Both the position numbers and the translations under genes were made by a program. DNA of 64,000 nucleotides from Oscillospiraceae bacterium (GTDB lineage Bacteria; Bacillota; Clostridia; Oscillospirales; Ruminococcaceae). The notes below the pieces were generated by a model. It made no database searches. It saw only the letters and a program-made list of their open reading frames with translations, and had not been told where the DNA came from. The stretch covers positions 1 through 64,000 of the forward strand of contig WQXO01000009.1 of NCBI GenBank assembly GCA_009784825.1, read 5' to 3'. Position 1 is the stretch's first letter. Every line of letters begins with the position of its first letter. Shown here one piece after another: positions 1 to 64,000 of the stretch.

Positions 1-186
1 GCGATAAAAGCCGAGGCGAAATTAGACAAGAAGATTACTTCAAAGAATTATCCCCGTAAGTTCCTGTATAAGAGTGCTAAGTTTAAAGAAAACGTGTTTA
101 TTAAAATGAAAAAGACACTTAAAAAAGTTTCGCCCAAGTTATTTGTATTGTTGAAAAATCGGACTATGAAAGAAGTGAAGAGTTAA
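1..186 (+). CDS. 3' end of an unidentified Lys-rich protein (partial)
   Basis: Frame 1 is open from the first base and ends in TAA at 184-186, giving the last 61 residues of a protein whose start lies outside the window. The tail is strongly basic (many Lys) with a short hydrophobic patch (KLFVLLKN) near the end. The stop codon overlaps the aroB ATG (TAATG), so the two genes are probably cotranscribed and translationally coupled. No family is recognisable from this tail and no function is proposed. Confidence 0.6.
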   Translation, partial: AIKAEAKLDKKITSKNYPRKFLYKSAKFKENVFIKMKKTLKKVSPKLFVLLKNRTMKEVKS

Positions 187-1232
187 TGCGGGTTATTAAT
201 GTAAGTGACTCCAATGCGGACATTCTGTCCGCTTATGACATATTAATCGGCTCCGACTTATTAAAAGACAGCGGCAGTCTTATTCGGGCGAACACTAATG
301 CTAAAACTGCTGTAATAGTCACCGATGATATAGTTCATGAGTTATACTGTGATGTTGTGCGTGCTTCATTGGAGAATGACGGGTTTGCTGTACACGTTTT
401 CGTGTTCCCGAATGGCGAGCCGAGCAAGTCCCATGATACCTTGATGAATCTATATGCCTTTTTAGCCAACGCACAAGTTACCCGTTCCGATATACTAATC
501 GCATTAGGCGGCGGGGTGGTGGGCGATTTAACGGGTTATGCGGCGGCGACTTATCTCAGAGGGTTAGACTTTGTGCAAATCCCGACTACATTATTGGCAC
601 AGACTGACAGCTCGGTGGGCGGGAAAACAGGCGTGAACATTTCTACCGGGAAGAACCTTGTGGGTGCGTTCCATAAGCCTATACTTGTCATATGCGATAT
701 TAATACACTTGATACGTTACCGAAGGAAGTCTATTCCGACGGAATGGCAGAGATAATTAAACACGGCATGATATACGATAAGGAATTGTTTAAACAATGC
801 ACAATTCACAATGCACAATTCACAATTGATGAAATACTACGGCAGAGCATACAGGTCAAGGTTAATGTAGTTGAGCGGGATTATAAAGAAAAAGGTGAAC
901 GCATGAAGCTCAACTTCGGGCATACTCTCGGTCACGCAATCGAAAAACATTATAACTACACCGGCATTACTCATGGTAGTGCGGTTTCTATAGGTATGGC
1001 GGTGTTTACTAAGTTATCTAATCCTGATATTTATGACAGTCTTTGCGATTGCTTAAAAAAATATAACCTACCGATTGAAACCGACATAAGCATGGACGTG
1101 TTATATAACTATTGCATGAACGACAAGAAGCGTTCGGGCGGGGATATTAATATAATCCTGTGCGACAAAATCGGCAGCAGTTATATAAAAAAGATGACGG
1201 CGGCGGAGTTTAAGGAGTTTCTATGCAGATAA
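186..1232 (+). CDS. aroB: 3-dehydroquinate synthase
   Basis: Second step of the shikimate pathway: converts DAHP to 3-dehydroquinate with catalytic NAD and a divalent metal, in the cytoplasm. Seen: the NAD-binding GGGVVGDLTGYAAATYLRG at residues 108-126, the TDSSVGGKTGVN block at 140-151, and putative metal ligands E189 (AEIIKHG), H246 (FGHTLGHA) and H263 (THG). 348 aa is near the usual 340-370. It starts on the ATG overlapping the upstream stop and overlaps aroA by 10 bp, so aroB-aroA-aroC form one operon. Odd: residues 204-214 are encoded by a 7-bp tandem repeat (795-829), which looks like an in-frame insertion in a surface segment after the conserved MIYDKELF stretch; the catalytic residues remain, so the enzyme is probably active. 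Confidence 0.96.
   Translation: MRVINVSDSNADILSAYDILIGSDLLKDSGSLIRANTNAKTAVIVTDDIVHELYCDVVRASLENDGFAVHVFVFPNGEPSKSHDTLMNLYAFLANAQVTRSDILIALGGGVVGDLTGYAAATYLRGLDFVQIPTTLLAQTDSSVGGKTGVNISTGKNLVGAFHKPILVICDINTLDTLPKEVYSDGMAEIIKHGMIYDKELFKQCTIHNAQFTIDEILRQSIQVKVNVVERDYKEKGERMKLNFGHTLGHAIEKHYNYTGITHGSAVSIGMAVFTKLSNPDIYDSLCDCLKKYNLPIETDISMDVLYNYCMNDKKRSGGDINIILCDKIGSSYIKKMTAAEFKEFLCR
795..829. repeat. heptamer tandem repeat array inside aroB
   Basis: Five consecutive 7-bp units: CAATGCA, CAATTCA, CAATGCA, CAATTCA, CAATTGA. The first 28 bp are an exact two-fold repeat of a 14-mer. The same style of array (units built around AATTG/AATTA) recurs elsewhere in the window, mostly between genes; here it lies within the aroB reading frame without breaking it. 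Confidence 0.75.
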
Positions 1233-2398
1233 AAATCACCCCTACCCTATTAAAAGGCAGGATTACCCCTCCATCCTCTAAGAGCATTTCCCACCGTGCG
1301 TTAATCTGTTCAATATTGGCGAAATGCGATGAGCCGAAGAATTTATTAGATTCCGATGATATATGGGCAACGCGTAATGCGTTTACAGCAACCGAAAATA
1401 TCGATTGCAACGAAAGCGGTTCGACATTGCGGTTTTTGATACCGGTGTTCGCCGCAATGGGGAAAACCGTAACATTCCACGGACGGGGTGAATTACCTAA
1501 TCGAACAATCGAGCCTTATATCGACGAATTACCCAAACACGGGATTACATTTCACACAACCGAAATGCCTTATAAAATAAGCGGACAGTTACAAGCCGGT
1601 GAATACCTAATAAGCGGCAGTCTTTCCTCCCAGTTTATTACCGGATTGCTGTTGGCACTTCCCTTGCTTGACGGGGACAGCGAAATTATCCTAACCTCAC
1701 CGTTACAGTCAAAGCCTTACGTTGACTTAACCATTGACGTTATGAAGCAATTTGGGGTTGGTGTACAAGAAACGCCGCAGGGTTATTCCGTGAAAGGTAA
1801 TCAGAGTTATCAGCCTTGTGATTTTTCTGTAGAAACCGATATGTCACAGGCGGCGTTCTTCGCTGTGGCGAATAAATTGGGTGCAGATATAGAAATAGCG
1901 GGATTAAACCCGAACAGTTTGCAGGGGGACAAAAAAGTTTTCGATATTGTGAAATCACCCCCACCGTATAATATAGATGCCGGGGACATTCCCGACCTTG
2001 TACCGATTTTGACGGTTCTGTGTGCGTTAACCGATGGCGAACACCGGATTTATAACTGCTCACGTTTACGGATAAAGGAGTGTGACCGATTAGCGGCGAT
2101 TTCCACCGAATTAAATAAGTTGGGTGCTTGTGTAAAGATTAATGAGAGTGACGAGTTAATTATTACAGGAGTAGAACAACTTTCCGGAACAAACCTCCCG
2201 CTGAAAGCGGGCATACAAACACAGGTTCTGTGTTCCACGTGGAACGACCATAGAATTGCAATGGCACTGACGATTGCGGCAATGAAATGCATGGATTTCT
2301 TAATTTTAGAAAACGCCGAATGTGTGAAAAAATCCTATGTGAATTTCTATGATGATATAAGAAAATTAGGGGGAATAATAGATGTCGTCGATGTTTAA
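1223..2398 (+). CDS. aroA: 3-phosphoshikimate 1-carboxyvinyltransferase (EPSP synthase)
   Basis: Transfers enolpyruvyl from PEP to shikimate-3-phosphate, the sixth shikimate step. Seen: N-terminal PPSSKSISHRALI (PEP/S3P-binding Lys, Ser and Arg), NESGSTLRFL, SSQFITGLLLALPL, the RIKECDRLAA motif and the C-terminal WNDHRIAMAL. The protein is 391 aa, shorter than the roughly 430 aa of E. coli AroA, but all signature blocks are present, so it is a compact form rather than a truncation. It overlaps aroB by 10 bp and aroC by 17 bp, consistent with tight translational coupling. Whether it is glyphosate-sensitive (class I) or tolerant cannot be judged safely by eye. Confidence 0.95.
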   Translation: MQIKITPTLLKGRITPPSSKSISHRALICSILAKCDEPKNLLDSDDIWATRNAFTATENIDCNESGSTLRFLIPVFAAMGKTVTFHGRGELPNRTIEPYIDELPKHGITFHTTEMPYKISGQLQAGEYLISGSLSSQFITGLLLALPLLDGDSEIILTSPLQSKPYVDLTIDVMKQFGVGVQETPQGYSVKGNQSYQPCDFSVETDMSQAAFFAVANKLGADIEIAGLNPNSLQGDKKVFDIVKSPPPYNIDAGDIPDLVPILTVLCALTDGEHRIYNCSRLRIKECDRLAAISTELNKLGACVKINESDELIITGVEQLSGTNLPLKAGIQTQVLCSTWNDHRIAMALTIAAMKCMDFLILENAECVKKSYVNFYDDIRKLGGIIDVVDV

Positions 2399-3362
2399 CG
2401 GTAATATATCTTTGTCAATATTCGGGGAATCGCATGGAGCGGGAATAGGGGTAGTTATTGACAACCTGCCCGCCGGTGAAGCCATTGACTTAGATGAAAT
2501 ACAGCAGTTTCTGAACCGCAGAGCACCGGGTAATTCTGACACCGCTACTGCAAGGAAAGAGGGCGATATTCCCGAAATTCTGTCGGGTTTATATAACGGT
2601 AAAACTACCGGAACACCGTTATGTGCGGTTATCCGTAATACAAACCAAATTTCAAGCGATTATGAGAATATTGCGGCATTAAGATTAGGTCACGCTGATT
2701 ATACCGGACATGTCCGTTATAAAGGGAGTAACGACATTAGAGGCGGGGGACACTTTTCGGGGAGGCTGACTGCACCATTGGTATTTGCGGGGGCGGTCTG
2801 CGGGCAGATTTTAAAACGCCGTGGAATTTCTGTAAACGCCGAAATTCTTTCAATTGGCGGGGTTAAGGTTACAGGTGACGAACAGGTACGTGAGATAATC
2901 CTGTCTGCGAAAAGCAAGGGCGATTCGGTGGGCGGAGTTATCAAATGCACTGCTACAGGTGTACCCGCCGGAATAGGCTCGCCCATGCTTGATGGTTTGG
3001 AAAACGTAATCTCACGGTTAGTATTCGCAATTCCCGCAGTTAAGGGGATTGAATTCGGGACGGTTTGCGATTATGGCAGTGAGAATAACGACGAGTTTTA
3101 TTTAGACGGCGATGCTGTAAAAACCCGCACAAACAACCACGGCGGAATATTAGGCGGAATAAGCTCAGGTATGCCTATAGAATTTACGGTGAAAATTAAA
3201 CCCACACCGTCAATTTCAATCCCGCAGAATACCGTTGATATTGCGAAAATGCAGGAAACGGTTATGGAAATTAAGGGGCGGCATGACCCGTGCATTGTTC
3301 CGAGGGCAGTTGTGTGTGTGGAAGCGGCAATGAATATTGCATTGCTGTCGTTAATGGAGTAA
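2382..3362 (+). CDS. aroC: chorismate synthase
   Basis: Last shikimate step, EPSP to chorismate, using reduced FMN. Seen: N-terminal SIFGESHGAGIGVVIDNLPAG, RAPGNSDTATARKEGD, GHADYTGHVRYKG, the GGGHFSGRLTAP block and the late NHGGILGGISSGMPI plus RHDPCIVPRAV signatures. It has 326 aa against the usual 350-390; the shortening seems spread through loops and both ends look complete. The ATG at 2382 has a GGGGG ribosome-binding site 8-9 nt upstream within the end of aroA; a second in-frame ATG at 2391 is possible. The next gene begins 3 bp after the stop. Confidence 0.96.
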   Translation: MSSMFNGNISLSIFGESHGAGIGVVIDNLPAGEAIDLDEIQQFLNRRAPGNSDTATARKEGDIPEILSGLYNGKTTGTPLCAVIRNTNQISSDYENIAALRLGHADYTGHVRYKGSNDIRGGGHFSGRLTAPLVFAGAVCGQILKRRGISVNAEILSIGGVKVTGDEQVREIILSAKSKGDSVGGVIKCTATGVPAGIGSPMLDGLENVISRLVFAIPAVKGIEFGTVCDYGSENNDEFYLDGDAVKTRTNNHGGILGGISSGMPIEFTVKIKPTPSISIPQNTVDIAKMQETVMEIKGRHDPCIVPRAVVCVEAAMNIALLSLME

Positions 3363-3365
3363 ACC

Positions 3366-3884
3366 ATGAAAATACCGAAAATCACAGTAACCGATGAGGT
3401 AAAAGTTTTAACATTAGTCTGCCTGCTGTTAGAAAAGTCCGGTGGGCTGACCGAGCCACAGCTTCTCGAAATTGTTACCGTCGATGATACAATTTCGCAG
3501 TTTGCTTTAAATGATGCACTTGCCGTTATCGAGAATAAGAAGTTAGCTGAGGTAAATAACGGATTATTCACGATTACAAATAACGGTTTAGACTGGCTTA
3601 GTGAGTTTGAGGGGAGTGTCGCACCCTCTATCCGCAGGAGAATGGTTAAGGAAGCACAGGAGGTAGTTCGGTTAGATAAGCTGAGAAAAGCAGTCAAATG
3701 GAGTGTTGTTAAGGATAGCTCCGGTTGGGTTTTCTGTGCATGTTTTCTGAACGAAATAAATAATACGCCTGTTATGGAAATCAAAATCCATTCAAAAACC
3801 AAGAAAGCCGCATTGGAAATTCAAGAAAAGTTCTTGAAAGACCCTGCAAAAATAATAAAAAATACGTTATCGAATTTCATGTAG
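3366..3884 (+). CDS. DUF4364-like winged-helix protein
   Basis: A 172-aa cytoplasmic protein with an N-terminal winged-helix-like region (helix, helix, GGLTEPQLLEIV, then KLAEVNNGLFTITNNG as a beta wing) and a C-terminal alpha/beta part. The layout matches my memory of DUF4364, a Firmicutes family of predicted transcriptional regulators, but target and ligand are unknown. It starts 3 bp after aroC with a GGAG in the aroC 3' end, so it is probably the last or a middle gene of the aro operon. The assignment rests on overall pattern, not on a catalytic motif. Confidence 0.6.
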   Translation: MKIPKITVTDEVKVLTLVCLLLEKSGGLTEPQLLEIVTVDDTISQFALNDALAVIENKKLAEVNNGLFTITNNGLDWLSEFEGSVAPSIRRRMVKEAQEVVRLDKLRKAVKWSVVKDSSGWVFCACFLNEINNTPVMEIKIHSKTKKAALEIQEKFLKDPAKIIKNTLSNFM

Positions 3885-3897
3885 GAGGGATATATTA

Positions 3898-4311
3898 ATG
3901 AGCAAGAAAAGGCGTGAGAAAAATTATGGCGAGGTCATCTGGACGGGCAAGAAATGTTATTTCGGGCTGCCAATATCGTTCACCCGTTATATCCTCACCG
4001 ATACTAAGCTATACACTAAAATGGGCTTACTAAACATTCGTGAGGAGCGGATTGAGCTATATCGGGTAATAGATTTTTCATTAAGACTTCCGCTCGGTCA
4101 GCGGATTTTCGGGTGCGGAACGATTATTGTTCATGCAAAAGACAAAACATGTCCAGAGCTTATGGTTAAGTCGATTAAAAAAGCCCGCCCTGTTCTGCGT
4201 TCGATTGAGGAATATGTGGAGAAGGAGCGGGTTAAATATAACATTCACGGGAGAGACATGATTGCCGCTTCGGGGATGAGCGTAATTGCGGGAATGGACG
4301 GCGAAATGTGA
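3898..4311 (+). CDS. bacterial PH-domain-like protein
   Basis: A 137-aa soluble protein starting on an ATG preceded by TAGGAGGG. Residues about 10-105 read as the bacterial PH/YdbS-type fold: an initial WTGKKCYFGLP strand, YILTDTKLYTKMGLLNIREERIELYRVIDFSL (typical of bPH_2 proteins), then the strand FGCGTIIVHA and a C-terminal helix. Unlike most bPH_2 proteins it has no membrane segment. Function unknown. It lies 13 bp after the DUF4364-like gene and is likely cotranscribed with it. Confidence 0.6.
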   Translation: MSKKRREKNYGEVIWTGKKCYFGLPISFTRYILTDTKLYTKMGLLNIREERIELYRVIDFSLRLPLGQRIFGCGTIIVHAKDKTCPELMVKSIKKARPVLRSIEEYVEKERVKYNIHGRDMIAASGMSVIAGMDGEM

Positions 4312-4312
4312 T

Positions 4313-4326
4313 AATGTATAATTATT
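4313..4326. repeat. short heptamer repeat (two units)
   Basis: AATGTAT followed by AATTATT directly after the stop of the PH-like gene. The same 14-mer occurs at 37943-37956 within a larger heptamer array, so this is probably a reduced copy of the dispersed repeat family. Confidence 0.5.
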
Positions 4327-4336
4327 ACAAAAGTTC

Positions 4337-4365
4337 TTGACAATGTTACAGCGTTATGGTAACAT
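4337..4365 (+). promoter_or_regulatory. sigma-A promoter
   Basis: TTGACA at 4337-4342, 17-bp spacer, TAACAT at 4360-4365. The start of the following gene at 4400 fits a 5' leader of about 28 nt carrying AAGGAGGG. The in-frame TTG inside the -35 box is therefore unlikely to be a start codon. Confidence 0.7.
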
Positions 4366-4399
4366 TAGACATAATACGTTTAATAAGGAGGGTGCTAAT

Positions 4400-5107
4400 A
4401 TGGCAAGTTTAAAAGAACGGCTTGACAGCAGGTCGAACACTTTTCAATCCTCGGAGTCCCAAAAGGAGACGGAACGTCTGCAAAAGGTGTCCGAGATTTC
4501 TAATCAGGTTTGGAATGAGCTTCGCGGCGTTTTTGAAAATCTGTCCGACGAAGACCTATGCAACACTGTTACTATTTCAGTGCGGATTGAATCGCTTACC
4601 GATTATACCTACACGGTTTCCAGCGACAATAGCGGTAAGGTCAAAAATATCACCGTTACATACAAGTGTACCATTGAGGATTTACAGGAATCGTTGAGTG
4701 AAGCATTCGCTTTAGCAGAGACAGACAGCATTGCCACTTTCCGATGCGGTTATGTCTGGCAGTTTATATACTCACCTCCTTTTTCTGATGATGAACACGG
4801 GAACGAAATGGAGCTTGCACCGGCGGCTGTATTCGACGATAACTTCATGTTAAAGCTGCTTGAGCTGAAGGACCGTTATGCGGGAATAGATGCAATAGCA
4901 GTCACCACTATTAATACTGTGGGGTATGACAATATTGAGGAGCTTAAAAAGCAGTTGAAGAAAGTCAACGGTGACACTAAAAGTGATGAAAAGTCCGAGC
5001 GGGAACGCCTTTCGGGAGCAGTCGGAGCGTATAGTGCCAAACGTGCGGGTGAGCTTGAGGCGATACTTAAGGAAACCTTTGAAATGTTAGAAAAGATTAC
5101 AGCGTAA
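4400..5107 (+). CDS. hypothetical soluble protein with a helical C-terminus
   Basis: 235 aa from the ATG at 4400, chosen because AAGGAGGGTGCTAAT precedes it and because an upstream in-frame TTG falls within the -35 promoter box. No signal peptide or membrane segment. The N-terminus is charged and probably helical (KERLDSRSNTFQSSESQKETERLQKV), the middle looks alternating beta, and the C-terminus is rich in Glu, Lys and Ala (probable coiled coil). I recognise no family and propose no function. It has its own promoter and is followed 18 bp later by the promoter of a 52-aa gene. Confidence 0.6.
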   Translation: MASLKERLDSRSNTFQSSESQKETERLQKVSEISNQVWNELRGVFENLSDEDLCNTVTISVRIESLTDYTYTVSSDNSGKVKNITVTYKCTIEDLQESLSEAFALAETDSIATFRCGYVWQFIYSPPFSDDEHGNEMELAPAAVFDDNFMLKLLELKDRYAGIDAIAVTTINTVGYDNIEELKKQLKKVNGDTKSDEKSERERLSGAVGAYSAKRAGELEAILKETFEMLEKITA

Positions 5108-5125
5108 CTGTGTTTTAATGATAAC

Positions 5126-5154
5126 TTGACATATCATATTAATGGTAGTATAAT
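5126..5154 (+). promoter_or_regulatory. perfect-consensus sigma-A promoter
   Basis: TTGACA at 5126-5131, a 17-bp spacer, and TATAAT at 5149-5154: exact consensus in both hexamers. It drives the 52-aa gene starting at 5180, about 26 nt downstream of the -10 box. Confidence 0.85.
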
Positions 5155-5179
5155 TTAACTGAAAATGGAGGTGACTTTT

Positions 5180-5338
5180 ATGTATGAAACAAAAGTTATT
5201 TTAGTCGCTATGAGTAAAATTCTAAAAAAATCCGACAGTCTTAAGGAAGCATATGCCGCTTTAGAGGAAATGGCAAATGCAGAAGGGGTTATACTGAAGC
5301 CTTACGACGAAAACGAAAAAGGGGATAAAGATACGTAA
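5180..5338 (+). CDS. 52-aa small protein of unknown function
   Basis: Begins MYETKVILVAMSKILKK and ends in acidic and Lys-rich residues (NEKGDKDT). The ATG follows GGAGGTGA with 5-6 nt spacing, an exact consensus promoter lies upstream and a strong intrinsic terminator begins 6 bp after the stop, so it is a complete monocistronic unit. The sequence is probably an amphipathic helix pair (SDSLKEAYAALEEMANAEG) with a short N-terminal strand. No family recognised. Confidence 0.7.
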   Translation: MYETKVILVAMSKILKKSDSLKEAYAALEEMANAEGVILKPYDENEKGDKDT

Positions 5339-5343
5339 AACTA

Positions 5344-5380
5344 ACCGCCTTTACCGTGAATTGGTAAAGGCGGTATTTTT
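5344..5380 (+). terminator. intrinsic terminator
   Basis: 12-bp perfect stem ACCGCCTTTACC / GGTAAAGGCGGT with a 7-nt loop, followed by A and five T residues. Terminates the 52-aa gene and separates it from the convergent divIC operon. Confidence 0.88.
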
Positions 5381-5382
5381 AC

Positions 5383-5410
5383 ATAATTGTCAATTGTACA
5401 TTGTCAATTG
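5383..5410. repeat. heptamer tandem repeat array
   Basis: Four 7-bp units ATAATTG, TCAATTG, TACATTG, TCAATTG between the terminator of the small gene and the divIC stop codon. Same family as the arrays at 795 (reverse orientation), 19378 and 47366. Confidence 0.7.
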
Positions 5411-5411
5411 T

Positions 5412-5729
5412 TCATCCCCCCGGGACTATATAATACACACGTTCCTGCGGGTCGGCATAACCGAACTCGTCACGGGCAATCCGCTCCATATATTCACCCA
5501 AGTTCTCCCCGGAGGAATACCGCTCAAGCTGTTCATTTTCGATTGTCACATTTTTAAGAGCAGTCTGCGTTTCGGCTAATCTTGCATTTTCTTTCCTAAT
5601 ATCCAAGTTAATCTGTACGAACAAAATAAACGCATATGAAAGAATAACCATAGCTAATATGGCGAACAACATATATCTAAGCTTCCCCGGCCTTGCGAAC
5701 CTTTGCCTTGATAACGGTTTTTGTTTCAT
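5412..5729 (-). CDS. divIC: septum formation initiator family protein, DivIC/FtsB-like
   Basis: Small bitopic division protein expected to join the DivIB/FtsL/FtsB-type complex at the septum. 105 aa: basic cytoplasmic N-terminus, one membrane segment at about residues 18-41, then a coiled coil at about 42-75 (IRKENARLAETQTALKNVTIENEQLE) and the family-typical RIARDEFGYADPQERVYYIV near the end. Position directly after yabP-yabQ matches the B. subtilis order. It overlaps yabQ by 53 bp, an unusually long overlap, so the two are probably translationally coupled. Confidence 0.88.
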   Translation of the reverse strand: MKQKPLSRQRFARPGKLRYMLFAILAMVILSYAFILFVQINLDIRKENARLAETQTALKNVTIENEQLERYSSGENLGEYMERIARDEFGYADPQERVYYIVPGG

Positions 5730-6255
5730 GGTTTTTATTGTTCCTTGACTTTCTTAAATTAGACGCACCACTATTATACCGCATAACCGCTGTGTTTTTC
5801 AAGTGTTTGGTGCGTTTTTCGATAATTTCGTATAATGTTCTAATTTGGGGCGATGTTTTTTGTGCATATTTAACCAGAATTTGCCATATCGGGAGCAAAA
5901 TCCGCTTGTGAATTAGGTTTATCACGTATTTCACGGCGGCTTTAATTGCGTTTGCGAAAGCTGTGGTTATTATCGAAATGAGTTTTCCGACAGTTAAAAA
6001 ATATACCACCCCTCCGAATAACAACCCCGCTAAGTAGAATAATCTGAACGCTCCCGCCCCGAATTCCAACGAATAAGCAAATACAATTACACCGCATACT
6101 GAGAGAAACAGGAAATCCTCGATTGCTGTGGCTAAGGTACCTGTTTTAACGAAAAGGCGGCTAATTCTAATTGGTTCATATAATGCACCAAGGACAAACC
6201 CTAATATAGCGAACATCATAAGCTCGGTGAGGTTTTGTGAGGTTGTCTCGTACAT
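5677..6255 (-). CDS. yabQ: spore cortex biosynthesis protein YabQ
   Basis: Sporulation membrane protein needed for spore cortex formation in B. subtilis. The 192-aa product has three hydrophobic segments in the first 95 residues (about 12-30, 44-64 and 70-90), including the GFVLGALYEPIRISRLF stretch typical of YabQ, followed by a basic cytoplasmic tail with further amphipathic helices. It lies 5 bp after yabP and overlaps divIC. Expected to be expressed in the mother cell if regulation is conserved; no sigma-E promoter was confidently seen. Confidence 0.85.
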   Translation of the reverse strand: MYETTSQNLTELMMFAILGFVLGALYEPIRISRLFVKTGTLATAIEDFLFLSVCGVIVFAYSLEFGAGAFRLFYLAGLLFGGVVYFLTVGKLISIITTAFANAIKAAVKYVINLIHKRILLPIWQILVKYAQKTSPQIRTLYEIIEKRTKHLKNTAVMRYNSGASNLRKSRNNKNHETKTVIKAKVRKAGEA

Positions 6256-6260
6256 ATCGG

Positions 6261-6530
6261 CTACCTGAACAGCTTGGTTATGACGTTGTTGGGCGTTCTG
6301 TCGGTGTTTGAATATTGCACCGAGTTAATTTCCCCTGTCATTTCGAGTTCACCCGATTCGGTATTAACCTTGCCTATTTCAAAGTTTCTGCCCCTTAACC
6401 GTAGCCCGCCCGCCGAGGTTATAAGAATCATCTCGTTTTCGTTAAAGCTTTCGATGTCTTTTATCCCTGTCATAATTGCCTTTTTGCGGTTTTCTAAAAT
6501 TATTCCGTGGGTACCTTTCGTTTCGCTCAT
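6261..6530 (-). CDS. yabP: sporulation protein YabP
   Basis: 89-aa YabP/YqfC-family protein, a small beta-rich sporulation protein acting with YabQ in cortex assembly. Seen: the family pattern HGIILENRKKAIMTGI, FNENEMILITSAGGLRLRG, and FEIGKVNTESGELEMTGEI. The start codon follows AAGGGAG, and this ribosome-binding site forms part of the 3' arm of a stem-loop (6543-6582), so initiation may be modulated by RNA structure. Followed by yabQ after 5 bp. Confidence 0.88.
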   Translation of the reverse strand: MSETKGTHGIILENRKKAIMTGIKDIESFNENEMILITSAGGLRLRGRNFEIGKVNTESGELEMTGEINSVQYSNTDRTPNNVITKLFR

Positions 6531-6542
6531 ATAATAAAATCT

Positions 6543-6582
6543 CCCTTTTTCGGATTATAATTAAATATATTCCGAAAAAGGG
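6543..6582 (-). terminator. stem-loop between the kinase gene and yabP
   Basis: 12-bp arms CCCTTTTTCGGA / TCCGAAAAAGGG with a 16-nt AT-rich loop, starting 8 bp past the stop of the sugar kinase gene. Read on the minus strand the second arm runs into AGATTTTATTATATG. It can act as a weak terminator for the sugar genes or as a structure hiding the yabP ribosome-binding site (AAGGGAG overlaps the arm). Confidence 0.6.
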
Positions 6583-6589
6583 ACAAATA

Positions 6590-7570
6590 TTACAGCTGTT
6601 CTTTTATGGTTTTAATGTCGACTTCAATCCCTGCCCTGCGTGCCGCCCATAATATCGCACCCGCTACCGGAACAGTATCAATTTTATTGAATTCGATGCT
6701 GCGTTCACCGACTAATTCACGAATTCTCTTTTCCACAAGCTCGGGCAGAATAGTCACCCTTTCCTTTACAAATACCGAGCCTGCCAAAACTATATGTGCC
6801 GGTTTATCAATCGGGAAATCCATATTATTAATCATATATGAAATTCCGCCCGCATAATGCTCTGCCGAGCATTTCAGAATATCAAGTGCTGTTTCGTCAC
6901 CTTGTTCTGCCGCTGTGAATACAAAACGGTTGAAATCAGTAATAAACAGCTCCATATTATTCGTTTTGTCTATTATTGTTTCCATAAAATCCGCTTTATC
7001 GGTTACACCGGCATGCTCAAACATCATATCCGTCAATAAAGTCGGTCTTGTCATTTTAAACAGCGAGTTATAAACTCTGGCTATGACCTGTTCACCGTAC
7101 CATGTGCTTCCGCCGCAATCGTCGGTGAAAAGCCCCATTCCGCCTATTTGAAAAGCGTTCTCCGAATAATCTAATGCTGCAATTGATGTGCCGGTTCCGT
7201 TAATTGCACAAACCCCCGTACCGTTCGGACTGCCCGCCGCCACTCCTAAGAAAGCATCATTGTAAACCTTGAAGTCTTTTATTCCTGCCTTGCTTATTAT
7301 TGAGGAGATGAACTCATGCTGCCAGATTGTGTCTGCCCCCGCAATCCCTAACACAGCATACGTTATATCGCTAATGCTTACTCTTGAGCTTCTCAGCAGA
7401 TTTAAAATCATTTCCGGCAAAACCACCTCTAACTCCTCGTATGAACCGGTCATACACTCATGGTTCAATGTACCGCAGATAGAGTGGTTTATGCATTTTC
7501 CGTTTTCGTCGAACAATGCTAACTGGCTTTTTGTTCCGCCGCCGTCAACCCCTAATATAATCTTTTTCAT
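6590..7570 (-). CDS. BadF/BadG-family sugar kinase, N-acetylglucosamine kinase-like
   Basis: 326-aa ASKHA-fold ATPase. Seen: phosphate-1 loop GVDGGGTKSQLALFDENG at residues about 6-23, adenosine-site-like GTGVCAINGTGTSIAAL near 115-131, and GGMGLFTDDCGGSTWYGEQV near 143-162, typical of GlcNAc/glucosamine kinases of the BadF/BadG family. It overlaps the GH4 gene by 4 bp on the same strand, suggesting that the pair splits and phosphorylates an imported or recycled amino sugar (possibly peptidoglycan-derived). Substrate is inferred from family only. Confidence 0.8.
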   Translation of the reverse strand: MKKIILGVDGGGTKSQLALFDENGKCINHSICGTLNHECMTGSYEELEVVLPEMILNLLRSSRVSISDITYAVLGIAGADTIWQHEFISSIISKAGIKDFKVYNDAFLGVAAGSPNGTGVCAINGTGTSIAALDYSENAFQIGGMGLFTDDCGGSTWYGEQVIARVYNSLFKMTRPTLLTDMMFEHAGVTDKADFMETIIDKTNNMELFITDFNRFVFTAAEQGDETALDILKCSAEHYAGGISYMINNMDFPIDKPAHIVLAGSVFVKERVTILPELVEKRIRELVGERSIEFNKIDTVPVAGAILWAARRAGIEVDIKTIKEQL

Positions 7571-8736
7571 TTTACACCTCCGAAAAATTTGGGTATGTAC
7601 TTCCTGTTCGCTTCAAGCAACTCATTCAATAATAATGCGGCTTTCTCCGGATTGTCAATCAGCGGATTGGCAATCAATGCCGCTAACGCTTTATCCCTAC
7701 TGCCTTCGATTGCCGCTTGAACTGTGAGCTTTTCATATTTTTTAACCTGCTTCATTAAATTAATTATGCTATCATTATATTTACTTACAGGCTGCGGTGT
7801 GACAAAATTTTTACCGAGACGGCATTTTATTTCAACCACGTCATCATCGTCCATAAACGGCACTGCACCCTTATTCTTGGTGTTGATTACGTGGATTTCA
7901 CCTTTATCGTTATAAATTGAAGCAACAGCGGATACTGCGGCAGTGGAATACATTGCTCCGCCACGCTCCATTAACTCGGGCGGTTTCACACATAACTCCT
8001 TGTCGGCGAATTGTTTAAACAGCTTGTCCTCGATTTCAAGGCAGACCTCCCCCCTTGTTTTTTCTGCGTTTATGCAGTTTTGCAGTTTTTCCGCATGGTT
8101 CTCGTAATATTCTAAGTAATATGACGCATGGTAGGGTTCTTGACTTGTTATCCAGCTTAAGTGATTTAACCCGATATACTCATAATCCCGGGTATTATTA
8201 ATATCCTTTAACATATTAATCGGGCAGTTGCATAAACCGAGCATGTTTATATCGGTATAATTCAGCAAAGCCTCTGCGATAATTCCCGATGGATTAGTGA
8301 AATTAATCAACCATGCACCCGTTTCGGATAATCGTTTCATGCGTTCGGCTATATCCATCATCACCGGAATGGTTCTGAGTGCTTTCATGAACCCGCCTGC
8401 ACCTGTGGTTTCCTGCCCGACATAACCGTATTTCAGCGGGATTTTCTCATCGAGAATACGTGCTTGCATTTTCCCCACCCTAATCTGCCCGAATACAAAA
8501 TCGGCACCGTCAAGAGTTTGGTCAAGGCTGTCGGTAAGTGTTACTGTACAGTTGTTTCCGCCCATGTTCAGTTGACGTTTGGCAAGGTTTCCGACAATAT
8601 CAAGCCGCTTAGGGTCGGTGTCCATTAGTGAAAACTCAGAAAAAGGCAGGGTTTCCTTAAAGTTAATAAACCCCTCTATCAATTCCGGTGTGTATGTACT
8701 CCCTGCACCGATTACAGCGGCTTTTAATTTAGGCAT
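7567..8736 (-). CDS. family 4 glycoside hydrolase (6-phospho-beta-glucosidase-like)
   Basis: GH4 enzymes cleave (phospho)glycosides by an NAD- and metal-dependent oxidation/elimination route. Seen: N-terminal Rossmann GAGSTYTPELIEGF, the FGQIRVGKMQARILDEKIPLKYG block, GQETTGAGGFMKALRTIP, LINFTNPSGI, the metal-binding Cys region GLCNCPI, GLNHLSW, and KPPELMERGGAMYSTAAVS. At 389 aa it is some 40-50 residues shorter than usual; the loss maps just after GLNH, where the family normally has an inserted segment before the H-Y-Y region. It overlaps the downstream kinase by 4 bp. The upstream neighbour is rqcP, only 2 bp away, so it reads as an insertion into the sporulation cluster. Confidence 0.88.
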   Translation of the reverse strand: MPKLKAAVIGAGSTYTPELIEGFINFKETLPFSEFSLMDTDPKRLDIVGNLAKRQLNMGGNNCTVTLTDSLDQTLDGADFVFGQIRVGKMQARILDEKIPLKYGYVGQETTGAGGFMKALRTIPVMMDIAERMKRLSETGAWLINFTNPSGIIAEALLNYTDINMLGLCNCPINMLKDINNTRDYEYIGLNHLSWITSQEPYHASYYLEYYENHAEKLQNCINAEKTRGEVCLEIEDKLFKQFADKELCVKPPELMERGGAMYSTAAVSAVASIYNDKGEIHVINTKNKGAVPFMDDDDVVEIKCRLGKNFVTPQPVSKYNDSIINLMKQVKKYEKLTVQAAIEGSRDKALAALIANPLIDNPEKAALLLNELLEANRKYIPKFFGGVK

Positions 8737-8738
8737 GA

Positions 8739-8978
8739 CTACATCACCTCATACAATTCGCTTGCCGTGTCTTTCCCGACAGTTTCAGCGATTTTCAGGA
8801 CTTTTACGGTCAGCGGTGTTTTCCCCATGCGGATTTCGATACTATCACCGAGCTTTACTTCATAGGAAGCACGAGCCGCCTTACCGTTGACGTAGATTTT
8901 CTCGGCGTCGCAGGCTTCGTTCGCAACGGTTCTGCGTTTTATTAAGCGAGAGACTTTTAAGTATTTATCAAGCCGCAT
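8739..8978 (-). CDS. rqcP: RqcP/YabO-type S4-domain ribosome quality control factor
   Basis: 79-aa S4 RNA-binding protein beginning MRLDKYLKVSRLIKRRTVA, the classical S4 opening, followed by the IYVNGKAARASYEVKLGDSIEIRMG beta hairpin. In B. subtilis RqcP (YabO) works with RqcH to add alanine tails to stalled chains on 50S subunits, and its gene sits between mazG (yabN) and yabP, the same neighbourhood as here. Start supported by GGAGATAA upstream. Confidence 0.85.
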   Translation of the reverse strand: MRLDKYLKVSRLIKRRTVANEACDAEKIYVNGKAARASYEVKLGDSIEIRMGKTPLTVKVLKIAETVGKDTASELYEVM

Positions 8979-9016
8979 ATTTATCTCCTGTTTTCGATTT
9001 GTTATACAGAAAATTA

Positions 9017-9038
9017 AAGGGCAGAATTAACTGCCCTT
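9017..9038 (-). terminator. terminator after hup
   Basis: 8-bp stem AAGGGCAG / CTGCCCTT with a 6-nt loop; on the minus strand it is followed by a T-rich TTAATTTTC. Lies about 20 bp after the hup stop codon, so part of hup transcription probably ends before rqcP. Confidence 0.7.
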
Positions 9039-9057
9039 CAAAAATCGGTATTACGAA

Positions 9058-9333
9058 CTAATCAGCTACCGCTTCTTTTAACGCCTTACCTGCTTTAAAT
9101 GCGGGAACTTTTGTAGCGGGGATTTTGATTTTCTTTTGTGTCTGGGGATTAACGCCTTCACGTGCTGCTCTTTCACGTACTTCAAATGTGCCGAAGCCTG
9201 TGAATTGAACTTTTTCGCCCTTTGCGAGTGTTTCTTGGATGCTTGCTAAAGTTGCTGTGATGATTGCATCAGCATCTTTCTTTGTTGTACCGGCTTTGTC
9301 CGCTACCATGGTAATCAGTTCTGCCTTTGTCAT
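9058..9333 (-). CDS. hup: HU-family nucleoid protein
   Basis: 91-aa [27 protein letters not shown], the [21 protein letters not shown] core, the DNA-intercalating [29 protein letters not shown]-terminus with the conserved Pro in the arm. Bends and compacts DNA as a dimer. Its ATG is preceded by GGAGGG. The gene lies between mazG and rqcP as in many Clostridia. Upstream, a small inverted repeat (TTGCG / CGCAA, 9357-9373) may weaken read-through from mazG. Confidence 0.95.
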
Positions 9334-9412
9334 TGTTTAAACCCTCCATAAATTTTGTTGCGTTTTACCGCAATTAATTATTTTTTTGACTGACGAAAAA
9401 GTTGTGCTTTAA

Positions 9413-10276
9413 CTATTCCGTTAGTCTATCCGCTGATTTTTCAGCGTTTTTGGCTTTTTGCCATAACTCTTCAAGCTCAGTTGCGTCAAGCTCCTCAATT
9501 GATTTGCCTGATGATGTGACCATGCTTTCAAGTTCTCTAAATCGCATTATAAACTTATTTATCGAGATTGTCAAGGCTTTTTCACAATCTTTTTTCAAAA
9601 ATCTTCCTAAATTACAGCAGGTGAACAAAACATCGCCAAATTCTTCCTCAATTTCGACATCTTTTTTGTGCAGAATGGCAGTTTCGAGTTCCATGACCTC
9701 ACTTTTAAGGGTTCTAAGCACTTCCTCGGTATTGTTAAAATCGAAGCCGGTATGTGCTGCCCGCTTACCTACCTTTTCTCCCCTTGTGAGTGCGGGTAAT
9801 AATTTCGGAACACTTTCCAAACGGTCAGCGGCGGTTTCTTCACCCTTTGAGCTGCTTTTTAAATCGTCCCAGTTTCTTAGGACTTGTTCCGGGGTATTAA
9901 CGGAATTTAACGGGACGATGTGGGCATCGTCCCCTACAGAGAATACGTGGGGGTGGCGGTAGACTAACTTCTTGCAAATCACGTCGCAGACACCGTTGAA
10001 GTCGAATTCGCCCGCCTCTGACGCCATTTGAGCGTGGAATATTACCTGTAGCAGTAAATCCCCCAATTCCTCGCATAACTGCTCTGACCCCTCAGACTTG
10101 CCACCGGAGGCTCTCCGGTCAATAGCCTCTGCAACCTCATACGCTTCCTCTATGACGTTTGAGCGGATTGAAGCGTGAGTCTGCTCAATATCCCACGGAC
10201 AGCCCTCCGGCGAACGCAGAAGTGCCATTATAGCGATTAAGTCGTTTATGTTATAATTCTGCTTTTGTTCAAACAT
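9413..10276 (-). CDS. mazG: nucleoside triphosphate pyrophosphohydrolase MazG
   Basis: Hydrolyses (d)NTPs, including non-canonical ones, to NMPs. The 287-aa protein carries two MazG folds: N-terminal LRSPEGCPWDIEQTHASI, EEAYEVAEAI and ELGDLLLQVIFHA (metal-binding Glu/Asp), and C-terminal EEEFGDVLFTCCNLGRFL. B. subtilis YabN has an extra N-terminal methyltransferase domain that is absent here. It overlaps maf by 31 bp; the two form a nucleotide-pool-cleaning pair. Confidence 0.93.
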   Translation of the reverse strand: MFEQKQNYNINDLIAIMALLRSPEGCPWDIEQTHASIRSNVIEEAYEVAEAIDRRASGGKSEGSEQLCEELGDLLLQVIFHAQMASEAGEFDFNGVCDVICKKLVYRHPHVFSVGDDAHIVPLNSVNTPEQVLRNWDDLKSSSKGEETAADRLESVPKLLPALTRGEKVGKRAAHTGFDFNNTEEVLRTLKSEVMELETAILHKKDVEIEEEFGDVLFTCCNLGRFLKKDCEKALTISINKFIMRFRELESMVTSSGKSIEELDATELEELWQKAKNAEKSADRLTE

Positions 10277-10806
10277 CTCACAAGCCTCCCTATCGGCAGC
10301 CCCATCACGTTATAGAAGTCACCGACTATCCCTTTGACCAGTAATGCACCTTTTTCTTGAATCCCGTATGCCCCCGCCTTATCGAACGGCTCGCCTGTTT
10401 CGATGTAGGCGGTTATTTCTTCGTCACTTAATTCATAAAACTCAACCTCGGTTGATTCTGCGAAGGTTTCCTCGCTATTCCCCATAATTACACAAACACC
10501 GGTGAATACCGTGTGTGTTCTTCCGGAAAGTGTCCGTAACATATCAAACGCTTCTGACTTATCCGACGGTTTCCCCAGTATAACATTGTCAATAACCACA
10601 ATAGTATCCGCTCCGATAACTGTTGCGTCCGGGTGAAGCGTGGATATTTCCAAGGCTTTCTGGCGGGCTAACGCCATTACCGCTTGTTCGGGAGGGGTAT
10701 TTTCCGGAATGTGTTCCTCAGATTTTGCGGGGACTATCTCAAAATCATAGCCTGCCGATTTAAGAAGCTCATGCCTCCTCGGTGACTGACTGGCAAGAAT
10801 AAGCAT
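10246..10806 (-). CDS. maf: Maf-family nucleotide pyrophosphatase
   Basis: 186 aa from the ATG at 10806, which places LILASQSPRRHELL at the extreme N-terminus as in other Maf proteins; the reading frame extends 11 codons further upstream but those lack conservation. Seen also: the GADTIVVIDNVILGKP block, RTLSGRTHTVFTGV and the late EPFDKAGAYGIQEKGALLV. Family members remove dTTP/UTP or modified pyrimidine triphosphates and influence septation. A good promoter lies 24-52 bp upstream and the 3' end overlaps mazG. Confidence 0.93.
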   Translation of the reverse strand: MLILASQSPRRHELLKSAGYDFEIVPAKSEEHIPENTPPEQAVMALARQKALEISTLHPDATVIGADTIVVIDNVILGKPSDKSEAFDMLRTLSGRTHTVFTGVCVIMGNSEETFAESTEVEFYELSDEEITAYIETGEPFDKAGAYGIQEKGALLVKGIVGDFYNVMGLPIGRLVRCLNKSRIIT

Positions 10807-10829
10807 AATATACCAACCCTTTCCGGTTA

Positions 10830-10858
10830 AATATAGCATAGATTGTACTGCTTGTCAA
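10830..10858 (-). promoter_or_regulatory. sigma-A promoter of maf-mazG
   Basis: On the minus strand TTGACA (10858-10853), 17-bp spacer, TATATT (10835-10830), 24 bp before the maf start codon. Confidence 0.75.
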
Positions 10859-10885
10859 TAAATATGTTATGAGGAGATTGATTTT

Positions 10886-12439
10886 ATGAAAAAGAACAAT
10901 ATATTAAAAAATGCGGTAATTCTGTTCACGGCGATGATAATTACAAAACTGCTGAGTGCTGTGTTAAAAATCCCTTTGACAAATATACTCGGTGGGGTGG
11001 GAATGGGGTACTTCTCCGCAGCATACAGTGTGTTCATGCCGGTTTACGCATTAACCGCCGCCGCACTGCCCGCTGTAATTATGCGAATGACGGCACGCAA
11101 CGTCGTTTCCGGAAACTTCGCAAACGCTGTGAAAATCCGCCGTGTAGGGGTTTTATGCGGTTCCATGCTCGGAATAACCGGAACTGCCATTATTATTTTG
11201 ATTGCCTCCCCGTTTGCGAAGTATGTATCCGGCTCGGCTAACAGCCTGCCCGCTATGCTGATTATCGCACCGTCTTTGTTCTTTTGCTGTATTTCTGCGG
11301 TATATCGAGGGTATTATGAGGGGTTGTCCAACATGCTCCCGACTGCAATTACACAGATAATTGAAGCGGTTGTCAAGTCGGCTATCGGGATAGTCCTCGC
11401 ATTAGTCGTGGTTTCTAAAGGCGGGGATAACCTGCTCCCTTACGCTTCGGCGGCGGCGGTTGCGGGGATTACCGCGGGTGAGTTATGCGGATTGTTGTTC
11501 ATGTTAATCAGAACACGACTGCTTCCCGATTCAATAACCGCTTATGAAATAAAGAATTCCCCCGCCCCGCAAAACTCCCTTAAAATAGTCAAAACCATAT
11601 TTAAAGACACGCTCCCGATTACATTAGCGGCATTAGCCATGAATATTAACCCGCTGATTGACCTGATGACCATTACTAATATGTGCGGAACATTCGTATA
11701 CGGCAGTTACACGGGAATATCAACCTCGATTTTCGCATTAGTGACTGCCATTACCGCAATGTTAAGCAAGTCTGCACTTCCGGAAATTACACTTGCTTAT
11801 GAAAAAAGAAATACTCCCGATTTAATCCGAAGCCTAAAAATCCTGTTCAAAGGCACGTTTATAATATGTTTCCCGCTTTGCTTAGGATTAGCGGCGATAG
11901 CTGAACCGTTGTTATCATTATTATATTTCTCGAAACCCGCAGAGGTCGCTGTGTCTACGTTACCATTAATAGTACTGTGCTTGGGAGGAGCTTCACTTGT
12001 CCTTGCGGGAACGCTGTTCAGCATATTTACGGCAATCGGGAGAGCGGACTTACAGGTTAAGCTAATGCTTGTCGGGGCGGCAGTAAAACTATGCGGTAAT
12101 CTTGTTCTGATAAGAATACCGCAGTTAAGCGTGACGGGAGCGGCATTAGCAACAGTAGCGTGTTATTCAATAGTATCGGTTATCGGGTTATTCATGCTTA
12201 AGGGGTTAGTAAAGGAAAAATTAGAAATGCCGAGGTTCTTCCTGCAACCATTAATATTTGCCGGATTATGCGGGTTGGGTGCGTACTTCAGCCATTACCA
12301 TGTTTTTGTTAATTTACCGCCCATGTTCAGAATAACTGCTTCAGTAGCTGTGGGAGCGTTGGTGTATATAATATGCACTTCTATCGCCGATAAAAAATAT
12401 ATCGGGTATTTCCTGATTAAAAAAGCAACGGAGGTTTAA
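10886..12439 (+). CDS. SpoVB/YabM-type polysaccharide flippase (MOP superfamily)
   Basis: 517-aa integral membrane protein with about 14 hydrophobic segments, starting MKKNNILKNAVILFTAMIITKLLSAVLKIPLTNILG; the GMGYFSAAYSVFMPVYAL and YRGYYEGLSNMLPTAITQIIEAVVKS stretches are typical of SpoVB/YabM/MurJ-like lipid-linked oligosaccharide flippases. The location next to mazG/rqcP/yabPQ corresponds to yabM in B. subtilis. Likely moves a peptidoglycan precursor or spore-cortex-related lipid across the membrane. Start at 10886 has GAGGAGA upstream; its stop codon overlaps the convergent phoR stop inside a shared terminator. Confidence 0.85.
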   Translation: MKKNNILKNAVILFTAMIITKLLSAVLKIPLTNILGGVGMGYFSAAYSVFMPVYALTAAALPAVIMRMTARNVVSGNFANAVKIRRVGVLCGSMLGITGTAIIILIASPFAKYVSGSANSLPAMLIIAPSLFFCCISAVYRGYYEGLSNMLPTAITQIIEAVVKSAIGIVLALVVVSKGGDNLLPYASAAAVAGITAGELCGLLFMLIRTRLLPDSITAYEIKNSPAPQNSLKIVKTIFKDTLPITLAALAMNINPLIDLMTITNMCGTFVYGSYTGISTSIFALVTAITAMLSKSALPEITLAYEKRNTPDLIRSLKILFKGTFIICFPLCLGLAAIAEPLLSLLYFSKPAEVAVSTLPLIVLCLGGASLVLAGTLFSIFTAIGRADLQVKLMLVGAAVKLCGNLVLIRIPQLSVTGAALATVACYSIVSVIGLFMLKGLVKEKLEMPRFFLQPLIFAGLCGLGAYFSHYHVFVNLPPMFRITASVAVGALVYIICTSIADKKYIGYFLIKKATEV

Positions 12440-12456
12440 TAAACTCCGTTGCTTTT
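12421..12456. terminator. bidirectional terminator containing both stop codons
   Basis: Perfect 13-bp arms AAAAGCAACGGAG / CTCCGTTGCTTTT with a 10-nt loop. The stop codons of the plus-strand flippase (12437-12439) and minus-strand phoR (12436-12438) both fall in the loop. The arms begin and end in four A/T residues, so the hairpin can work in both directions. Confidence 0.85.
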
Positions 12457-13758
12457 GATATAACATGTTATGGTTGTGCTGTTCTCATCACTTTTTAGTT
12501 CAACCCTGCCGTGGTGATATTCCGAAATATGTTTAACAATTGATAAACCTAAGCCGGTTCCGCCGGTTTTTTTGTTGCGGGATTTATCAACTCTGTAGAA
12601 CCGCTCGAAGACACGCTTTTGATGTTCCTTTGGAATACCGATACCGGTATCTGTGACGGATATTACGCAAAACTCGCCGGACTTAGAAAGTGTTACATGA
12701 ACCCTGCCCTGCGGCTTGTTATACTTAATGCCGTTGTCAATAAGGTTATAGAGCAATTCGTCAAGCATAGTCATGTTCGCCCTAATGTCGAATTTGTCGC
12801 CGCTTAATTCAACAACAACCTCTTTATCGTTTGCATTTTCCATCAAACCGGCAATCACTGTTTCGGCTAAAGCGTATACATCAAATGAGTTATGCTCGTT
12901 TTTAATATCACCCTCGTCAAACTCGGATAATCTGATAATGTCATTAATAATATCGAGAAGTCTGCCTGCCTGTGCCGATATTTTCTCCGCAAACTCCTTA
13001 ACGTCCTCTTCCTTTGCCATGCCGTTTTCAATCATCTCGGACAATGCACTAATCGTCGTAAGCGGTGTTTTTAACTCATGGGAGACGTTCGCCGAGAACT
13101 CACGCCTGTGCTTTTCCGCCTTGTATTTCTCGGTGACATCGAAGAATAAAACAACAGTACCGTTAATTTTGTCATTGATATATGACGGGTTAAAGAACAC
13201 ATTGTAAATCCGTTTATTTCTCTCAAACTTCATCTCGGTGCTTTCACCGTTAAAGCATTTTTTAATCCCCTGCTGAAACTCAATATCACGGCAGATGTGC
13301 AGAATATTCTTCCTAAGCATCTCCTGCGGATTGAGATTGAACACCTGCGAAACACTTTTATTGGCAATCAGAACAATCCCGTTCCTGTCAAGGAGAATTA
13401 CACCCTCCCTCATGTCCTCTGCGATTGCTTCAATGGTGTCGGTTCTGTTTTTAAGCAGGGTAATATTTTTTTCTAACTTACGCTTTTTACGCTTGACCCG
13501 CCTGATGAAATACGAAAACTCATCGTAAACAAATGCATCGTCATTGTCAAAATCATAGTCGTTGAGCTTCTTTATAATTTTATTAGTCAGCAAATTAGAG
13601 ATAATTCCCGCCAAGCATAATGAGAGAGCCGTCATTATCACAATCACGGCATAAACGGCAGACATATCCGTGATTCTAAAAACAGATAAAACTGTGATTG
13701 TCAAAGCAGAGAAAACCACAATTATTATCAGCATACTTAAATATATCCGTCTTTTCAT
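12436..13758 (-). CDS. phoR: PhoR-type sensor histidine kinase
   Basis: 440 aa from the ATG at 13758 (GGAGAGTGA upstream). Domains: two N-terminal membrane helices (about 5-25 and 32-55) with almost no extracellular loop, a linker coiled coil, a PAS domain (AEDMREGVILLDRNGIVLIANKSVSQVF and following), HisKA with FSANVSHELKTPLTTI (phospho-His) and HATPase with NLIDNGIKYN, DTGIGIPKEHQKRVFERFYRVDKS and GGTGLGLSIVKHI. The short loop suggests sensing through the Pst transporter/PhoU rather than by direct ligand binding. Last gene of the pst-pho cluster, 4 bp after phoP. Confidence 0.9.
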   Translation of the reverse strand: MKRRIYLSMLIIIVVFSALTITVLSVFRITDMSAVYAVIVIMTALSLCLAGIISNLLTNKIIKKLNDYDFDNDDAFVYDEFSYFIRRVKRKKRKLEKNITLLKNRTDTIEAIAEDMREGVILLDRNGIVLIANKSVSQVFNLNPQEMLRKNILHICRDIEFQQGIKKCFNGESTEMKFERNKRIYNVFFNPSYINDKINGTVVLFFDVTEKYKAEKHRREFSANVSHELKTPLTTISALSEMIENGMAKEEDVKEFAEKISAQAGRLLDIINDIIRLSEFDEGDIKNEHNSFDVYALAETVIAGLMENANDKEVVVELSGDKFDIRANMTMLDELLYNLIDNGIKYNKPQGRVHVTLSKSGEFCVISVTDTGIGIPKEHQKRVFERFYRVDKSRNKKTGGTGLGLSIVKHISEYHHGRVELKSDENSTTITCYIKSNGVY

Positions 13759-13762
13759 ACTG

Positions 13763-14446
13763 TCACTCTCCGAGTTTATACCCAACATTACGAATGGTTT
13801 TAATATGTTCTCCCGCTGTGCCTAACTTTTTCCTCAGGGTTTTGATATGTACGTCTACGGTTCGGCTTTCTCCCTCGAAATCATACCCCCACACCGCCTC
13901 CATAATCTTATCCCTGCCTAAGACAATTCCCGAATTTATTAAAAGGTATTTAAGAAGCTCGTATTCCTTATAGGTGAGGGTGATTTTCTCATCGCCTGTT
14001 GAAACGGCTCGCCGTGCATTATCAAGAATGATATTCTCATAGCTGAGCTGTTCTTTTACGCTTGTTTCATTACCGCTTCGACGAAGCACCGCATTAATTC
14101 GGGAAATGAGTTCCATGACACCGAAAGGCTTTGTGACATAATCGTCAGCCCCTGCGTCAAGCCCCCTAACCTTATCAAACTCACTGCCCTTCGCCGTCAT
14201 CATAATCACGGGAATGGACTTATAGCGTGAATCGGAACGCAATCTTTTCAGAATAGATAATCCGTCGCTCTCAGGCAACATTATATCTAATAAAACTAAT
14301 TCAGGTAATTTCTTGTCGTTTGCGATTTTTTCAAAAAACGGTGTACCCGATTCAAACCCTCGTGCATCAAATCCGCCTGTGCTTAATGCGTAGATTACTA
14401 ATTCACGAATGTTCTCGTCGTCTTCTATAATATATATCTTTGGCAT
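13763..14446 (-). CDS. phoP: PhoP/PhoB-type response regulator
   Basis: 227 aa from the ATG at 14446, giving the standard MPKIYIIEDDENIRELV start; the reading frame's 28 further upstream codons overlap phoU and are not conserved. Receiver domain with the DD pair, phospho-Asp in LVLLDIMLPESDG, Thr in MMTAKG and Lys in TKPFG; OmpR-type winged helix with LTYKEYELLKYLLINSG and SRTVDVHIKTLRKKLG. Expected to bind the Pho boxes upstream of pstS (19177-19194). Confidence 0.93.
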   Translation of the reverse strand: MPKIYIIEDDENIRELVIYALSTGGFDARGFESGTPFFEKIANDKKLPELVLLDIMLPESDGLSILKRLRSDSRYKSIPVIMMTAKGSEFDKVRGLDAGADDYVTKPFGVMELISRINAVLRRSGNETSVKEQLSYENIILDNARRAVSTGDEKITLTYKEYELLKYLLINSGIVLGRDKIMEAVWGYDFEGESRTVDVHIKTLRKKLGTAGEHIKTIRNVGYKLGE

Positions 14447-14487
14447 AATATAAGTCCTGCCTTTTTCTTTTGTTCTGAATATTTTTA

Positions 14488-15135
14488 TTAATATCTGACG
14501 TGTTCGCCTTTGATAGAGAACAGCACCCATTCTGCTACGTTTACAGCGTGGTCGCCAATTCTCTCGAAGTATTTCGCAATCATCAGCATGTCTATTGCAT
14601 ATTCGCCGTGGGCATTGTCTGTCCTGAGCAGTTCAATCAAATCAGTCTTAATCTGGTGGAAAAGCTCATCGACTATATCATCTGACTTTATAACCGATAT
14701 TGCTAAGTCAAAATCTTTTTTAACAAATGCGTCAATACTGTCTGTCACCATTTTAGCGGTTGCCTCTGCCATCTTTGAGAAATGCCCCATTTTATTAAAA
14801 TAAGGTGTTCCGGACAGATACGGGGTGATTTCCGCAATATCTGCCGCTTGGTCGCCTATTCTTTCCATGTCTGTTATCATCTTCAGTGCTGCAGAAATAA
14901 GCCTTAAGTCACGTGCGACAGGCTGCTGCTGTAACAACAGCTTCAGGCATAATTCCTCAATATCACGCTCCATCTGGTCGATTTCACGGTCATATTCCAC
15001 CGCTCTGTCGGCGGCTTCCGAATTCTGCTCTTTCATCGCTTGAATTGCTAAGGCAATTGATGTTTCGATTAAACCGCCCATTTCTATGAGCATATTATTT
15101 AATAGAGTTAGTTGCTGTTCAAATTTGTTTCTCAT
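14488..15135 (-). CDS. phoU: phosphate signalling protein PhoU
   Basis: 215 aa with two PhoU helical repeats: FEQQLTLLNNMLIEMGGLIETS near the start, EIDQMERDIEELCLKLLLQQQPVARDLRLI with the ERDIE metal-binding motif, MITDMERIGDQAADIAE, and the second copy ending AKYFERIGDHAVNVAEWVLF. Links Pst transporter state to PhoR. The start at 15135 is chosen because GGAGGTTTGGATAAC precedes it; it lies 1 bp past the pstB stop. Confidence 0.95.
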   Translation of the reverse strand: MRNKFEQQLTLLNNMLIEMGGLIETSIALAIQAMKEQNSEAADRAVEYDREIDQMERDIEELCLKLLLQQQPVARDLRLISAALKMITDMERIGDQAADIAEITPYLSGTPYFNKMGHFSKMAEATAKMVTDSIDAFVKKDFDLAISVIKSDDIVDELFHQIKTDLIELLRTDNAHGEYAIDMLMIAKYFERIGDHAVNVAEWVLFSIKGEHVRY

Positions 15136-15136
15136 G

Positions 15137-15892
15137 TTATCCAAACCTCCCTGTAATATAGTCCTCGCAACGCTTATCCTTGGGCATAGAGAACAATGTT
15201 TCTGTTTTACCGAACTCCACCATTTCTCCAAGCAGGAAAAATGCGGTTTTGTCGGAAATTCTTGTAGCCTGCTGCATGTTATGTGTTACTATTATTACCG
15301 TATAATCGCCTTTTAAGTCGGAGATTAAGTCTTCGATTTTAGAAGTGGATATAGGGTCTAAGGCACTTGTCGGCTCGTCCATAAGCAGCACCTCCGGTGA
15401 TACCGATAACGCTCGTGCGATACAAAGACGCTGCTGCTGTCCGCCCGATAAACCTAAGGCACTTTTCTTTAACCTGTCCTTGGTTTCTTCCCAAATTGCC
15501 GCATCACGCAGGGACTTCTCCACAATTTCGTCTAATTTCAGTTTTGCTGTTATTCCGTGAGTGCGGGGCCCGAACGCAATGTTATCGTATATACTCATGG
15601 GAAACGGATTAGGCTTCTGAAACACCATGCCCACCCTTTTTCTGAGGTGGTTGACGTTGATGTTCCCGAATATGTCCTGTCCGTCAAGGTGGATTTTCCC
15701 TGTAACTCTGCACCCCTCTACAAGGTCATTCATTCGGTTAAGCGTCTTAATTAATGTTGATTTTCCGCACCCGGACGGTCCAATGAACGCAGTGACCTCC
15801 TTTTCCATAATGTCCATGTTGACATCTTTCAAGGCTTGAAAATCACTGTACCATAAATCAACATTCTTAAGCTCATACTTATTCTTTCTCAT
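15137..15892 (-). CDS. pstB: phosphate ABC transporter ATPase PstB
   Basis: 251-aa ABC ATPase. Walker [19 protein letters not shown]-loop [16 protein letters not shown] (PstB-specific), signature [15 protein letters not shown], Walker [14 protein letters not shown] and switch His in VIIVTHNM. Energises high-affinity phosphate import. Sits 20 bp after the fused permease and 1 bp before phoU. Confidence 0.97.
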
Positions 15893-15911
15893 TCAGAAAT
15901 ATGTCCTTTCA

Positions 15912-18110
15912 TTACTTTGTGGATTTCTTTGCCGCAACCTTTCCGGCAATAAATGATGAAATTGAATTGATAACAATTACTAATATTAACAATATTACTG
16001 CAGTGGCGTGTGCCTGCTCTCGGTGAGTTCCCTCACCCGACAGAATAAACATATGTACTGAAAGCGTCCTCGCTGAGGATAGCGGTCCCCGAAGTATCTG
16101 CGGGGCAATACCTGCAGTATACATTAGTGCCGCTGTTTCACCGACAATTCTGCCCACCGAGAGTATAATTCCCGCTAATATACCGGGGATTGCCGCAGGC
16201 AGCACAATCATGAATACTGTTCGCAGCTTCCCCGCACCTAATGCGAATGAACCCTCCCTGTATGCATCGGGGACTGCTTTTAAACTTTCCTCGGTGGTTC
16301 GCATTATTAAAGGCAGAACCATTATAGAAAGTGTAAATGAACCTGCAATCAGTGAATATCCCCAGTCTAAAAAGACAACAAAGAATATCATACCGAACAA
16401 ACCGTAAACAATCGATGGAATTCCCGCTAATGTTTCGGTGACTATTCTGATTACTTTTACAAATTTATTACCTCGTTTGGCATATTCCACAAGGTAAATC
16501 GCCGAGCCTACCCCAAACGGGACAGCCACTAACAAAGTAGCCAATACCATTATCGCCGTGTTAATGACAGACGGCATCATAGAGGTGTTATCGGCTGTAT
16601 ATCGAAATCTGAATAAGTCAAGTGAGAGCGACGGAACCCCCCTAACCAATATATAGCCTATTACAAAACCCATAGCCGTAATTGTAATAAACGCCGCTAT
16701 CCATGTCATGACTTTTATTAATCCGTCAAAACCTGTTATAAGCTTAATTAAAAGTATACCCAAAAATATACCGAGAATTATTCCGATTAGAACATCAATG
16801 TTCTTACCGTAAAAACTGATTATCCGAACCTCGCCGTTAACTATTTCACCGCTGTCAATGCCGTCAATCAGCATAACGCTTCTTTCTCTGCCGCCCTCTC
16901 CGGATAATTCAATCGACGATTCAACAAAGCTGCCGTTTATGAAAAGCCCTTCTATCCTTGTGGTGACTATTTCGACACCGTCAATGTTAAGGCTTTCGAT
17001 TTTACCGTCGGTGATTGTGCCGGAAATGTTTGGACTCATCATTTCGTTTCCTCTGACAATTGCACCGGAAATGCTTATATCGGCTGATGAGGAAATGTTC
17101 GGAGCTATTGAAAAATTAGGTATTATCGCCATTCCGAGGACTAAACCGATTATTCCGCCGTATATAACATCAGCAGGAATTTTAAAAGAGAATTTACCTG
17201 CGAATTTACTCTCTTTCTCACTTTTTTTAGTAAGTACACTGAAAAGTACATTAATTAAAACAATGAACACGAACAAAACAACACCTGTTGCGATTAACGC
17301 CTCTAAGTGAAGTCCATCAGCATAACCCATTTCGAGAATAATATTAGTTGTCATGGTACGCAAGCCCTCAGTAATATCCCACGGGGCACGCATAAGTGCT
17401 TGGTTGCCCGCCACCATTCTGACTGCCATTGTTTCACCGATTGCCCGCCCTATTCCGAGAACCACTGCCGCCAACACCCCCGACTTCGCCGCCGGAAGAA
17501 TTACCCTGTATACTGCCCTTGTGTGGCTTGCACCGAGTGCGACTGCTCCCTCATATAATTCGTCCGGGACAGCTCGAAGTGAGCTTTCTGAAATTGTTAT
17601 GACAGTAGGGAGAATCATAATTCCCAAAAGAATAGAAGTAGCGAGCATTGTGCTACCACTGGTTAGGTTTAAAGCATCTCTCAGCCACGGAACAATAATC
17701 ATCATTCCGAAGAAACCGTATACAACCGAGGGAACCCCGGCAAGCAAGCTGATAAGCGGTTTAAGAAATCTGTAGAGCCACAAAGGGCACATTTTTGCCA
17801 TGAATACAGCGGTTAATATACCAACCGGTACTCCGATAATAATTGCACCCGCTGTAACATAAATACTGCCCAAAATCATCGGAAGAATACCAAAAAGCGG
17901 ATTTTCCACACGCCTTGGATACCACTCGGTTCCTGTGATAAACTTGATGGGGCCTATCTCGAAAAATATAGCCGGAAGCCCCCGTGCGAACAAGAAAAAG
18001 CAAATCAGCCCAACCGCAAAAACTGCGGTTAAGGCTGACAAAATGAATACAATTCGCATGATGAATTCTATGTTGAAAATATCTTCAGCTTTTAAAGTTC
18101 TACGCTTCAT
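15912..18110 (-). CDS. pstCA: fused phosphate permease PstC-PstA with an extra extracytoplasmic domain
   Basis: 732 aa. Residues 1-293 are a complete PstC (six membrane helices, WYPRRVENPLFGILPMILGS, EAA-type loop LYEGAVALGASHTRAVYRVILPA). Residues about 465-732 are a complete PstA (VNTAIM-like SVINTAIMVLATLL, EAA loop YREGSFALGAGKLRTVFMIVLPA, GETAAL). Between them are an extra membrane helix (314-330), a roughly 105-residue beta-rich, Gly/Ser/Ile-rich segment (331-436) and another helix (437-458). With the PstC end inside, this puts the segment outside the membrane. The reading frame is continuous. Gene order pstS-pstCA-pstB-phoU supports the function. Confidence 0.93.
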   Translation of the reverse strand: MKRRTLKAEDIFNIEFIMRIVFILSALTAVFAVGLICFFLFARGLPAIFFEIGPIKFITGTEWYPRRVENPLFGILPMILGSIYVTAGAIIIGVPVGILTAVFMAKMCPLWLYRFLKPLISLLAGVPSVVYGFFGMMIIVPWLRDALNLTSGSTMLATSILLGIMILPTVITISESSLRAVPDELYEGAVALGASHTRAVYRVILPAAKSGVLAAVVLGIGRAIGETMAVRMVAGNQALMRAPWDITEGLRTMTTNIILEMGYADGLHLEALIATGVVLFVFIVLINVLFSVLTKKSEKESKFAGKFSFKIPADVIYGGIIGLVLGMAIIPNFSIAPNISSSADISISGAIVRGNEMMSPNISGTITDGKIESLNIDGVEIVTTRIEGLFINGSFVESSIELSGEGGRERSVMLIDGIDSGEIVNGEVRIISFYGKNIDVLIGIILGIFLGILLIKLITGFDGLIKVMTWIAAFITITAMGFVIGYILVRGVPSLSLDLFRFRYTADNTSMMPSVINTAIMVLATLLVAVPFGVGSAIYLVEYAKRGNKFVKVIRIVTETLAGIPSIVYGLFGMIFFVVFLDWGYSLIAGSFTLSIMVLPLIMRTTEESLKAVPDAYREGSFALGAGKLRTVFMIVLPAAIPGILAGIILSVGRIVGETAALMYTAGIAPQILRGPLSSARTLSVHMFILSGEGTHREQAHATAVILLILVIVINSISSFIAGKVAAKKSTK

Positions 18111-18138
18111 GTCGAATTACGCTCCGTTGTGTTGGTAT

Positions 18139-19068
18139 TTATCCCACTTGATTCCAGATAGTCAGGTCGCCCAAGTAGATGTCCTTTAAGTCTTCTATAG
18201 ATATATCTGTAAGCGGGTTGGCTTTATTAACGATAACTGCGATACCGTCAATCGCCAGTTCGCCTGAGGTAAGAGTGGCTACTCTCACTTCACGGCTTAC
18301 CATGCCGATTTCAAACGTACCGTCAACTGTGCTGGATTCGCCTACGCCGCTTCCGCCGCCCTGAAGCTCAACGGTTACTGTTCCGCCCGCTGCAACGTAT
18401 GCTTCGATTAATCTTTCCATGAGAGGTTGAACAGATGTAGAACCGCCTACTGTTATTGAACCGGTTGCACTTGTGTCCTGCTCCCATGCGGGTGCGTTCA
18501 TAACGCCTTCAATGTAGCCTCTGCCGACTACTACTGCTTGACCCTCTGCCGAGAAGATAAAGTTCCAGAAATCCTGTGCGTCTGCATTTAATGAACCGTT
18601 GTGAACAACATTAAACGGTCTTTGGATTGCATAAGCACCGCTCCTGATATTGTCGGTTGTCGGAGCAATACCTTCTATAGTAAGTGCGGTAACCGCATTA
18701 CTTACCGAGCCTGCAGAAATATAGCTGATTGCAACATCATTCTGTTCAACTGCACCGAGAATGTCGCCTGCGTTGTTTCTAACTTCGGCAGTTGCAACGA
18801 TTTCGTCATTGCCTATTCCTATAATTTCAACAAACGCACCTCTTGTGCCGGAACCGTCTTCACGTGTGATTACAAGGATTGCTTGTGAATCATCGAAATT
18901 GCCGGGAGTTGCTGTTGTTGTGGTTGCGTCTGCCGCTTTTGTGTCGTCATTTGCAGCAGTTGTACCGCCTTGGGTTGTTGTAGAAGGAGTATTATCCTCC
19001 GGTACACAACCGCTAATCATCGCTGTCATAAGACCCATAGCCAATGCTATTTTAAGTAGTTTTTTCAT
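18139..19068 (-). CDS. pstS: phosphate-binding lipoprotein PstS, domain order permuted
   Basis: 309 aa from the ATG at 19068 (GGAGG upstream). Lipoprotein signal with SGC (Cys21), then a Thr-rich linker to residue 60. Residues 62-190 match what is normally the second half of PstS (ITREDGSGTRGAFVE, ISYISAGSVSNAVTALTIEGI, IRSGAYAIQRPFN, SAEGQAVV.RGYI). Residues 204-309 match the usual first half (ITVGGSTSVQPLMERL, ELQGGGSGVG, IGMVSREV, IDGIAVIVNKANPL, DIYLGDLTIWNQVG) and the protein ends exactly where the REDGSGTR segment normally follows. So it looks like a circular permutation. First gene of the pst-pho operon. Confidence 0.9.
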   Translation of the reverse strand: MKKLLKIALAMGLMTAMISGCVPEDNTPSTTTQGGTTAANDDTKAADATTTTATPGNFDDSQAILVITREDGSGTRGAFVEIIGIGNDEIVATAEVRNNAGDILGAVEQNDVAISYISAGSVSNAVTALTIEGIAPTTDNIRSGAYAIQRPFNVVHNGSLNADAQDFWNFIFSAEGQAVVVGRGYIEGVMNAPAWEQDTSATGSITVGGSTSVQPLMERLIEAYVAAGGTVTVELQGGGSGVGESSTVDGTFEIGMVSREVRVATLTSGELAIDGIAVIVNKANPLTDISIEDLKDIYLGDLTIWNQVG

Positions 19069-19176
19069 TTTTTTCCTCCAAAGATTTTGTTCTAAACATT
19101 TTACTTTATTTGGCATTTTTCTCTATGCCGATGTAAAAAGAATAAACCTTTCGAGTAAAAAACAAATACGCTTTTA

Positions 19177-19194
19177 TGTAAAATCTGTGTAAAA
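19177..19194 (-). promoter_or_regulatory. candidate PhoP box upstream of pstS
   Basis: On the minus strand two TTTTACA repeats start 11 nt apart (19194-19188 and 19183-19177), the spacing of Bacillus-type PhoP boxes (TTNACA, about 5 nt, TTNACA). A third TTTTACA lies at 19138-19132. The pair is about 110-125 bp before the pstS start codon. Confidence 0.65.
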
Positions 19195-19226
19195 TTTTAT
19201 TTTCTGATATTATTATGAAAAAAGTG

Positions 19227-19255
19227 TTGACATTTGCGTTTTTATATGTTATAAT
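19227..19255 (+). promoter_or_regulatory. perfect-consensus sigma-A promoter of the tRNA pair
   Basis: TTGACA at 19227-19232, 17-bp spacer, TATAAT at 19250-19255; tRNA-Met begins 17 bp downstream. Confidence 0.88.
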
Positions 19256-19272
19256 GCTTGCGTTATGTATAT

Positions 19273-19346
19273 GGCGGCATAGCTCAGCTGGCTAGAGCAC
19301 TCGGTTCATACCCGGGGTGTCGTTGGTTCAAATCCGACTGCCGCTA
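19273..19346 (+). tRNA. tRNA-Met (CAT), elongator type
   Basis: 74 nt folding into a cloverleaf: acceptor GGCGGCA / TGCCGCT (first pair G-U), D stem GCTC/GAGC, anticodon stem CTCGG/CCGGG with loop TTCATAC, T stem GTTGG/CCGAC with loop TTCAAAT, discriminator A. No encoded CCA. Resembles elongator Met; the initiator's unpaired C1 is absent. A lysidine-modified tRNA-Ile2 is less likely. Confidence 0.92.
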
Positions 19347-19377
19347 TGCTTCCCACTATATTATAAGCGTAAAACTG

Positions 19378-19405
19378 TTAATTGTCAATTGTAAATTGTC
19401 AATTG
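19378..19405. repeat. heptamer tandem repeat array between two tRNAs
   Basis: Units TTAATTG, TCAATTG, TAAATTG, TCAATTG, ending 6 bp before tRNA-Glu. Same family as the 5383-5410 array, with which it shares two identical units in the same phase. Confidence 0.7.
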
Positions 19406-19411
19406 CCATTC

Positions 19412-19483
19412 GGCCCGTTGGTCAAGCGGTTAAGATACCGCCCTTTCACGGCGGTGACAGGAGTTCGATTCTCCTACGGGTCA
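19412..19483 (+). tRNA. tRNA-Glu (TTC)
   Basis: 72 nt: acceptor GGCCCGT / ACGGGTC, anticodon stem CCGCC/GGCGG with loop CTTTCAC (anticodon TTC), T stem AGGAG/CTCCT with loop TTCGATT, discriminator A. CCA not encoded. Cotranscribed with tRNA-Met. Confidence 0.95.
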
Positions 19484-19495
19484 TACAAACACATT

Positions 19496-19535
19496 CGCGG
19501 AATTGCTTCACAAGCTCAATTCCGTGATTTTGTTT
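19496..19535 (+). terminator. terminator of the tRNA operon
   Basis: 10-bp stem CGCGGAATTG / CAATTCCGTG (one G-T pair) with an 11-nt loop, followed by ATTTTGTTT. Confidence 0.75.
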
Positions 19536-19575
19536 ACCGAAAACGACTAATCTTTAGTATAAAGGAGCGGTTTTT

Positions 19576-19965
19576 ATGGAAATGACGAATGAAGAAAAGC
19601 TACTTGCTGTTCGGCAGATTGATGAGCTTGATGTTGATGCCGGGTTAAGAACAATTTCTAATTTAGTGGGGGCGTATCTTAAGGTTCTGGGAATTTTGGT
19701 AAAAATGAATATCAATGACGAGGGAAAGTTCGAGGCTCTGCTTGCTGAAAATGATTATGAGGCTTTCAGAACGCTCATTCACGGGTATAAAGGTGCATTA
19801 GCCAATATTGGTGCAAGTGAATTAGCGGATAAGGCACGTGTGCTTGAGGTTGCCGCAATTGACAATGACCGTTCAGTAATCGACGAGAAGCTGAACGAAT
19901 TCAAGGATGGGGTCACTGCCCTTGCAATAAAGCTGAAAGATATTCTCGGTGAACCGCAAAATTAA
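19576..19965 (+). CDS. stand-alone Hpt (histidine phosphotransfer) domain protein
   Basis: 129-aa all-helical cytoplasmic protein. The HGYKGALANIGASELADKARVLE stretch matches the Hpt active-site helix (H-x-x-K-G-x-x-x-x-x-G), with the phospho-accepting His at about residue 69. Such proteins relay phosphate between receiver domains of hybrid kinases and response regulators. A hybrid kinase with its own Hpt and an HD-GYP response regulator are encoded 2-4 kb downstream and could be partners. Ribosome-binding site AAAGGAG; followed by a strong terminator. Confidence 0.8.
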   Translation: MEMTNEEKLLAVRQIDELDVDAGLRTISNLVGAYLKVLGILVKMNINDEGKFEALLAENDYEAFRTLIHGYKGALANIGASELADKARVLEVAAIDNDRSVIDEKLNEFKDGVTALAIKLKDILGEPQN

Positions 19966-19972
19966 ATTAAAA

Positions 19973-20010
19973 GCCGTTGTTTTTCTAAAAACCAAACAAC
20001 GGCATTTTTT
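19973..20010. terminator. bidirectional terminator
   Basis: Stem GCCGTTGTTT / AAACAACGGC with a 10-nt loop, then ATTTTTTATTTTT. Lies between the Hpt gene and the convergent ECF S-component gene. Confidence 0.88.
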
Positions 20011-20014
20011 ATTT

Positions 20015-20554
20015 TTATTCTGATTTTATTTGGATTTTTAAAGCCTTTCTCAATGAGGGGATTACCGCTAATGCAAACGCACCACCTATAGAAGCAGTCA
20101 CGAATTGTGCGAACGAGAACATCGTTGTTATTGCGGGAGGGGCTTGCGGGACAAAAGTGGGTATGGCGAATAGGACAATTCCGACATACAGGAAACCGGA
20201 CTTTACCCCTGCCGCAGATAATAATGCAATTATTCTGAAATGCTCCTGCGGCTTTCGTTTTTCGATGTAGTGCCACAGTATTACGAAAACTGCGTTCCCC
20301 ACCATAACAAACGGAATAATTATCGGGAAGGGCGGTCCGATTCCGATAAGCGACGCCATAATCGGTGAAATCATCGCCACACACAGCCCTGATGAAATTC
20401 CAAATACCGTTGCGGTTATCGCTAATATCATGTTTACGCCCGACCCCGTCAGCAACGTCATTCCAAGTGGGGTGGTCACCGCCTGCCAGCTTACTAAAAT
20501 TGCGATTAGCAAGGCAGTCTGTGTTAGCCATATTGTGGTTTTTTTTAGCCTCAT
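20015..20554 (-). CDS. ECF transporter S component (substrate unknown)
   Basis: 179-aa membrane protein with about five to six hydrophobic helices. The opening (KKTTIWLTQTALLIAILVSWQAVTTPLG), the glycine-rich LTGSGVNMILAITATVFGISSGLCVAMISPIMASLIGIGPPFPIIIPFVMVGNAVFVILW section and a basic C-terminus resemble S components of energy-coupling-factor transporters, which bind a vitamin or other micronutrient and use shared EcfAAT modules. None of those modules is in the window. The gene is divergent from a Crp/Fnr regulator and its promoter region contains a perfect palindrome, so that regulator probably controls it. Confidence 0.65.
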   Translation of the reverse strand: MRLKKTTIWLTQTALLIAILVSWQAVTTPLGMTLLTGSGVNMILAITATVFGISSGLCVAMISPIMASLIGIGPPFPIIIPFVMVGNAVFVILWHYIEKRKPQEHFRIIALLSAAGVKSGFLYVGIVLFAIPTFVPQAPPAITTMFSFAQFVTASIGGAFALAVIPSLRKALKIQIKSE

Positions 20555-20613
20555 GCCTACACTCCCTCTATTTATTTTTTATTCAATCATATTATATTTT
20601 AACTAAAATGTAT

Positions 20614-20627
20614 GTTGCATATGCAAC
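20614..20627. promoter_or_regulatory. 14-bp perfect palindrome, candidate Crp/Fnr-family operator
   Basis: GTTGCATATGCAAC between the divergent S-component and Crp/Fnr genes. On the minus strand it overlaps the -35 position of the S-component promoter; -10 candidates are TATAAT (20596-20591) or TATGAT (20592-20587), the latter placing the palindrome centre near -41, the classic activator position. It lies 17 bp before the regulator's ATG at 20644, so it may also repress that gene. Confidence 0.65.
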
Positions 20628-20643
20628 GAAAATGCAGGTGATT

Positions 20644-21312
20644 ATGAGCTTTAGAGATATGGAGCGTTTACCGCTGTTTGACGGGCTTAATCGTGTTGAA
20701 ATCCGAAATGTTTATGAATGCTTCGGGGGAGAAATTCGTGAATATGCCAAGGGTGAGATTGTCATTCATGAGGGTGATGAGGTTAAACGGTTCGGTGTGG
20801 TTTTAGGCGGACAAGCACATTCACTGAAGAATGATGTTTCCGGGAAAAGCTACATAGTAACTGTGTTGAGGGAGGGCGGGTACATTGGTATACTGCTTGC
20901 AGGCTCTGCGGGGAGGAGAAGCCCCGTTACGGTAGTAGCGACCGACCGCCTCACCGTTATGTTTTTGCCCTTTAATAAGTTAGTTCGGTTATGCAACAAG
21001 AACTGCTCGGTGCATGCAAGAGTCATTTTAAACTTTATCGGCGGTATTTCACAAAAGGCAATGCTTTTGCACGAACGCAATGACTGCTTAATAAAAACCA
21101 CAATTCGGGAAAAAGTGATGACCTATCTGACTATTCAGTCACAAGGTATCAGCATGGGCAAGCCCTTTGAAATTCCGCTTGACAGGGAGGAGCTTGCACA
21201 GTATCTCAATGTTGACAGGAGTGCCTTATCACGTGAGCTTTCCAAAATGAAGAAAGAAAATATCATTGATTATTACAAAAGTACATTCCGAATTATTGGT
21301 GAATATAGCTAA
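20644..21312 (+). CDS. Crp/Fnr-family transcriptional regulator
   Basis: 222 aa from the ATG at 20644. Cyclic-nucleotide-binding fold at residues about 12-115 (PLFDGL, GGEIREYAKGEIVIHEGDEVKRFGVVLGG, YIGILLAGS), dimer helix, then a Crp-type helix-turn-helix near 165-200 (IPLDREELAQYLNVDRSALSRELSKMKKENII). No Cys cluster for an Fe-S centre is evident. In-frame ATGs also occur at 20608 and 20632, but using 20608 would place the operator palindrome inside the coding sequence. Probably controls the divergent ECF S component. Confidence 0.88.
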   Translation: MSFRDMERLPLFDGLNRVEIRNVYECFGGEIREYAKGEIVIHEGDEVKRFGVVLGGQAHSLKNDVSGKSYIVTVLREGGYIGILLAGSAGRRSPVTVVATDRLTVMFLPFNKLVRLCNKNCSVHARVILNFIGGISQKAMLLHERNDCLIKTTIREKVMTYLTIQSQGISMGKPFEIPLDREELAQYLNVDRSALSRELSKMKKENIIDYYKSTFRIIGEYS

Positions 21313-21442
21313 TTATTATGATAAATATTTGCTCAATTAGTAGAAATTATCAAATGCCCCTTTTATTATAAGGCATTATGTGTTATTATGTTATTTAGTA
21401 TTGGTTAACAGTGTGTTAAACACGGTGAAAGGCGTGAGCTTT

Positions 21443-22522
21443 ATGGAAAAAACGCGTAGAACAATCTTTTTGGTTGATGACAACGTGACTAACTTAAACA
21501 TTGGTAAAGACATACTCTCAAAAGAGTATAACGTCATTACCATACCTACTGCTGATAAAATGTTTAAAATGCTCAATCAAATCAGACCCGACTTAATTTT
21601 ACTTGACATAGAAATGCCGGAGATGAACGGTTATGAAGCCATAAAGATACTTAAAGAGGATAAGAAAACTGTCGATATTCCGATTATCTTTCTGACAGTC
21701 CGGGGAGACAGCTCGAGTGAGCTTGCCGGGTTGTCACTCGGAGCGGTGGATTACATATCTAAGCCTTTCGCACCGCAGCTGCTCCTTAAACGGATAGAAG
21801 TACATATGACGGTTGAAAGCCAAAAGGAACGGCTGAAGGACTATAACGACAACCTGATAATCATGGTCAACCAAAAGGCACAGACCGTTACGAGCTTGCA
21901 GAACGCCATCATCAGCACCATTGCAGAGCTTGTTGAGTGCCGTGATTATACCACGGGCGGACATATCGAGAGGACGCAAAATTACTTAAAAATCCTTGTT
22001 GAGGCTTTAAGGAACAGCGGGTTGTATCAAAAGGAGATTTCGAGCTGGAACACAGAATTTTTCATCCAGTCCTCACAATTGCATGATGTGGGAAAAATCG
22101 CAGTTAAGGACAGCATTCTTAACAAACCTGCAAAGCTCACCGATGATGAGTTTAATGAAATAAAGAACCACACCACCTTTGGGGTGGAGGTTATTGAGAG
22201 AATCCAGAAAAACTCCATCGAGGACGCTTTTTTGGAACACGCAAAAATCTTTGCGGGGACGCATCATGAAAAATGGGACGGTTCGGGTTATCCCCACGGA
22301 CTTTCCGGTGACGGTATTCCTTTACAGGGGAGATTGATGGCGATTGCCGATGTTTATGACGCACTTATTTCCGAGCGTCCTTACAAGAAGCCTTTCACTC
22401 ACGAGGATGCCGTGAGAATTATATCGGGCGGTAAAGGGACTCATTTCGACCCCATGCTCGTTGACGTATTCATTATGCATGAGCAGGCGTTCCAAAAAGT
22501 AGTTAGTGAAATTTCAGAATGA
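21443..22522 (+). CDS. response regulator with HD-GYP phosphodiesterase output
   Basis: 359 aa from the ATG at 21443. Receiver domain (DDNVTNLNIG, phospho-Asp in LILLDIEMPEMNG, TVRGD, KPF) then a helical linker and an HD-GYP domain: HDVGKIAVKDSIL, TTFGVEVIE, GTHHEKWDGSGYPHGLSGDGIPLQGRLMAIADVYDAL. HD-GYP enzymes break down cyclic di-GMP. First gene of a three-gene operon with a FIST protein (19 bp downstream) and a hybrid kinase, which is the likely phosphodonor. Confidence 0.92.
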   Translation: MEKTRRTIFLVDDNVTNLNIGKDILSKEYNVITIPTADKMFKMLNQIRPDLILLDIEMPEMNGYEAIKILKEDKKTVDIPIIFLTVRGDSSSELAGLSLGAVDYISKPFAPQLLLKRIEVHMTVESQKERLKDYNDNLIIMVNQKAQTVTSLQNAIISTIAELVECRDYTTGGHIERTQNYLKILVEALRNSGLYQKEISSWNTEFFIQSSQLHDVGKIAVKDSILNKPAKLTDDEFNEIKNHTTFGVEVIERIQKNSIEDAFLEHAKIFAGTHHEKWDGSGYPHGLSGDGIPLQGRLMAIADVYDALISERPYKKPFTHEDAVRIISGGKGTHFDPMLVDVFIMHEQAFQKVVSEISE

Positions 22523-22541
22523 TATATGGAGGAAGCATTTT

Positions 22542-23720
22542 ATGATTAAATCGCATGTTATTCTTTTAACGGAAATCGACGAGCCGGATGATGCCGTCAG
22601 TGAGCTTCGGGAAAAATTGGAGGAGATTGAGCTGCTGAAGAACACCGTCGGAATTCTCACGATATACACCGATGCGGTGACTTCCGGTGTATATAAGGCG
22701 GTTGCTGATGCAATTCCCTTCCCCATTGCCGGGATTACCACTGCTGCCCAATCGTCAAACGGAACTATCGGAATGTATATGTTCTCGATAATGGTGTTGA
22801 CCTCTGATGACTGTAACTTCGCTTGTGGTCAAACGGATGTTATTCCCGAGGAGGTAGATGCTATTCCCATTATTCAAGATACATATCTGTCCTTGAAAAA
22901 GCAATTAGATGCAACACCTAAGTTGGTGCTGATGTTCCCTGCCCTTTTCAACTTCCATTTCCCGGGGGAATTCGTTTCCGCTATATCAGAAATTGACCCC
23001 CGAACCGCTGTGTTCGGCGGGGTTGCCAACGCTGACCGTGACACTGTTGCCGAGCGGGGTTGTTACCTTGCTTTGTGTAATGGTGATTCGTTCATAGACC
23101 GTGTGGCAATGGTGCTTATATCCGGTGAGATTAATCCCGAGTTCTTCGTGGTGTCACTCACCGATGAAGCGATTGTTATGCCTAATGTTGGCGAGATTAC
23201 TAAATGTGAGAGAAATCTTTTGGTTTCGGTTAATGACATAGTAGCTGATGAGTTCTTTAACAAAATCGGGTTTATAATGGGCGATTCGAGTAATGCGGGT
23301 CTGCTTTCCTCTACGTTTATCCTCAATTATGAGAGGAACAACAACGACTTGGTTTCGAGAACCCCGTTCATGGTGACAGACACGGGAGCAGTTGTTACCG
23401 GCGGTTATCTGTTCGAGGGGGCAAGCCTGTCTGTGGCGGTTTCCACACCGGACGTTGTAGCACAGACTGCCAAAACCTTGGCTGAAAAAATTAAAGGTGC
23501 TAATAATGCCAAAACAGCGTTGTTGTATTCATGTATCGGCAGGCGGATTAGCTTGATGAGCGATTCGATGAAGGAGCTTGAAGTTGTTAAAGAAATTGTA
23601 CCTGCCGAGATAAATTATACAATCGGATATGCAAGCGGGGAAATCTGCCCCATGGCGGTTACTGATGAGAAAGCGTTTAACCACGAGCATAACCAAACTT
23701 TAATTGCCTGTGTGTTTTAA
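22542..23720 (+). CDS. FIST-domain sensory protein
   Basis: 392 aa from the ATG at 22542 (GGAGGAAG upstream). N-terminal FIST domain with alternating beta strands (FPIAGITTAAQSSNGTIGMYMFSIMVL) and C-terminal FIST_C ending LLYSCIGRRISL, GYASGEICP and HNQTLIACVF. FIST domains are proposed small-ligand (amino-acid-like) sensors in signal transduction, and are often encoded beside histidine kinases and cyclic-di-GMP enzymes, as here. No signal peptide or membrane segment, so sensing is cytoplasmic. Confidence 0.85.
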   Translation: MIKSHVILLTEIDEPDDAVSELREKLEEIELLKNTVGILTIYTDAVTSGVYKAVADAIPFPIAGITTAAQSSNGTIGMYMFSIMVLTSDDCNFACGQTDVIPEEVDAIPIIQDTYLSLKKQLDATPKLVLMFPALFNFHFPGEFVSAISEIDPRTAVFGGVANADRDTVAERGCYLALCNGDSFIDRVAMVLISGEINPEFFVVSLTDEAIVMPNVGEITKCERNLLVSVNDIVADEFFNKIGFIMGDSSNAGLLSSTFILNYERNNNDLVSRTPFMVTDTGAVVTGGYLFEGASLSVAVSTPDVVAQTAKTLAEKIKGANNAKTALLYSCIGRRISLMSDSMKELEVVKEIVPAEINYTIGYASGEICPMAVTDEKAFNHEHNQTLIACVF

Positions 23721-23744
23721 TTATTAAAGAAGGATTATACTATA

Positions 23745-26450
23745 GTGAACGATAAGAGTGTCGAAGCCCTTACCGAAGAGTTGAGGCAGGTTAAAAAAGA
23801 AAAGGTCAAGTTAGAGAGAAAGCTTAAGGAGATGGAATACATCATCAACTCCTATGAGCAGAATTCTGTTTTCCAGAAAAACATTTATGAAATGATTAAA
23901 CAGCAGAACGAACAGCAGGATATTTTCCTGCAGTTGGTTTTCGAGTATACACCCGACACTATTCTGATAATGGACAGAAATCGCAAATTTATTCGGGGAA
24001 CACGGAACACATTAGCTAAGGTGGGAATTAACACAGACTCGCTCACAGAAAAATCATTTGAGGAAATCATTATTCCTTTGTTGCCGCCGGATATGGCTAA
24101 GGGCGTTGCAACCGCATTAAACAGGGTTATTAATGAGGGTGAGCTTATTAAATATGACAGGCTTGAGGTTGTTCTCAAGGGTAAGAGATTTATTTTCGAG
24201 GTGTCGATTATTCCGCTAAAAAGCGAGAGTGACGGGATTATCGGTGCGATGATGACCCTGCATAACATTACCGAGCTTAATGAAGCGATTGAAGCCGCCG
24301 AGCGTTCGAGCAGGGCTAAATCAAACTTCCTTGCTAAAATGAGCCATGAAATCCGCACACCGATGAACGCAATTATCGGTATGTCGGAATTGGTTCTGCG
24401 TGAGGATGTTCCTAAGAATATTCATGACCACCTCCTCGGTATTAAGCAATCGGGGGCAGTTTTGGTTGCGATTATTAATGATATTTTAGACTTCTCGAAA
24501 ATTGAATCGGGAATGATGGAGATTATTCCGGTGAACTATACCCTTTCGGGAATGATTAATGATGTTATAGGAATAATCCGCCTTCGTGTTCTTGAGCGGC
24601 CTATATTGTTCACCGTAAATGTAGACAGCAATATCCCCGACGCACTTATCGGTGATGAGATTAGGGTTAAGCAGATGTTGATTAATCTGCTTTCCAACGC
24701 CTGTAAATACTGTGAGAAAGGGCATATCAGACTTATTGTTTCTTCTGAACCCATAAACGATGAAACTATTTCGCTGACATTCAGCATTGAGGATACGGGA
24801 TTAGGCATTAAAAAAGAGAACTTGAAAAGGCTTTTCGGTGATTTCGTTCAACTCGGTGAAACAATTAAAAGTAAGGCGATTGAGGGAACGGGGTTAGGTT
24901 TGGCGATTACACGAAGCTTCTGCACCGCTATGGGCGGAAACATTTCCGTTGAGAGTGAATACGGTAAGGGCAGCACATTTAAGCTGACTATTCCGCAAAA
25001 GTTCGACAAAGCCACTCAATTAGTAAAGTTCGCTAAAATTAACGAGGAAGAGAACGCTGTTTTAATTTATGAAACGAGAGATGTTTATTCCGAATCGCTT
25101 GTTGCCTCGTTAAAGGACTTGGGCGTGGAATATAAGGTTGTTACAAATCAGTCACGCTTTCTTGAGGAAGTCGACAACAATAATTATAACTTCTTCTTTG
25201 TTTCGTCGTTCTTGTTCGACAGCACCGAGAAAACGATTAAGAAATTAGGGCGAAGCATTAAAATGATACTAATTTCTGAATACGGCGAGAACCTCATTGA
25301 AACGGAAACCTCGAGAACCATGTTCATGCCTGTGCATTCTGCCGATATTGCTGATATTCTGAACAATCGTGCTAAGAGCAATTATAAAAAGAAAAGCCAC
25401 GGTACACGTTTTATCGCACCTATGGCAAGGATTTTGATTGTCGATGATATTACCACTAACTTAATGGTTGTTGAGGGGCTTATGTCCCCTTATAAAATGA
25501 ATATCGACCTTAGCAAAAGCGGTAAAGACGCAATTGAACAAGCAAAGGTGAACGATTATGATATTATTTTCATGGACCATATGATGCCGGAGATGGACGG
25601 TATTGAAACCACACTGCGTATTCGTGAATTGGAAAGTGAATATAAGACTGCGGAATATTACAGAAATCTGCCGATTGTCGCACTCACTGCCAACGCTGTC
25701 ACGGGTGTGCGTGAGATGTTTATTAAAAACGGGTTTCAGGATTTCCTTGCTAAGCCCATTGATACCGCTAAGTTAGACGCTATCCTCGACAAGTGGATTC
25801 CCGATGATAAGCGTGAGGCTTTTATCGGTGATGAGCCGATTAAGATTGATTCTCCTGCATTTAAAATTGAGGGGATTGATGTTGAAGCCGGAATTTATAT
25901 GACCGGGGGCAGTGCCAAGAACTATTTGAAGACATTAGCTATATTCCGTGATGACGGAATTGAGAAAATTAATATAATTCGTGAGTGTTTTGAGAATAAT
26001 GATTTGGGATTGTATGCCACTCATGTTCATGCACTTAAGAGTGCTTCGGCGAGTATCGGTGCGGCAAAGGTGTCGAACATGGCACGCTTGCTTGAAAGTG
26101 CTGCGAAAATCAGCGATACAGAATTCATCGCAAAGAACAACGAACGCTTTATTGAAGAATTGTCGCTTTTATTGGAAAGCATAAAAATTGCAGTTTCTGC
26201 CACCCATCGGGAGAAAAAACAGACCGGTAATGTTAATATCGAGGTTATTTCATTGGAAGCGGCTAAGTTGAAGATTGCACTTCAAGGGCTTAACATGGAG
26301 ACCATTGATGCCTCTGTCGCCGCATTGCGTGAGGAAGCTGAGGGTGATATTGAAGCTGTGATTGATGAAATATCCAACAGTATATTAATCTGTGAGTATG
26401 ACACTGCGGCAAAGCTGACCGATAAGCTATTGGCGAGTGTTTCCGGTTAA
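23745..26450 (+). CDS. hybrid sensor histidine kinase (PAS-HisKA-HATPase-REC-Hpt)
   Basis: 901 aa, GTG start with AAGAAGGA upstream. N-terminal coiled coil (1-55), PAS at about 60-180, HisKA with H201 in LAKMSHEIRTPMNAI, HATPase (NLLSNACKY, DTGLGIKKENLKRLF, GTGLGLAITRSFC) to about 425, a degenerate receiver-like segment (about 440-540, lacking the acidic pocket), a full receiver (LIVDDITTNL, IIFMDHMMPEMDG, LTANA, AKPID) and a C-terminal Hpt with HALKSASASIGA. No membrane segment: a soluble kinase, probably taking input from the adjacent FIST protein. Confidence 0.93.
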   Translation: MNDKSVEALTEELRQVKKEKVKLERKLKEMEYIINSYEQNSVFQKNIYEMIKQQNEQQDIFLQLVFEYTPDTILIMDRNRKFIRGTRNTLAKVGINTDSLTEKSFEEIIIPLLPPDMAKGVATALNRVINEGELIKYDRLEVVLKGKRFIFEVSIIPLKSESDGIIGAMMTLHNITELNEAIEAAERSSRAKSNFLAKMSHEIRTPMNAIIGMSELVLREDVPKNIHDHLLGIKQSGAVLVAIINDILDFSKIESGMMEIIPVNYTLSGMINDVIGIIRLRVLERPILFTVNVDSNIPDALIGDEIRVKQMLINLLSNACKYCEKGHIRLIVSSEPINDETISLTFSIEDTGLGIKKENLKRLFGDFVQLGETIKSKAIEGTGLGLAITRSFCTAMGGNISVESEYGKGSTFKLTIPQKFDKATQLVKFAKINEEENAVLIYETRDVYSESLVASLKDLGVEYKVVTNQSRFLEEVDNNNYNFFFVSSFLFDSTEKTIKKLGRSIKMILISEYGENLIETETSRTMFMPVHSADIADILNNRAKSNYKKKSHGTRFIAPMARILIVDDITTNLMVVEGLMSPYKMNIDLSKSGKDAIEQAKVNDYDIIFMDHMMPEMDGIETTLRIRELESEYKTAEYYRNLPIVALTANAVTGVREMFIKNGFQDFLAKPIDTAKLDAILDKWIPDDKREAFIGDEPIKIDSPAFKIEGIDVEAGIYMTGGSAKNYLKTLAIFRDDGIEKINIIRECFENNDLGLYATHVHALKSASASIGAAKVSNMARLLESAAKISDTEFIAKNNERFIEELSLLLESIKIAVSATHREKKQTGNVNIEVISLEAAKLKIALQGLNMETIDASVAALREEAEGDIEAVIDEISNSILICEYDTAAKLTDKLLASVSG

Positions 26451-26473
26451 TCGGTATTACATGACATATTAAA

Positions 26474-26511
26474 ACCGCTCCTGTTTTTATAGCAGGAGCG
26501 GTGTTTTTTTT
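26474..26511. terminator. bidirectional terminator
   Basis: 10-bp stem ACCGCTCCTG / CAGGAGCGGT with a 9-nt loop and a run of eight T. Separates the kinase operon from convergent jag. Confidence 0.92.
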
Positions 26512-27505
26512 ACAATTCTATCTTACCGTATAAAGAGGTGTTTTTTTCAATATCCACGGTGTCCTGAGAGATTTCCGGAGCGGTGCTCGGTGTGCGTTTA
26601 TACTCCCTTTCAAAGGAAGTCGAAAACCCGCTTGACTGTTTATAGGAACGCCCCTGCGGATTACCGCCGCCTTTGTCGTTGTTGTTGGGGCGACCTCCTC
26701 TCGGTTTGTCCCCACCGCTTGAACGGTTATCATTGCCTCCACGCCTTTTCGGGATTTCAGCGGAAATGACGACCTTTCTGTAAGGCTCTTCGCCTATGGA
26801 ATTGCTGTATACCCCGTCAATTTCTGCGACCTTACTGTGGATAATCCTGCGTTCATACGGGTTCATGGGTTCTAACGTAATCCGCCTTCCCTGCTTGATT
26901 ACTTTATTTGAGGTGCGGTTTGCAAGAATTTCAAGAGTTTCCTCACGTTTTTCCCTATAGCCGTTACAGTCTACAGTTAAACGTAATCGGGTATTCTCTT
27001 CGGTTCCGCCTCTGTTATTCGCTAAAATTGTGAGATACTGCAAGCTGTCTAATGTCTCGCCACGCCTGCCGATAATTATGCCTAAGTCATCTCCGGTAAT
27101 ATCGAGCATGGTAACCTCACCATTAGACTTCACATCGACAGCGAAATCCTTTACACCTAATTGATTGAGGATATTCTCAAGATATTCAACAGCGTGTTTG
27201 AACTTCTCGGCATCTTCCTTACTTACAATGGTATACTGCTTCGATTTAGAAGAAGTCGACTGCTCGGGTTTTGCCGCCTTTTGTGCGGGTGGAGTTGATT
27301 TTGCTTTTTCTGCTGCTTGGGGAACGGTTTTTTTCTCATTATCTGCACAAAAGGCTCGCACACGGAATTCTCCCTTAGTGCCGAACAGCTTTTTCACCGG
27401 CTGTTCAATTACCTCAAAACGAATGTCCAGCTCGTCCATATCGAACGCTTTTGCTGCCATTTCCTTGGCTTCCTCAAATGATTTAGCGGTAAATATTTTT
27501 TCCAT
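26510..27505 (-). CDS. jag: RNA-binding protein Jag/KhpB (EloR)
   Basis: 331 aa. Jag N-terminal domain (MEKIFTAKSFEEAKEMAAKAF, VKKLFGTKGEFRVRA), an Ala/Lys/Pro linker (about 60-95), a KH domain with IIGRRGETLDSLQYL in place of GxxG, an R3H domain (EPMNPYERRIIHSKVAEIDGV), and a long Gly/Arg/Asn-rich C-terminal tail not present in most Jag proteins. The family affects cell elongation and small-RNA stability in Firmicutes. Follows yidC as in most Firmicutes. Confidence 0.93.
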   Translation of the reverse strand: MEKIFTAKSFEEAKEMAAKAFDMDELDIRFEVIEQPVKKLFGTKGEFRVRAFCADNEKKTVPQAAEKAKSTPPAQKAAKPEQSTSSKSKQYTIVSKEDAEKFKHAVEYLENILNQLGVKDFAVDVKSNGEVTMLDITGDDLGIIIGRRGETLDSLQYLTILANNRGGTEENTRLRLTVDCNGYREKREETLEILANRTSNKVIKQGRRITLEPMNPYERRIIHSKVAEIDGVYSNSIGEEPYRKVVISAEIPKRRGGNDNRSSGGDKPRGGRPNNNDKGGGNPQGRSYKQSSGFSTSFEREYKRTPSTAPEISQDTVDIEKNTSLYGKIEL

Positions 27506-27531
27506 ATTTGTCCCCTTTTCCGAAAATTAGA

Positions 27532-28704
27532 TTATTCTTGTGTGTCATCCGAACTCGTCGGCAACGGTTTTCCAACCTCACCGTATTTCTCCAAATCAGC
27601 TCTTCGAGCCTCCTCCAATTTTTTACGATAATAATCCTTACGCTCGTTAGATGACATTTCTGACTTTTTCTTGGTTTTGACCTCTACCTCGCCGTCCTTA
27701 GTCTCTTTTTCAATGACTACCTCTGTGTCAAAGCTAATCCCCTTGTTCTTTCTCTCAAGTGCCGCCTTTGCCTGTTCCCGCATTTTTTCGGGAGGCCAAA
27801 TCTTATAAATAAGAACGCTTTGTGCAATTCCGATAACAGATGAAATTGTCCAATAGAACCCGACACCTGCCGGGAACTGGAACACGATATATAATGAGAA
27901 CAGCGGCATTGCATAAAGCATATACTTCATCGCCACCATCTGCTGACCCAAATCGGGCATGGTTTTCTTTTGGATATACTGCGTTATAATCGTTTGAGCA
28001 ATTGAGAATAAGAAACACAGTATCGGAATTATGATAATCGGTGCAAAAATCAGAGTAGGTCTTTCACTGAAGTCAATCCCCAAAAAGACAATCCGCTCCT
28101 CAAGAATATCCATCCTTTTCAGAATTTCCCCGTTAATCCCGCTGAACGCTTCGGGGTTGCTTTTGTATATACCGATTACTCTCAGCTCACCCTGTAATGA
28201 TTTATAGTTGGTTTCAAGTGTGCTTCTGAATTTGCTCTTTTCATTGTCAGTCGCTTCTTCATTTTCTTTAAGATACTCCGCATATTCATGCTCGAGTGAA
28301 ATTTCCTTAACTGCTGCAATACTGCCCGCTTCAACGCTTTCAAAGCGTTCAAAGTGTGTCATGGGTTTATAAACAACATCAAGTACACCAAAAAGAATAA
28401 CAAGCGTCAAAATCATCGGGAGGCAACCGCCCGCAGGGTTATACCCCTCTTTTTGCAGTTTTGATGTTTCTTCCTGCATTTTCTGCTGATTATTGCGATA
28501 CTTGGCTTGGATTTCCTTAACCCTCGGTGCGAAAAGCTGTGACTGTGCCGTGTTCTTCTGCTGTTTCAACGAAAGCGGAAAGCTGGCAACCTTAACAATC
28601 AACGTGAATATGATAATAGCCAAGCCTATATCCTTGGTGAGAAGATAACACACCCACATGATATATCCCAACGGTGTACCGAATATTGTGTAAATAAAAT
28701 CCAT
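27532..28704 (-). CDS. yidC: YidC/Oxa1-family membrane insertase
   Basis: 390 aa from the ATG at 28704, which shares one base with the yidD stop (TGATG) and has AAGGAG 8 nt upstream; a GTG two codons earlier is too close to it. The family core is split here by a long acidic loop (about 110-190) between helix 2 (MILTLVILFGVLDVVYKPM) and later helices (PIIIIPILCFLFSIAQTIITQYIQKK; FPAGVGFYWTISSVIGIAQSVLIYK). A charged C-terminal tail of about 75 residues, partly coiled coil, follows; such tails bind ribosomes. Inserts proteins into the membrane with SecYEG. Confidence 0.94.
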   Translation of the reverse strand: MDFIYTIFGTPLGYIMWVCYLLTKDIGLAIIIFTLIVKVASFPLSLKQQKNTAQSQLFAPRVKEIQAKYRNNQQKMQEETSKLQKEGYNPAGGCLPMILTLVILFGVLDVVYKPMTHFERFESVEAGSIAAVKEISLEHEYAEYLKENEEATDNEKSKFRSTLETNYKSLQGELRVIGIYKSNPEAFSGINGEILKRMDILEERIVFLGIDFSERPTLIFAPIIIIPILCFLFSIAQTIITQYIQKKTMPDLGQQMVAMKYMLYAMPLFSLYIVFQFPAGVGFYWTISSVIGIAQSVLIYKIWPPEKMREQAKAALERKNKGISFDTEVVIEKETKDGEVEVKTKKKSEMSSNERKDYYRKKLEEARRADLEKYGEVGKPLPTSSDDTQE

Positions 28705-28955
28705 CAGCACTTCTCCTTAGTGTAGTCAACGCCGTGAGGTTTTTTCTCGGGGACTGGGTCATACCCTCCCTGCGAAAATGGGTTGCAACGCAGAATTCTC
28801 CAAGACGCCAAACAGCCGCCCTTAATCACGCCGAACCGCTTTAATGCGGTAATGGCGTATTGGGAGCAGCTTGGTGTGAACCGACAAGACGGCGGCAATA
28901 TTTTTGACAGGGTCATTCTATAGAGTTGTATTAAACCGATAAACAGATATTTCAT
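28704..28955 (-). CDS. yidD: membrane protein insertion efficiency factor YidD
   Basis: 83 aa with the YidD signature LYRMTLSKILPPSCRFTPSCSQYAITAL and RILRCNPFSQGGYDPVP. Small amphipathic membrane-associated helper of YidC. Between rnpA (3 bp upstream) and yidC (1-nt overlap), the standard arrangement. Confidence 0.96.
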   Translation of the reverse strand: MKYLFIGLIQLYRMTLSKILPPSCRFTPSCSQYAITALKRFGVIKGGCLASWRILRCNPFSQGGYDPVPEKKPHGVDYTKEKC

Positions 28956-28958
28956 GAA

Positions 28959-29321
28959 TTATCCGAGCTTTTCCATAAGCTCTCTCATCAATTCGTAAAC
29001 TTGAGTGGATTTATATTCCGTCGTTTTAGCCCTCGCAATAAACACAAAGTCATAACGCTTGTCCGTTCGGCTTCTTAAATCCGGTTCCGCAATTCGGAAC
29101 GCTTCTCTGATTACACGTTTGGCACGGTTTCGCTTAACCGCCCCGCCTACACTCTTCTTGCTCGCTACTATGCCGAGCCTGTTCACAGCTAATTTGTTCA
29201 TAAAACAATAACATACGAACGCATCGGTCACGCTATTCTTCCCGTTTTTGAACAAAGACCGGAACTCCCGATTTTTCTTTACAGAATCATATTTTTTCTT
29301 GTAGAGATTTTCTTTTTGCAT
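28959..29321 (-). CDS. rnpA: ribonuclease P protein component
   Basis: 120-aa basic protein; KNREFRSLFKNGKN, NRLGIVASKKSVGGAVKRNRAKRVIREAFR is the RNase P protein RNA-binding signature. Assists the catalytic RNA in 5' maturation of tRNA. Its ATG overlaps the rpmH stop by one base (TAATG). Confidence 0.96.
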   Translation of the reverse strand: MQKENLYKKKYDSVKKNREFRSLFKNGKNSVTDAFVCYCFMNKLAVNRLGIVASKKSVGGAVKRNRAKRVIREAFRIAEPDLRSRTDKRYDFVFIARAKTTEYKSTQVYELMRELMEKLG

Positions 29322-29455
29322 TAATAAGACAGCGTCTTCCTGCCCTTTGCCCTTCTCTTGGAAAGGATTTTACGACCGCTCCTCGTGGACATTCTCTTTC
29401 TGAAGCCGTGCTCCTTTTGTCTTTGCCGTTTTTTCGGCTGATAGGTTCTTTTCAT
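29321..29455 (-). CDS. rpmH: 50S ribosomal protein L34
   Basis: 44-aa basic protein starting [18 protein letters not shown] and ending [10 protein letters not shown], a typical L34. A GGGGGGAG ribosome-binding site precedes the ATG. First gene of rpmH-rnpA-yidD-yidC-jag. Unlike many bacteria, no dnaA lies upstream. Confidence 0.97.
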
Positions 29456-29517
29456 TTTTCTCCCCCCTTACTTCGTATATAAACGGAAAACTCCGTGTTT
29501 TGAGCATTAACCTAACC

Positions 29518-29546
29518 ATTATATACGAGAATTATTAAATTGTCAA
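29518..29546 (-). promoter_or_regulatory. perfect-consensus sigma-A promoter of rpmH
   Basis: Minus strand TTGACA (29546-29541), 17-bp spacer, TATAAT (29523-29518). Leader of about 55 nt to the rpmH ATG contains a short hairpin (ACGGA/TCCGT). Confidence 0.88.
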
Positions 29547-29590
29547 GGTTTTTCTGCCTTAAATTGAAAATTTTGTAAATTTCATTAAAA

Positions 29591-29619
29591 ATCGGGTGTA
29601 CCACACAGGCACACCCGAT
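29591..29619 (-). terminator. terminator after the H1-like gene
   Basis: 9-bp stem ATCGGGTGT / ACACCCGAT with an 11-nt loop; on the minus strand followed by TTTTTAATG. About 18 bp after the stop of the Lys/Ala-rich gene. Confidence 0.82.
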
Positions 29620-29637
29620 ATTTAAAAGGCATAATTT

Positions 29638-30384
29638 TTAGAACAGGTCAATAATTTTCAAAAGAACAGAAAGATTACCGTCGAAGCTTGCCGCTCCGGA
29701 TTTTACTGCATTGATTATATCATATCTGCCTGTTGCAATTTTCATGAGCTCTTTTTCGGAAATGTTCAATTCACCGTTGTTGCCGTAGTAGTAGCCTCTG
29801 TCAATCTTGGGCATACCCTCTTGAACGGCAATGAAAAACTCATCTAAACCTTCAGCGAAAACTTGAATAGCGATGTATTCTTTAATTTTCTTTGCTTTGG
29901 TTTTGTTGATTTTATTCCATAATGCAGTTTTTACAACATCGGTTGCGTCAACAACGACAGGTTTCCTGTTGTATGCACGTTTGGTTGTGGTCTTCTTAGC
30001 GGTAGCAGCTTTTTTCGCTGTTGTTTTCTTAGCCGCAGGTTTTGCCGCTGTTGCTTTTTTAGCCGCAGGTTTTGCAACGGTTGCTTTTTTTGCTGCAGGT
30101 TTTGCAGCAGTTGCCTTCTTAGCCGCAGGTTTTGCTGTAGTTGCCTTCTTAGCCGCAGGTTTTGCCGCTGTTGCTTTTTTTACTGCCGGTTTTGCTGTTG
30201 CTGTTTTCTTAGCCGCAGGTTTTGCTGTTGCTGTTTTCTTAGCCGCAGGAGCTTTCTTAACCGCAGGTGCCTTTTTTACTGCCGGTGCTTTTGCCGCAGG
30301 AGCTTTCGCTACGTTAGGGCTTGCTACAGGTGCTTCAGCTTTAACGGGGGTTTCCGGTTTTGTGATTTTCTTATCGTCTGCCAT
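29638..30384 (-). CDS. histone H1-like Lys/Ala-rich repeat protein with C-terminal SCP2-like domain
   Basis: 248 aa from the ATG at 30384 (GAAAGGA upstream). Residues about 30-145 are low-complexity decapeptide repeats of the KKATAAKPAA type, like the tails of bacterial histone H1-like proteins and mycobacterial HU; such tails bind DNA or RNA. Residues about 150-248 fit a sterol-carrier-protein-2 fold: VFAEGLDEFFIAVQ strands followed by ELNISEKELMKIATGRYD, then INAVKSGAASFDGNLSVLLKIIDLF, closely matching the SCP2 C-terminal pattern. The combination of a nucleic-acid-binding tail and a lipid-binding fold is odd; function unknown. Confidence 0.7.
   Translation of the reverse strand: MADDKKITKPETPVKAEAPVASPNVAKAPAAKAPAVKKAPAVKKAPAAKKTATAKPAAKKTATAKPAVKKATAAKPAAKKATTAKPAAKKATAAKPAAKKATVAKPAAKKATAAKPAAKKTTAKKAATAKKTTTKRAYNRKPVVVDATDVVKTALWNKINKTKAKKIKEYIAIQVFAEGLDEFFIAVQEGMPKIDRGYYYGNNGELNISEKELMKIATGRYDIINAVKSGAASFDGNLSVLLKIIDLF
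30005..30325. repeat. 30-bp coding tandem repeats
   Basis: Imperfect 30-bp units (around TTAGCCGCAGGTTTTGC on the plus strand) encoding the KKATxAKPAA decapeptides. Such arrays readily expand and contract, so length is probably variable between strains. Confidence 0.8.
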
Positions 30385-30421
30385 AATTATATTCCTTTCA
30401 TCATTAAAATATATTACTGTC

Positions 30422-30450
30422 ATAATATCACAGTTTAAAATCAATTGCAA
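30422..30450 (-). promoter_or_regulatory. sigma-A promoter of the H1-like gene
   Basis: Minus strand TTGCAA (30450-30445), 17-bp spacer, TATTAT (30427-30422). Confidence 0.65.
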
Positions 30451-30530
30451 GTTTTTTATTATTATTTATTAAAAAGAATAGTATTGAGTAGAAATATCTG
30501 AATTAATTATACAATATATACAACAAAATA

Positions 30531-31145
30531 TCAATTATAATTTTCATTATTCGTTACACAGTGTCGAATTCTTAATTCTATTCCGATTTCTTCTGAAATA
30601 ATACGGCACTTTTCAATGTTCAATTCCGGCAGATTTACGACTGTGAAATTCGTGTTACAAAACGCTTTAATTTTGCGTGCAAAATCGAGCATTGCGTCAA
30701 AGGATTTTTCACCGAATTTCGGGCGGGTCAACCGAAAATAATCCTCCCGATTATCGGCGTTCAGGCTGATTGAAATACTATCGAATATTTCCAATTCACT
30801 AATGTCGAATTCGGGGTTAATTAACTCGGTGAGTCCGTTGGTGTTTAACCGTAAAGGAATGTCTGTTTTTGTTTTAATATATTCAGCGGTTTCTATAACC
30901 GTTTCGACACGTTCGGTGGGTTCACCGTAACCGCAGAAAACGATTTCGGTTATTCCGGTTAAATCGACTTCATCAAAAGCAGATTTAATTTCGTTCATGT
31001 CGGGTTCATGCTCTAACCACAAGCTGTCCGCCGAACCAACAGCATCGCTGTTCTTGCGAATGCAGAAAACACATTCACACGAACAGCGATTTGTTAGATT
31101 GACATATAACTTATCAAAAAGATAATAGAATATTGTCACACGCAT
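30531..31145 (-). CDS. radical SAM protein, TatD-associated type
   Basis: 204 aa with the radical SAM cluster C21-x3-C25-x2-C28 in NRCSCECVFCIRK, then GITEIVFCGYGEPTERVE (SAM-binding GE motif), LRLNTNGL and SISLNADN. The short length and sequence resemble the TatD-nuclease-linked radical SAM family; no tatD is nearby. It starts directly after the citrate synthase stop, so the two are cotranscribed. The substrate is unknown. Confidence 0.8.
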   Translation of the reverse strand: MRVTIFYYLFDKLYVNLTNRCSCECVFCIRKNSDAVGSADSLWLEHEPDMNEIKSAFDEVDLTGITEIVFCGYGEPTERVETVIETAEYIKTKTDIPLRLNTNGLTELINPEFDISELEIFDSISISLNADNREDYFRLTRPKFGEKSFDAMLDFARKIKAFCNTNFTVVNLPELNIEKCRIISEEIGIELRIRHCVTNNENYN

Positions 31146-32513
31146 TTACCTCTTATCTATATGAGCATATTCTCTTGTGTCGATTACGTTTTTGTATGCA
31201 GGGCGAACGATTTTTCCGTTACCGATAAGCTCCTCAATTCTGTGGGCACACCATCCGGAAATCCTCGCAATTGCAAATATAGGAGTGAACATTTCATCGG
31301 GTAAGTCAAGCATTTTATAAACCAATCCGCTGTAGAAATCCACATTGGCACTCACGCCCTTGTACATTCTCTTTTTCTCGCCGATAATTTGCGGTGCAAG
31401 GCGTTCAACAGCTTCATAGAGTTTGAACTCCTCCTCCATGCCCTTGTCTTTCGAGAGTTTCTCAACGTATTGCTTAAACAATGTTGCACGGGGGTCGGAC
31501 AGCGAATAAACCGCATGACCCATTCCGTAAATTAAACCGGATTTATCAAAGCCTTTTTTGTCTAATGCGTCTGATAAATATTGTTCAATCGCTTTTTCGT
31601 CACTCCATTTTTTCACCTTTTCCTTAAGGTCGTCGAACATCATCGAAACCTTTATGTTCGCTCCGCCGTGCTTGGGGCCTTTCAGCGAACCAACCGCCGC
31701 CGCAATTGTTGAATAGGTATCCGTTCCTGAGGAGGTGACTACACGGGTGGTAAATGTCGAGTTGTTACCGCCGCCGTGGTCTGCGTGAAGAACCATTGCC
31801 ATATCCAAAATCATTGCTTCCATTTCGGAATATTGACAGTTTGGGCGAAGCATGTATAAAACATTTTCTGCGGTGGACAGTTCCGGCAACGGTGCATGTA
31901 TGAACAAGCTTTGGTCTTCATGATAATGCTTAAACGCTTGATAACCGTAAATACAAAGCCTCGGAAATCTCGCAATCATTTGAAGCGACTGACGCATTAC
32001 GTTTTCAATTGTAACATCTTCAGCACACTCATCATATGAATAAAGTGTGAGAATGCTCCTCGCTAACGAGTTCATCACATCTTTACTGGGTGCTTTCAGA
32101 ATTACATCACGGGTGAAGCTGGTGGGCAGGTCACGATATTTAATAAGCTGTTGATTAAATAAAGTCAGCTGTTCCTTTGTGGGGAGTTCGCCGAATAATA
32201 ACAAATATGTCGTTTCCTCGAAGCCCATACGCTTCTCGCTTACAAAACCGTCCACGATTTTCTCAATATCATAGCCGTGATAATAAAGCTTACCGTCACA
32301 GGGAATCATCTCCCCGTCCTCGACATTATATGCTTTTACGTCGGCGATTTTGGTTAATCCCGCAAGAACACCCTTACCGTTAATATCACGCAGTCCCCTT
32401 TTTACATCATATTTCCCGTAAAGAGCGGGGTCAATCCGCAAATTATTTATACTAATATCGGTATAATTCTTAATCTCCTCAGTGATTTCGCAATAATTAA
32501 TTTCTCTTGCCAT
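31146..32513 (-). CDS. gltA: citrate synthase
   Basis: 455 aa, the longer clostridial form. Seen: active-site MVLHADHGGGNNSTFTTRVV (catalytic His), GSLKGPKHGGAN (second catalytic His), IYGMGHAVYSLSDPRA and the catalytic Asp region NVDFYSGLVYKML. Condenses oxaloacetate and acetyl-CoA, in anaerobes mainly to supply 2-oxoglutarate for glutamate and arginine synthesis, which fits the arginine operon nearby. Confidence 0.95.
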   Translation of the reverse strand: MAREINYCEITEEIKNYTDISINNLRIDPALYGKYDVKRGLRDINGKGVLAGLTKIADVKAYNVEDGEMIPCDGKLYYHGYDIEKIVDGFVSEKRMGFEETTYLLLFGELPTKEQLTLFNQQLIKYRDLPTSFTRDVILKAPSKDVMNSLARSILTLYSYDECAEDVTIENVMRQSLQMIARFPRLCIYGYQAFKHYHEDQSLFIHAPLPELSTAENVLYMLRPNCQYSEMEAMILDMAMVLHADHGGGNNSTFTTRVVTSSGTDTYSTIAAAVGSLKGPKHGGANIKVSMMFDDLKEKVKKWSDEKAIEQYLSDALDKKGFDKSGLIYGMGHAVYSLSDPRATLFKQYVEKLSKDKGMEEEFKLYEAVERLAPQIIGEKKRMYKGVSANVDFYSGLVYKMLDLPDEMFTPIFAIARISGWCAHRIEELIGNGKIVRPAYKNVIDTREYAHIDKR

Positions 32514-32552
32514 TCTCTTGTTCGTCCTTTCATGAATAAACTAATCGGATAC

Positions 32553-32581
32553 ATTCTACCATATTTTTGTAGTTTTTGCAA
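32553..32581 (-). promoter_or_regulatory. sigma-A promoter of citrate synthase
   Basis: Minus strand TTGCAA (32581-32576), 17-bp spacer, TAGAAT (32558-32553), about 40 bp before the start. Confidence 0.65.
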
Positions 32582-32669
32582 CTTATTTTTTTGCATTCAT
32601 AAAATTCACCAAATATTTGCTATAATTTTCGTCAATATTTACATAATATAAATAGTATTAATTATGGTA

Positions 32670-32698
32670 TTGAAAATTACGGCGAATTATGTTATACT
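32670..32698 (+). promoter_or_regulatory. sigma-A promoter
   Basis: TTGAAA at 32670-32675, 17-bp spacer, TATACT at 32693-32698; the next gene starts 33 bp later. Confidence 0.7.
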
Positions 32699-32731
32699 GG
32701 TCTATAAGTGTTTAATATAAGGGGAGTACAT

Positions 32732-33910
32732 ATGAAAGTTATTAAATCCAACACCTATAATGTAGTAAATACAGAACCGTTTGATATACCCAAACCGCTT
32801 GAGTTTGAACTCTTGAGCGGAAACTCGCTTTTAGCCGCATACACAATTCAAGAGGACGGCAGAGTGGATTATAGCTTTAATCCGGGCAGTAAAGAGAGAA
32901 TTCTCACCAGTACAAGCCGTCCGCTTGATTTAAACGACATATACTTCCTGCTTTCCAGCAGGGTTTTCCCGGATAAAATGCCGTTCACACGTAACGAGCT
33001 TGACCGTTTTGGTATATACGAGTATAACCCTTATGAAATTGCACGGAAAACTCACGGGATTATGCCCGCTGACCGTTATTGGTTCCGTTTCTTCGGTGAG
33101 GACTTAAGCTTTAAGAAAGCCAGTGAGGATTTTAATTCATACTTCACTAAGCCTGTTCCGGCCCCTGCAACCGAAGCTGCCCCCCCACCCGCCGAATCTG
33201 TTGACGAAATGACCGAGCAGGAATTGCAAGCTATATTCAGCATTGACAGTCTGCTTAATCAAAAATCCCATGAGTTCACAAGCATAAACGACGTTAACAG
33301 TATATTACACGAGAATACCCTTGACATTGAATCTCTTGCCGCTAATATTGACGATACTCCGATTACCGAATCGGTATTCGTCGCCGCTTTGGATAAACCG
33401 GAAAGCTCGGTAATGACACCCGACCAAATTGCGGCACTCTTGAACAAAAGCAGTGAACCTGCTCCCGAACCGGCACTGCCGGATTCGCCGGCTCCGCCGA
33501 TTGCTGAACCCGTAAGCGATTCCGGAGGCGGAGGGAACATGTCCCCCGAGGCTATTGCGGCATTGTTATCGTCCGCTGGTGGCGGTGAACCCGAACCTAC
33601 TCCTGCACCCGCAGAAACTTCTTCGGGCGGGAATATGTCCCCCGAGGCTATTGCGGCATTGTTATCGTCCGCTGGTGGCGATGAACCCACTCCAGAACCC
33701 GAACCAATACCTGCACCCGCAGAGACTTCTTCGGGTGGGAACATGTCCCCCGAGGCTATTGCGGCATTATTGGCAGGTAATTCTTCAGAGCCTGAACCCA
33801 CTCCCGAACCGACACCTACTCCTGCACCCGCAGAAACTTCTTCGGGCGGGAACATGTCCCCCGAGGCTATTGCGGCGTTGTTGGCATCCGCAGGCGGCGG
33901 CGATGAATAA
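32732..33910 (+). CDS. protein with repeated FliM/FliN-like peptides
   Basis: 392 aa from the ATG at 32732 (GGGGAG upstream). The first ~145 residues form a folded domain of unknown family (RVFPDKMPFTRNELDRFGIYEYNPYEIARKTHGIMPADRYWFRFFGEDL). The rest is a Pro/Ala/Glu-rich linker with four copies of MSPEAIAALL (codons starting at 33539, 33635, 33743, 33854) and a variant MTPDQIAALL at 33413. The motif resembles the N-terminal LSQDEIDALL peptide of FliM/FliY, which binds CheY-P or other partners. A flagellin gene lies 0.8 kb downstream. Function unknown; a multivalent docking protein is a guess. Confidence 0.7.
   Translation: MKVIKSNTYNVVNTEPFDIPKPLEFELLSGNSLLAAYTIQEDGRVDYSFNPGSKERILTSTSRPLDLNDIYFLLSSRVFPDKMPFTRNELDRFGIYEYNPYEIARKTHGIMPADRYWFRFFGEDLSFKKASEDFNSYFTKPVPAPATEAAPPPAESVDEMTEQELQAIFSIDSLLNQKSHEFTSINDVNSILHENTLDIESLAANIDDTPITESVFVAALDKPESSVMTPDQIAALLNKSSEPAPEPALPDSPAPPIAEPVSDSGGGGNMSPEAIAALLSSAGGGEPEPTPAPAETSSGGNMSPEAIAALLSSAGGDEPTPEPEPIPAPAETSSGGNMSPEAIAALLAGNSSEPEPTPEPTPTPAPAETSSGGNMSPEAIAALLASAGGGDE
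33539..33886. repeat. coding tandem repeats of 96-111 bp
   Basis: Four imperfect copies beginning ATGTCCCCCGAGGCTATTGC at 33539, 33635, 33743 and 33854, separated by Pro/Glu/Thr-coding stretches of variable length (spacings 96, 108 and 111 bp, all multiples of three). Confidence 0.85.
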
Positions 33911-34751
33911 ACCCGTCATGACTAAAACTAAAAAGCGGCTCCTGTTTATATGGAGTCCGCTTTTCTTGTTGTATATCCTCTCACTGATTACCGGATTTAT
34001 GCTGCAAACCACAACATACGAGATATATTCAGATAAAATTGATGATGAAATCCGCATTGTTCTGATTACTGACCTGCACAACACCGTATTCGGGAAGAAC
34101 CAGAAACAGCTTATAGGAAGAATAAAAGACAGTAACCCCGATTTAATCCTGTTAGCGGGAGATATATTCCACGATTATGGCTCACGTGACGGGGCTCATA
34201 TGCTTATGGAGGGGATACAAGGACTTGCACCCGCTTACTTTGTGACCGGAAATCACGATTTATCTAATCGGGAAATCAGTCTTATTTTAAATGAAGTAAC
34301 CTCCTATGGAATAACAATCCTGTCTGACAGCTTCGAGGAAATCGAAATAAAAGGGAACAGAATTATCGTTGCGGGGATTGATGACCCTGTTAAAGGGTAT
34401 AACCATAAAATAGAAATGCAGAGGGCTTTCGGGGAATTACATGAAAAAGGCGGGTACAAGATACTTCTCGCACACCGCCCTGAGGACATTAATTATTACA
34501 CCGAACACCCGTTCGACTTAGTAGTATCGGGACACGCACACGGCGGGCAGGTTTTCGTGCCGTTCATTAATCGGGGATTGTACGTTCCGCACCAAGGAAT
34601 CTTAGCCGAATACGCAGGCGGACTTTATGAACACGGCACACTCACGCATATTGTCAGTCGGGGACTTTCGATAAAACACCCGTCACCGATTATTCCGAGG
34701 GTTAATAACCGCCCGGAATTAGTAGTAATTTCGGTTAAATCCGCGAATTAA
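33903..34751 (+). CDS. membrane-anchored metallophosphoesterase (YkuE/YaeI-like)
   Basis: 282 aa. N-terminal membrane helix (about 13-33), then the calcineurin-like metal motifs D-x-H in ITDLHNTVFG, GD in LLAGDIF, GNHD in VTGNHDLS, and HRPED plus GHAHGGQ. Relatives of this size act on lipid or nucleotide phosphates at the membrane. ATG overlaps the preceding stop (ATGAATAA), indicating translational coupling with the repeat protein. A longer frame extends upstream through the repeats but carries no conserved sequence. The 3' end overlaps convergent flagellin by 17 bp. Confidence 0.88.
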   Translation: MNKPVMTKTKKRLLFIWSPLFLLYILSLITGFMLQTTTYEIYSDKIDDEIRIVLITDLHNTVFGKNQKQLIGRIKDSNPDLILLAGDIFHDYGSRDGAHMLMEGIQGLAPAYFVTGNHDLSNREISLILNEVTSYGITILSDSFEEIEIKGNRIIVAGIDDPVKGYNHKIEMQRAFGELHEKGGYKILLAHRPEDINYYTEHPFDLVVSGHAHGGQVFVPFINRGLYVPHQGILAEYAGGLYEHGTLTHIVSRGLSIKHPSPIIPRVNNRPELVVISVKSAN

Positions 34752-35580
34752 ACGGAACAGCGGCTTGCTGTAACAGACTCAACATTCCCTGCGGCTCACG
34801 AATTTGGTGTGCCAGCATGGCGATTGCAGTTTGTTTAAGTACGCTGTTTTTTGTATAGTTTATCATTTCCTCCGCCATATCTGCATCGGAAATCCTCGAT
34901 AATGCAGCAATCTGGTTTTCATTAGAGGTCATAAGACTGTTAACTGTATGCTCGAGCCGGTTTTGAGTTGCACCTAATGACGCCCTCTGCCCTGATACAA
35001 GGCTTATTGCACTGTCGGACATTCCGATTGAGCTTAACGCACCGTTAACGGTACTTACATTAAACCCACGCAGTCCGATTGAATTAGCGTTCATGGAGTT
35101 AATATTAATCGACAACCTCTGCTCGCTTGCATTATTTGCACCGATTTGCAGGTTAAAGCTGTTGTTACCGGAAAGTGAACCGTCAAGCAGTTTAATCCCG
35201 TTATAATTAGTTGTAGAGGAAATCCTGTTAATTTCGGACATTAACTGGTCAATTTCAAGCTGCATGAACCCACGCTCGGTATCACCGAAAATCCCGTTAG
35301 CCGATTGAATAGAGAGCTCCTTCATTCGTGAAACCATGGCATTTGTATTCCCTAATGCCCCGTCTGCGATTTGGATTAGGCTTATACCGCTTGTCGCATT
35401 ACGGATTGCTTGATTTGTTCCGCCGATTTGCGATTGCATTTTCATGGCAATGGCAAGGGCAGACGCATCATCAGCCGCACTGTTAAGCCGTGTTCCCGAC
35501 GCAATACTCGATGACGAGCTTTTCATTTGGCTGTTGGCAGTGTTCAATTTATTTATTGTTCCCATTGCATTAATGTTCAT
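34735..35580 (-). CDS. hag: flagellin
   Basis: 281 aa: conserved N-terminal helix region (MNINAMGTINKLN, SGTRLNSAADDASALAIAMKMQSQI, IRNATSGISLIQIADGAL, MKELSIQSANG) and C-terminal region (LGATQNRLEHTVNSLMTSNENQIAALSRISDADMAEE, LAHQIREPQGMLSLL) with a short central domain, like minimal Gram-positive flagellins. Normally the protein ends soon after the LL; here about 11 further residues (QQAAVPFNSRI) follow, partly encoded in the overlap with the convergent metallophosphoesterase gene. No other structural flagellar genes lie in the window. RBS GGAGGTGG. Confidence 0.93.
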   Translation of the reverse strand: MNINAMGTINKLNTANSQMKSSSSSIASGTRLNSAADDASALAIAMKMQSQIGGTNQAIRNATSGISLIQIADGALGNTNAMVSRMKELSIQSANGIFGDTERGFMQLEIDQLMSEINRISSTTNYNGIKLLDGSLSGNNSFNLQIGANNASEQRLSININSMNANSIGLRGFNVSTVNGALSSIGMSDSAISLVSGQRASLGATQNRLEHTVNSLMTSNENQIAALSRISDADMAEEMINYTKNSVLKQTAIAMLAHQIREPQGMLSLLQQAAVPFNSRI

Positions 35581-35622
35581 AATTCCACCTCCGCATATAC
35601 TTATTTGACATTATACCACATT

Positions 35623-36240
35623 TTATTGATAATTGCAAGTGTTTTTCAAAATACATTTCTCGCAATCGGGGTTTCGGGCTTTGCAGGTGCTTCTGCCGTG
35701 TAAAACGAGTCTGTGACAGAACATGAGGCTTTCCTCGGCAGGGATTGATTTAACGAGAACTCGCTCTACAATCAGCGGATTAGTCGACTTGGGATTGATT
35801 AATCCCAATCGGTTAGATAAGCGGATTACATGAGTGTCGGTGACGATTGCGGGTTTATTGTACAATTCACCAAGTATTAAATTAGCTGTTTTTCTGCCCA
35901 CGCCGGGTAATTCTAATAATTCGGGCATGTTATCGGGGACTATGCAGTTATGCTTTTCTTGTAAGATTTTGCACATGTTCACAATATCTGCCGCTTTTGT
36001 TTTATATAACCCGCACGATTTTACAATTCGCTCAATATCCGAAACATCTGCGTTTGCGAAAGCTTTTATATCAGTATATTCCGCAAACAAAGCGGGCGTT
36101 ACCGTGTTCACCCGCTTGTCGGTGCATTGTGCGGAAAGGCGGGCGGCGATTAACAGCTCGTGCGGTGCATTGTAAAATAGCATACATTTCGGGTCGGGGT
36201 ATTCTTTTTTCAAAAGTTTAATGATTTTATTAACTTTCAT
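35623..36240 (-). CDS. nth: endonuclease III
   Basis: 205 aa from the ATG at 36240; the longer open frame upstream overlaps queH and is not conserved. Helix-hairpin-helix LPGVGRKTANLIL, catalytic Lys in GRKT, catalytic Asp in TDTHVIRLSNRLG, and the 4Fe-4S cluster C-x6-C-x2-C-x5-C in CKARNPDCEKCILKNTC. Excises oxidised pyrimidines and cleaves AP sites. Overlaps queH by 11 bp. Confidence 0.95.
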   Translation of the reverse strand: MKVNKIIKLLKKEYPDPKCMLFYNAPHELLIAARLSAQCTDKRVNTVTPALFAEYTDIKAFANADVSDIERIVKSCGLYKTKAADIVNMCKILQEKHNCIVPDNMPELLELPGVGRKTANLILGELYNKPAIVTDTHVIRLSNRLGLINPKSTNPLIVERVLVKSIPAEESLMFCHRLVLHGRSTCKARNPDCEKCILKNTCNYQ

Positions 36241-36706
36241 GCTTGCACCCACAATAGTTCTGGCGATACAGGTTATGCTTTTTCGATAATTCGATTGAAC
36301 GCAGATACCCGTTCTTTTTCTTGAAATCGGCTTGCAGTCCCTTATCATATTCGGATATAATCGAGTTAATCTCATTTGCGTTCTTATGGGGGGAAACTGT
36401 TAATGTAGTCGTGAAAAGGTCAAAACCCCCTGCCCTTTTTGCAGTTTCAGAAAGTCTGTGAGCTACACAGTCACGGCAGTTATCGAATTTTTGTGGGGTA
36501 TATTCACCCACGATTAACTCAATATCGGGGTATATATCCCCCACGTATCGCCCAAGCTCACTTAACCGCTTAATATGCTCCTCCTCGGGGACGATATTCG
36601 GGTTATACCAGAACAGCGTTATTTCATAATCCGGTATAAGCCGCTCGATTACAGCGGTACTGCAGGGGGCACAGCAGGCATGAAGTAAAAGTCTTTTTTT
36701 ATTCAT
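36230..36706 (-). CDS. queH: epoxyqueuosine reductase QueH
   Basis: 158 aa; final step of queuosine synthesis in organisms lacking QueG. Cys motifs: HACCAPC at 9-15, CRDC near 83, and YRQNYCGC near the C-terminus; FTTTLTVSPHKNANEIN and DFKKKNGYLRSIELSK match the family. It is shorter than many QueH (about 180-210 aa), mainly before the CRDC motif. Overlaps both neighbours by 8-11 bp. Confidence 0.92.
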   Translation of the reverse strand: MNKKRLLLHACCAPCSTAVIERLIPDYEITLFWYNPNIVPEEEHIKRLSELGRYVGDIYPDIELIVGEYTPQKFDNCRDCVAHRLSETAKRAGGFDLFTTTLTVSPHKNANEINSIISEYDKGLQADFKKKNGYLRSIELSKKHNLYRQNYCGCKHES

Positions 36707-37136
36707 TTAATGTCAGCTTCCCCACTATTTCAAATGTATTCCCTTTTTGCCACAGATACGTGCACATGCTGATTAACCAGCCCTCCCCCGGTTCAAGCAT
36801 AAACTCAACGGGGTCTCCCTTCGGTAATCCGCACCCTGCCACAAGCGTAACAATCGCTTCTTCGTCGGTTATTATTGCGGCTTTTGTAATACCGGAACGG
36901 GTAAGGTCACTAAACAGCAGGTTTAAGGCACAAACGCACCTTAAAGCGAATTGTTCATCTGTTTCGGCAGGGTCACGCTCACGAAAGTCCATTGCAGTGT
37001 GAAGGGTATGCTTCGGGTAGAACGATTGAGCCGCAATTGTACAGGCGATATTCGGGGAAACATAGACCTTTCCTACGTTTGGATAAGGCAGTGAGTTCTC
37101 CCCGTGGCGGATTAAATAAATCTCGTAATTTTTCAT
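36699..37136 (-). CDS. degenerate histidine-phosphatase-like protein
   Basis: 145 aa starting with IYLIRHGEN, the phosphohistidine motif of the histidine phosphatase (phosphoglycerate mutase) superfamily. The expected VSPNIACTIAAQ segment (like SSPLxRAxQTA) and an acidic FRERD follow, but the usual GxxDxPL region is missing and the second catalytic His (normally in a VxHGG strand) is replaced by AIITDEEAI. It may be a pseudo-enzyme or have a shifted active site. Overlaps queH by 8 bp and is probably the first gene of an operon with queH and nth. Confidence 0.65.
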   Translation of the reverse strand: MKNYEIYLIRHGENSLPYPNVGKVYVSPNIACTIAAQSFYPKHTLHTAMDFRERDPAETDEQFALRCVCALNLLFSDLTRSGITKAAIITDEEAIVTLVAGCGLPKGDPVEFMLEPGEGWLISMCTYLWQKGNTFEIVGKLTLNE

Positions 37137-37151
37137 GAAAGCACCATTCCG

Positions 37152-37166
37152 TATACTAATAGTATA
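37152..37166. promoter_or_regulatory. inverted repeat, candidate operator
   Basis: TATACT-AAT-AGTATA in the divergent region between the histidine-phosphatase-like gene and the XRE gene; a plausible binding site for the XRE protein, overlapping the minus-strand promoter region. Confidence 0.45.
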
Positions 37167-37198
37167 AATAATATGTATAAATTTGTCGATTTTGCCGA

Positions 37199-37227
37199 TT
37201 TACATTATGCGGAGAATCCTATATAAT
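37199..37227 (+). promoter_or_regulatory. sigma-A promoter of XRE gene
   Basis: TTTACA at 37199-37204, 17-bp spacer, TATAAT at 37222-37227, 32 bp before the start codon. Confidence 0.75.
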
Positions 37228-37259
37228 ATAATGTACACGACATTTATTGAGGATTTAAC

Positions 37260-37934
37260 ATGAACAATGATTTTCCGCGGATTCTCTCACTTTTAAGAAA
37301 AGAACGCAAGCTCAGCCAGAAGCAGGTCGCACATGACCTTAGTGTGGCACAGGCTTTGCTTTCCCATTATGAAAACGGTAAGCGTGAGTGCGGGTTGGAT
37401 TTTTTAATCAGAGCGGCAGACTATTACAGTGTTTCTACCGATTATTTATTGGGGCGTTCCGCAGTCAGTGCGGGTACGTTCATAACGGAGAACGACATTC
37501 CCGATGCCGAGATTATCCAAAAGGCGGGGAGCGGAACTGAAAATATATCTGCACAGTTATCGAAAAAGCTGATAATCAGCGGGATTGAAGTGGTTTATTC
37601 CTTGCTTGCTAAGTTCAAGAACAGTAAACTAACGGCAAGCATTTCCGAATTCCTCACACTGTCGGTGTATAGCTGCTTCCGCTTAACCTATCGTGCCAAT
37701 TCCAAAAATGATGCCAACATATTCGGGATAAAGGAAGAATTGGCGTTGAGGAGTGCGTTGGCGGGTCGCAGTATATCCGAGGGGAATGCGATTATTGCCG
37801 CTGACGAAACCGGTGACGACAGCCTACCCGTTATAACCACCGCAACCCTTGAAGCAGATTATAACCGCCAAGCAACAGCGTTATTGAGTTTAATAAAGAG
37901 CAGTGAAAACCAACTCAAGAAAATTAATAATTAA
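37260..37934 (+). CDS. XRE-family transcriptional regulator
   Basis: 224 aa. N-terminal Cro/CI helix-turn-helix (ILSLLRKERKLSQKQVAHDLSVAQALLSHYENGKRECGLDFLIRAADYYSVSTDYLLG, residues 7-65) followed by a helical C-terminal domain of unknown type. Its last three codons and stop are supplied by the first heptamer units of the array at 37922. Regulatory targets are unknown; the inverted repeat at 37152-37166 suggests it acts on its own divergent region. Confidence 0.85.
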   Translation: MNNDFPRILSLLRKERKLSQKQVAHDLSVAQALLSHYENGKRECGLDFLIRAADYYSVSTDYLLGRSAVSAGTFITENDIPDAEIIQKAGSGTENISAQLSKKLIISGIEVVYSLLAKFKNSKLTASISEFLTLSVYSCFRLTYRANSKNDANIFGIKEELALRSALAGRSISEGNAIIAADETGDDSLPVITTATLEADYNRQATALLSLIKSSENQLKKINN

Positions 37935-37956
37935 TAATTAATAATGTATAATTATT
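37922..37956. repeat. heptamer array, left arm of a palindromic element
   Basis: Units AATTAAT x3, AATGTAT, AATTATT. The first 24 bp are repeated in inverted orientation in the array at 37993-38020. Confidence 0.8.
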
Positions 37957-37964
37957 TAAAATCC

Positions 37965-37980
37965 GCCGCCGAAAGGCGGC
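37965..37980. terminator. GC hairpin with GAAA tetraloop
   Basis: GCCGCC-GAAA-GGCGGC at the centre of the inverted heptamer arrays, between the convergent XRE and flippase genes; likely functions as a bidirectional terminator, with AT-rich arms on both sides. Confidence 0.75.
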
Positions 37981-37992
37981 ACAATCATTTTT

Positions 37993-38020
37993 AATTATTA
38001 ATTATTAATTATTAATTGAT
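37993..38020. repeat. heptamer array, right arm of a palindromic element
   Basis: Units AATTATT x3, AATTGAT, ending exactly at the stop codon of the convergent flippase gene. Confidence 0.8.
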
Positions 38021-39421
38021 TTACTCCCGTTTTTTTCTTATTAATTCTATTGCGGCAATTCCCGAGCGGAAGTTTAAAATCGCCACTGCCAAGAATAACA
38101 CGGACAGACTTATATAATAGAACATCATATTTTCAACAAGCATTACAATCAAGCACATACCGACAAGAATAATAATATTTATTATCATTTTGGGCAGTTT
38201 CAAGTCCATTAATACGATTTTACGGGTATCAATCGCCCGAATTATGAATATAACCAAGAAGCTGACAAGTGTTGCCAACGCCGCTCCCTGAAGTCCCCAG
38301 AACGAAATAAGCAGCAGGTTTAACCCGATGTTTATGCTTGCACCGCTGAACACCGTTACCATTGAACGAACAGACTTGCGTGAAGCGACATACACGCTTC
38401 CCATAAACGTCGAAAAACAGGTGAATACTACTGAAATAATAAGCAGGGGCGAGTATTTATAAACCCCCTCGAACTCGTTGGCGGTCATAATATCGAGTAA
38501 GGGTTTGATGAACAGTAGCATTCCCGCCGCAATCACATAAACCGTTGACTGGAATATGTTAAATACGTTTGAGTAAAACCGTGCAATTGTACGGGAATTT
38601 TTTTCGGTGATTGCAGACATGTTCCACGCTTGTGAGAAAATCCCCGATATTAGTGCAATGGCGTTTGGTAAGCGATACGCCGCTTTATACATTCCGTTAT
38701 AGTCAACGCCGAGCATGGACGTTATGAAAAAGCTGTCAGACACGTTAGTTATCCACCACATCGCCGTAGTGGGAATAAGCGGTATACAAAAGCGGTACAT
38801 CGAACGCCGCAGTCGTTTGTCTAACCCGAAAATTCGGAAATACTTATGCAGCTTCGCCGTATAAAACAAGAATATTATCGAAAATGCGTCGGCGAGAACT
38901 ACCGATAATATATAACCCGTCACTCCCATGTTAAAGACGAGCATGAATATGAGGTTGAAAATTATATTAACTGCGGTGGTCAGTATCCCGTCAATCGCAA
39001 AAAGGCGGACATAACCCGCACTCCTCACGAACAAAGCACAGCAGCTTTTTATGCTTCCGGTGAATACGTATATGTAAATCAGGAAAACATATTCGTATAG
39101 AAAGTTGATTAATCCGATTGCGGGGGCAACCGTTGCGAAGAATAACACACCGATTATTGTAGTAAGCAGTCCTATTGAAAAAACCTGCGATTTGTCATAT
39201 TTATTGTCTATTCCGAAGCGGATAATCGACTCGCCGATTGACAGCGTCATAAACGCCATAATAAGGACAGAGGCATCAACAATATTAGCAACCGCACCAT
39301 AACCGTCTTTGCCCAGCATTCCTGTGTAGAACCTCATCATTATATAGACGAGGAACTTCGAGCTGAACTGACCTATGGCGAGGATTACCGTATTCGATGC
39401 AAGCCGTTTATATCTGTCCAT
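38021..39421 (-). CDS. Wzx-like oligosaccharide flippase (MOP superfamily)
   Basis: 466-aa membrane protein with about 12-14 helices. Opening MDRYKRLASNTVILAIGQFSSKFLVYIMMRFYTGMLG and RFCIPLIPTTAMWWITNVSDSFFITSMLG are characteristic of polysaccharide flippases exporting lipid-linked repeat units for capsule or exopolysaccharide. No glycosyltransferases are adjacent, so its substrate cannot be inferred. Confidence 0.88.
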   Translation of the reverse strand: MDRYKRLASNTVILAIGQFSSKFLVYIMMRFYTGMLGKDGYGAVANIVDASVLIMAFMTLSIGESIIRFGIDNKYDKSQVFSIGLLTTIIGVLFFATVAPAIGLINFLYEYVFLIYIYVFTGSIKSCCALFVRSAGYVRLFAIDGILTTAVNIIFNLIFMLVFNMGVTGYILSVVLADAFSIIFLFYTAKLHKYFRIFGLDKRLRRSMYRFCIPLIPTTAMWWITNVSDSFFITSMLGVDYNGMYKAAYRLPNAIALISGIFSQAWNMSAITEKNSRTIARFYSNVFNIFQSTVYVIAAGMLLFIKPLLDIMTANEFEGVYKYSPLLIISVVFTCFSTFMGSVYVASRKSVRSMVTVFSGASINIGLNLLLISFWGLQGAALATLVSFLVIFIIRAIDTRKIVLMDLKLPKMIINIIILVGMCLIVMLVENMMFYYISLSVLFLAVAILNFRSGIAAIELIRKKRE

Positions 39422-39438
39422 TTTTTTCCTTTAAGAAT

Positions 39439-39468
39439 TTTACGATAATATGCGGGAATAATTATAAT
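39439..39468 (+). promoter_or_regulatory. possible sigma-A promoter
   Basis: TTTACG at 39439-39444, 18-bp spacer, TATAAT at 39463-39468, before the 50-aa membrane peptide gene. Confidence 0.5.
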
Positions 39469-39472
39469 GTAG

Positions 39473-39491
39473 GGGTGACCTGCGGTCGCCC
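39473..39491. other. leader hairpin
   Basis: GGGTGACC-TGC-GGTCGCCC: 8-bp stem with a three-base loop in the 5' leader of the 50-aa gene. The AGGGGTGACC/GGTCGCCC type sequence resembles short palindromic repeats in related genomes, but only one copy is in this window. Confidence 0.5.
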
Positions 39492-39513
39492 GCAATCGAA
39501 GGAGATGTTTATT

Positions 39514-39666
39514 ATGACTAATATATTTACCAAAACCGTAATGTTTATCGGCGGTCTTGCAATTATCGCCGCTTCTGCGGATATAATCGCAACCTCTATA
39601 TCCTCAAGCTATCGCCGAAAAGGTTCAACAGTGCGGCAGACTCGTCACTCAAAATCCCACTTCTGA
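39514..39666 (+). CDS. 50-aa single-pass membrane peptide
   Basis: MTNIFTKTVMFIGGLAIIAASADIIATSI... one membrane helix at about 7-28, then a basic Ser/Arg/Lys/His-rich tail. GAAGGAG lies 9 nt before the ATG. Its last 71 bp overlap the convergent tadA gene, so the tail composition may be dictated by tadA. It might be a genuine micro-protein; no family recognised. Confidence 0.55.
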   Translation: MTNIFTKTVMFIGGLAIIAASADIIATSISSSYRRKGSTVRQTRHSKSHF

Positions 39667-40048
39667 CCATCGGCTTATACCCGAACGGAAAGTCATACAC
39701 ATTTGTTACAGAAGCCAATGCACCGGTTTTCTCGGCGAATGCACCGTAAACTATTCGTTTAAGCTGTGCCTGCATAATCGCACCTGCACACATTAAGCAG
39801 GGTTCTAAAGTCACGTACATCGTGCATGTATCAAGCCGTCGATTTTTTAAGAAATCTGCGGCTTTTTCAATTGCTGTGATTTCTGCATGGGCAATCGGCG
39901 AATTAAGCTCCTCCCGCCGGTTATACGCTTGTGCAATAATTTCGCCGTTTTCGTCAACAATTATCGCACCAATCGGAGCTTCACCGAGGGAGAGTGCTTT
40001 TTCTGCTAAGGACAACGCTTTCAGCATATATTCTTCATCTAAAAGCAT
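39596..40048 (-). CDS. tadA: tRNA-specific adenosine deaminase
   Basis: 150 aa from the ATG at 40048 (GGAG upstream). Cytidine-deaminase fold with HAEITAIE (zinc His and catalytic Glu) and PCLMCAGAI (zinc Cys pair); AYNRREELNSPIAHAE is TadA-like. Converts A34 to inosine in tRNA-Arg(ACG). The upstream 18 in-frame codons overlap the XRE gene and are not conserved. Confidence 0.95.
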   Translation of the reverse strand: MLLDEEYMLKALSLAEKALSLGEAPIGAIIVDENGEIIAQAYNRREELNSPIAHAEITAIEKAADFLKNRRLDTCTMYVTLEPCLMCAGAIMQAQLKRIVYGAFAEKTGALASVTNVYDFPFGYKPMVRSGILSDESAALLNLFGDSLRI

Positions 40049-40053
40049 AGTAT

Positions 40054-40446
40054 TTACTCCGCTTCTTTCGACTTTGATTTGAAATAAGCCTCGGTTATAC
40101 ATGAATATAACGCCTGCTTGTCCGCCTCTTTCAACTCACTTGAGAACACCTCACGAGCCTCCTCAAGAAGTGCCAGCCCTCTGTTAACGGCAACATCTCC
40201 CGAAGTCGCATTAAACACATAACGCTCCTCACTGTCTAATATCAGCTTTTGCTTTTCGTTTTTGAGGAATTCCGGTGTGGTATCAAGGAGATTAGCCATC
40301 TTCGCAAGAATTGCCCTGCGAGGATTCCTCCCGCCGGATATGTAGTTAGCGAGGGCACGATATGTAATCCCCACACTTGTTGCGAAGTCGGTCTTAGTAA
40401 CGCCTTTTCTGCGGATTAAGATTTCTAATTTTTCCGGTAATGTCAT
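40054..40446 (-). CDS. XRE-family regulator
   Basis: 130 aa: Cro/CI helix-turn-helix at about 5-60 (LEILIRRKGVTKTDFATSVGITYRALANYISGGRNPRRAILAKMANLL) and a helical C-terminus. Lies 5 bp before tadA, so the two are cotranscribed. Its promoter has consensus hexamers and contains a 13-bp palindrome in the spacer, a likely autoregulatory operator. Confidence 0.85.
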   Translation of the reverse strand: MTLPEKLEILIRRKGVTKTDFATSVGITYRALANYISGGRNPRRAILAKMANLLDTTPEFLKNEKQKLILDSEERYVFNATSGDVAVNRGLALLEEAREVFSSELKEADKQALYSCITEAYFKSKSKEAE

Positions 40447-40477
40447 TTTTATTATACCCCCAATTCATTCTCATTAC

Positions 40478-40506
40478 ATTATAACTGTGAACATTTGAAA
40501 TGTCAA
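40478..40506 (-). promoter_or_regulatory. perfect-consensus sigma-A promoter with operator in spacer
   Basis: Minus strand TTGACA (40506-40501), 17-bp spacer, TATAAT (40483-40478). The spacer and -35 contain the palindrome ACATTTGAAATGT (40491-40503), well placed for repression by the XRE protein it drives. Confidence 0.8.
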
Positions 40507-40539
40507 GAATTTCCTGTCAATATACATTTATTCGCTTTT

Positions 40540-40578
40540 TATGCATTATTTACTGCATAATATGCACTATTCTGCATA
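40540..40578 (+). promoter_or_regulatory. candidate ARG boxes (ArgR/AhrC operator)
   Basis: Four alternating arms TATGCA (40540), TGCATA (40554), TATGCA (40561), TGCATA (40573) giving two inverted repeats (arm spacing 8 and 6 bp). The second has the 14-bp core size of ARG boxes. The cluster ends 7 bp before the argG -35 box, where an arginine repressor hexamer would act. The TGCA in place of the usual TGAAT core lowers certainty. Confidence 0.6.
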
Positions 40579-40585
40579 ATCTTCC

Positions 40586-40613
40586 TTGACAAATGCGGAA
40601 ATTAACGTATAAT
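40586..40613 (+). promoter_or_regulatory. sigma-A promoter of the arg operon
   Basis: TTGACA at 40586-40591, 16-bp spacer, TATAAT at 40608-40613; argG starts 31 bp later after AAGGAGAGG. Confidence 0.88.
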
Positions 40614-40644
40614 AGTTATATTGGTTTATTAAGGAGAGGTTGTT

Positions 40645-41877
40645 ATGTATAAAAAAATTGTGCTTGCATATTCGGGTGGGCTTGACACTTCTATAATTAT
40701 TCCGTGGCTTAAAGAGAATTATGATAATTGTGAAGTTATCTGCATGGCGGCGAATGTCGGTCAGGATGCTGAGCTTGTCGGATTAGAAGAACGTGCATTA
40801 AAAACAGGAGCAAGCAAGTTATATATCGAAGATGTGCAGGACGAGTTTGTTAATGATTTTATATTCCCGACGCTTAAGATGGGGGCAAGGTATGAGGGGT
40901 ATCTCCTTGGGACGGCGTTCGCCCGACCGGTAATCGCCAAACGCTTAGTCGAGATTGCTGAAAAAGAAAATGCAGACGCAGTCTGCCACGGCTGTACCGG
41001 AAAGGGTAATGACCAGGTTCGCTTCGAGCTGACGGTGAAAGCGTTAGCCCCTGATTTAAAAATCATTGCACCGTGGAGAATATGGGACATTAAAAGTCGT
41101 GAGCAGGAAATCGAATACGCCGAATTGCATAATATCCCCTTAACGATTAACCGTGAGACCAACTATTCAAAGGACATGAACCTGTGGCACCTTTCACACG
41201 AGGGGTTGGACTTGGAAGACCCTGCCAATGAGCCGTTATATAATAATGATGAGTTTTTGGAACTCTGCGTTTCTCCCGAAAATGCACCCGATACCCCGAC
41301 TTATGTAACTGTCGGCTTTGAAAAAGGGATACCTGTTTCTTTAAATAACGAGATTCTAAAAGGCACAGACCTGATTAAAAAACTCAACAGGCTCGGTGGG
41401 GACAACGGGATTGGTTTATTCGACGTGGTGGAAAATCGATTAGTCGGCATGAAGTCACGTGGAGTTTATGAAACGCCGGGAGGGACTATTCTTTATACGG
41501 CACATGAGGTCCTCGAATCTATCTGCCTTGACAAGGAAACATCGCACTATAAAGCGGTTATGGCGTTGAAGTATGCGGAGTTGGTCTATAACGGGCAGTG
41601 GTATACACCATTACGTGAGGCGATGGACGCTTTTGTGAATAAGACACAGGAAACAGTCACAGGTGAGGTTAAGTTAAAGCTATACAAGGGTAATATAATG
41701 AATGCAGGGGTTAAGTCACCGTATTCGCTTTATAATGAGGATATTGCTTCGTTCGGTGAAACCGCCTACGGTCAAAAGGATGCCTATAATCAAAAGGACG
41801 CTGAAGGGTTTATTAACCTGTTCGGGCTGCCGATAACGGTTAAGGCGTTACAGGAAAAGGAAATGAGAAAACAATGA
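40645..41877 (+). CDS. argG: argininosuccinate synthase
   Basis: 410 aa. ATP-binding [20 protein letters not shown] at the N-terminus, [15 protein letters not shown], the [20 protein letters not shown] substrate loop and [11 protein letters not shown]-like [13 protein letters not shown]. Joins citrulline and aspartate. First gene of the arginine operon; overlaps the GNAT gene by 4 bp (ATGA). Confidence 0.97.
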
Positions 41878-42299
41878 TAATAAGGGAATTCACCCTCGCC
41901 GACCATAGTGCGGCGTTTACAATATGGCAGAACACAAAAGGTGTTTGCAATTGCGACAAATGCATGACGCTCGATAAGGAAGAGGAAATAGCAAGGTTCA
42001 TTTTAAGAAACCCCGGAATGAGCTTTGTAGCAGAACAAGACGGCGAGGTCATAGGGACTGTTCTTGCAGGGCATGACGGCAGAACGGGAATAATATACCG
42101 CCTTACCGTGGCAGAAAAAATCCGTGAAAAAGGAATTGGAAAAGCATTGGTTGAAAACGCTGTTAAGGCTTTAAAAAACGAGGGGTTGACCACCATTAAA
42201 GCGTTTGTTCTGAATGATAATGATATAGGCAATATATTCTGGGAGAAAATCGGTTTCAAGGAAAACGATATGGCAGTTACAAGAGTTAAAAGGATATAG
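41874..42299 (+). CDS. GNAT-family acetyltransferase in the arg operon
   Basis: 141 aa with the acetyl-CoA-binding pattern [30 protein letters not shown] (R/Q-x-x-G-x-G/A) and the late NIFWEKIGF strand-helix. It lies between argG and argH with a 4-bp overlap upstream and 2 bp downstream, so it belongs to the operon. N-acetylglutamate synthase activity (as in ArgH-A fusions) is possible but not required, because bifunctional ArgJ is also present. A two-Cys stretch (VCNCDKCM) near residue 25-32 is unusual for the fold. Confidence 0.8.
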
Positions 42300-42301
42300 A
42301 T

Positions 42302-43639
42302 ATGGATAAATTATGGGCGGGCAGGTTCTCTAAGGAGACCGATAAAACAGTAAATGCGTTTAACTCGTCGATAGCGTTCGATTGCCGAATGTATCGTGAG
42401 GATATTCAAGGCAGTATCGCTCATGCGACAATGCTCGGTGCGGTTGGTATAATCCCGAAAGAGGACAGTGAAAAAATTATTACGGGATTAGAAAGTATTC
42501 TGCAGGACATTGAGAACGGCGTTCTTGAATTTGACCCAAATGCCGAAGACATTCACATGTTTATCGAAGCAGAGCTGACTAAACGCATAGGCGAACCCGG
42601 TAAGAAACTGCACACTGCACGTTCACGTAATGACCAAGTCGCAACCGATTTACGGCTGTATCTTCGGCGTGAAACCGAGGAAATCCAAAACCTGCTTATT
42701 CAATTGATTAATACCCTTTGTGAAATTGCAACACAGCACCACGACACAGTTATGCCCGGGTATACTCACTTACAAAGGGCACAGCCGATTACCTTTGACA
42801 GTCACCTGTTGGCTTATGTAGGAATGTTCGCAAGGGATATTGCAAGACTTCGGGACGCTAAGAACATTATGAATGAGGGGTGTCCCCTCGGGGCATGTGC
42901 ATTAGCGGGGACGACTTACCCCATTGACCGAAAAATGACCTCTGACTTATTGGGCTTCGATTACACAATTGCTTATGAAACGCTCGACAGTGTTTCCGAC
43001 AGGGACTTTTGTATTGAAATTGCCGGTGCTTTGGCGATAATTATGGTGCATTTGTCAAGATTATCCGAAGAAATAATTCTGTGGTGTTCGTGGGAGTTTA
43101 AGTTTATCGAGCTTGATGACGCTTATTCGACCGGTTCAAGCATTATGCCGCAGAAAAAAAACCCCGACGTTGCAGAATTAATCCGAGGGAAATCCGGTAG
43201 AGTATTCGGAGATTTGCAAGCGTTATTGGTAATCATGAAAGGGCTTCCCTTAGCTTACAACAAGGATATGCAGGAGGTTCAAGAAGCGGTATATGACGCT
43301 GTTGACACTGTGAAGTTATGCTTAGAGGTGTTCGCCCCCATGTTAAAAACCATGACTGTTAACAAGGAAAATATGCGTAGTGCGGCGGCGAAGGGGTTCA
43401 TAAACGCAACTGACTGTGCGGATTATTTAGTAAAAAAAGGTATGGCGTTCCGTGACGCATACAGGATTACAGGGGAAATAGTCGCATTGTGTATCGAAAG
43501 AAACCTCGATTTAGAAACATTACCGATTATTATATATAAAGAAAAGTGCGAATTATTCGATAATGATATATATGAGGCGGTTAATTTAGAGAATTGTGTA
43601 AACAACAGAAAGGTTAATGAAAATAATGAAAAAGCATAA
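42302..43639 (+). CDS. argH: argininosuccinate lyase
   Basis: 445 aa; fumarase/aspartase superfamily. KLHTARSRNDQVATDLRLY, GYTHLQRAQPITFDSHLLAY (catalytic His), and the signature GSSIMPQKKNPDVAELIRGK. Releases arginine and fumarate. The final residues (NNRKVNENNEKA) run over the start of argC with a 23-bp overlap. Confidence 0.97.
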   Translation: MDKLWAGRFSKETDKTVNAFNSSIAFDCRMYREDIQGSIAHATMLGAVGIIPKEDSEKIITGLESILQDIENGVLEFDPNAEDIHMFIEAELTKRIGEPGKKLHTARSRNDQVATDLRLYLRRETEEIQNLLIQLINTLCEIATQHHDTVMPGYTHLQRAQPITFDSHLLAYVGMFARDIARLRDAKNIMNEGCPLGACALAGTTYPIDRKMTSDLLGFDYTIAYETLDSVSDRDFCIEIAGALAIIMVHLSRLSEEIILWCSWEFKFIELDDAYSTGSSIMPQKKNPDVAELIRGKSGRVFGDLQALLVIMKGLPLAYNKDMQEVQEAVYDAVDTVKLCLEVFAPMLKTMTVNKENMRSAAAKGFINATDCADYLVKKGMAFRDAYRITGEIVALCIERNLDLETLPIIIYKEKCELFDNDIYEAVNLENCVNNRKVNENNEKA

Positions 43640-44522
43640 GGTGTTCATCGACGGGGAAACCGGGACTGTGGGATTGCAAATACATTCGAGGTTAAAAAGC
43701 AGAAACGATATTGAAATCCTCACAATCCCAAGAGAATTAAGCGAAAATCTTGACCAACGCAAGAAACTAATAAACCAAGCAGAATTTGTGTTCCTGTGTC
43801 TGCCTGATGAAATTGCAAAACAATCGGTCAGCGTTATAGAAAACCCCGATGTTCGTGTGATTGACGCTTCGACAGCCCACCGAACCAATCCGGAGTGGGA
43901 TTATGGTTTCCCCGAATTGTCAAAGGAACATAAGGAGAAAATTCGCACTTCAAAGCGTGTGGCAGTACCCGGGTGTTATGCGAGCGGGTTCATTGCATTG
44001 ATTTACCCCCTTGTTAAAGCGAGTATTATTCCGAAAGACCACCCGATAAGCTGTTTCGGGATTTCCGGATACAGTGGTGCGGGAAAAGCGTTTATCGCCG
44101 AATACGAGAATTCCAAACGACACCCCGACTTAAAAAGCGGCAGGTTTTATGCACTGTCACAATCACATAAGCACCAGCCGGAAATGCAGGTTGTCTGCGG
44201 ATTAGAAAGAACGCCTATGTTCAACCCGATTATCGACGACTATTATGGGGGCATGATTGTGAGCGTTCCGTTACAGGGGTTCAGCAAAGCAGAAATAGAA
44301 ACGGCATACAAAAACAATTATAAAACCGGAAATGTCAAATATATCGAGAGTTATGATGAACCGTTCCTTGCGGCGAATGCATTAAGCGGTTCTGATGAAA
44401 TGGAGATATACGCTTTTGGGAATGATGAGCGAGTTCTATTAACCGCAAGATTTGACAATTTAGGAAAAGGGGCAAGTGGTGCAGCGGTACAATGCTTTGA
44501 TATAATGGTAGGAGAAAAATAA
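43617..44522 (+). CDS. argC: N-acetyl-gamma-glutamyl-phosphate reductase (type 2)
   Basis: Up to 301 aa. FIDGETGTVGLQIHSRL (NADP-binding), VFLCLPDEIA, AVPGCYASGFIALIYPL with the catalytic Cys, and SGYSGAGK. The short form and VFIDGETGT opening are type 2 ArgC. An alternative ATG at 43626 gives 298 aa beginning MKKHKVFIDGE and has better spacing to AAAGG; either start is possible. Overlaps argJ by 1 bp (TAATG). Confidence 0.94.
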   Translation: MKIMKKHKVFIDGETGTVGLQIHSRLKSRNDIEILTIPRELSENLDQRKKLINQAEFVFLCLPDEIAKQSVSVIENPDVRVIDASTAHRTNPEWDYGFPELSKEHKEKIRTSKRVAVPGCYASGFIALIYPLVKASIIPKDHPISCFGISGYSGAGKAFIAEYENSKRHPDLKSGRFYALSQSHKHQPEMQVVCGLERTPMFNPIIDDYYGGMIVSVPLQGFSKAEIETAYKNNYKTGNVKYIESYDEPFLAANALSGSDEMEIYAFGNDERVLLTARFDNLGKGASGAAVQCFDIMVGEK

Positions 44523-45772
44523 TGATTACATTCGATGGGTTTGTCCCTGTTCAGGGCGGTGTTTGTGCCGCAAAAGGGTTCACAGCGGGCGGAATCTGCA
44601 TAGGAGTTAAAGCAAGCAATCTCGAAAACGACAAGAAAGACCTTGCGATGATTTATTGTGTCAGAAAGTGCAACACCGCCTCTGTGTATACAGTTAATAA
44701 GGTTGCGGGAGCACCGATTGCCGTAACAAAGAAACACCTCGCTTTAACTTCGGGAAAGGCACAGGCAGTGATTGCCAATTCCGGAAACGCCAACACCTGC
44801 AACCCCGACGGAATTGATATTGCTGAGAAAATGTGCAAACTCACGGCTGAGGCGTTGCACTTGTCGGAAGAAGATATTATTATCGCTTCAACGGGAGTTA
44901 TCGGGCAAAAGTTGTCGATTGAGCCTTTTGAAACGGGAATTCCGATTTTAGCGGCAGAGTTAAGCGAATTGGGCAGCGACGCTGCTTGTGAAGCAATAAT
45001 GACCACCGATACATTTAAGAAACAGTTCGCTGTGGAGTTCGAGTTAAGCGGCGGCGTTAAATGCTCACTCGGCGGAATAAGCAAGGGCAGCGGCATGATT
45101 AACCCAAACATGGCTACATTATTGGCGTTCATAACCACCGATGTATACATCAGTGTCCCTATGTTGGAGCAAGCGTTGAAGTTCGTCAACGGTGTTACTT
45201 ATAATATGGTAAGTGTTGATGGTGATACATCCACTAATGACATGGTGAGTGTTATGGCTTCGGGATTGGCAGGTAACAACAGAATTACCGAAGAGAATGA
45301 GGATTATGAAACATTCGTGGAAGCGTTATATGCGGTTATGGTGAATTTGGCGAGGGAAACCGCACGTGACGGGGAGGGTGCGACTAAGCTGTTAGAATGT
45401 ATTGTTCGGGGAGCACCCGATGAAGATATTGCGAAAGCTGTTGCAAAATCGGTAATATCGAGCAGTCTGTTTAAGGCGGCGATGAGTGCGGGGGACGCTA
45501 ACTGGGGCAGAATTATGTGTGCTATTGGTTATACCGATTGTGAGTTTGACATTAGTAAAATCAGCATAGAATTGGCTTCTTCTCAGGGCAGAATAATCGT
45601 CTGCAAGAACGGTTCGGGCGTGCCTTTCTCGGAGGAAGAGGCATATACCCTACTTTCCGAGGACGAGGTACGCATATACATCAACCTCAATTCCGGAGAG
45701 GGTGAGGCGGTCGCATGGGGGTGCGATTTAACAAAGGAGTATGTGGATATTAATGCGGACTACAGGAGTTAA
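44522..45772 (+). CDS. argJ: bifunctional ornithine acetyltransferase/N-acetylglutamate synthase
   Basis: 416 aa. N-terminal VCAAKGFTAGGICIGVK, NSGNANTCN, STGVIGQKL; self-cleavage site Thr in NPNMATLLAFITTD (Ala-Thr bond), and the NWGRIMCAIGY block. Recycles the acetyl group between acetylornithine and glutamate. In some bacteria ArgJ is only the transferase; whether this one also uses acetyl-CoA cannot be told by eye. Confidence 0.96.
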   Translation: MITFDGFVPVQGGVCAAKGFTAGGICIGVKASNLENDKKDLAMIYCVRKCNTASVYTVNKVAGAPIAVTKKHLALTSGKAQAVIANSGNANTCNPDGIDIAEKMCKLTAEALHLSEEDIIIASTGVIGQKLSIEPFETGIPILAAELSELGSDAACEAIMTTDTFKKQFAVEFELSGGVKCSLGGISKGSGMINPNMATLLAFITTDVYISVPMLEQALKFVNGVTYNMVSVDGDTSTNDMVSVMASGLAGNNRITEENEDYETFVEALYAVMVNLARETARDGEGATKLLECIVRGAPDEDIAKAVAKSVISSSLFKAAMSAGDANWGRIMCAIGYTDCEFDISKISIELASSQGRIIVCKNGSGVPFSEEEAYTLLSEDEVRIYINLNSGEGEAVAWGCDLTKEYVDINADYRS

Positions 45773-46511
45773 TGAGTTATATCATAAAATCATAAGAAAC
45801 CATAACGATGAATTAAATCGATTAAAGCTCAATTCAATCATGAAGAATGCGTTGTTCATTGCCGTTTTCATAATTGCGGAAGTGATTGTAGGGAGCGTGT
45901 ATATCAAGGATACCGATTCGTTGGCTATGTTTGTATTTATTGTTTTCCCGTTTATTGCGATATTCGCATGGGTTATTTATATTTTTGTACGGTTCTTTTT
46001 CGAGAAAAGCGGTAAATCATCAAAGGTGCAATACGTTTCATGTTTTCTTAAAAATGTTGCAGACCCGTTTTTGAAGGAGTTATACGGTCTTGAGTACTGC
46101 AATCCCGAGTTACAGATTACCGGTGAGGAGCTGAGGGCGAAAATAAAAAAAGCCGGAACTGACACAGTAAGCAGCTATGGCGTATTAGAGACACCGAATG
46201 TCATAAATCGTGCTATATTCCCGCTGTATACTTTTCAAAACGACAACACGGATATTAATGTTTTCAGCGTACATGCGAATAAAAGGAGCTATTACGGGAT
46301 TTTAGCGGTTATTACTGTTTCAGAAAGAAAAGCACACTATAACATAGAAAACACAAACAGGAATATGTACATTTCTTTCAATGGTACAAATTTGCATATA
46401 GTTATAAAAAATTGCAAAAACATGGAATTCGGAGTGTTAAACGCAAAGAAGAAGTTATTCAAAATCTGTGAGTATATCGAGCAGATTAACAGAATTAAGG
46501 AGAGGTTATGA
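45753..46511 (+). CDS. membrane protein of unknown function in the arg operon (DUF3137-like?)
   Basis: 252 aa from the ATG at 45753 (AAAGGAG about 11 nt upstream; an ATG at 45741 is too close to it). Begins inside argJ (20-bp overlap) and overlaps argB by 4 bp. Two membrane helices (about 36-56 and 64-86), then a soluble domain of about 165 residues with alternating strands (VFSVHANKRSYYGILAVITV). The layout resembles DUF3137 proteins, but I cannot confirm this. Its place in the middle of the arginine operon has no obvious metabolic reason. Confidence 0.65.
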   Translation: MRTTGVNELYHKIIRNHNDELNRLKLNSIMKNALFIAVFIIAEVIVGSVYIKDTDSLAMFVFIVFPFIAIFAWVIYIFVRFFFEKSGKSSKVQYVSCFLKNVADPFLKELYGLEYCNPELQITGEELRAKIKKAGTDTVSSYGVLETPNVINRAIFPLYTFQNDNTDINVFSVHANKRSYYGILAVITVSERKAHYNIENTNRNMYISFNGTNLHIVIKNCKNMEFGVLNAKKKLFKICEYIEQINRIKERL

Positions 46512-47362
46512 ACATAAACAACAACACAAGGGCGAATATTCTTAATGAAGCATTACCGTATATTCAGGAATACTACGGGAAAATCGTTGTCGTGAAATAC
46601 GGCGGCAACGCCATGTTAAACGACGAATTAAAACAGGCAGTCATGTCTGATATAGTAATGCTGTCCTTATGCGGAATAAAAATTGTCTTAGTCCACGGAG
46701 GCGGCCCCGAAATAGATTCCATGCTCAACAAAATCGGGAAGGAATCGAAATTCATCAATGGCTTACGTTACACCGATAAGGAAACGATGGACATTGTCCA
46801 AATGGTGTTATGCGGGAAAATCAACAAGGACTTAGTGGATTTACTGCACTCGCATAAAGGAAAGGCAATCGGGTTATGCGGACTCGACAACGGGTTACTT
46901 GAAGCCAAACAATTAAGCGTGGATTTAGGGTACGTCGGGGAGATTTCAAAGGTTAATCCCGAGGTGATTTTTACCGCATTAGATAACGGATATATCCCTG
47001 TAATATCGACAATTGCAGGCGGGGACAATGCTTATAACATTAACGCCGACATTGCCGCCTCACGCATTGCAGCAGAAATGGGGGCAGAAAACCTCATTCT
47101 TATGACTGATACGGCGGGTGTCCTCGAGGATGTAAATAACCCCGAAAGCATAATCCGCACCATTAAAGTAAACGAGGTACCTTTGCTGAAAGAACAGGGT
47201 GTTATTTCCGGGGGAATGATTCCGAAAATCGACTGCTGTGTTGAAGCGGTTCGGCGGGGTGTAAATAAAACAAATATAATCGACGGCAGAATTCCACACT
47301 CTATTCTTTTAGAACTGCTGACCGATTTAGGAACAGGTACAATGATTGTGAAAGGTTATTGA
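46508..47362 (+). CDS. argB: acetylglutamate kinase
   Basis: 284 aa, amino acid kinase family. VVKYGGNAM (K in the ATP loop), VLVHGGGPEIDSML, and the substrate-binding NINADIAASRIAAEMGAENLILMTDTAGVL plus SGGMIPKI. Phosphorylates N-acetylglutamate and is the usual feedback point for arginine; an N-terminal helix (NNNTRANILNEALPYI) like that of arginine-sensitive hexameric enzymes is present. Confidence 0.97.
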   Translation: MNINNNTRANILNEALPYIQEYYGKIVVVKYGGNAMLNDELKQAVMSDIVMLSLCGIKIVLVHGGGPEIDSMLNKIGKESKFINGLRYTDKETMDIVQMVLCGKINKDLVDLLHSHKGKAIGLCGLDNGLLEAKQLSVDLGYVGEISKVNPEVIFTALDNGYIPVISTIAGGDNAYNINADIAASRIAAEMGAENLILMTDTAGVLEDVNNPESIIRTIKVNEVPLLKEQGVISGGMIPKIDCCVEAVRRGVNKTNIIDGRIPHSILLELLTDLGTGTMIVKGY

Positions 47363-47365
47363 CGA

Positions 47366-47400
47366 ACAATTGACAATTTACAATTTACAATTGACAATTA
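47366..47400. repeat. heptamer tandem repeat array between argB and argD
   Basis: Five units ACAATTG, ACAATTT, ACAATTT, ACAATTG, ACAATTA, starting 4 bp after argB and ending 16 bp before argD. It is the only gap longer than 5 bp within the arg operon. Confidence 0.75.
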
Positions 47401-47415
47401 ATTAAGGAGAAAACT

Positions 47416-48558
47416 ATGACTATTATAGAAAAAACAGATAAATATGTTATGCAGTCTTACGGGAGGTTGCCGGCAGTTATCGAAAACGCAGAGCAATACA
47501 TCGACTTCGGGAGCGGAGTGGGTACAAATTCTCTCGGCTATTGCGATGATGACTGGGTTAATGCCGTCTGCAGGCAGGCGAAGCTTATGCAGCATACCAG
47601 CAATTACTACTATAACACACCCTCCGCTGATTTTGCAGAAAAGTTATGCGACATTACCGGATATACTAATGTATTTTTCGGGAATTCCGGTGCGGAGGCG
47701 AACGAATGTGCCATAAAAACCGCAAGGAAATACAGTTTCGATAAATACGGTAAAGGTCGGCATACTATTATTACGCTGAAGAACTCGTTCCACGGGAGAA
47801 CCCTTGCGACAATTTCGGCAACCGGGCAGGACGATTTCCATAATTACTTCTTCCCTTTTTTAGACGGCTTTGTCTACGCCGAACCCAATGATACCGTCGA
47901 TTTAGCGGAAAAGTTAGGCAGTCACGTCTGTGCTGTTATGCTTGAATATGTTCAGGGCGAGGGCGGTGTATGTCCGTTAGAGCAAGACTTCGTTGACATG
48001 GTGTATATGTTATGTGCGGAGAAAGATGTTCTTGTAATCGCTGACGAGGTTCAGACAGGTGCAGGCAGGACGGGGAAATTCCTGTGTCAGGAGCATTTCG
48101 GGCATAAAGCTGACATTGTCACAATGGCTAAGGGATTATTCGGGGGATTACCCGGGGGTGTCTGCTTATTCGGTGAAAAGTGTTCCGAGGTGCTGACAGC
48201 CGGGACTCACGGTTCGACTTATGGCGGAAATCCTGTTGTCATGAGCGGAGGTATTGTCGTTCTTGACAAGGTGTCACAGCCCGAATTCCTTTCAGAAGTA
48301 ATTAAAAAAGGCGACTATATAAGGGAAAAGCTGTCTGCCGTTAATGAAATTGCTTCAATTGACGGGAAAGGGTTAATGCTCGGTATAACGCTCAAAAGTA
48401 AAAACGCCAAGGAAGTTATGAAAAAAGCACTCGACAACGGATTATTAGTTCTTGTTGCTAAAGAGAAGGTAAGACTGCTTCCGCCGCTCACAATCACATA
48501 CGATGACCTTGACAAAGGGTTAGAAATATTAATCAACATTTTAGGAGAAAAAACATGA
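47416..48558 (+). CDS. argD: acetylornithine aminotransferase
   Basis: 380-aa class III PLP aminotransferase. FFGNSGAEANECAIKTARKY, SFHGRTLATISATGQ, ADEVQTGAGRTGKF and the PLP Lys in VTMAKGLFGGLPGGVCL. Converts N-acetylglutamate semialdehyde to acetylornithine. Has AAGGAGAAAACT before the ATG; overlaps argF by 4 bp. Confidence 0.96.
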   Translation: MTIIEKTDKYVMQSYGRLPAVIENAEQYIDFGSGVGTNSLGYCDDDWVNAVCRQAKLMQHTSNYYYNTPSADFAEKLCDITGYTNVFFGNSGAEANECAIKTARKYSFDKYGKGRHTIITLKNSFHGRTLATISATGQDDFHNYFFPFLDGFVYAEPNDTVDLAEKLGSHVCAVMLEYVQGEGGVCPLEQDFVDMVYMLCAEKDVLVIADEVQTGAGRTGKFLCQEHFGHKADIVTMAKGLFGGLPGGVCLFGEKCSEVLTAGTHGSTYGGNPVVMSGGIVVLDKVSQPEFLSEVIKKGDYIREKLSAVNEIASIDGKGLMLGITLKSKNAKEVMKKALDNGLLVLVAKEKVRLLPPLTITYDDLDKGLEILINILGEKT

Positions 48559-49460
48559 AACACTTATTAAAACTATTAGACCTCACCTCGGATGAGATTA
48601 TCGAAATCTTAAACCTTGCTGACCAGTTAAAATACGAGCAGAAGCACGGAATCCCGCATTTACTGCTTAAAGGGAAGACTCTCGGTATGATTTTCGAGAA
48701 GGCCTCAACAAGGACACGGGTTTCATTCGAGGCAGGGATTTACCAATTAGGCGGGCAGGGTTTGTTCCTGTCCTCACAAGAGCTTCAAATGGGCAGGGGC
48801 GAACCCATTCAAGACACTGCGAGGGTTCTCTCAAGGTACCTCGACGGGATTATGATTAGGACATATAAGCAAGACGATGTGGAGAAATTAGCACAATTCG
48901 GTGAAATCCCCGTAATCAACGGGTTAACCGACTTCGCTCACCCTTGCCAAGTCTTAGCCGACCTTATGACAATTCGGGAATACAAAAACAAGTTAGAGGG
49001 GTTGAAGCTATGCTGGATTGGTGACGGTCACAACATGGCGAACTCACTGACTGTGGGCTGCCTTAAGGTAGGCATGGACGTTTCATTAGCCTGCCCTGCC
49101 GGATTCCACCCCGCTGAAGAGGTTCTGCAATTTGCAAAGGATTATGATAATTTTGAGCTTGTTTCCGAGCCGACCATTGCCGCTAAGGATGCTGATGTTC
49201 TCGTAACCGATGTATGGGCTTCGATGGGTCAGGAGGAGGAAATGGAGAAAAGGCGGGTAGCGTTTAAGGGGTATCAGATTAATGACGAATTATTGAAGTT
49301 AGCGAAGCCCGACGCAATTGTAATGCACTGCCTGCCCGCACATAGGGAGGAAGAGATTACTACCGCAGTATTAGAAGCACACGCCAATGTAATCTTCGAT
49401 GAGGCTGAAAACAGGCTCCACGCACAAAAAGCTGTGATGGTCAAATTAATGAACAATTAA
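48555..49460 (+). CDS. argF: ornithine carbamoyltransferase
   Basis: 301 aa. Carbamoyl-phosphate loop KASTRTRVSFEAG, IMIRTYKQDDVEKLAQF, HPCQVLADLMTI, WIGDGHNMANSL and HCLPAHREEEIT: the full OTCase signature, giving citrulline. The stop codon falls in a heptamer repeat that also supplies the next gene's ATG. Confidence 0.97.
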   Translation: MKHLLKLLDLTSDEIIEILNLADQLKYEQKHGIPHLLLKGKTLGMIFEKASTRTRVSFEAGIYQLGGQGLFLSSQELQMGRGEPIQDTARVLSRYLDGIMIRTYKQDDVEKLAQFGEIPVINGLTDFAHPCQVLADLMTIREYKNKLEGLKLCWIGDGHNMANSLTVGCLKVGMDVSLACPAGFHPAEEVLQFAKDYDNFELVSEPTIAAKDADVLVTDVWASMGQEEEMEKRRVAFKGYQINDELLKLAKPDAIVMHCLPAHREEEITTAVLEAHANVIFDEAENRLHAQKAVMVKLMNN

Positions 49461-49468
49461 TAATGAAC
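49448..49468. repeat. heptamer repeat spanning a stop/start junction
   Basis: Units AATGAAC, AATTAAT, AATGAAC. The argF stop TAA (49458-49460) lies in the second unit and the ATG of the next gene (49463) in the third. Confidence 0.55.
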
Positions 49469-50038
49469 AGACTTATTGAACGATTTTATAATTATGCAAG
49501 AAAACAAACCGACAATGCCGTTTCAAAGGCTATTTCCGATGAGGAGGAAATCCTTTGGAGCGGCAGACCCGGTTATGTCGCTACGTTTAACATGCGTGAG
49601 GTTTTGGGTGCAATTCCCGTAATTGCAATAATATCAATAGTGGTGGGAATATTATTCAACACCGAACAATTACCGGTTGATTTTTTTATCATTGTGACTG
49701 CCTCGGGTTTATTTATTCTGTTGTTGTTTATAGCGTGGTTAAGGCAGATTTACAGATACATTAAAACGATTAACTTGTTTTACGCTGTTACTAAAACGAG
49801 AATAGTTATTGTAAAAGGCAGAGATGTCATTCGGGAAATGCCGCATGAATCAGTTGAAAACACAGCCGTCACAAAGAAATTCTTCGGTAACGGCAGTGTT
49901 GTTTTTAATGGAGGGGGAGACTATTTCACAAAAGGAAATGTGATAGAAGCCCCTACCGACAAGGTTTTCGTGTTCTTTAATGTGATGGACGTTGACGGGG
50001 TTTTGAAAAATATCAAGAATTATCAAGAATTATATTGA
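49463..50038 (+). CDS. membrane protein with bacterial PH domain
   Basis: 191 aa. N-terminal cytoplasmic part with EEEILWSGRPGYVATFN, two membrane helices (about 52-70 and 76-97), then a PH-like domain (LFYAVTKTRIVIVKGRDVIREMPHESVENTAVTKKFFGNGSVVFNG). Such bPH proteins are widespread and of unknown function. It begins 2 bp after argF, so it is probably cotranscribed, but it has no evident role in arginine synthesis. Confidence 0.75.
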   Translation: MNRLIERFYNYARKQTDNAVSKAISDEEEILWSGRPGYVATFNMREVLGAIPVIAIISIVVGILFNTEQLPVDFFIIVTASGLFILLLFIAWLRQIYRYIKTINLFYAVTKTRIVIVKGRDVIREMPHESVENTAVTKKFFGNGSVVFNGGGDYFTKGNVIEAPTDKVFVFFNVMDVDGVLKNIKNYQELY

Positions 50039-50042
50039 AAAA

Positions 50043-50069
50043 TAAAACCTAAAACATTTTTTCTACGTC
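50043..50069 (+). promoter_or_regulatory. candidate ECF-type promoter of the sigma/lectin gene
   Basis: TAAAAC (50043-50048), 17-bp spacer, CGTC (50066-50069): similar to sigma-W/sigma-M type promoters (TGAAAC, 16-17 bp, CGTC). The same AAAAATAAAACCT sequence precedes the next sigma gene at equal distance to a similar -10, suggesting that the factors recognise their own promoters. Confidence 0.55.
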
Positions 50070-50115
50070 TTAATATATAAAGGGGCATTTATTTTTATAT
50101 GTAAGGAGTTACTCT

Positions 50116-51378
50116 ATGACCGGTATTAATTTAACCCAAACAGTGGTGTCTGTTCAAAACGGAAATGAACAGGCTTTCAGAGTACTTTACAATGAATATG
50201 TCAAGCGGACACACTTCCTTGCATTAAAGCTGATGAAAAACAGTCATGATGCTGAGGAAATCACACAGGACGTATTCCAAACAGTCTATATAAAAATCGG
50301 TGAGCTTAAAAACCCCGAGGCGTTTGAGTCATGGCTTAACAGAATAACTACGAATAAATGTACAGATGCACTGAGGAAAACCAACCTGCTGACAGTTTCG
50401 AGTGCTGAAGAAGAAATTGATATTGAGTTTATAGAAGAAACCGACCACAGCCTAATTCCGCACAAGGCACTTGATAATGCTCAAACAGCACGTCTGATTA
50501 TCGAAATAATAGATAAACTGCCGCTTCCTCAGCGTGTATGCGTGTATTACTATTATTATGAGAACTTATCCGTAAAAGAAATATCAGAGCAATTAGCTGT
50601 AAATGAAAACACAGTTAAAACCCGACTTGCGTTAGCACGGGAGAAAATTCGTAAAGAATTAGAGCAGCTCGAAGAGAAAAGCGGAATAAAACTGTATATG
50701 GCTTCCCCGTTAATTCTAATCCCTGCATTTAAACTTGTTGCAAACAATACAGAACCCCCTACTGAAATGCTGAGTACAATTACTGCTGATTTGAGCTTCA
50801 AAGCACCTGCAACGGCATCTGCCGGGTTTCCGATTAAAGCAATTGCAGCAATTACTGCGGGTATTGTTGTTACGGCAGGGGTCACGACAGGTATTATTGT
50901 TTCCAATTTAAGCGGCGGTACACCGGAAAGTACCTCTACTCCGAGAACTACCTCGGAAACATATTCATTCGACACGAGCAAGGCTGTTACCTTTAACGGA
51001 CGTTCATATATGATTTTCGACGGAGTTGCCGAAACATGGGAGGAGGCTAAGTCCTTCTGCGAAGAGGAGGGTGGTTATCTCGCAATAATCAGAACACCTG
51101 AGGAAAATGAATTTTTGTATAACTATATTACATCTAATAATTTAACCTCCGCTTATTTCGGTTTGGCAAGAACAGATGACGGTGATTGGGTTTGGATAAA
51201 TAATCAACCGTTAGAATACAGCAACTGGGCACCGGGAGAGCCAAGCGGCGGGAATGAAAAATACGGAATGTTCTACCGGCAATTCACAGACGGTCAATGG
51301 AACGACGGTGACTTCGGAAGTGAAACATTAAGCGGCGGTGTTGCATTTATTTGTGAATGGGACTATCTTATTAAATAA
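50116..51378 (+). CDS. membrane-anchored ECF sigma factor with extracellular C-type lectin domain
   Basis: 420 aa, start preceded by AAGGAG. Residues 18-90 are sigma region 2 (LALKLMKNSHDAEEITQDVFQTVYIKI, FESWLNRITTNKCTDALRK); 125-183 are region 4 (LPLPQRVCVYYYYYENLSVKEISEQLAVNENTVKTRLALAREKIRKEL). A hydrophobic patch (197-210) and a membrane helix (about 242-264) follow, then a Ser/Thr-rich linker and a C-type lectin-like domain at 290-418 (TWEEAKSFCEEEGGYLA, SNWAPGEPSGG, W395-N-D, FICEW) with Cys315 and Cys413 as the outer disulfide pair. Charge distribution predicts sigma inside and lectin outside. No anti-sigma gene is adjacent. Confidence 0.85.
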   Translation: MTGINLTQTVVSVQNGNEQAFRVLYNEYVKRTHFLALKLMKNSHDAEEITQDVFQTVYIKIGELKNPEAFESWLNRITTNKCTDALRKTNLLTVSSAEEEIDIEFIEETDHSLIPHKALDNAQTARLIIEIIDKLPLPQRVCVYYYYYENLSVKEISEQLAVNENTVKTRLALAREKIRKELEQLEEKSGIKLYMASPLILIPAFKLVANNTEPPTEMLSTITADLSFKAPATASAGFPIKAIAAITAGIVVTAGVTTGIIVSNLSGGTPESTSTPRTTSETYSFDTSKAVTFNGRSYMIFDGVAETWEEAKSFCEEEGGYLAIIRTPEENEFLYNYITSNNLTSAYFGLARTDDGDWVWINNQPLEYSNWAPGEPSGGNEKYGMFYRQFTDGQWNDGDFGSETLSGGVAFICEWDYLIK

Positions 51379-51399
51379 ATTTAAATATTTTTCAAAAAA

Positions 51400-51426
51400 T
51401 AAAACCTGACGGGATTATTATGTGCC
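51400..51426 (+). promoter_or_regulatory. candidate ECF-type promoter of the sigma/LRR gene
   Basis: TAAAAC (51400-51405), 17-bp spacer, TGCC (51423-51426) followed by TTAAT. It aligns with the 50043-50069 element: same AAAAATAAAACCT and same CTTAAT after the -10 region. Confidence 0.5.
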
Positions 51427-51465
51427 TTAATTAATGTAAGGCATTTTATTTTAATGGAGGAAGCT

Positions 51466-53259
51466 ATGGAAAGTAACAGGTTAATATCAACCGTAACATC
51501 CGCACAAAACGGGAACGAAAAAGACATGGAGGCACTCTACCTCGAATTCTCAAAACCCGTTTATTACCTTGCTTTAAAGCTGTTGAAACACAAGGAGGAC
51601 GCCGAGGATTTAACGCAGGAGGTGTTCATTTACGCTTTTCAAAAAATCACCGAGCTGCGTGAACCCAACGCTTTTCCTGCATGGCTTAACAGAATTACGG
51701 CAAGCAGATGCACCAACTTTTTAACAAGGAAGAAACAGCCCGTTTTCAACGATTTAAGCGACATTAGCGACACAGACCTGCAGTTGATTGACTTTATTGA
51801 AGAAACCGACCCGCTGCTTATTCCCGAAAAATCGCTTGACAACGCTGAAACTGCACGTATGATTGTGGAAATCATAGATAATTTACCGCTCCCGCAAAGG
51901 GTTTGCGTGTATTATTATTACTATGAAAACCTGACAATTGCACAGATTGCGGAGAACCTTAACACCAATGATAACACGGTGAAAACCCGCCTTTCATTGG
52001 CACGGGAGAAAATTCGGAAAGAGTTAAAGCAACTCGAAGAAAAAGAGGGAATTAAACTTTATTCTGTTCCTCTAATGCTCACCCCCATTCTTAAAATGTC
52101 CTTACAACATTTTGAAATGCCCGCCGGACTTACACAGGAATTATGGAGCAGCATTGCTGTGAAAGCAAATGCAACTGCCGCTGCTTCATCAACCACATTA
52201 TCGGCGGCGAAAGGAGCAATTATTATGTCAACAAAGGTAAAAATTTTATTAGCAGCAGCAGGGCTTGCAGTCGTGGGGGGAGTTACTGCGGCAATCATCA
52301 TTATCGCAAACCCGTCCGACACAACACAGACAGGCAGTAATACACCGAGAGCAACCACTGAAGGTGCTTATTCCGAACCGGCAAGTACAAATAATGAATA
52401 TCACACACAACAAAACCCCAAACCACCTGTAAACGAAGAACCGTTGAACATGGTTGAGGCGGACTATTCAGGTATGGATATAACCGACCAAATGCTTATT
52501 GATATGGTGGCGAGCGGCGAAATTCCCGCTAATATCACTCATTTGGACTTGCAAAACAATAATATAACAGATATTTCACCGTTGGCAGGTCTAACCGATT
52601 TATGGTATTTAAACATATCAAATAACAATATTATGGGTGATACAGGTTTAACCTTTATTTCTGACTTGACACCATTAAACGATTTGACAAACTTGGGTCA
52701 TTTGCGAGCAACAAATAATGCAATTGTTGACCTTTCACCGTTAGAAAATTTAACAGGATTATCAATTTTGTGGTTATCACATAATAATATAGCAGACATA
52801 TCCCCATTAGCCAAGTTAGTAAATCTGAATATATTGCAAATAGCAGGCAAGTTAGTTCCGGAAAACGAAATCACGGATATTTCTCCATTAGCGGGATTAA
52901 CCGATTTAGAAAACTTAAATCTGTCGCACAATAAAAAGATTTCCGACTATTCATATATAAGCGGATTGACTAATCTGACCCATTTAAACTTGGATTATAA
53001 CGAAATCTCCGACGTAAAGGAATTAAGCACATTAATTAATATAAAAACACTTAGTTTAAACTATAACAATTTAACTGATATTACACCATTGCACAGCTTA
53101 GATAATTTAGATGTGCTTCACGTAATGGTCAATAACATCAGCGATGTTGAGCAGTTTAAGGGATTTGCTCATGTGCGTTATCTGACAATCGGGTTTAATG
53201 AAGAGCTTGATACCGCCGCAGTCAGCGAATTATTACCGGATACACAGGTGGTCAGTTGA
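51466..53259 (+). CDS. membrane-anchored ECF sigma factor with extracellular leucine-rich repeats
   Basis: 597 aa from the ATG at 51466 (TGGAGGAAGCT upstream). Sigma region 2 at about 15-88 and region 4 at about 132-188 closely match the preceding protein, including the LPLPQRVCVYYYYYENL block. A membrane helix lies at about 258-281 (KVKILLAAAGLAVVGG...), then a Thr/Pro/Asn-rich linker and 22-residue leucine-rich repeats at about 355-590 of the internalin-like type (LxxLxxLxLxxNNIxDISPLAGLT). Predicted sigma inside, LRR outside. Ends 10 bp before the convergent sigF stop. A tandem paralogue of the lectin fusion in which only the sensor differs. Confidence 0.87.
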   Translation: MESNRLISTVTSAQNGNEKDMEALYLEFSKPVYYLALKLLKHKEDAEDLTQEVFIYAFQKITELREPNAFPAWLNRITASRCTNFLTRKKQPVFNDLSDISDTDLQLIDFIEETDPLLIPEKSLDNAETARMIVEIIDNLPLPQRVCVYYYYYENLTIAQIAENLNTNDNTVKTRLSLAREKIRKELKQLEEKEGIKLYSVPLMLTPILKMSLQHFEMPAGLTQELWSSIAVKANATAAASSTTLSAAKGAIIMSTKVKILLAAAGLAVVGGVTAAIIIIANPSDTTQTGSNTPRATTEGAYSEPASTNNEYHTQQNPKPPVNEEPLNMVEADYSGMDITDQMLIDMVASGEIPANITHLDLQNNNITDISPLAGLTDLWYLNISNNNIMGDTGLTFISDLTPLNDLTNLGHLRATNNAIVDLSPLENLTGLSILWLSHNNIADISPLAKLVNLNILQIAGKLVPENEITDISPLAGLTDLENLNLSHNKKISDYSYISGLTNLTHLNLDYNEISDVKELSTLINIKTLSLNYNNLTDITPLHSLDNLDVLHVMVNNISDVEQFKGFAHVRYLTIGFNEELDTAAVSELLPDTQVVS

Positions 53260-53268
53260 TTTAACCAA

Positions 53269-53922
53269 TCAATTATCCATAAACTTCCTCAGCGTGTCTA
53301 ATATTCTGCGTTCCCTGCGTGACACCTGCACCTGTGACATTCCGAGAAGCTCGCCCACCTCACCCTGTGTCTTGTTCCCCCAATACCGCATGACGATTAA
53401 CTGCCTGTCACCCGCTTCTAATGAGGACAGGGACTGTTTTAGGGCAATCAACTCCACTAATTTGTTCTGCGGTGCGTCAATGGGAACATCGTATTCGCTC
53501 CCGTCCTCATCGCCTGCGGTAAGCGATACCGGAGGCAACCCCACAGACAATGCTTCACTGACCTCAGCGACACTTATCCCGAGGATTTCACCAATGTCCG
53601 ACAAGCGGGCTTCCCTACCCTCTTTTATCAACTGCTCTTGAACTCTCGTTACTTTTAGCGAGAGTTCTTTTAATCCCCGACTTACTTTAACCGCACCGCC
53701 GTCACGGAATAATCGTTTAATCTCCCCGAGGATTACCGGAACAGCATAAGTCGAGAACATCAGCCCTCGTGTTTCATCGAACCCTTTCGCCGCTTTAACC
53801 AATCCCACGCACCCCGCAGAATACAGTTCTTCGTATTCGATTCCCCGTCCCCGAAAGCGGTTGGCAAGCGAGTGAACCAATCCAAGGTTTTGTTCAACGA
53901 AGTTGTCGTCTAATTTATTCAT
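53269..53922 (-). CDS. sigF: sporulation sigma factor SigF
   Basis: 217 aa. Region 2 LVHSLANRFRGRGIEYEELYSAGCVGLVKAAKGFD, FSTYAVPVILGEIKRLFRD; region 3 KVSRGLKELSLKV; region 4 YWGNKTQGEVGELLGMSQVQVSRRERRILDTLR. Directs forespore transcription after asymmetric division and is held inactive by SpoIIAB. Overlaps spoIIAB by 8 bp. Its identity as SigF rather than SigG rests on the spoIIA operon context. Confidence 0.94.
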   Translation of the reverse strand: MNKLDDNFVEQNLGLVHSLANRFRGRGIEYEELYSAGCVGLVKAAKGFDETRGLMFSTYAVPVILGEIKRLFRDGGAVKVSRGLKELSLKVTRVQEQLIKEGREARLSDIGEILGISVAEVSEALSVGLPPVSLTAGDEDGSEYDVPIDAPQNKLVELIALKQSLSSLEAGDRQLIVMRYWGNKTQGEVGELLGMSQVQVSRRERRILDTLRKFMDN

Positions 53923-54373
53923 TGTCCTCTTTCGTGATAAGGCGTTTGCTCATGATTATCGAAGTTCCGCTACCGGGCTTGCTGTATACCTTAAGCTTAT
54001 CCATGAAGCTCTCCATCACAGCAAACCCAAGCCCCGCCCTTTCTCCTCCCGTACACGTTGTAAACAAAGGCAGCATGGCTTCCTGAATATCGGGAATGCC
54101 GCACCCCTTGTCCTTTATTCGTATGTAGAAGGTGTTGTCGGACATTATGCGGGCGGTTATGTCAATTGTCCCGAATATGTCTCCATAGGCGTGGACTATG
54201 CAGTTTGTGACCGCCTCGGAAACTGCCGCCCTTATATCATTCAGCTCCTCCACGGTCGGGTCAAGCTGTGACGCAAACACGGCAACGGCTGTTCGTGCAA
54301 AGGCTTCGTTTTGTGAACGGCTGGGAATAACCATTCTTATCTGATTTTTTACAATTGCTTTTTCACGTTTCAT
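53915..54373 (-). CDS. spoIIAB: anti-sigma F factor SpoIIAB
   Basis: 152-aa GHKL kinase: NEAFARTAVAVFASQLDPTVEELNDIRAAVSEAVTNCIVHAYG (N box), IRIKDKGCGIPD (G1), GGERAGLGFAVMESFMD (G2). Binds sigma F with ATP and phosphorylates SpoIIAA. Middle gene of the spoIIA operon. Confidence 0.95.
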   Translation of the reverse strand: MKREKAIVKNQIRMVIPSRSQNEAFARTAVAVFASQLDPTVEELNDIRAAVSEAVTNCIVHAYGDIFGTIDITARIMSDNTFYIRIKDKGCGIPDIQEAMLPLFTTCTGGERAGLGFAVMESFMDKLKVYSKPGSGTSIIMSKRLITKEDNE

Positions 54374-54386
54374 TTTTAATTCCTCA

Positions 54387-54686
54387 TTATTTAATTGTTA
54401 AACTTGATAATCCTGCTAATTTAATTATTTTTTCTGCATGTCCGGAAACATTTTTAATGAATATCTGCCCGCCGAACCCCTCAAGCAATCTCATTCTGCC
54501 TAAGATTAAGCCGATTCCGGAGCTGTCCATGAAATTAACCCCTCCGAAATCAAGAATAAGTATTCTCGGGGTTGAATTTTCCAACGCCGCATCAATTTCT
54601 GCACGGATTCCCGCGGCGGAATGGTGGTCAATATCGCCGTATAACCCTGCGGTAACACGTTCACCGGTATTTACAATTTCTACCAT
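54387..54686 (-). CDS. spoIIAA: anti-sigma F factor antagonist SpoIIAA
   Basis: 99-aa STAS protein with the phosphorylated Ser in VNFMDSSGIGLILGR. The dephosphorylated form displaces sigma F from SpoIIAB. GGGGATG ribosome-binding site. First gene of the operon; no confident sigma-H promoter was recognised, and a 12-bp stem-loop lies in the upstream region. Confidence 0.95.
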   Translation of the reverse strand: MVEIVNTGERVTAGLYGDIDHHSAAGIRAEIDAALENSTPRILILDFGGVNFMDSSGIGLILGRMRLLEGFGGQIFIKNVSGHAEKIIKLAGLSSLTIK

Positions 54687-54711
54687 AGCATTACATCCCC
54701 TATATAAAATA

Positions 54712-54742
54712 ATAACCTGTTACACTGATTGTAACAGGTTAT
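54712..54742. other. 12-bp stem-loop upstream of spoIIAA
   Basis: ATAACCTGTTAC / GTAACAGGTTAT with a 7-nt loop, between the divergent spoIIAA and membrane-protein genes. On the minus strand it is followed by TATTTTATAT, terminator-like, and would lie in the spoIIAA leader. A near-identical stem-loop occurs at 56337-56367. Confidence 0.65.
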
Positions 54743-54813
54743 GAATTTGAAATTTGTCGAAATCGGGACGTGTTACACAAATTACAGTAAATGTAAAATT
54801 CACGTAAATTCTA

Positions 54814-54841
54814 TTGACATTTCTATAATCTGCGTTATAAT
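54814..54841 (+). promoter_or_regulatory. sigma-A promoter
   Basis: TTGACA at 54814-54819, 16-bp spacer, TATAAT at 54836-54841, 22 bp before the next start codon. Confidence 0.82.
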
Positions 54842-54863
54842 TATTTACAGTGAGGTGTTCAAT

Positions 54864-55643
54864 ATGGATTTTTCTGTTTTATGGAATCTTTTAGAATCTA
54901 ATTTTTTATATATATTCTTAACTGTGGTTGCTCTTGTAATCGCTGTACCGATTGTAATGAAAACTGTTTCTATGGTGCGTAAAAAGCAAACGCTTTTCGA
55001 TGCCGTCCATGAAGCAATTGACATAGCAAAGGAACGCAAGTCACAGACATTACCAACCTCGGCATTGCATAGCTATGACAATGAAAAAAAGTTTATTGAT
55101 AATACATTCGTCGATTACATTTTTAATAATGGCGAAAAATCCGAAATCCATCGTGACTCCTTTCCCCGTGTTTTAAAAAATGCAAAAAATGAAGCACCGC
55201 TTTTATCAATGCTTTGGATTTTTGTCGCTTTCGTAGTATTCGGTGGGTTTGGTATTATTATGACGGTTTCTGCCGTTATCGCTGAAGGGGATTCATCCGG
55301 CAGACTGATATTTGGATTAGTCGGATTTATGTTTTCGGCTGTGATTATTTTTTCGTTTATTTCCCGAATAAAAAAATTCATTTTATCAAGAAAAAAGTAT
55401 AACCTTTTGAAAAACCACGATTATAAAGCCTATTTACTTCCCGTAACCCGTAAAATGTGTGTTGAACTCACAGGGGAAAGTAACAGCGGATTTTATGATA
55501 ACGGTTATGAATTCTATTTGGAATGCGACGGACTGATACTGCGAACATACGCATACAGCTATGACAGGATTACCGATAAGGCATTGATTGTCTTATATCG
55601 TTTTGAAAACGACTACGCAATCGACGTAATCAGCCCGGAATAA
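54864..55643 (+). CDS. membrane protein, first of a tandem paralogue pair
   Basis: 259 aa from the ATG at 54864 (GAGGTG upstream). Membrane helices at about 14-34 and a pair at about 112-134 and 142-160. A cytoplasmic region between has SYDNEKKFIDNTFVDYIFNNGEKSEIHRDSFPRVL, and the C-terminus ends with LLPVTRKMCVEL...YLECDGLILRTYAYSYDRITDKALIVLYRFENDYAIDVISP. This C-terminal block is nearly repeated in the next gene. Family unknown. Confidence 0.7.
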   Translation: MDFSVLWNLLESNFLYIFLTVVALVIAVPIVMKTVSMVRKKQTLFDAVHEAIDIAKERKSQTLPTSALHSYDNEKKFIDNTFVDYIFNNGEKSEIHRDSFPRVLKNAKNEAPLLSMLWIFVAFVVFGGFGIIMTVSAVIAEGDSSGRLIFGLVGFMFSAVIIFSFISRIKKFILSRKKYNLLKNHDYKAYLLPVTRKMCVELTGESNSGFYDNGYEFYLECDGLILRTYAYSYDRITDKALIVLYRFENDYAIDVISPE

Positions 55644-55666
55644 TTATTTACAGTGAGGTGTTCAAT

Positions 55667-56329
55667 ATGGTAAGTTATAATACATTTAAAGAAAGAATGG
55701 CATTGACACAGGAACGCATGTCACAGGCAGTGCCTCGTTCCGAGGTCATGAATTATGATAATGAAGGACGGTTTATTGAAGATAAATTGGTTGATTATAT
55801 TATCAACAATCACGAAAAATACGAAATCCCTCGTGATTCCCTCCCCCATGTTATAAACTCCACAAAAAGTAAATCACCGTTTTATTTCTTAATTAATATT
55901 TCTATCGTTTCCGCAATGCTTATCGGAATTGGTGTTGCGTTTGTGCTTTTTTCCGTTAGCTTTGTAGGTAATTCAGAAGGCGGGATTATATTAACATTAT
56001 TAGGATTAATGACTGTTGCGGGGGGTATTCTCACGCTCGTATTCCAAATAAAGAAATTCTTATTCAATAAAGAAAAGTATAACATGCTGATGAATAACGA
56101 TTATCAAGCCTATTTACTCCCTGTAACCCGGAAGAAGTGTGTTATAGTTAAGCATCAGACTTCCATAAGACACAGCAATGATTGTGATATAAAATATCAC
56201 TTCTTTTTAGAGTGTGACTGCTTTACATTCCGAACATACGCATACAGCTATGACAGGATTACCGATAAGGCATTGATTGTACTGTTCCGTTTTGGGAATG
56301 ACTATGCAATTGACATAATCAGCCCGTAA
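55667..56329 (+). CDS. membrane protein, second of a tandem paralogue pair
   Basis: 220 aa from the ATG at 55667. Lacks the N-terminal membrane helix of its neighbour but has the same order: YDNEGRFIEDKLVDYIINNHEKYEIPRDSLPHV, two helices (about 78-98 and 106-126), LLPVTRKKC and a C-terminal AYSYDRITDKALIV block identical to the first copy. The 27 bp before both start codons (ATTATTTACAGTGAGGTG...) are identical, so the duplication included the ribosome-binding region. Function unknown. Confidence 0.7.
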   Translation: MVSYNTFKERMALTQERMSQAVPRSEVMNYDNEGRFIEDKLVDYIINNHEKYEIPRDSLPHVINSTKSKSPFYFLINISIVSAMLIGIGVAFVLFSVSFVGNSEGGIILTLLGLMTVAGGILTLVFQIKKFLFNKEKYNMLMNNDYQAYLLPVTRKKCVIVKHQTSIRHSNDCDIKYHFFLECDCFTFRTYAYSYDRITDKALIVLFRFGNDYAIDIISP

Positions 56330-56336
56330 TAGAAAA

Positions 56337-56367
56337 TTAACCCGTTACCATTACAGTAACGGGTTAA
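56337..56367. terminator. 12-bp stem-loop between convergent genes
   Basis: TTAACCCGTTAC / GTAACGGGTTAA with a 7-nt loop, between the paralogue pair and the convergent spoIIQ-like gene. Similar in sequence and geometry to 54712-54742; little T-run, so termination strength is uncertain. Confidence 0.6.
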
Positions 56368-56371
56368 TAAT

Positions 56372-57082
56372 TTATAATCTGTCTTCGATATACTCAATCG
56401 GGCAAACCCATGCATCATTCTTCCTGACTGCGAAGTGTAGGTGCGGAGGGTCGGCACATTCCGCTTCTGCGGTATTGCCTACTAATCCGATTACATCGCC
56501 TGCCATAACCTCTGCACCGACGGAGGTTTTCACCGATTTGTCAAGCCCCATATAGCTGCTTAACACTCCGTTGCCGTGGTCAATCGTAACAGTAATCCCC
56601 CACATCGGGTGTGCGAACACTTCAGAAACAATGCCCTTTTGCATTGCCTTTACCTCTGTTCCTAAGGGGGCACCAATGTCAACACCATCGTGAGTTCGCC
56701 AGACACCTAACGTATTCGACTTAACTAATTCGCCTTTGCTGAACGGATTAGTAATCTCGCCCTCGACAGGCATGAACTTAGGCTCCTGCGGTTTTACAAA
56801 GTTGTTGACCTCCTCAACATCGTCGGCTGCGGGCGGGATTGTTTCAAGCACATACACGCTATCCCCGTCCTGCACATCAATGGGAATCCCGTCAACAGGG
56901 TTCTCGACGGCGGCGGCATCCTCAGTGAAGCTTGAATCGTCTGAAATGTTCAGCTTATCAATCGCACTGTTATAGGCAATATAGGTTGACGCTCCCACTG
57001 CGGAGATGCTTAGAACGAGTGCAACAGCAAATCCTCTCCCTTTAAAAAAGCGTCTTACTCCGCCGAATTTAATTTTTTTCAT
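56372..57082 (-). CDS. spoIIQ: SpoIIQ-like LytM/M23 peptidase-domain protein
   Basis: 236 aa. Basic N-terminus, one membrane helix (about 16-37), acidic linker, and a C-terminal LytM domain with THDGVDIGAPLGTEVKA (H-x3-D zinc ligands), MWGITVTIDHGNGVLSSY and PPHLHFAVRK (HxH). B. subtilis SpoIIQ lacks the first metal His, whereas clostridial SpoIIQ keeps it, as here. In the forespore membrane it pairs with SpoIIIAH to form the engulfment channel. The nearby sigF operon supports the call; a general M23 endopeptidase is the alternative. Confidence 0.8.
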   Translation of the reverse strand: MKKIKFGGVRRFFKGRGFAVALVLSISAVGASTYIAYNSAIDKLNISDDSSFTEDAAAVENPVDGIPIDVQDGDSVYVLETIPPAADDVEEVNNFVKPQEPKFMPVEGEITNPFSKGELVKSNTLGVWRTHDGVDIGAPLGTEVKAMQKGIVSEVFAHPMWGITVTIDHGNGVLSSYMGLDKSVKTSVGAEVMAGDVIGLVGNTAEAECADPPHLHFAVRKNDAWVCPIEYIEDRL

Positions 57083-57202
57083 AATGTTTTTCCTTTCCGT
57101 AAATGAATGTAGTTATGCGGTTATACACGGAAAGTATTAACCTATTATCCCAAAATATACAAATTTTGTTAAAAAAATTTTGTTTGTCGGATAAATCAGC
57201 CC

Positions 57203-57231
57203 TTGCATTTATTAATTTATTATGATATAAT
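57203..57231 (+). promoter_or_regulatory. sigma-A promoter of cheC
   Basis: TTGCAT at 57203-57208, 17-bp spacer, TATAAT at 57226-57231, 35 bp before the start. Confidence 0.75.
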
Positions 57232-57265
57232 GGATTTTGTATTATTAATATAAGGAATTTATACT

Positions 57266-57889
57266 ATGCCGGATAATAACAATATAATGGCTTTTCTTGA
57301 ACGAAACCCCGATTTGTTCAAGGAAATGGGGAATATAGGAATGGGGCATTCCTGCACTGCACTTTCGCAAATGCTGGGTTCTAAGGTCAATCGCTCCATA
57401 CCCGCCGTGTGGACTCTTACTAAAGAGGAAGCGGCAGGGTATTTCGAGTTGTTTGAAGGTGGCTCACTCGGCGTTATGCTTACGCTGTGCCAGGACGTTG
57501 AGGGTGCAATTATACATATCGTCAGCCTGCCGTTCGCTTCAAGGCTGATAAACGTGTTTATTCCGAGTGAAATTAACTCCCTAAACGATATTGACGAGAT
57601 GACCATGTCAATCGTTCAGGAAATGACGAATATAACTACAGCGGCATTTGTAAACTCAATCGCCTCAATGACCGGGTTATTTATTGATATTTCGACACCG
57701 AAGTTCTGCCTTGACCTAAAAACCGAGGCGTTGGCGTTAGCACCGGAAAAGATGATTGTCGTCGAAAATCGTTTTATGGTGGACGCAGGCAGCATTAACA
57801 GTGAGTTAATCTTCATGCCTAATCAGGAGTCGTTAGGCATTATCGCCGAAAAGCTGTGCGAAAAATATAATTTTGAAATCCCCGCATAA
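57266..57889 (+). CDS. cheC: CheC-type CheY-P phosphatase
   Basis: 207 aa with two copies of the CheC phosphatase motif [S/D]-x3-E-x2-N-x22-P: D16-E20-N23 with P46 (LFKEMGNIGMGHSCTALSQML) and S115-E119-N122 (SIVQEMTNITTAAFVNSIA). Dephosphorylates CheY-P and binds CheD in Gram-positive chemotaxis. It stands alone here, away from other che genes. Confidence 0.9.
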   Translation: MPDNNNIMAFLERNPDLFKEMGNIGMGHSCTALSQMLGSKVNRSIPAVWTLTKEEAAGYFELFEGGSLGVMLTLCQDVEGAIIHIVSLPFASRLINVFIPSEINSLNDIDEMTMSIVQEMTNITTAAFVNSIASMTGLFIDISTPKFCLDLKTEALALAPEKMIVVENRFMVDAGSINSELIFMPNQESLGIIAEKLCEKYNFEIPA

Positions 57890-57896
57890 AACAAAT

Positions 57897-57930
57897 AAGG
57901 GTCGCTGTTCACACTGAACAATGACCCTTT
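57897..57930. terminator. bidirectional terminator
   Basis: AAGGGTC...TGTTC / GAACA...TGACCCTT stem (with a small internal bulge) and a 5-nt loop, followed by T residues on either strand. Separates cheC from convergent pyrB. Confidence 0.8.
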
Positions 57931-57936
57931 AATAAT

Positions 57937-59007
57937 CTATATTCTCTCCTCGCAATACTCACACACGTGAACTCCGTTGGTTTCCACAAAACTATGGACT
58001 AATCCATGCTCATTATTAACTATACAGCGTGGGTTCTTACATTCTAACCCCTTGGAATTCCCGCCGTTTAACAAAGGTTTCATTTTCATGTCATAATCAA
58101 GCATAATCAGAATCAACGCCATTCGTGCATACATGCCGTAGTTCGCCTGCTTAAAGTATAACGCACGTGGGTCATCATCAACCTCATTAGCGATTTCGTC
58201 AACCCTCGGGAGCGGGTGCAGTATTATTAAGTCATCTTTAGCTGATTTTAACTTCGCCATATTAAGCATAAACACATCTTTTTGCTGTTCATACGCTTCG
58301 TCGCTTATGAACCGTTCTTTTTGTATCCTCGTCATATACAGGACATCTAACTCCGGTAACGCCTCCTCTAAAGACGGAACATCTTTGCATATTGTACCGC
58401 TTTCGGTTAATTCTTTCTTTAGATAATCGGGCAAGCCTAATTCCGGTGTGGAAATAAACGTCAGCTTATTATTGTCATATTTCGATATGGCACGGACTAA
58501 TGAATGTACTGTTCTGCCGTTTTTTAAGTCTCCGCAGATTCCTATGTTCAAATCGGTCAGCCGCTTTTTCTCCTCGGTTAATGTCATTAAGTCGGTGAGC
58601 GTCTGCGTTGGGTGGAGGTGTCCCCCATCTCCCGCATTTACGACGGGACAGTCTGCCGTGAGTGCCGCCGCCTTAACTGTTCCCTCAAGATAATGCCGCA
58701 TAACCATTATGTCGGAATATGCCGAAACAGTTTTGGTGGTGTCTTTTAAGTTCTCGCCCTTAGCAATACTGGAGGTTTCGGGATTGTCGAAGCCGATTAT
58801 TCCGCCGCCGAGCCTAAGCATTGCCGCTTGGAAGCTCATTTGTGTACGGGTACTCGGCTCATAAAAAAGCGTCGCCATAATCTTACCGGTGCATGCCCCC
58901 TCATAAATATGCGGATTTTTCATAATCGTGCTTGCCAATTGGATTATCTCGTTCCACTGCTCCACCGAATAATCGCCCAAATCAATTAAATGATTGTATT
59001 TTTTCAT
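57937..59007 (-). CDS. pyrB: aspartate carbamoyltransferase fused to a PyrI-type zinc domain
   Basis: 356 aa from the ATG at 59007 (GGAGGGACT upstream). Residues 1-305 are a full PyrB: LFYEPSTRTQMSFQAAMLRLGG (carbamoyl-phosphate loop), SAYSDIMVMRHY, HLHPTQTLTDLMT, and ILHPLPRVDEIA. After a short linker the C-terminus carries C323-x4-C328-x20-C349-x2-C352, matching the zinc module of the regulatory chain PyrI (C-x4-C, C-x2-C), but the nucleotide-binding allosteric domain is absent. Commits carbamoyl phosphate to pyrimidines. No other pyr genes adjacent. Confidence 0.93.
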   Translation of the reverse strand: MKKYNHLIDLGDYSVEQWNEIIQLASTIMKNPHIYEGACTGKIMATLFYEPSTRTQMSFQAAMLRLGGGIIGFDNPETSSIAKGENLKDTTKTVSAYSDIMVMRHYLEGTVKAAALTADCPVVNAGDGGHLHPTQTLTDLMTLTEEKKRLTDLNIGICGDLKNGRTVHSLVRAISKYDNNKLTFISTPELGLPDYLKKELTESGTICKDVPSLEEALPELDVLYMTRIQKERFISDEAYEQQKDVFMLNMAKLKSAKDDLIILHPLPRVDEIANEVDDDPRALYFKQANYGMYARMALILIMLDYDMKMKPLLNGGNSKGLECKNPRCIVNNEHGLVHSFVETNGVHVCEYCEERI

Positions 59008-59043
59008 AGTCCCTCCACACATGATTTCATTAATTTCTACAAC

Positions 59044-59072
59044 ATTATAACAAAAATCAAGCAGTTCGTCAA
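59044..59072 (-). promoter_or_regulatory. sigma-A promoter of pyrB
   Basis: Minus strand TTGACG (59072-59067), 17-bp spacer, TATAAT (59049-59044), 36 bp before the start. No PyrR-type leader is evident in such a short leader. Confidence 0.8.
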
Positions 59073-59090
59073 TATTTTGTAAAAAAGTTC

Positions 59091-59119
59091 TTGATTATTT
59101 TTATATATTGTGATAAAAT
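59091..59119 (+). promoter_or_regulatory. sigma-A promoter placed almost at the start codon
   Basis: TTGATT at 59091-59096, 17-bp spacer, TAAAAT at 59114-59119. The predicted transcription start (about 59126) is 2-4 nt before the ATG at 59129. Confidence 0.6.
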
Positions 59120-59128
59120 GGATTTGTT

Positions 59129-59938
59129 ATGGTATTTGATGCACACACACATATATTCCCCGACAAGATAGCCGAAAGGGCTTCGGCGGGTATCGGGGAG
59201 TTCTACGACATGCCGATGAAGTATGACGGCTCGGTGGCTACGCTTATGCAGTTATGCAGGAGAGTGGCAGCTTCTCTTAATAATTCCGTAATCGGCTGTA
59301 TGGTCTGCTCGGTTGCGACACGTCCGGAGCAAGTAATCAGCATTAACGATTTCATAAGCGATGCCGTTCATGAGTCTGACGGGTTCTTCACGGGGTTCTG
59401 CTCACTTCACCCGGATATGACCGAGAACGAATTAGACAGCGAGCTTAATCGAGTTATCGCACTCGGCTTAAAAGGCGTTAAGCTCCACCCGGATATTCAA
59501 AAATTCGAGGCAGACGGTAAAGCCGCTTACAGGATTTATGAAGCGATTGATAACCGATTGCCGCTACTTATACACGCAGGTGACAGCAGGTTCAGTTATT
59601 CTTCACCTAAAAAAATCCGAAAAGCTCTTGAACAATTCCCCGATATGACAGTCATCGCCGCACATTTCGGAGGCTGGTCGGAGTGGGACGATGCCGTTCA
59701 TGAATTGACAGGACATGAAAATTTATACGTGGACACCTGTAGCTCACTTTACACGATTAAACCGGAGAAAGCACGGGAATACATTACTGTATTCGGGGAA
59801 GACAGGGTGCTGTTCGGGACGGATTATCCAATGTGGGACATAAGCGACGAATTAGAATTAATTGACAAGCTGAACCTTTCACCATCAGTTAAGGAAAAAA
59901 TACTATACAAGAACGCGAGGAAACTGTTTAATGTTTAA
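59129..59938 (+). CDS. amidohydrolase-family (Amidohydro_2) metal hydrolase
   Basis: 269-aa TIM-barrel hydrolase: DAHTHIFPDKIA (metal-binding H-x-H), GLKGVKLHPDIQKF, LLIHAGD, VIAAHFGGW and FGTDYPMWD (catalytic Asp). Related enzymes are decarboxylases or lactone/amide hydrolases; the substrate is unknown. No convincing Shine-Dalgarno sequence precedes the ATG and the promoter is very close, so the mRNA may be nearly leaderless. Overlaps the next gene by 8 bp. Confidence 0.82.
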   Translation: MVFDAHTHIFPDKIAERASAGIGEFYDMPMKYDGSVATLMQLCRRVAASLNNSVIGCMVCSVATRPEQVISINDFISDAVHESDGFFTGFCSLHPDMTENELDSELNRVIALGLKGVKLHPDIQKFEADGKAAYRIYEAIDNRLPLLIHAGDSRFSYSSPKKIRKALEQFPDMTVIAAHFGGWSEWDDAVHELTGHENLYVDTCSSLYTIKPEKAREYITVFGEDRVLFGTDYPMWDISDELELIDKLNLSPSVKEKILYKNARKLFNV

Positions 59939-60770
59939 GGGAAGAATTAATATTTTAAGTTTAATCATGCTCTTTGCGGGAACTGTGATAATCGGTTCGG
60001 CGTTGAGTGCTTTGTATTTAATGCTTGCTCCCATATTCAAGGATTGGAACATTAACTTGGGAATTCTGCTTGCCGTCTTGTTCGGGGCGGTTATGGCAGT
60101 TGCCATGTGGATTATGGTAAAGCTTCTGAAAGACTATCACCCTAAGCTTACATTTGCCTTTACTTCGTTGGGCTGTTTAGTATTCACCTATTTTAAATGG
60201 GGGTTATATGTTTCAGCAGATGCGGAGGTTTCTTTAATCAGTTGTCTGATTAACCCATTTGCCTTAATTGACAGGATAATTCTGATAAACGCTGAGGGGC
60301 GTTGGATGCACAACAGTGCCGTATATAAAGAAAACCTGCTTTGGGTTGTGTGGGCTGCGGAATTCCTTATTATTTGTGTTCCCGCTGTGATTGTTGCGGT
60401 TAAAACCGCCAGCCGCCCTAAGCCCTTTATAAACACCGACACAAGCATACCTTATTATAATGCTTCGTTCATACCGGGAACACCGATTAGTAACGATGCC
60501 AATCCAAACAGCGAGGGTATGGGCTTTGCAGGCGAATATAAACCTGCTGTGGCTGTCCCCGAATATGAGAGACCGTCTGTCCCCGAACAAGTCCCTGTCG
60601 CCTCTCTCTCGGAGGAGGATTCTGTTTTCGATGCGGTTGACCTGTTCGTACCCGATGTAAATCCCGATGAAATATTCTCAGACATGTATGACCCTAACGT
60701 CGAAATAGGGTTAGAATTACCTAAAGCTAAGGAAGAAAAAGATGTCAGTTTCGAGGATTTACTGTTGTAA
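59931..60770 (+). CDS. four-helix membrane protein of unknown function
   Basis: 279 aa. Membrane helices at about 8-30, 42-64, 73-93 and 139-160, then an acidic, Pro/Ser/Glu-rich cytoplasmic tail of roughly 110 residues ending EKDVSFEDLLL. Cotranscribed with the amidohydrolase (overlap 8 bp). No family recognised. Confidence 0.7.
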   Translation: MFKGRINILSLIMLFAGTVIIGSALSALYLMLAPIFKDWNINLGILLAVLFGAVMAVAMWIMVKLLKDYHPKLTFAFTSLGCLVFTYFKWGLYVSADAEVSLISCLINPFALIDRIILINAEGRWMHNSAVYKENLLWVVWAAEFLIICVPAVIVAVKTASRPKPFINTDTSIPYYNASFIPGTPISNDANPNSEGMGFAGEYKPAVAVPEYERPSVPEQVPVASLSEEDSVFDAVDLFVPDVNPDEIFSDMYDPNVEIGLELPKAKEEKDVSFEDLLL

Positions 60771-60849
60771 AAGAAACATTTCGGCAGTTTTAATCGTTAT
60801 TATATGTAATACAGTTAAATAAATCATCAAAAATAAAAAGGAGAAAACT

Positions 60850-61713
60850 ATGTTAGTATCAGCAAAAGAAATGCTTCAGAAAGCAATGGCAGGCAAATAT
60901 GCGGTAGGGCAGTTCAACATCAACAATTTAGAATGGACTAAGGCGGTTCTTCTCACAGCACAAGAGTGCAATTCCCCTGTAATTCTCGGGGTTTCCGAGG
61001 GTGCGGGTAAGTACATGGGCGGTTATAAGACTATTGTGGGTATGGTCAACGGAATGATAGAGTGCATGAACATCACTGTACCGGTTGCACTTCACCTTGA
61101 CCACGGTTCGTATGACGGTGCAATGGCATGCATTGATGCGGGGTTCTCCTCGGTTATGTACGACGGCTCGCACGAACCGATTGAGCAGAATATTGCAAAC
61201 ACCAAGAAATTAGTGGAAATCTGCAACTCACTTAATAAATCACTTGAGGCTGAAGTCGGCTCAATCGGCGGCGAGGAAGACGGTGTAGTAGGCACAGGCG
61301 AGGTCGCTTGTCCCGACGAATGTAAGCTCATCGCTGACTTAGGCGTAACCATGCTTGCCGCAGGAATTGGGAACATTCACGGTGCATACCCCGATGACTG
61401 GGCAGGTCTGAGCTTTGAAACTCTCGAAATCATCAAGGGCAAAATCGGAGATATGCCGTTGGTGCTTCACGGCGGAACAGGAATTTCCGAAGAGATGATT
61501 AAAAAAGCAATTTCACTCGGAGTTGCGAAAATCAACGTAAACACTGAATGTCAGTGGGCGTTCCAGTTAGCAACCCGTAAGTATATCGAGGACGGCAAGG
61601 ACTTAGTCGGCAAGGGTTTTGACCCCCGTAAGCTGTTAGAACCGGGATATAACGCAATCAAAGCAGCTGTCAAGGAAAAAATGGAGCTGTTCGGAAGTGT
61701 CGGAAAAGCTTAG
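60850..61713 (+). CDS. fba: class II fructose-bisphosphate aldolase
   Basis: 287 aa. FNINNLEWTKAVL, VALHLDHGSYDGAMACIDAGFSSVMYDGSH (zinc His and catalytic Asp), EAEVGSIGGEEDGV, GNIHGAY, LVLHGGTGISEEM and INVNTECQ. Glycolytic/gluconeogenic cleavage of fructose-1,6-bisphosphate. AAGGAGAAAACT precedes the ATG. The gene is followed by a 13-bp palindrome that overlaps the next promoter. Confidence 0.95.
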   Translation: MLVSAKEMLQKAMAGKYAVGQFNINNLEWTKAVLLTAQECNSPVILGVSEGAGKYMGGYKTIVGMVNGMIECMNITVPVALHLDHGSYDGAMACIDAGFSSVMYDGSHEPIEQNIANTKKLVEICNSLNKSLEAEVGSIGGEEDGVVGTGEVACPDECKLIADLGVTMLAAGIGNIHGAYPDDWAGLSFETLEIIKGKIGDMPLVLHGGTGISEEMIKKAISLGVAKINVNTECQWAFQLATRKYIEDGKDLVGKGFDPRKLLEPGYNAIKAAVKEKMELFGSVGKA

Positions 61714-61725
61714 GTAAAATATTGT

Positions 61726-61759
61726 AATATCGGTAAATTGTTTGACATTTACCGATATT
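61726..61759. terminator. 13-bp stem-loop overlapping a promoter
   Basis: AATATCGGTAAAT / ATTTACCGATATT with an 8-nt loop, 13 bp after the fba stop. The T-run is poor. The -35 box of the next promoter lies in the loop and the start of the second arm, so this may be an operator as much as a terminator. Confidence 0.55.
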
Positions 61760-61770
61760 CATATTATAAT
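61742..61770 (+). promoter_or_regulatory. perfect-consensus sigma-A promoter
   Basis: TTGACA at 61742-61747, 17-bp spacer, TATAAT at 61765-61770; the surface muramidase gene starts 33 bp later after AGGAGG. Confidence 0.85.
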
Positions 61771-61802
61771 TCGTATAATTGATTAATTCAGGAGGTAAAA
61801 CA

Positions 61803-63206
61803 ATGCATAAAAAAATTCTGACACGGATTGTTTCGGTCATAATTATAACAGCAGTATTTCTCCCGACGTTGTGTGTTCCTGCGAGTGCCGCAGTAATCGA
61901 GTGGGACGGGAAATCAACTCTGCAAAGCGGAAATACATATACAGTAAATAAAGAGTTATTCGTTTCGGGGAATGTAGACGTTCCGAAAGGGGTACAGTTA
62001 TTCGTTTATGCCGATGGCAGGCTTGTGTTCACAAGCGGCTCAAGCGTCACCGTATCCGGTGAATTGGCTGTGGCACAGAAGGGTGAAATTTTCGTATCCG
62101 GTAATCTCTTGATAAAAGAGGGTGGCACGTTAGGGGCATATGGCTCGTTATTGTCATCGCTCGGTTCAAAAATTGAGATTTCCGGAAGCATGACTGTTTA
62201 TAACAAGGGTGAGTTTAAATCCTCCGGTGAGTTCGTGATTTATAAATCGGGTAATCTCACAAGCAGGGGCAGCATAACTATTCTTAAGAGCGGCGAAATG
62301 ATGACTACAGGAGTAGTGGCGATTGAAAAGAGCGGTAAGTTCATCATTAACGGATATACCGGAATTACACTCGGCGGACTGTTCACCAATTCAGGGTCAT
62401 TGACTGTCGGTAAAAACGGAAGAATGGTAAACAGCGGCACCCTCATCATCGAACATACCGCAAGCTTCACCCGCACAGGGAAATTCTCGACAACCAAAAG
62501 CGGCTCATTCATAGACAAGGGTACAATTCCGAATTATGATGCAATGGCGGCTTCCGGAATTAATAGTGAAAAGGCAGTCAGAAAAAACGGGATTGACATC
62601 TCCCACTGGAACGGTACTATTAATTGGCAGCAGGTTGCCGCTTCCGGGATTGACTTTGTTATGATTAGGGCGGGCAGAGGTCACATTAACGATTCTCAGC
62701 CCATGATTGAGGACACACGATTCCGTGAACACCTCGCAGGGGCACAGGCGAACGGCATAGAGGTGGGAGTGTATTTCTACAGCTACGCCAAAACCGTTAA
62801 GGAAGCACAAGCAGAGGCACGCTTTTTGGTCAATATTCTGAAGGATTGCAAAATCACCTACCCTGTCGCCCTCGACATGGAGGAGGAGCCGCATTATTAC
62901 ACAGGGGATAAACCACAGAAAATGGCAGAGGCGTTCTTGAAAATCATCATGGACCACGGATATTTCCCGATGATGTATTCCTATAAATCGTGGTTAGAAA
63001 CGAACCTTGACAACGAGTTCCTTAATAAATATGCTGTTTGGGTGGCACATGTTAATGTCAGCCAAACCAACTACAAGGGTAATTATCAGATGTGGCAGTA
63101 TTCATGGGTGGGCAGAGTTTCCGGAATAAACGGCGACGTTGACTTGAACATAGCCTACAGGGATTTCGCCGCATATATCAAAAAAATGAGGTTGAATAAT
63201 CTATGA
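61803..63206 (+). CDS. secreted beta-helix/GH25 muramidase-like protein
   Basis: 467 aa from the ATG at 61803 (AGGAGG upstream). Signal peptide (about 1-31, cleavage near ASA-A). Residues about 40-250 are roughly 17-residue repeats rich in Gly/Ser with regular hydrophobics (VSGNLLIKEGGTL, SGEFVIYKSGNL, TGVVAIEKSGKF), predicting a bactofilin-like right-handed beta-helix. Residues about 268-465 are a GH25 lysozyme domain: KNGIDISHWNGTINWQQV, FVMIRAGRG, GVYFYSYA, ALDMEEEP (catalytic D-x-E) and YQMWQYS. Probably a cell-wall-remodelling enzyme on a spacer. Its stop overlaps the yicC start (ATGA). Confidence 0.85.
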   Translation: MHKKILTRIVSVIIITAVFLPTLCVPASAAVIEWDGKSTLQSGNTYTVNKELFVSGNVDVPKGVQLFVYADGRLVFTSGSSVTVSGELAVAQKGEIFVSGNLLIKEGGTLGAYGSLLSSLGSKIEISGSMTVYNKGEFKSSGEFVIYKSGNLTSRGSITILKSGEMMTTGVVAIEKSGKFIINGYTGITLGGLFTNSGSLTVGKNGRMVNSGTLIIEHTASFTRTGKFSTTKSGSFIDKGTIPNYDAMAASGINSEKAVRKNGIDISHWNGTINWQQVAASGIDFVMIRAGRGHINDSQPMIEDTRFREHLAGAQANGIEVGVYFYSYAKTVKEAQAEARFLVNILKDCKITYPVALDMEEEPHYYTGDKPQKMAEAFLKIIMDHGYFPMMYSYKSWLETNLDNEFLNKYAVWVAHVNVSQTNYKGNYQMWQYSWVGRVSGINGDVDLNIAYRDFAAYIKKMRLNNL

Positions 63207-64000
63207 TAAGAAGCATGACAGGATTCGGGCGGGAGCAGCGTATAATTGACGGGCGGGAAATCGTCGTCGAAATCCGCTCGGTTAATCACAGGTATTATGA
63301 GTTTTCTGCGAAGCTGCACCGTCAATTCGGGTATCTCGAAGAAAAGCTTAAGACACTTCTCGGCGGGAAAATTAACCGGGGCAAGGTCGAGGTTAATGTA
63401 ACTGTCTATAACGTAGCCGGAAAAGAAACATTGGTGACGATTAATTCCGGTGTGGTTGAGGCGTATATCTCTGCGTTGAAGCCGCTGAGTTCACAGTTTG
63501 GGCTGAACGATGATTTAAGCCTTTCAGATGTATTCAGAATGACTGATGCGTTTAACATTATGAAAGCCGAAATTGACGAAGACGCCGTTTGGGAGGCTGT
63601 ACACTCTACCGCCTCTGCCGCATTAGAAAAGTTTATAACAATGCGGGAGTGTGAGGGTTCACGCATTAAGGGAGATATTCTTGATAAACTATCATTCATC
63701 GAAAATGCAGTCGGCGAGGTGGAGGTTGTTTCACCCGAGAATGTTGATAAGCACCGAGCAAAGTTATTTGAAAAGATGAAAGAGATTATAGGTGCAAACG
63801 TAGACGAACAGCGAATTTTATTGGAAGCGGCTGTGTTCGCAGAGAAAACCGCAGTCGATGAAGAAACCGTTCGTTTACGAAGCCATATCGAACAGGTCCG
63901 TGAATTATTAGAGAAAGAAGAGGTCGTCGGCAGGAAATTGGACTTTATAGTTCAAGAGATGAACCGTGAGATTAACACAATCGGTTCAAAGGCACAGGGG
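63203..64000 (+). CDS. yicC: YicC-family endoribonuclease (3' end outside window)
   Basis: 266 residues visible, open at the window edge. Begins MIRSMTGFGREQ, then VEIRSVNHRYYEFSAKLHRQF, INRGKVEVNVTV, and near the end FIVQEMNREINTIGSKA, all YicC signatures. YicC proteins are conserved stress-related RNases. Expected full length about 290 aa, so roughly 25 residues are missing. Confidence 0.94.
   Translation, partial: MIRSMTGFGREQRIIDGREIVVEIRSVNHRYYEFSAKLHRQFGYLEEKLKTLLGGKINRGKVEVNVTVYNVAGKETLVTINSGVVEAYISALKPLSSQFGLNDDLSLSDVFRMTDAFNIMKAEIDEDAVWEAVHSTASAALEKFITMRECEGSRIKGDILDKLSFIENAVGEVEVVSPENVDKHRAKLFEKMKEIIGANVDEQRILLEAAVFAEKTAVDEETVRLRSHIEQVRELLEKEEVVGRKLDFIVQEMNREINTIGSKAQG

Follow-up and report, generated by a model that had tools for sequence, protein, structure and literature searches.

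Two neighbouring genes for probable one-protein transmembrane sigma-factor surface receptors in an uncultured gut bacterium

The 64,000-nucleotide stretch of DNA analysed here (the window) comes from an uncultured gut bacterium and holds two neighbouring genes, A and B, both with intact frames on the same contig. The two share one layout: ECF sigma regions 2 and 4 come first, then a conserved juxtamembrane motif and a single glycine-rich membrane helix, and the outer domain comes last. Pfam and hydropathy agree in this with an earlier note on the locus, which had described two adjacent genes with sigma regions 2 and 4 and one helix, followed by a lectin domain in the first and leucine-rich repeats (LRRs) in the second. 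The start given there, 50043, lies at the promoter of A, and the gene itself begins at 50116. The features are as follows:

50046..50069, + strand: predicted autoregulatory ECF promoter of A, AACC (50046-50049), 16 bases, CGTC (50066-50069), TTAAT (sequence pattern, co-variation)
50103..50108, + strand: ribosome-binding site AAGGAG of gene A (sequence)
50116..51378, + strand: gene A, sigma-TM-C-type lectin protein, 420 aa (frame and domain profiles)
50185..50382, + strand: sigma region 2 of A (PF04542)
50491..50649, + strand: sigma region 4 of A, residues 126-178 (PF08281)
50683..50763, + strand: juxtamembrane motif of A, GIKLY..P....P, modelled as short helices 198-209 and 217-226 (8-row alignment, model)
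50842..50898, + strand: predicted membrane helix of A, residues 243-261 (hydropathy and charge asymmetry)
51031..51309, + strand: C-type lectin domain of A, residues 306-398, with WND (Lectin_C PF00059, 1e-14)
51403..51426, + strand: predicted promoter of B, AACC (51403-51406), 16 bases, TGCC (51423-51426), TTAATTAA (sequence pattern, co-variation)
51456..51460, + strand: ribosome-binding site GGAGG of gene B, pointing to the start at 51466 (sequence)
51466..53259, + strand: gene B, sigma-TM-LRR protein, 597 aa (frame and domain profiles)
51535..51735, + strand: sigma region 2 of B (domain match)
51856..52014, + strand: sigma region 4 of B, residues 135-187 (PF08281)
52249..52305, + strand: predicted membrane helix of B, residues 266-284 (hydropathy and charge asymmetry)
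52486..53205, + strand: internalin-like LRRs of B (PF12799, LRR_4, 7.7e-33; InlA profile residues 345-584)

The first ATG of gene B, at 51454, would yield 601 aa; the likely start is 51466, five bases after GGAGG. Upstream of A are genes for an amino-acid kinase, a class-III aminotransferase and an ornithine/aspartate carbamoyltransferase, which we read as argB, argD and argF, together with a 191-aa membrane protein without a Pfam family at the cut-off. Downstream of B, on the opposite strand, genes for a SigF-like sigma factor, a HATPase_c_2 protein and a STAS protein are read as sigF-spoIIAB-spoIIAA. SpoIIAB is itself an anti-sigma factor of SigF, and the SpoIIAB-like HATPase protein near A and B belongs to this convergent sigF unit. 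The earlier claim that neither an anti-sigma factor nor a site-2 protease is adjacent thus holds for the A-B unit, as neither a membrane anti-sigma gene nor an M50 protease was found among the neighbours, but has to be qualified for the SpoIIAB-like protein nearby. The same genome has a gene for an RseP-like M50 protease outside this neighbourhood.

Both proteins show the ECF feature of PF04542 and PF08281 above cut-off (Sigma70_r2 1.5e-12 and Sigma70_r4_2 3.2e-14 in A; 1.1e-12 and 6.8e-13 in B) with no region 3 (PF04539) found in the Pfam search, and each reaches 89.1 bits against the NCBIfam sigma70-ECF model TIGR02937, for which the cut-off is 42.9. The best solved relative of the sigma module of A is SigW, with which regions 2 and 4 align, and the best match of the sigma-linker model is SigW from the SigW-RsiW complex (TM 0.67 by target, rmsd 9.7), which is at most a hint of a closed form. 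The two modules had been called nearly identical; in two alignments they are only about 59-61% identical, and B is not the nearest relative of A but lies outside the 100/100 clade in which A is grouped with modules bearing MORN, DUF6273 and LRR domains.

The source genome carries four full family members (A, B, C1 and C5) and four relatives with region 4 only, in which region 2 has been lost and the region 4 recognition helix has changed. These relatives lend some colour to the notion that the sigma modules are decayed relics and that the proteins are merely anchored surface proteins. We consider this highly improbable, given that the promoter-contact residues co-vary with the promoters (see below) and that dN in the module of full-length members is 0.08-0.33, with dS saturated in seven of eight comparisons, for which reason dN/dS ratios are not quotable.

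Six residues of the juxtamembrane motif (G190, K192, L193, Y194, P198 and P203) are invariant in the 8-row alignment, and in A the block is modelled with a pLDDT of 68-79; a full-length model of A was rejected as unreliable (pLDDT 52). A and B possess one strong hydrophobic helix each, and in 50 of 56 family rows the segment ahead of the helix carries a higher net charge than the one behind it (one L110 gene, with a misplaced helix, is omitted from these statistics), a bias that points to an N-in/C-out orientation. Glycine makes up 16.8% of the family helices compared with 6.2% of other helices, and GG occurs in 37 of 56 against 9 of 152. A glycine-rich helix is also compatible with helix pairing instead of proteolysis. 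The stalk between the helix and the outer sensor is rich in Ser, Thr, Pro and acidic residues. The conserved hydrophobic stretch that precedes the helix (A residues 191-209) leaves room for a two-pass topology, in which this post-region-4 stretch would already cross the membrane as a helix, leaving the lectin or LRR domain in the cytoplasm; its mean hydropathy is 1.57 in A, and that of a similar stretch in C2 relatives 1.72-1.85. Yet the model gives this stretch a short helix, 12 residues long, and prolines occur in it in the rows displayed. The DUF6273 domain of C1 shares 87% identity with a domain found in a subtilase whose start resembles a signal peptide. Together with the charge asymmetry, these points make two passes very improbable.

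The outer domain of protein A is predicted to have a C-type lectin fold with putative sugar binding. It is accompanied by cysteines 315 and 413, the latter just beyond the Pfam match, and a comparison with the PDB recovers 160 distinct sequences at E <=0.001, the best 60 of which include many C-type lectin domain (CTLD) receptors; in the source genome, CTLD matches are restricted to protein A. The outer part of B scores 123 bits against the internalin A model, far under that model's cut-off of 1600 bits, and its LRRs also match solved LRR proteins, internalin A included.

Members with long frames were found in at least 29 of 394 genomes of the order and at least 14 of 391 of the class (own genome included), counts that are lower bounds because at most six first-look candidates per genome were scored in the order, class and phylum surveys. 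Since the architecture recurs in order and class genomes, an assembly fusion of separate genes is very unlikely. Of the relatives, 11 carry names, all of them from records of Oscillospiraceae, Ruminococcaceae or Ruminococcus. A broader model (A4) matched in 187 of 398 genomes of the phylum; these matches were not accepted as family members, because among the matches listed nearly all are plain ECFs with the sigma part only, and, own genome aside, frames of more than 500 aa were confined to G561 and G1055. The plasmid search gave 96 records, all below 60% identity. Outer domains across the family comprise LRR, BspA-LRR, Ig-like, DUF6273, DUF5050, WG, CTLD and others, and judged from their sequences A and B are two members of a larger family in which a constant sigma module is joined to a changing outer sensor. 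The idea of an independent CTLD/LRR design has to be moderated: the two genes are not an isolated pair, and CTLD was matched in only 1 of 52 outer domains. These 52 omit L104 (contig end) and the four region-4-only proteins, and the 49-row alignment omits L104, L120, L122 and the L110 gene that is also missing from the helix statistics. Seven further loci (L050, L051, L052, L054, L057, L059 and L060) were dropped because they duplicate genome stretches in the set, and so was a plain 165-aa ECF encoded separately next to the DUF5050 gene of G017; the outer part of L055 contains masked bases.

Upstream of both A and B we found AAC / CGTC, which we take to be the ECF promoter type of SigW-like systems, B carrying the variant TGCC. 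In the close subfamily such a promoter precedes 13 of 15 genes, eight with an exact CGTC and five with variant -10 elements, and no RACC site is present in G017c (standard helix) and G065b. Of 52 family genes, 10 have the exact AACC-N16-CGTC no more than 250 bases upstream and 42 lack it, while among 326 other frames it precedes 3 (Fisher p 2e-7); the 52 omit L122, which lacks its 5' end, and the controls are uncurated frames of at least 200 aa from the same loci. With RACC-N16 and at least three of the four CGTC letters at 40-110 bases upstream, the ratio becomes 11 of 15 close genes versus 15 of 326 other frames (p 6e-11), bare RACC being common in that interval (123 of 326 other frames). 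Moreover, the -10 element co-varies with the region 2.4 helix of the same protein (partial Mantel r 0.80, 0 of 5000 permutations, based on 13 related sequences), with peaks at the -10 and at residues 73-91; where a gene had several RACC sites (4 of 13), the site with the -10 nearest to CGTC was taken. Because of this co-variation, each sigma factor most likely transcribes its own gene with a partly private promoter specificity. The ECF-type promoters of the close subfamily and the link between -10 and region 2.4 are new here.

A regulon cannot be drawn from these patterns. AACC-N16-CGTC is too weak a marker genome-wide (85 matches, 34 in the reversed control), and with up to one mismatch the short pattern gave 43 matches in the window against 39.5 expected. 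The extended pattern has a single exact match in the genome, at the promoter of A; with up to two mismatches it gave 12 matches, 18 in the reversed control, and is not enriched as such, and the sites of C1 and C5 escape it. Among these 12, the A and B sites alone are intergenic and directly before a frame, the other ten lying inside frames of 77 to 795 aa. The match at 57029-57059 of the window also lies 207 bases before a frame at 57266, and the one in L203 69 bases before a 127-aa frame.

A secreted-like gene follows 18 of 34 family genes, compared with 28 of 120 pairs (p 0.0014; internal starts allowed in both sets, family-family pairs excluded); a first form of this test was borderline (14 of 36 against 26 of 120, p 0.05). 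At the A-B locus such a partner is absent: the next gene after A is B itself, and the one beyond B runs in the opposite direction. Sensor and downstream product have an outer domain in common in 4 of 34 cases versus 21 of 1122 other pairings (permutation p 0.0027). The last result bears on whether there is an outside ligand at all. The sigma factor might only couple the expression of a surface protein to itself, or act before insertion and report export status, and the position of the A and B sites among the 12 extended-pattern matches would suit a regulon of little beyond the two genes, although the pattern is insensitive. We regard this as improbable, since close modules differ in their outer domains and the shared domains fit a sensing of what the product meets. 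Tentatively, and somewhat against the balance of probability, the family may be of a plug-and-play kind: sensors would be exchanged by recombination on one tethered sigma chassis, region 2.4 and its own -10 would drift together into insulated self-activating circuits, and in some operons the sensor would be a copy of a domain of the controlled secreted protein, through which the cell would measure outside demand for that product.

For A and B, we consider it fairly probable that they are one-protein transmembrane sigma-factor surface receptors, oriented N-in/C-out, self-transcribing and probably released by proteolysis. The ECF sigma module would sit in the cytoplasm, tethered by the single glycine-rich helix, and the stalk would carry the exchangeable outer sensor, a C-type lectin fold in A and LRRs in B. 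Ligand binding outside might expose the stalk or the helix to proteolysis, with outer trimming followed by cleavage through the RseP-like site-2 protease, whose gene lies outside the A-B neighbourhood. The freed sigma factor would then drive its own gene, a positive-feedback switch, and the downstream secreted-protein gene where present. Release by intramembrane proteolysis is probable, but the sigma factor might also never leave the membrane, with ligand-driven pairing or bending of the helix allowing the tethered module to join RNA polymerase there. Regulators of the ToxR/CadC type act from the membrane, the abundance of glycine and small residues suits helix-helix packing, and no protease is among the neighbours of A and B. 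We nevertheless think this unlikely, because the genome does encode an RseP-like protease and because in IutY, the tethered sigma factor that has been studied, activation proceeds through RseP (PMC5411451). The best reading is the one that the earlier note had proposed, in which a sigma factor tethered to the membrane performs surface sensing as a single protein: what the note had named as contrary evidence was not found, the modules aligning with SigW and co-varying with their promoters in region 2.4, and the architecture recurring in the order and the class.

The principle is not new, as ECF48, ECF52 and ECF53 have been described as fused to membrane segments (PMC8999054); the actinobacterial precedent given in the earlier note is correct. 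ECF52 (SCO4117 of Streptomyces coelicolor), with ECF48 and ECF53, is built on the same single-chain plan as A and B, in which an ECF sigma module is joined to a membrane helix, a low-complexity stalk and an outer domain; this domain is carbohydrate-binding in ECF52, a lectin fold with putative sugar binding in A and made of LRRs in B. For SCO4117 autoregulation has been reported, as well as activated expression in a strain with truncated SCO4117 (PMC5826349). ECF52, however, has a zinc finger (pfam13490) between sigma and helix that was not found in A or B at E <=1 in the Pfam search; it is described as exclusive to Actinobacteria, in contrast to the named relatives of A and B, and in the A/B family the outer domain is swapped among many folds. 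IutY (ECF243) of Pseudomonas putida likewise unites sigma and membrane part in one polypeptide, its truncated forms being active without signal and its processing involving Prc and RseP (PMC5411451, PMC8999054), but it carries an anti-sigma domain in the periplasm and cooperates with a receptor of the outer membrane, whereas the Pfam search at E <=1 revealed none of the known anti-sigma domains in A or B. The sigma-I/RsgI systems of Clostridium thermocellum resemble the A/B family as clostridial paralogous surface sensors with varied outer domains; their signalling includes RseP and ClpXP steps (PMC12203970), and sigma-I is usually autoregulated (PMC6056542). They differ in consisting of two genes, RsgI being a separate anti-sigma factor with an autocleavage domain, and sigma-I is described as its own sigma-70-family group, while the A/B modules are ECF-type. 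The mode of A and B could be likened to sigma-I/RsgI or IutY squeezed into one polypeptide, with no recognisable anti-sigma domain. Among the literature matches listed, with most subscription papers outside this scope, no title or abstract start describes this architecture in Clostridia. ECF262 (SFB89493.1, Ruminococcus albus), a clostridial ECF group with a regulatory extension placed under 'Others' (PMC8999054, Table 2), may already name the A/B family, to judge by that table description alone.

Control of ECF sigma factors usually lies with separate anti-sigma proteins, whereas A and B would combine sensor and gene switch in one chain. ECF groups with extensions number at least 26, of which 15 are described as yet to be studied (PMC8999054), and the characterisation of C-terminal extensions as only begun (PMC8103513). 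With some fifty natural combinations of sensors on a common chassis, and with a sequence link between region 2.4 and the -10 element, the A/B family may allow direct tests of tethered-sigma switching and the building of insulated surface-sensing circuits in laboratory strains, for example of Bacillus subtilis.

Genes A and B stand head to tail as intact frames, and each opens with an ECF sigma module comprising regions 2 and 4, region 3 being absent from both. Behind the module come a conserved juxtamembrane motif, a single membrane helix and a low-complexity stalk that carries an outer domain; A has a C-type lectin fold there (PF00059, 1e-14), B a set of internalin-like LRRs (LRR_4, 7.7e-33). 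The domain matches and the intact frames thus bear out the sigma, helix and lectin or LRR architecture proposed in an earlier note. Together with C1 and C5 they are the full members of the family in the source genome:

Window 50116-51378, + strand: gene A, lectin outer domain
Window 51454/51466-53259, + strand: gene B, LRR outer domain
Locus L040:2790-4478: C1, outer domain DUF6273
Locus L041:3217-5352: C5, outer domain LRRs

The lectin domain of A features a WND motif, which plays a role in the calcium sites of C-type lectins, as well as cysteines 315 and 413. No other CTLD match turned up in the source genome, and none at all in 14 control genomes searched in the same way. The source genome, at 2.18 Mb, is small but rich in sigma factors: 33 matches to sigma region 2 were counted in it, of which 31 exceed the cut-off.

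The neighbourhood of A and B comprises arginine genes, the gene of a membrane protein of 191 aa and a sigF-spoIIAB-spoIIAA-like unit on the opposite strand. The claim that no anti-sigma factor or protease is adjacent stands insofar as neither a membrane anti-sigma gene nor an M50 protease was found among these neighbours; it has to be qualified for the nearby SpoIIAB-like gene of the SigF unit, SpoIIAB being an anti-sigma factor that acts on SigF. The 191-aa protein (window 49463-50038, between argF and gene A) matches no Pfam family at cut-off and reaches 30 bits with the NCBIfam model PuhB, against a cut-off of 110.

By its substitutions, the sigma module is under constraint (dN 0.08-0.33 over eight comparisons, dS being saturated in seven). 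A can be aligned to SigW over regions 2 and 4, and both sigma domains are mostly predicted at pLDDT >90 in a model of residues 1-272 (49-row alignment). Of 56 family rows, four region-4-only proteins among them, 50 have a higher net charge on the N-terminal side of the helix than on the C-terminal side and two have the same on both, which points to an N-in/C-out orientation. Because a hydrophobic stretch precedes the helix, it is conceivable that this stretch also crosses the membrane and that the proteins are two-pass; however, the structure model shows this stretch as a short helix, and we regard a second crossing as very improbable. In the predicted N-in/C-out form, S, T, P, D and E together account for an average of 51% of the first 50 outer residues. 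Glycine makes up 16.8% of the helix versus 6.2% in comparison helices, and GG occurs inside it in 37/56 versus 9/152.

The same architecture recurs in relatives. Matches at 1e-35 occur in 5 of 71 genomes of the genus sample. In the order sample 33 of 394 genomes match; frames reach 350 aa or more in 29 of these, and the remaining four (G042, G102, G121, G225) have plain frames of 197-208 aa. The class sample, which shares the source genome and G200 with the order sample, has matches in 14 of 391 genomes, every frame being at least 396 aa, while a broader model in the phylum sample matched mostly plain ECFs. Eleven named relatives comprise eight Oscillospiraceae, two Ruminococcaceae and one Ruminococcus records; judged by isolate names, several presumably come from termite or cockroach guts. 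Two distant members (L132:3208-5184, L139:3702-5924) start with a CxxC..CxxC zinc-ribbon-like stretch ahead of the sigma module. A further family member, lacking its 5' end (L122:1-3591), has an outer part that reads as lipase-like (GHSLGG) and ends C-terminally in a second membrane helix; the family-wide scan of outer domains gave one Lipase_3 match, from a member that it does not name.

The outer domains are diverse. Among 52 of them, the best 25 of 28 families, with overlaps between LRR models kept, include LRR_8 (11), LRR_4 (10), BspA LRR_5 (6), Big_2 (3), DUF6273 (2) and WG repeats (2), and one each of DUF5050, Lectin_C, Lipase_3, Cu_amine_oxidN1, MORN and DUF3298. In a tree of 18 modules, A belongs to a five-row clade (support 100/100) whose other rows carry MORN, DUF6273 and, twice, LRR domains. 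Since B falls outside this clade, A and B are not a recent duplicate pair; B attaches beside either A's clade or that of C5 (fork 89/87, drawn open).

Many family genes are preceded by AACC or GACC, 16 bases and then CGTC or a variant. Exact AACC-N16-CGTC lies within 250 bases upstream of 10/52 family genes versus 3/326 other frames (Fisher p 2e-7), and the looser AAC-N17-CGT precedes 16/52 versus 19/326; wrong spacings of AAC/CGT (N12, N22) gave 1/52 family genes each. In the close subfamily, which numbers 15 genes with A and B included, a RACC-N16 site stands 46-100 bases ahead of the start in 13. Bare RACC is common (123/326 other frames), but with at least three of the four CGTC letters the site is found in 11/15 versus 15/326 (p 6e-11), and with all four in 8/15 versus 3/326 (p 2e-10). 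A run of at least three G follows the -10 element by 8-13 bases in 7 of 13 aligned promoters (shuffle p 0.0004), at 50082-50085 in that of A. At window 57029-57059 the extended promoter recurs with two mismatches; this copy, inside an opposite-strand frame and 207 bases before a frame at 57266, is probably due to chance.

The -10 element varies together with the region 2.4 helix.

Region 2.4 helix and predicted -10 element in the close subfamily
A, C5, G017a, G017b, L053, L055, L102: NKCTD..RK/RR; CGTC
L058: NKCTS; CGTC
B: SRCTNFLTR; TGCC
C1: NQCTDMLKK; AGTC
G026: NKCTRALNK; TATC
L056: SKCTDLLRK; CGCC
G065a: NKCNEILRK; CATC
G017c: standard helix; no site
G065b: NLCTDTLKK; no site

The Mantel r is 0.77 (partial r 0.80 given the rest of the module), a value reached by 0/5000 permutations; the 13 rows are related and permutation leaves this kinship in, which the partial test and two position controls partly address. 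When a window is moved along the DNA, the correlation is 0.80 at the -10 element, falls to 0.42 and 0.31 in the two overlapping windows and does not exceed 0.12 in any other; along the protein, it reaches 0.68-0.72 over residues 73-91 and stays at or below 0.28 elsewhere, falling as far as -0.54. Such a pattern would be expected under autoregulation, with each sigma recognising the promoter of its own gene.

A secreted-like gene follows on the same strand within 300 bases in 18/34 family cases versus 28/120 control pairs (p 0.0014; 14/36 versus 26/120, p 0.05, in a stricter first version). The outer domain matches the product of its own neighbour in 4/34 cases versus 21/1122 other pairings (permutation p 0.0027). 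The clearest is C1, which is 87% identical over 184 residues to the DUF6273 domain at the C-terminus of a subtilase with a signal-peptide-like start; A and B have no downstream partner that is secreted-like or shares their outer domain. Directly downstream of an LRR member in genome G065, a gene (L141:2060-3088, minus strand) encodes a sigma N-terminus-like piece and then a TIR domain (PF13676, 2.2e-15).

The source genome also holds, in tandem, four relatives that lack region 2 but keep region 4, the linker and the helix (L042:7309-13771, about 210,300-216,800 of contig C2). Their N-terminal parts are 79-89% identical to the first copy, their outer domains are not alike (two with DUF6273, one with DUF5050, one with no known family), and the recognition helix NTVKTRL is changed to DEVGERL. 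They are possibly decoys or silent cassettes; no other region-4-only copy was found among 71 genus genomes at 1e-8.

Our study demonstrates, at the level of sequence, the architecture, the exchange of sensors and the co-variation of promoters. As the probable mechanism, ligand binding outside would lead to cleavage in the stalk, and a second cleavage in the glycine-rich helix, by an RseP-like protease encoded on contig C18 of the source genome, would free the sigma. For RsgI, PMC12203970 describes how ClpXP degrades the fragment once it is released and so frees a separate sigma; in the fused protein the sigma must itself survive, as in IutY (PMC5411451). Speculatively, degradation might come to a halt at the Ala/Thr-rich linker.

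Tethered ECFs are already known from ECF48/52/53 and IutY as presented in PMC8999054 and PMC5826349, which upholds the actinobacterial ECF52/53 precedent cited for a membrane-fused sigma. ECF52 has a zinc-finger domain that was not found in A or B. ECF262, for which PMC8999054 gives a Ruminococcus albus example and whose extension has no assigned mechanism, may be the catalogue name of the family. Compared with these known tethered ECFs, the new parts are the exchange of sensors and the link between promoter and sigma.
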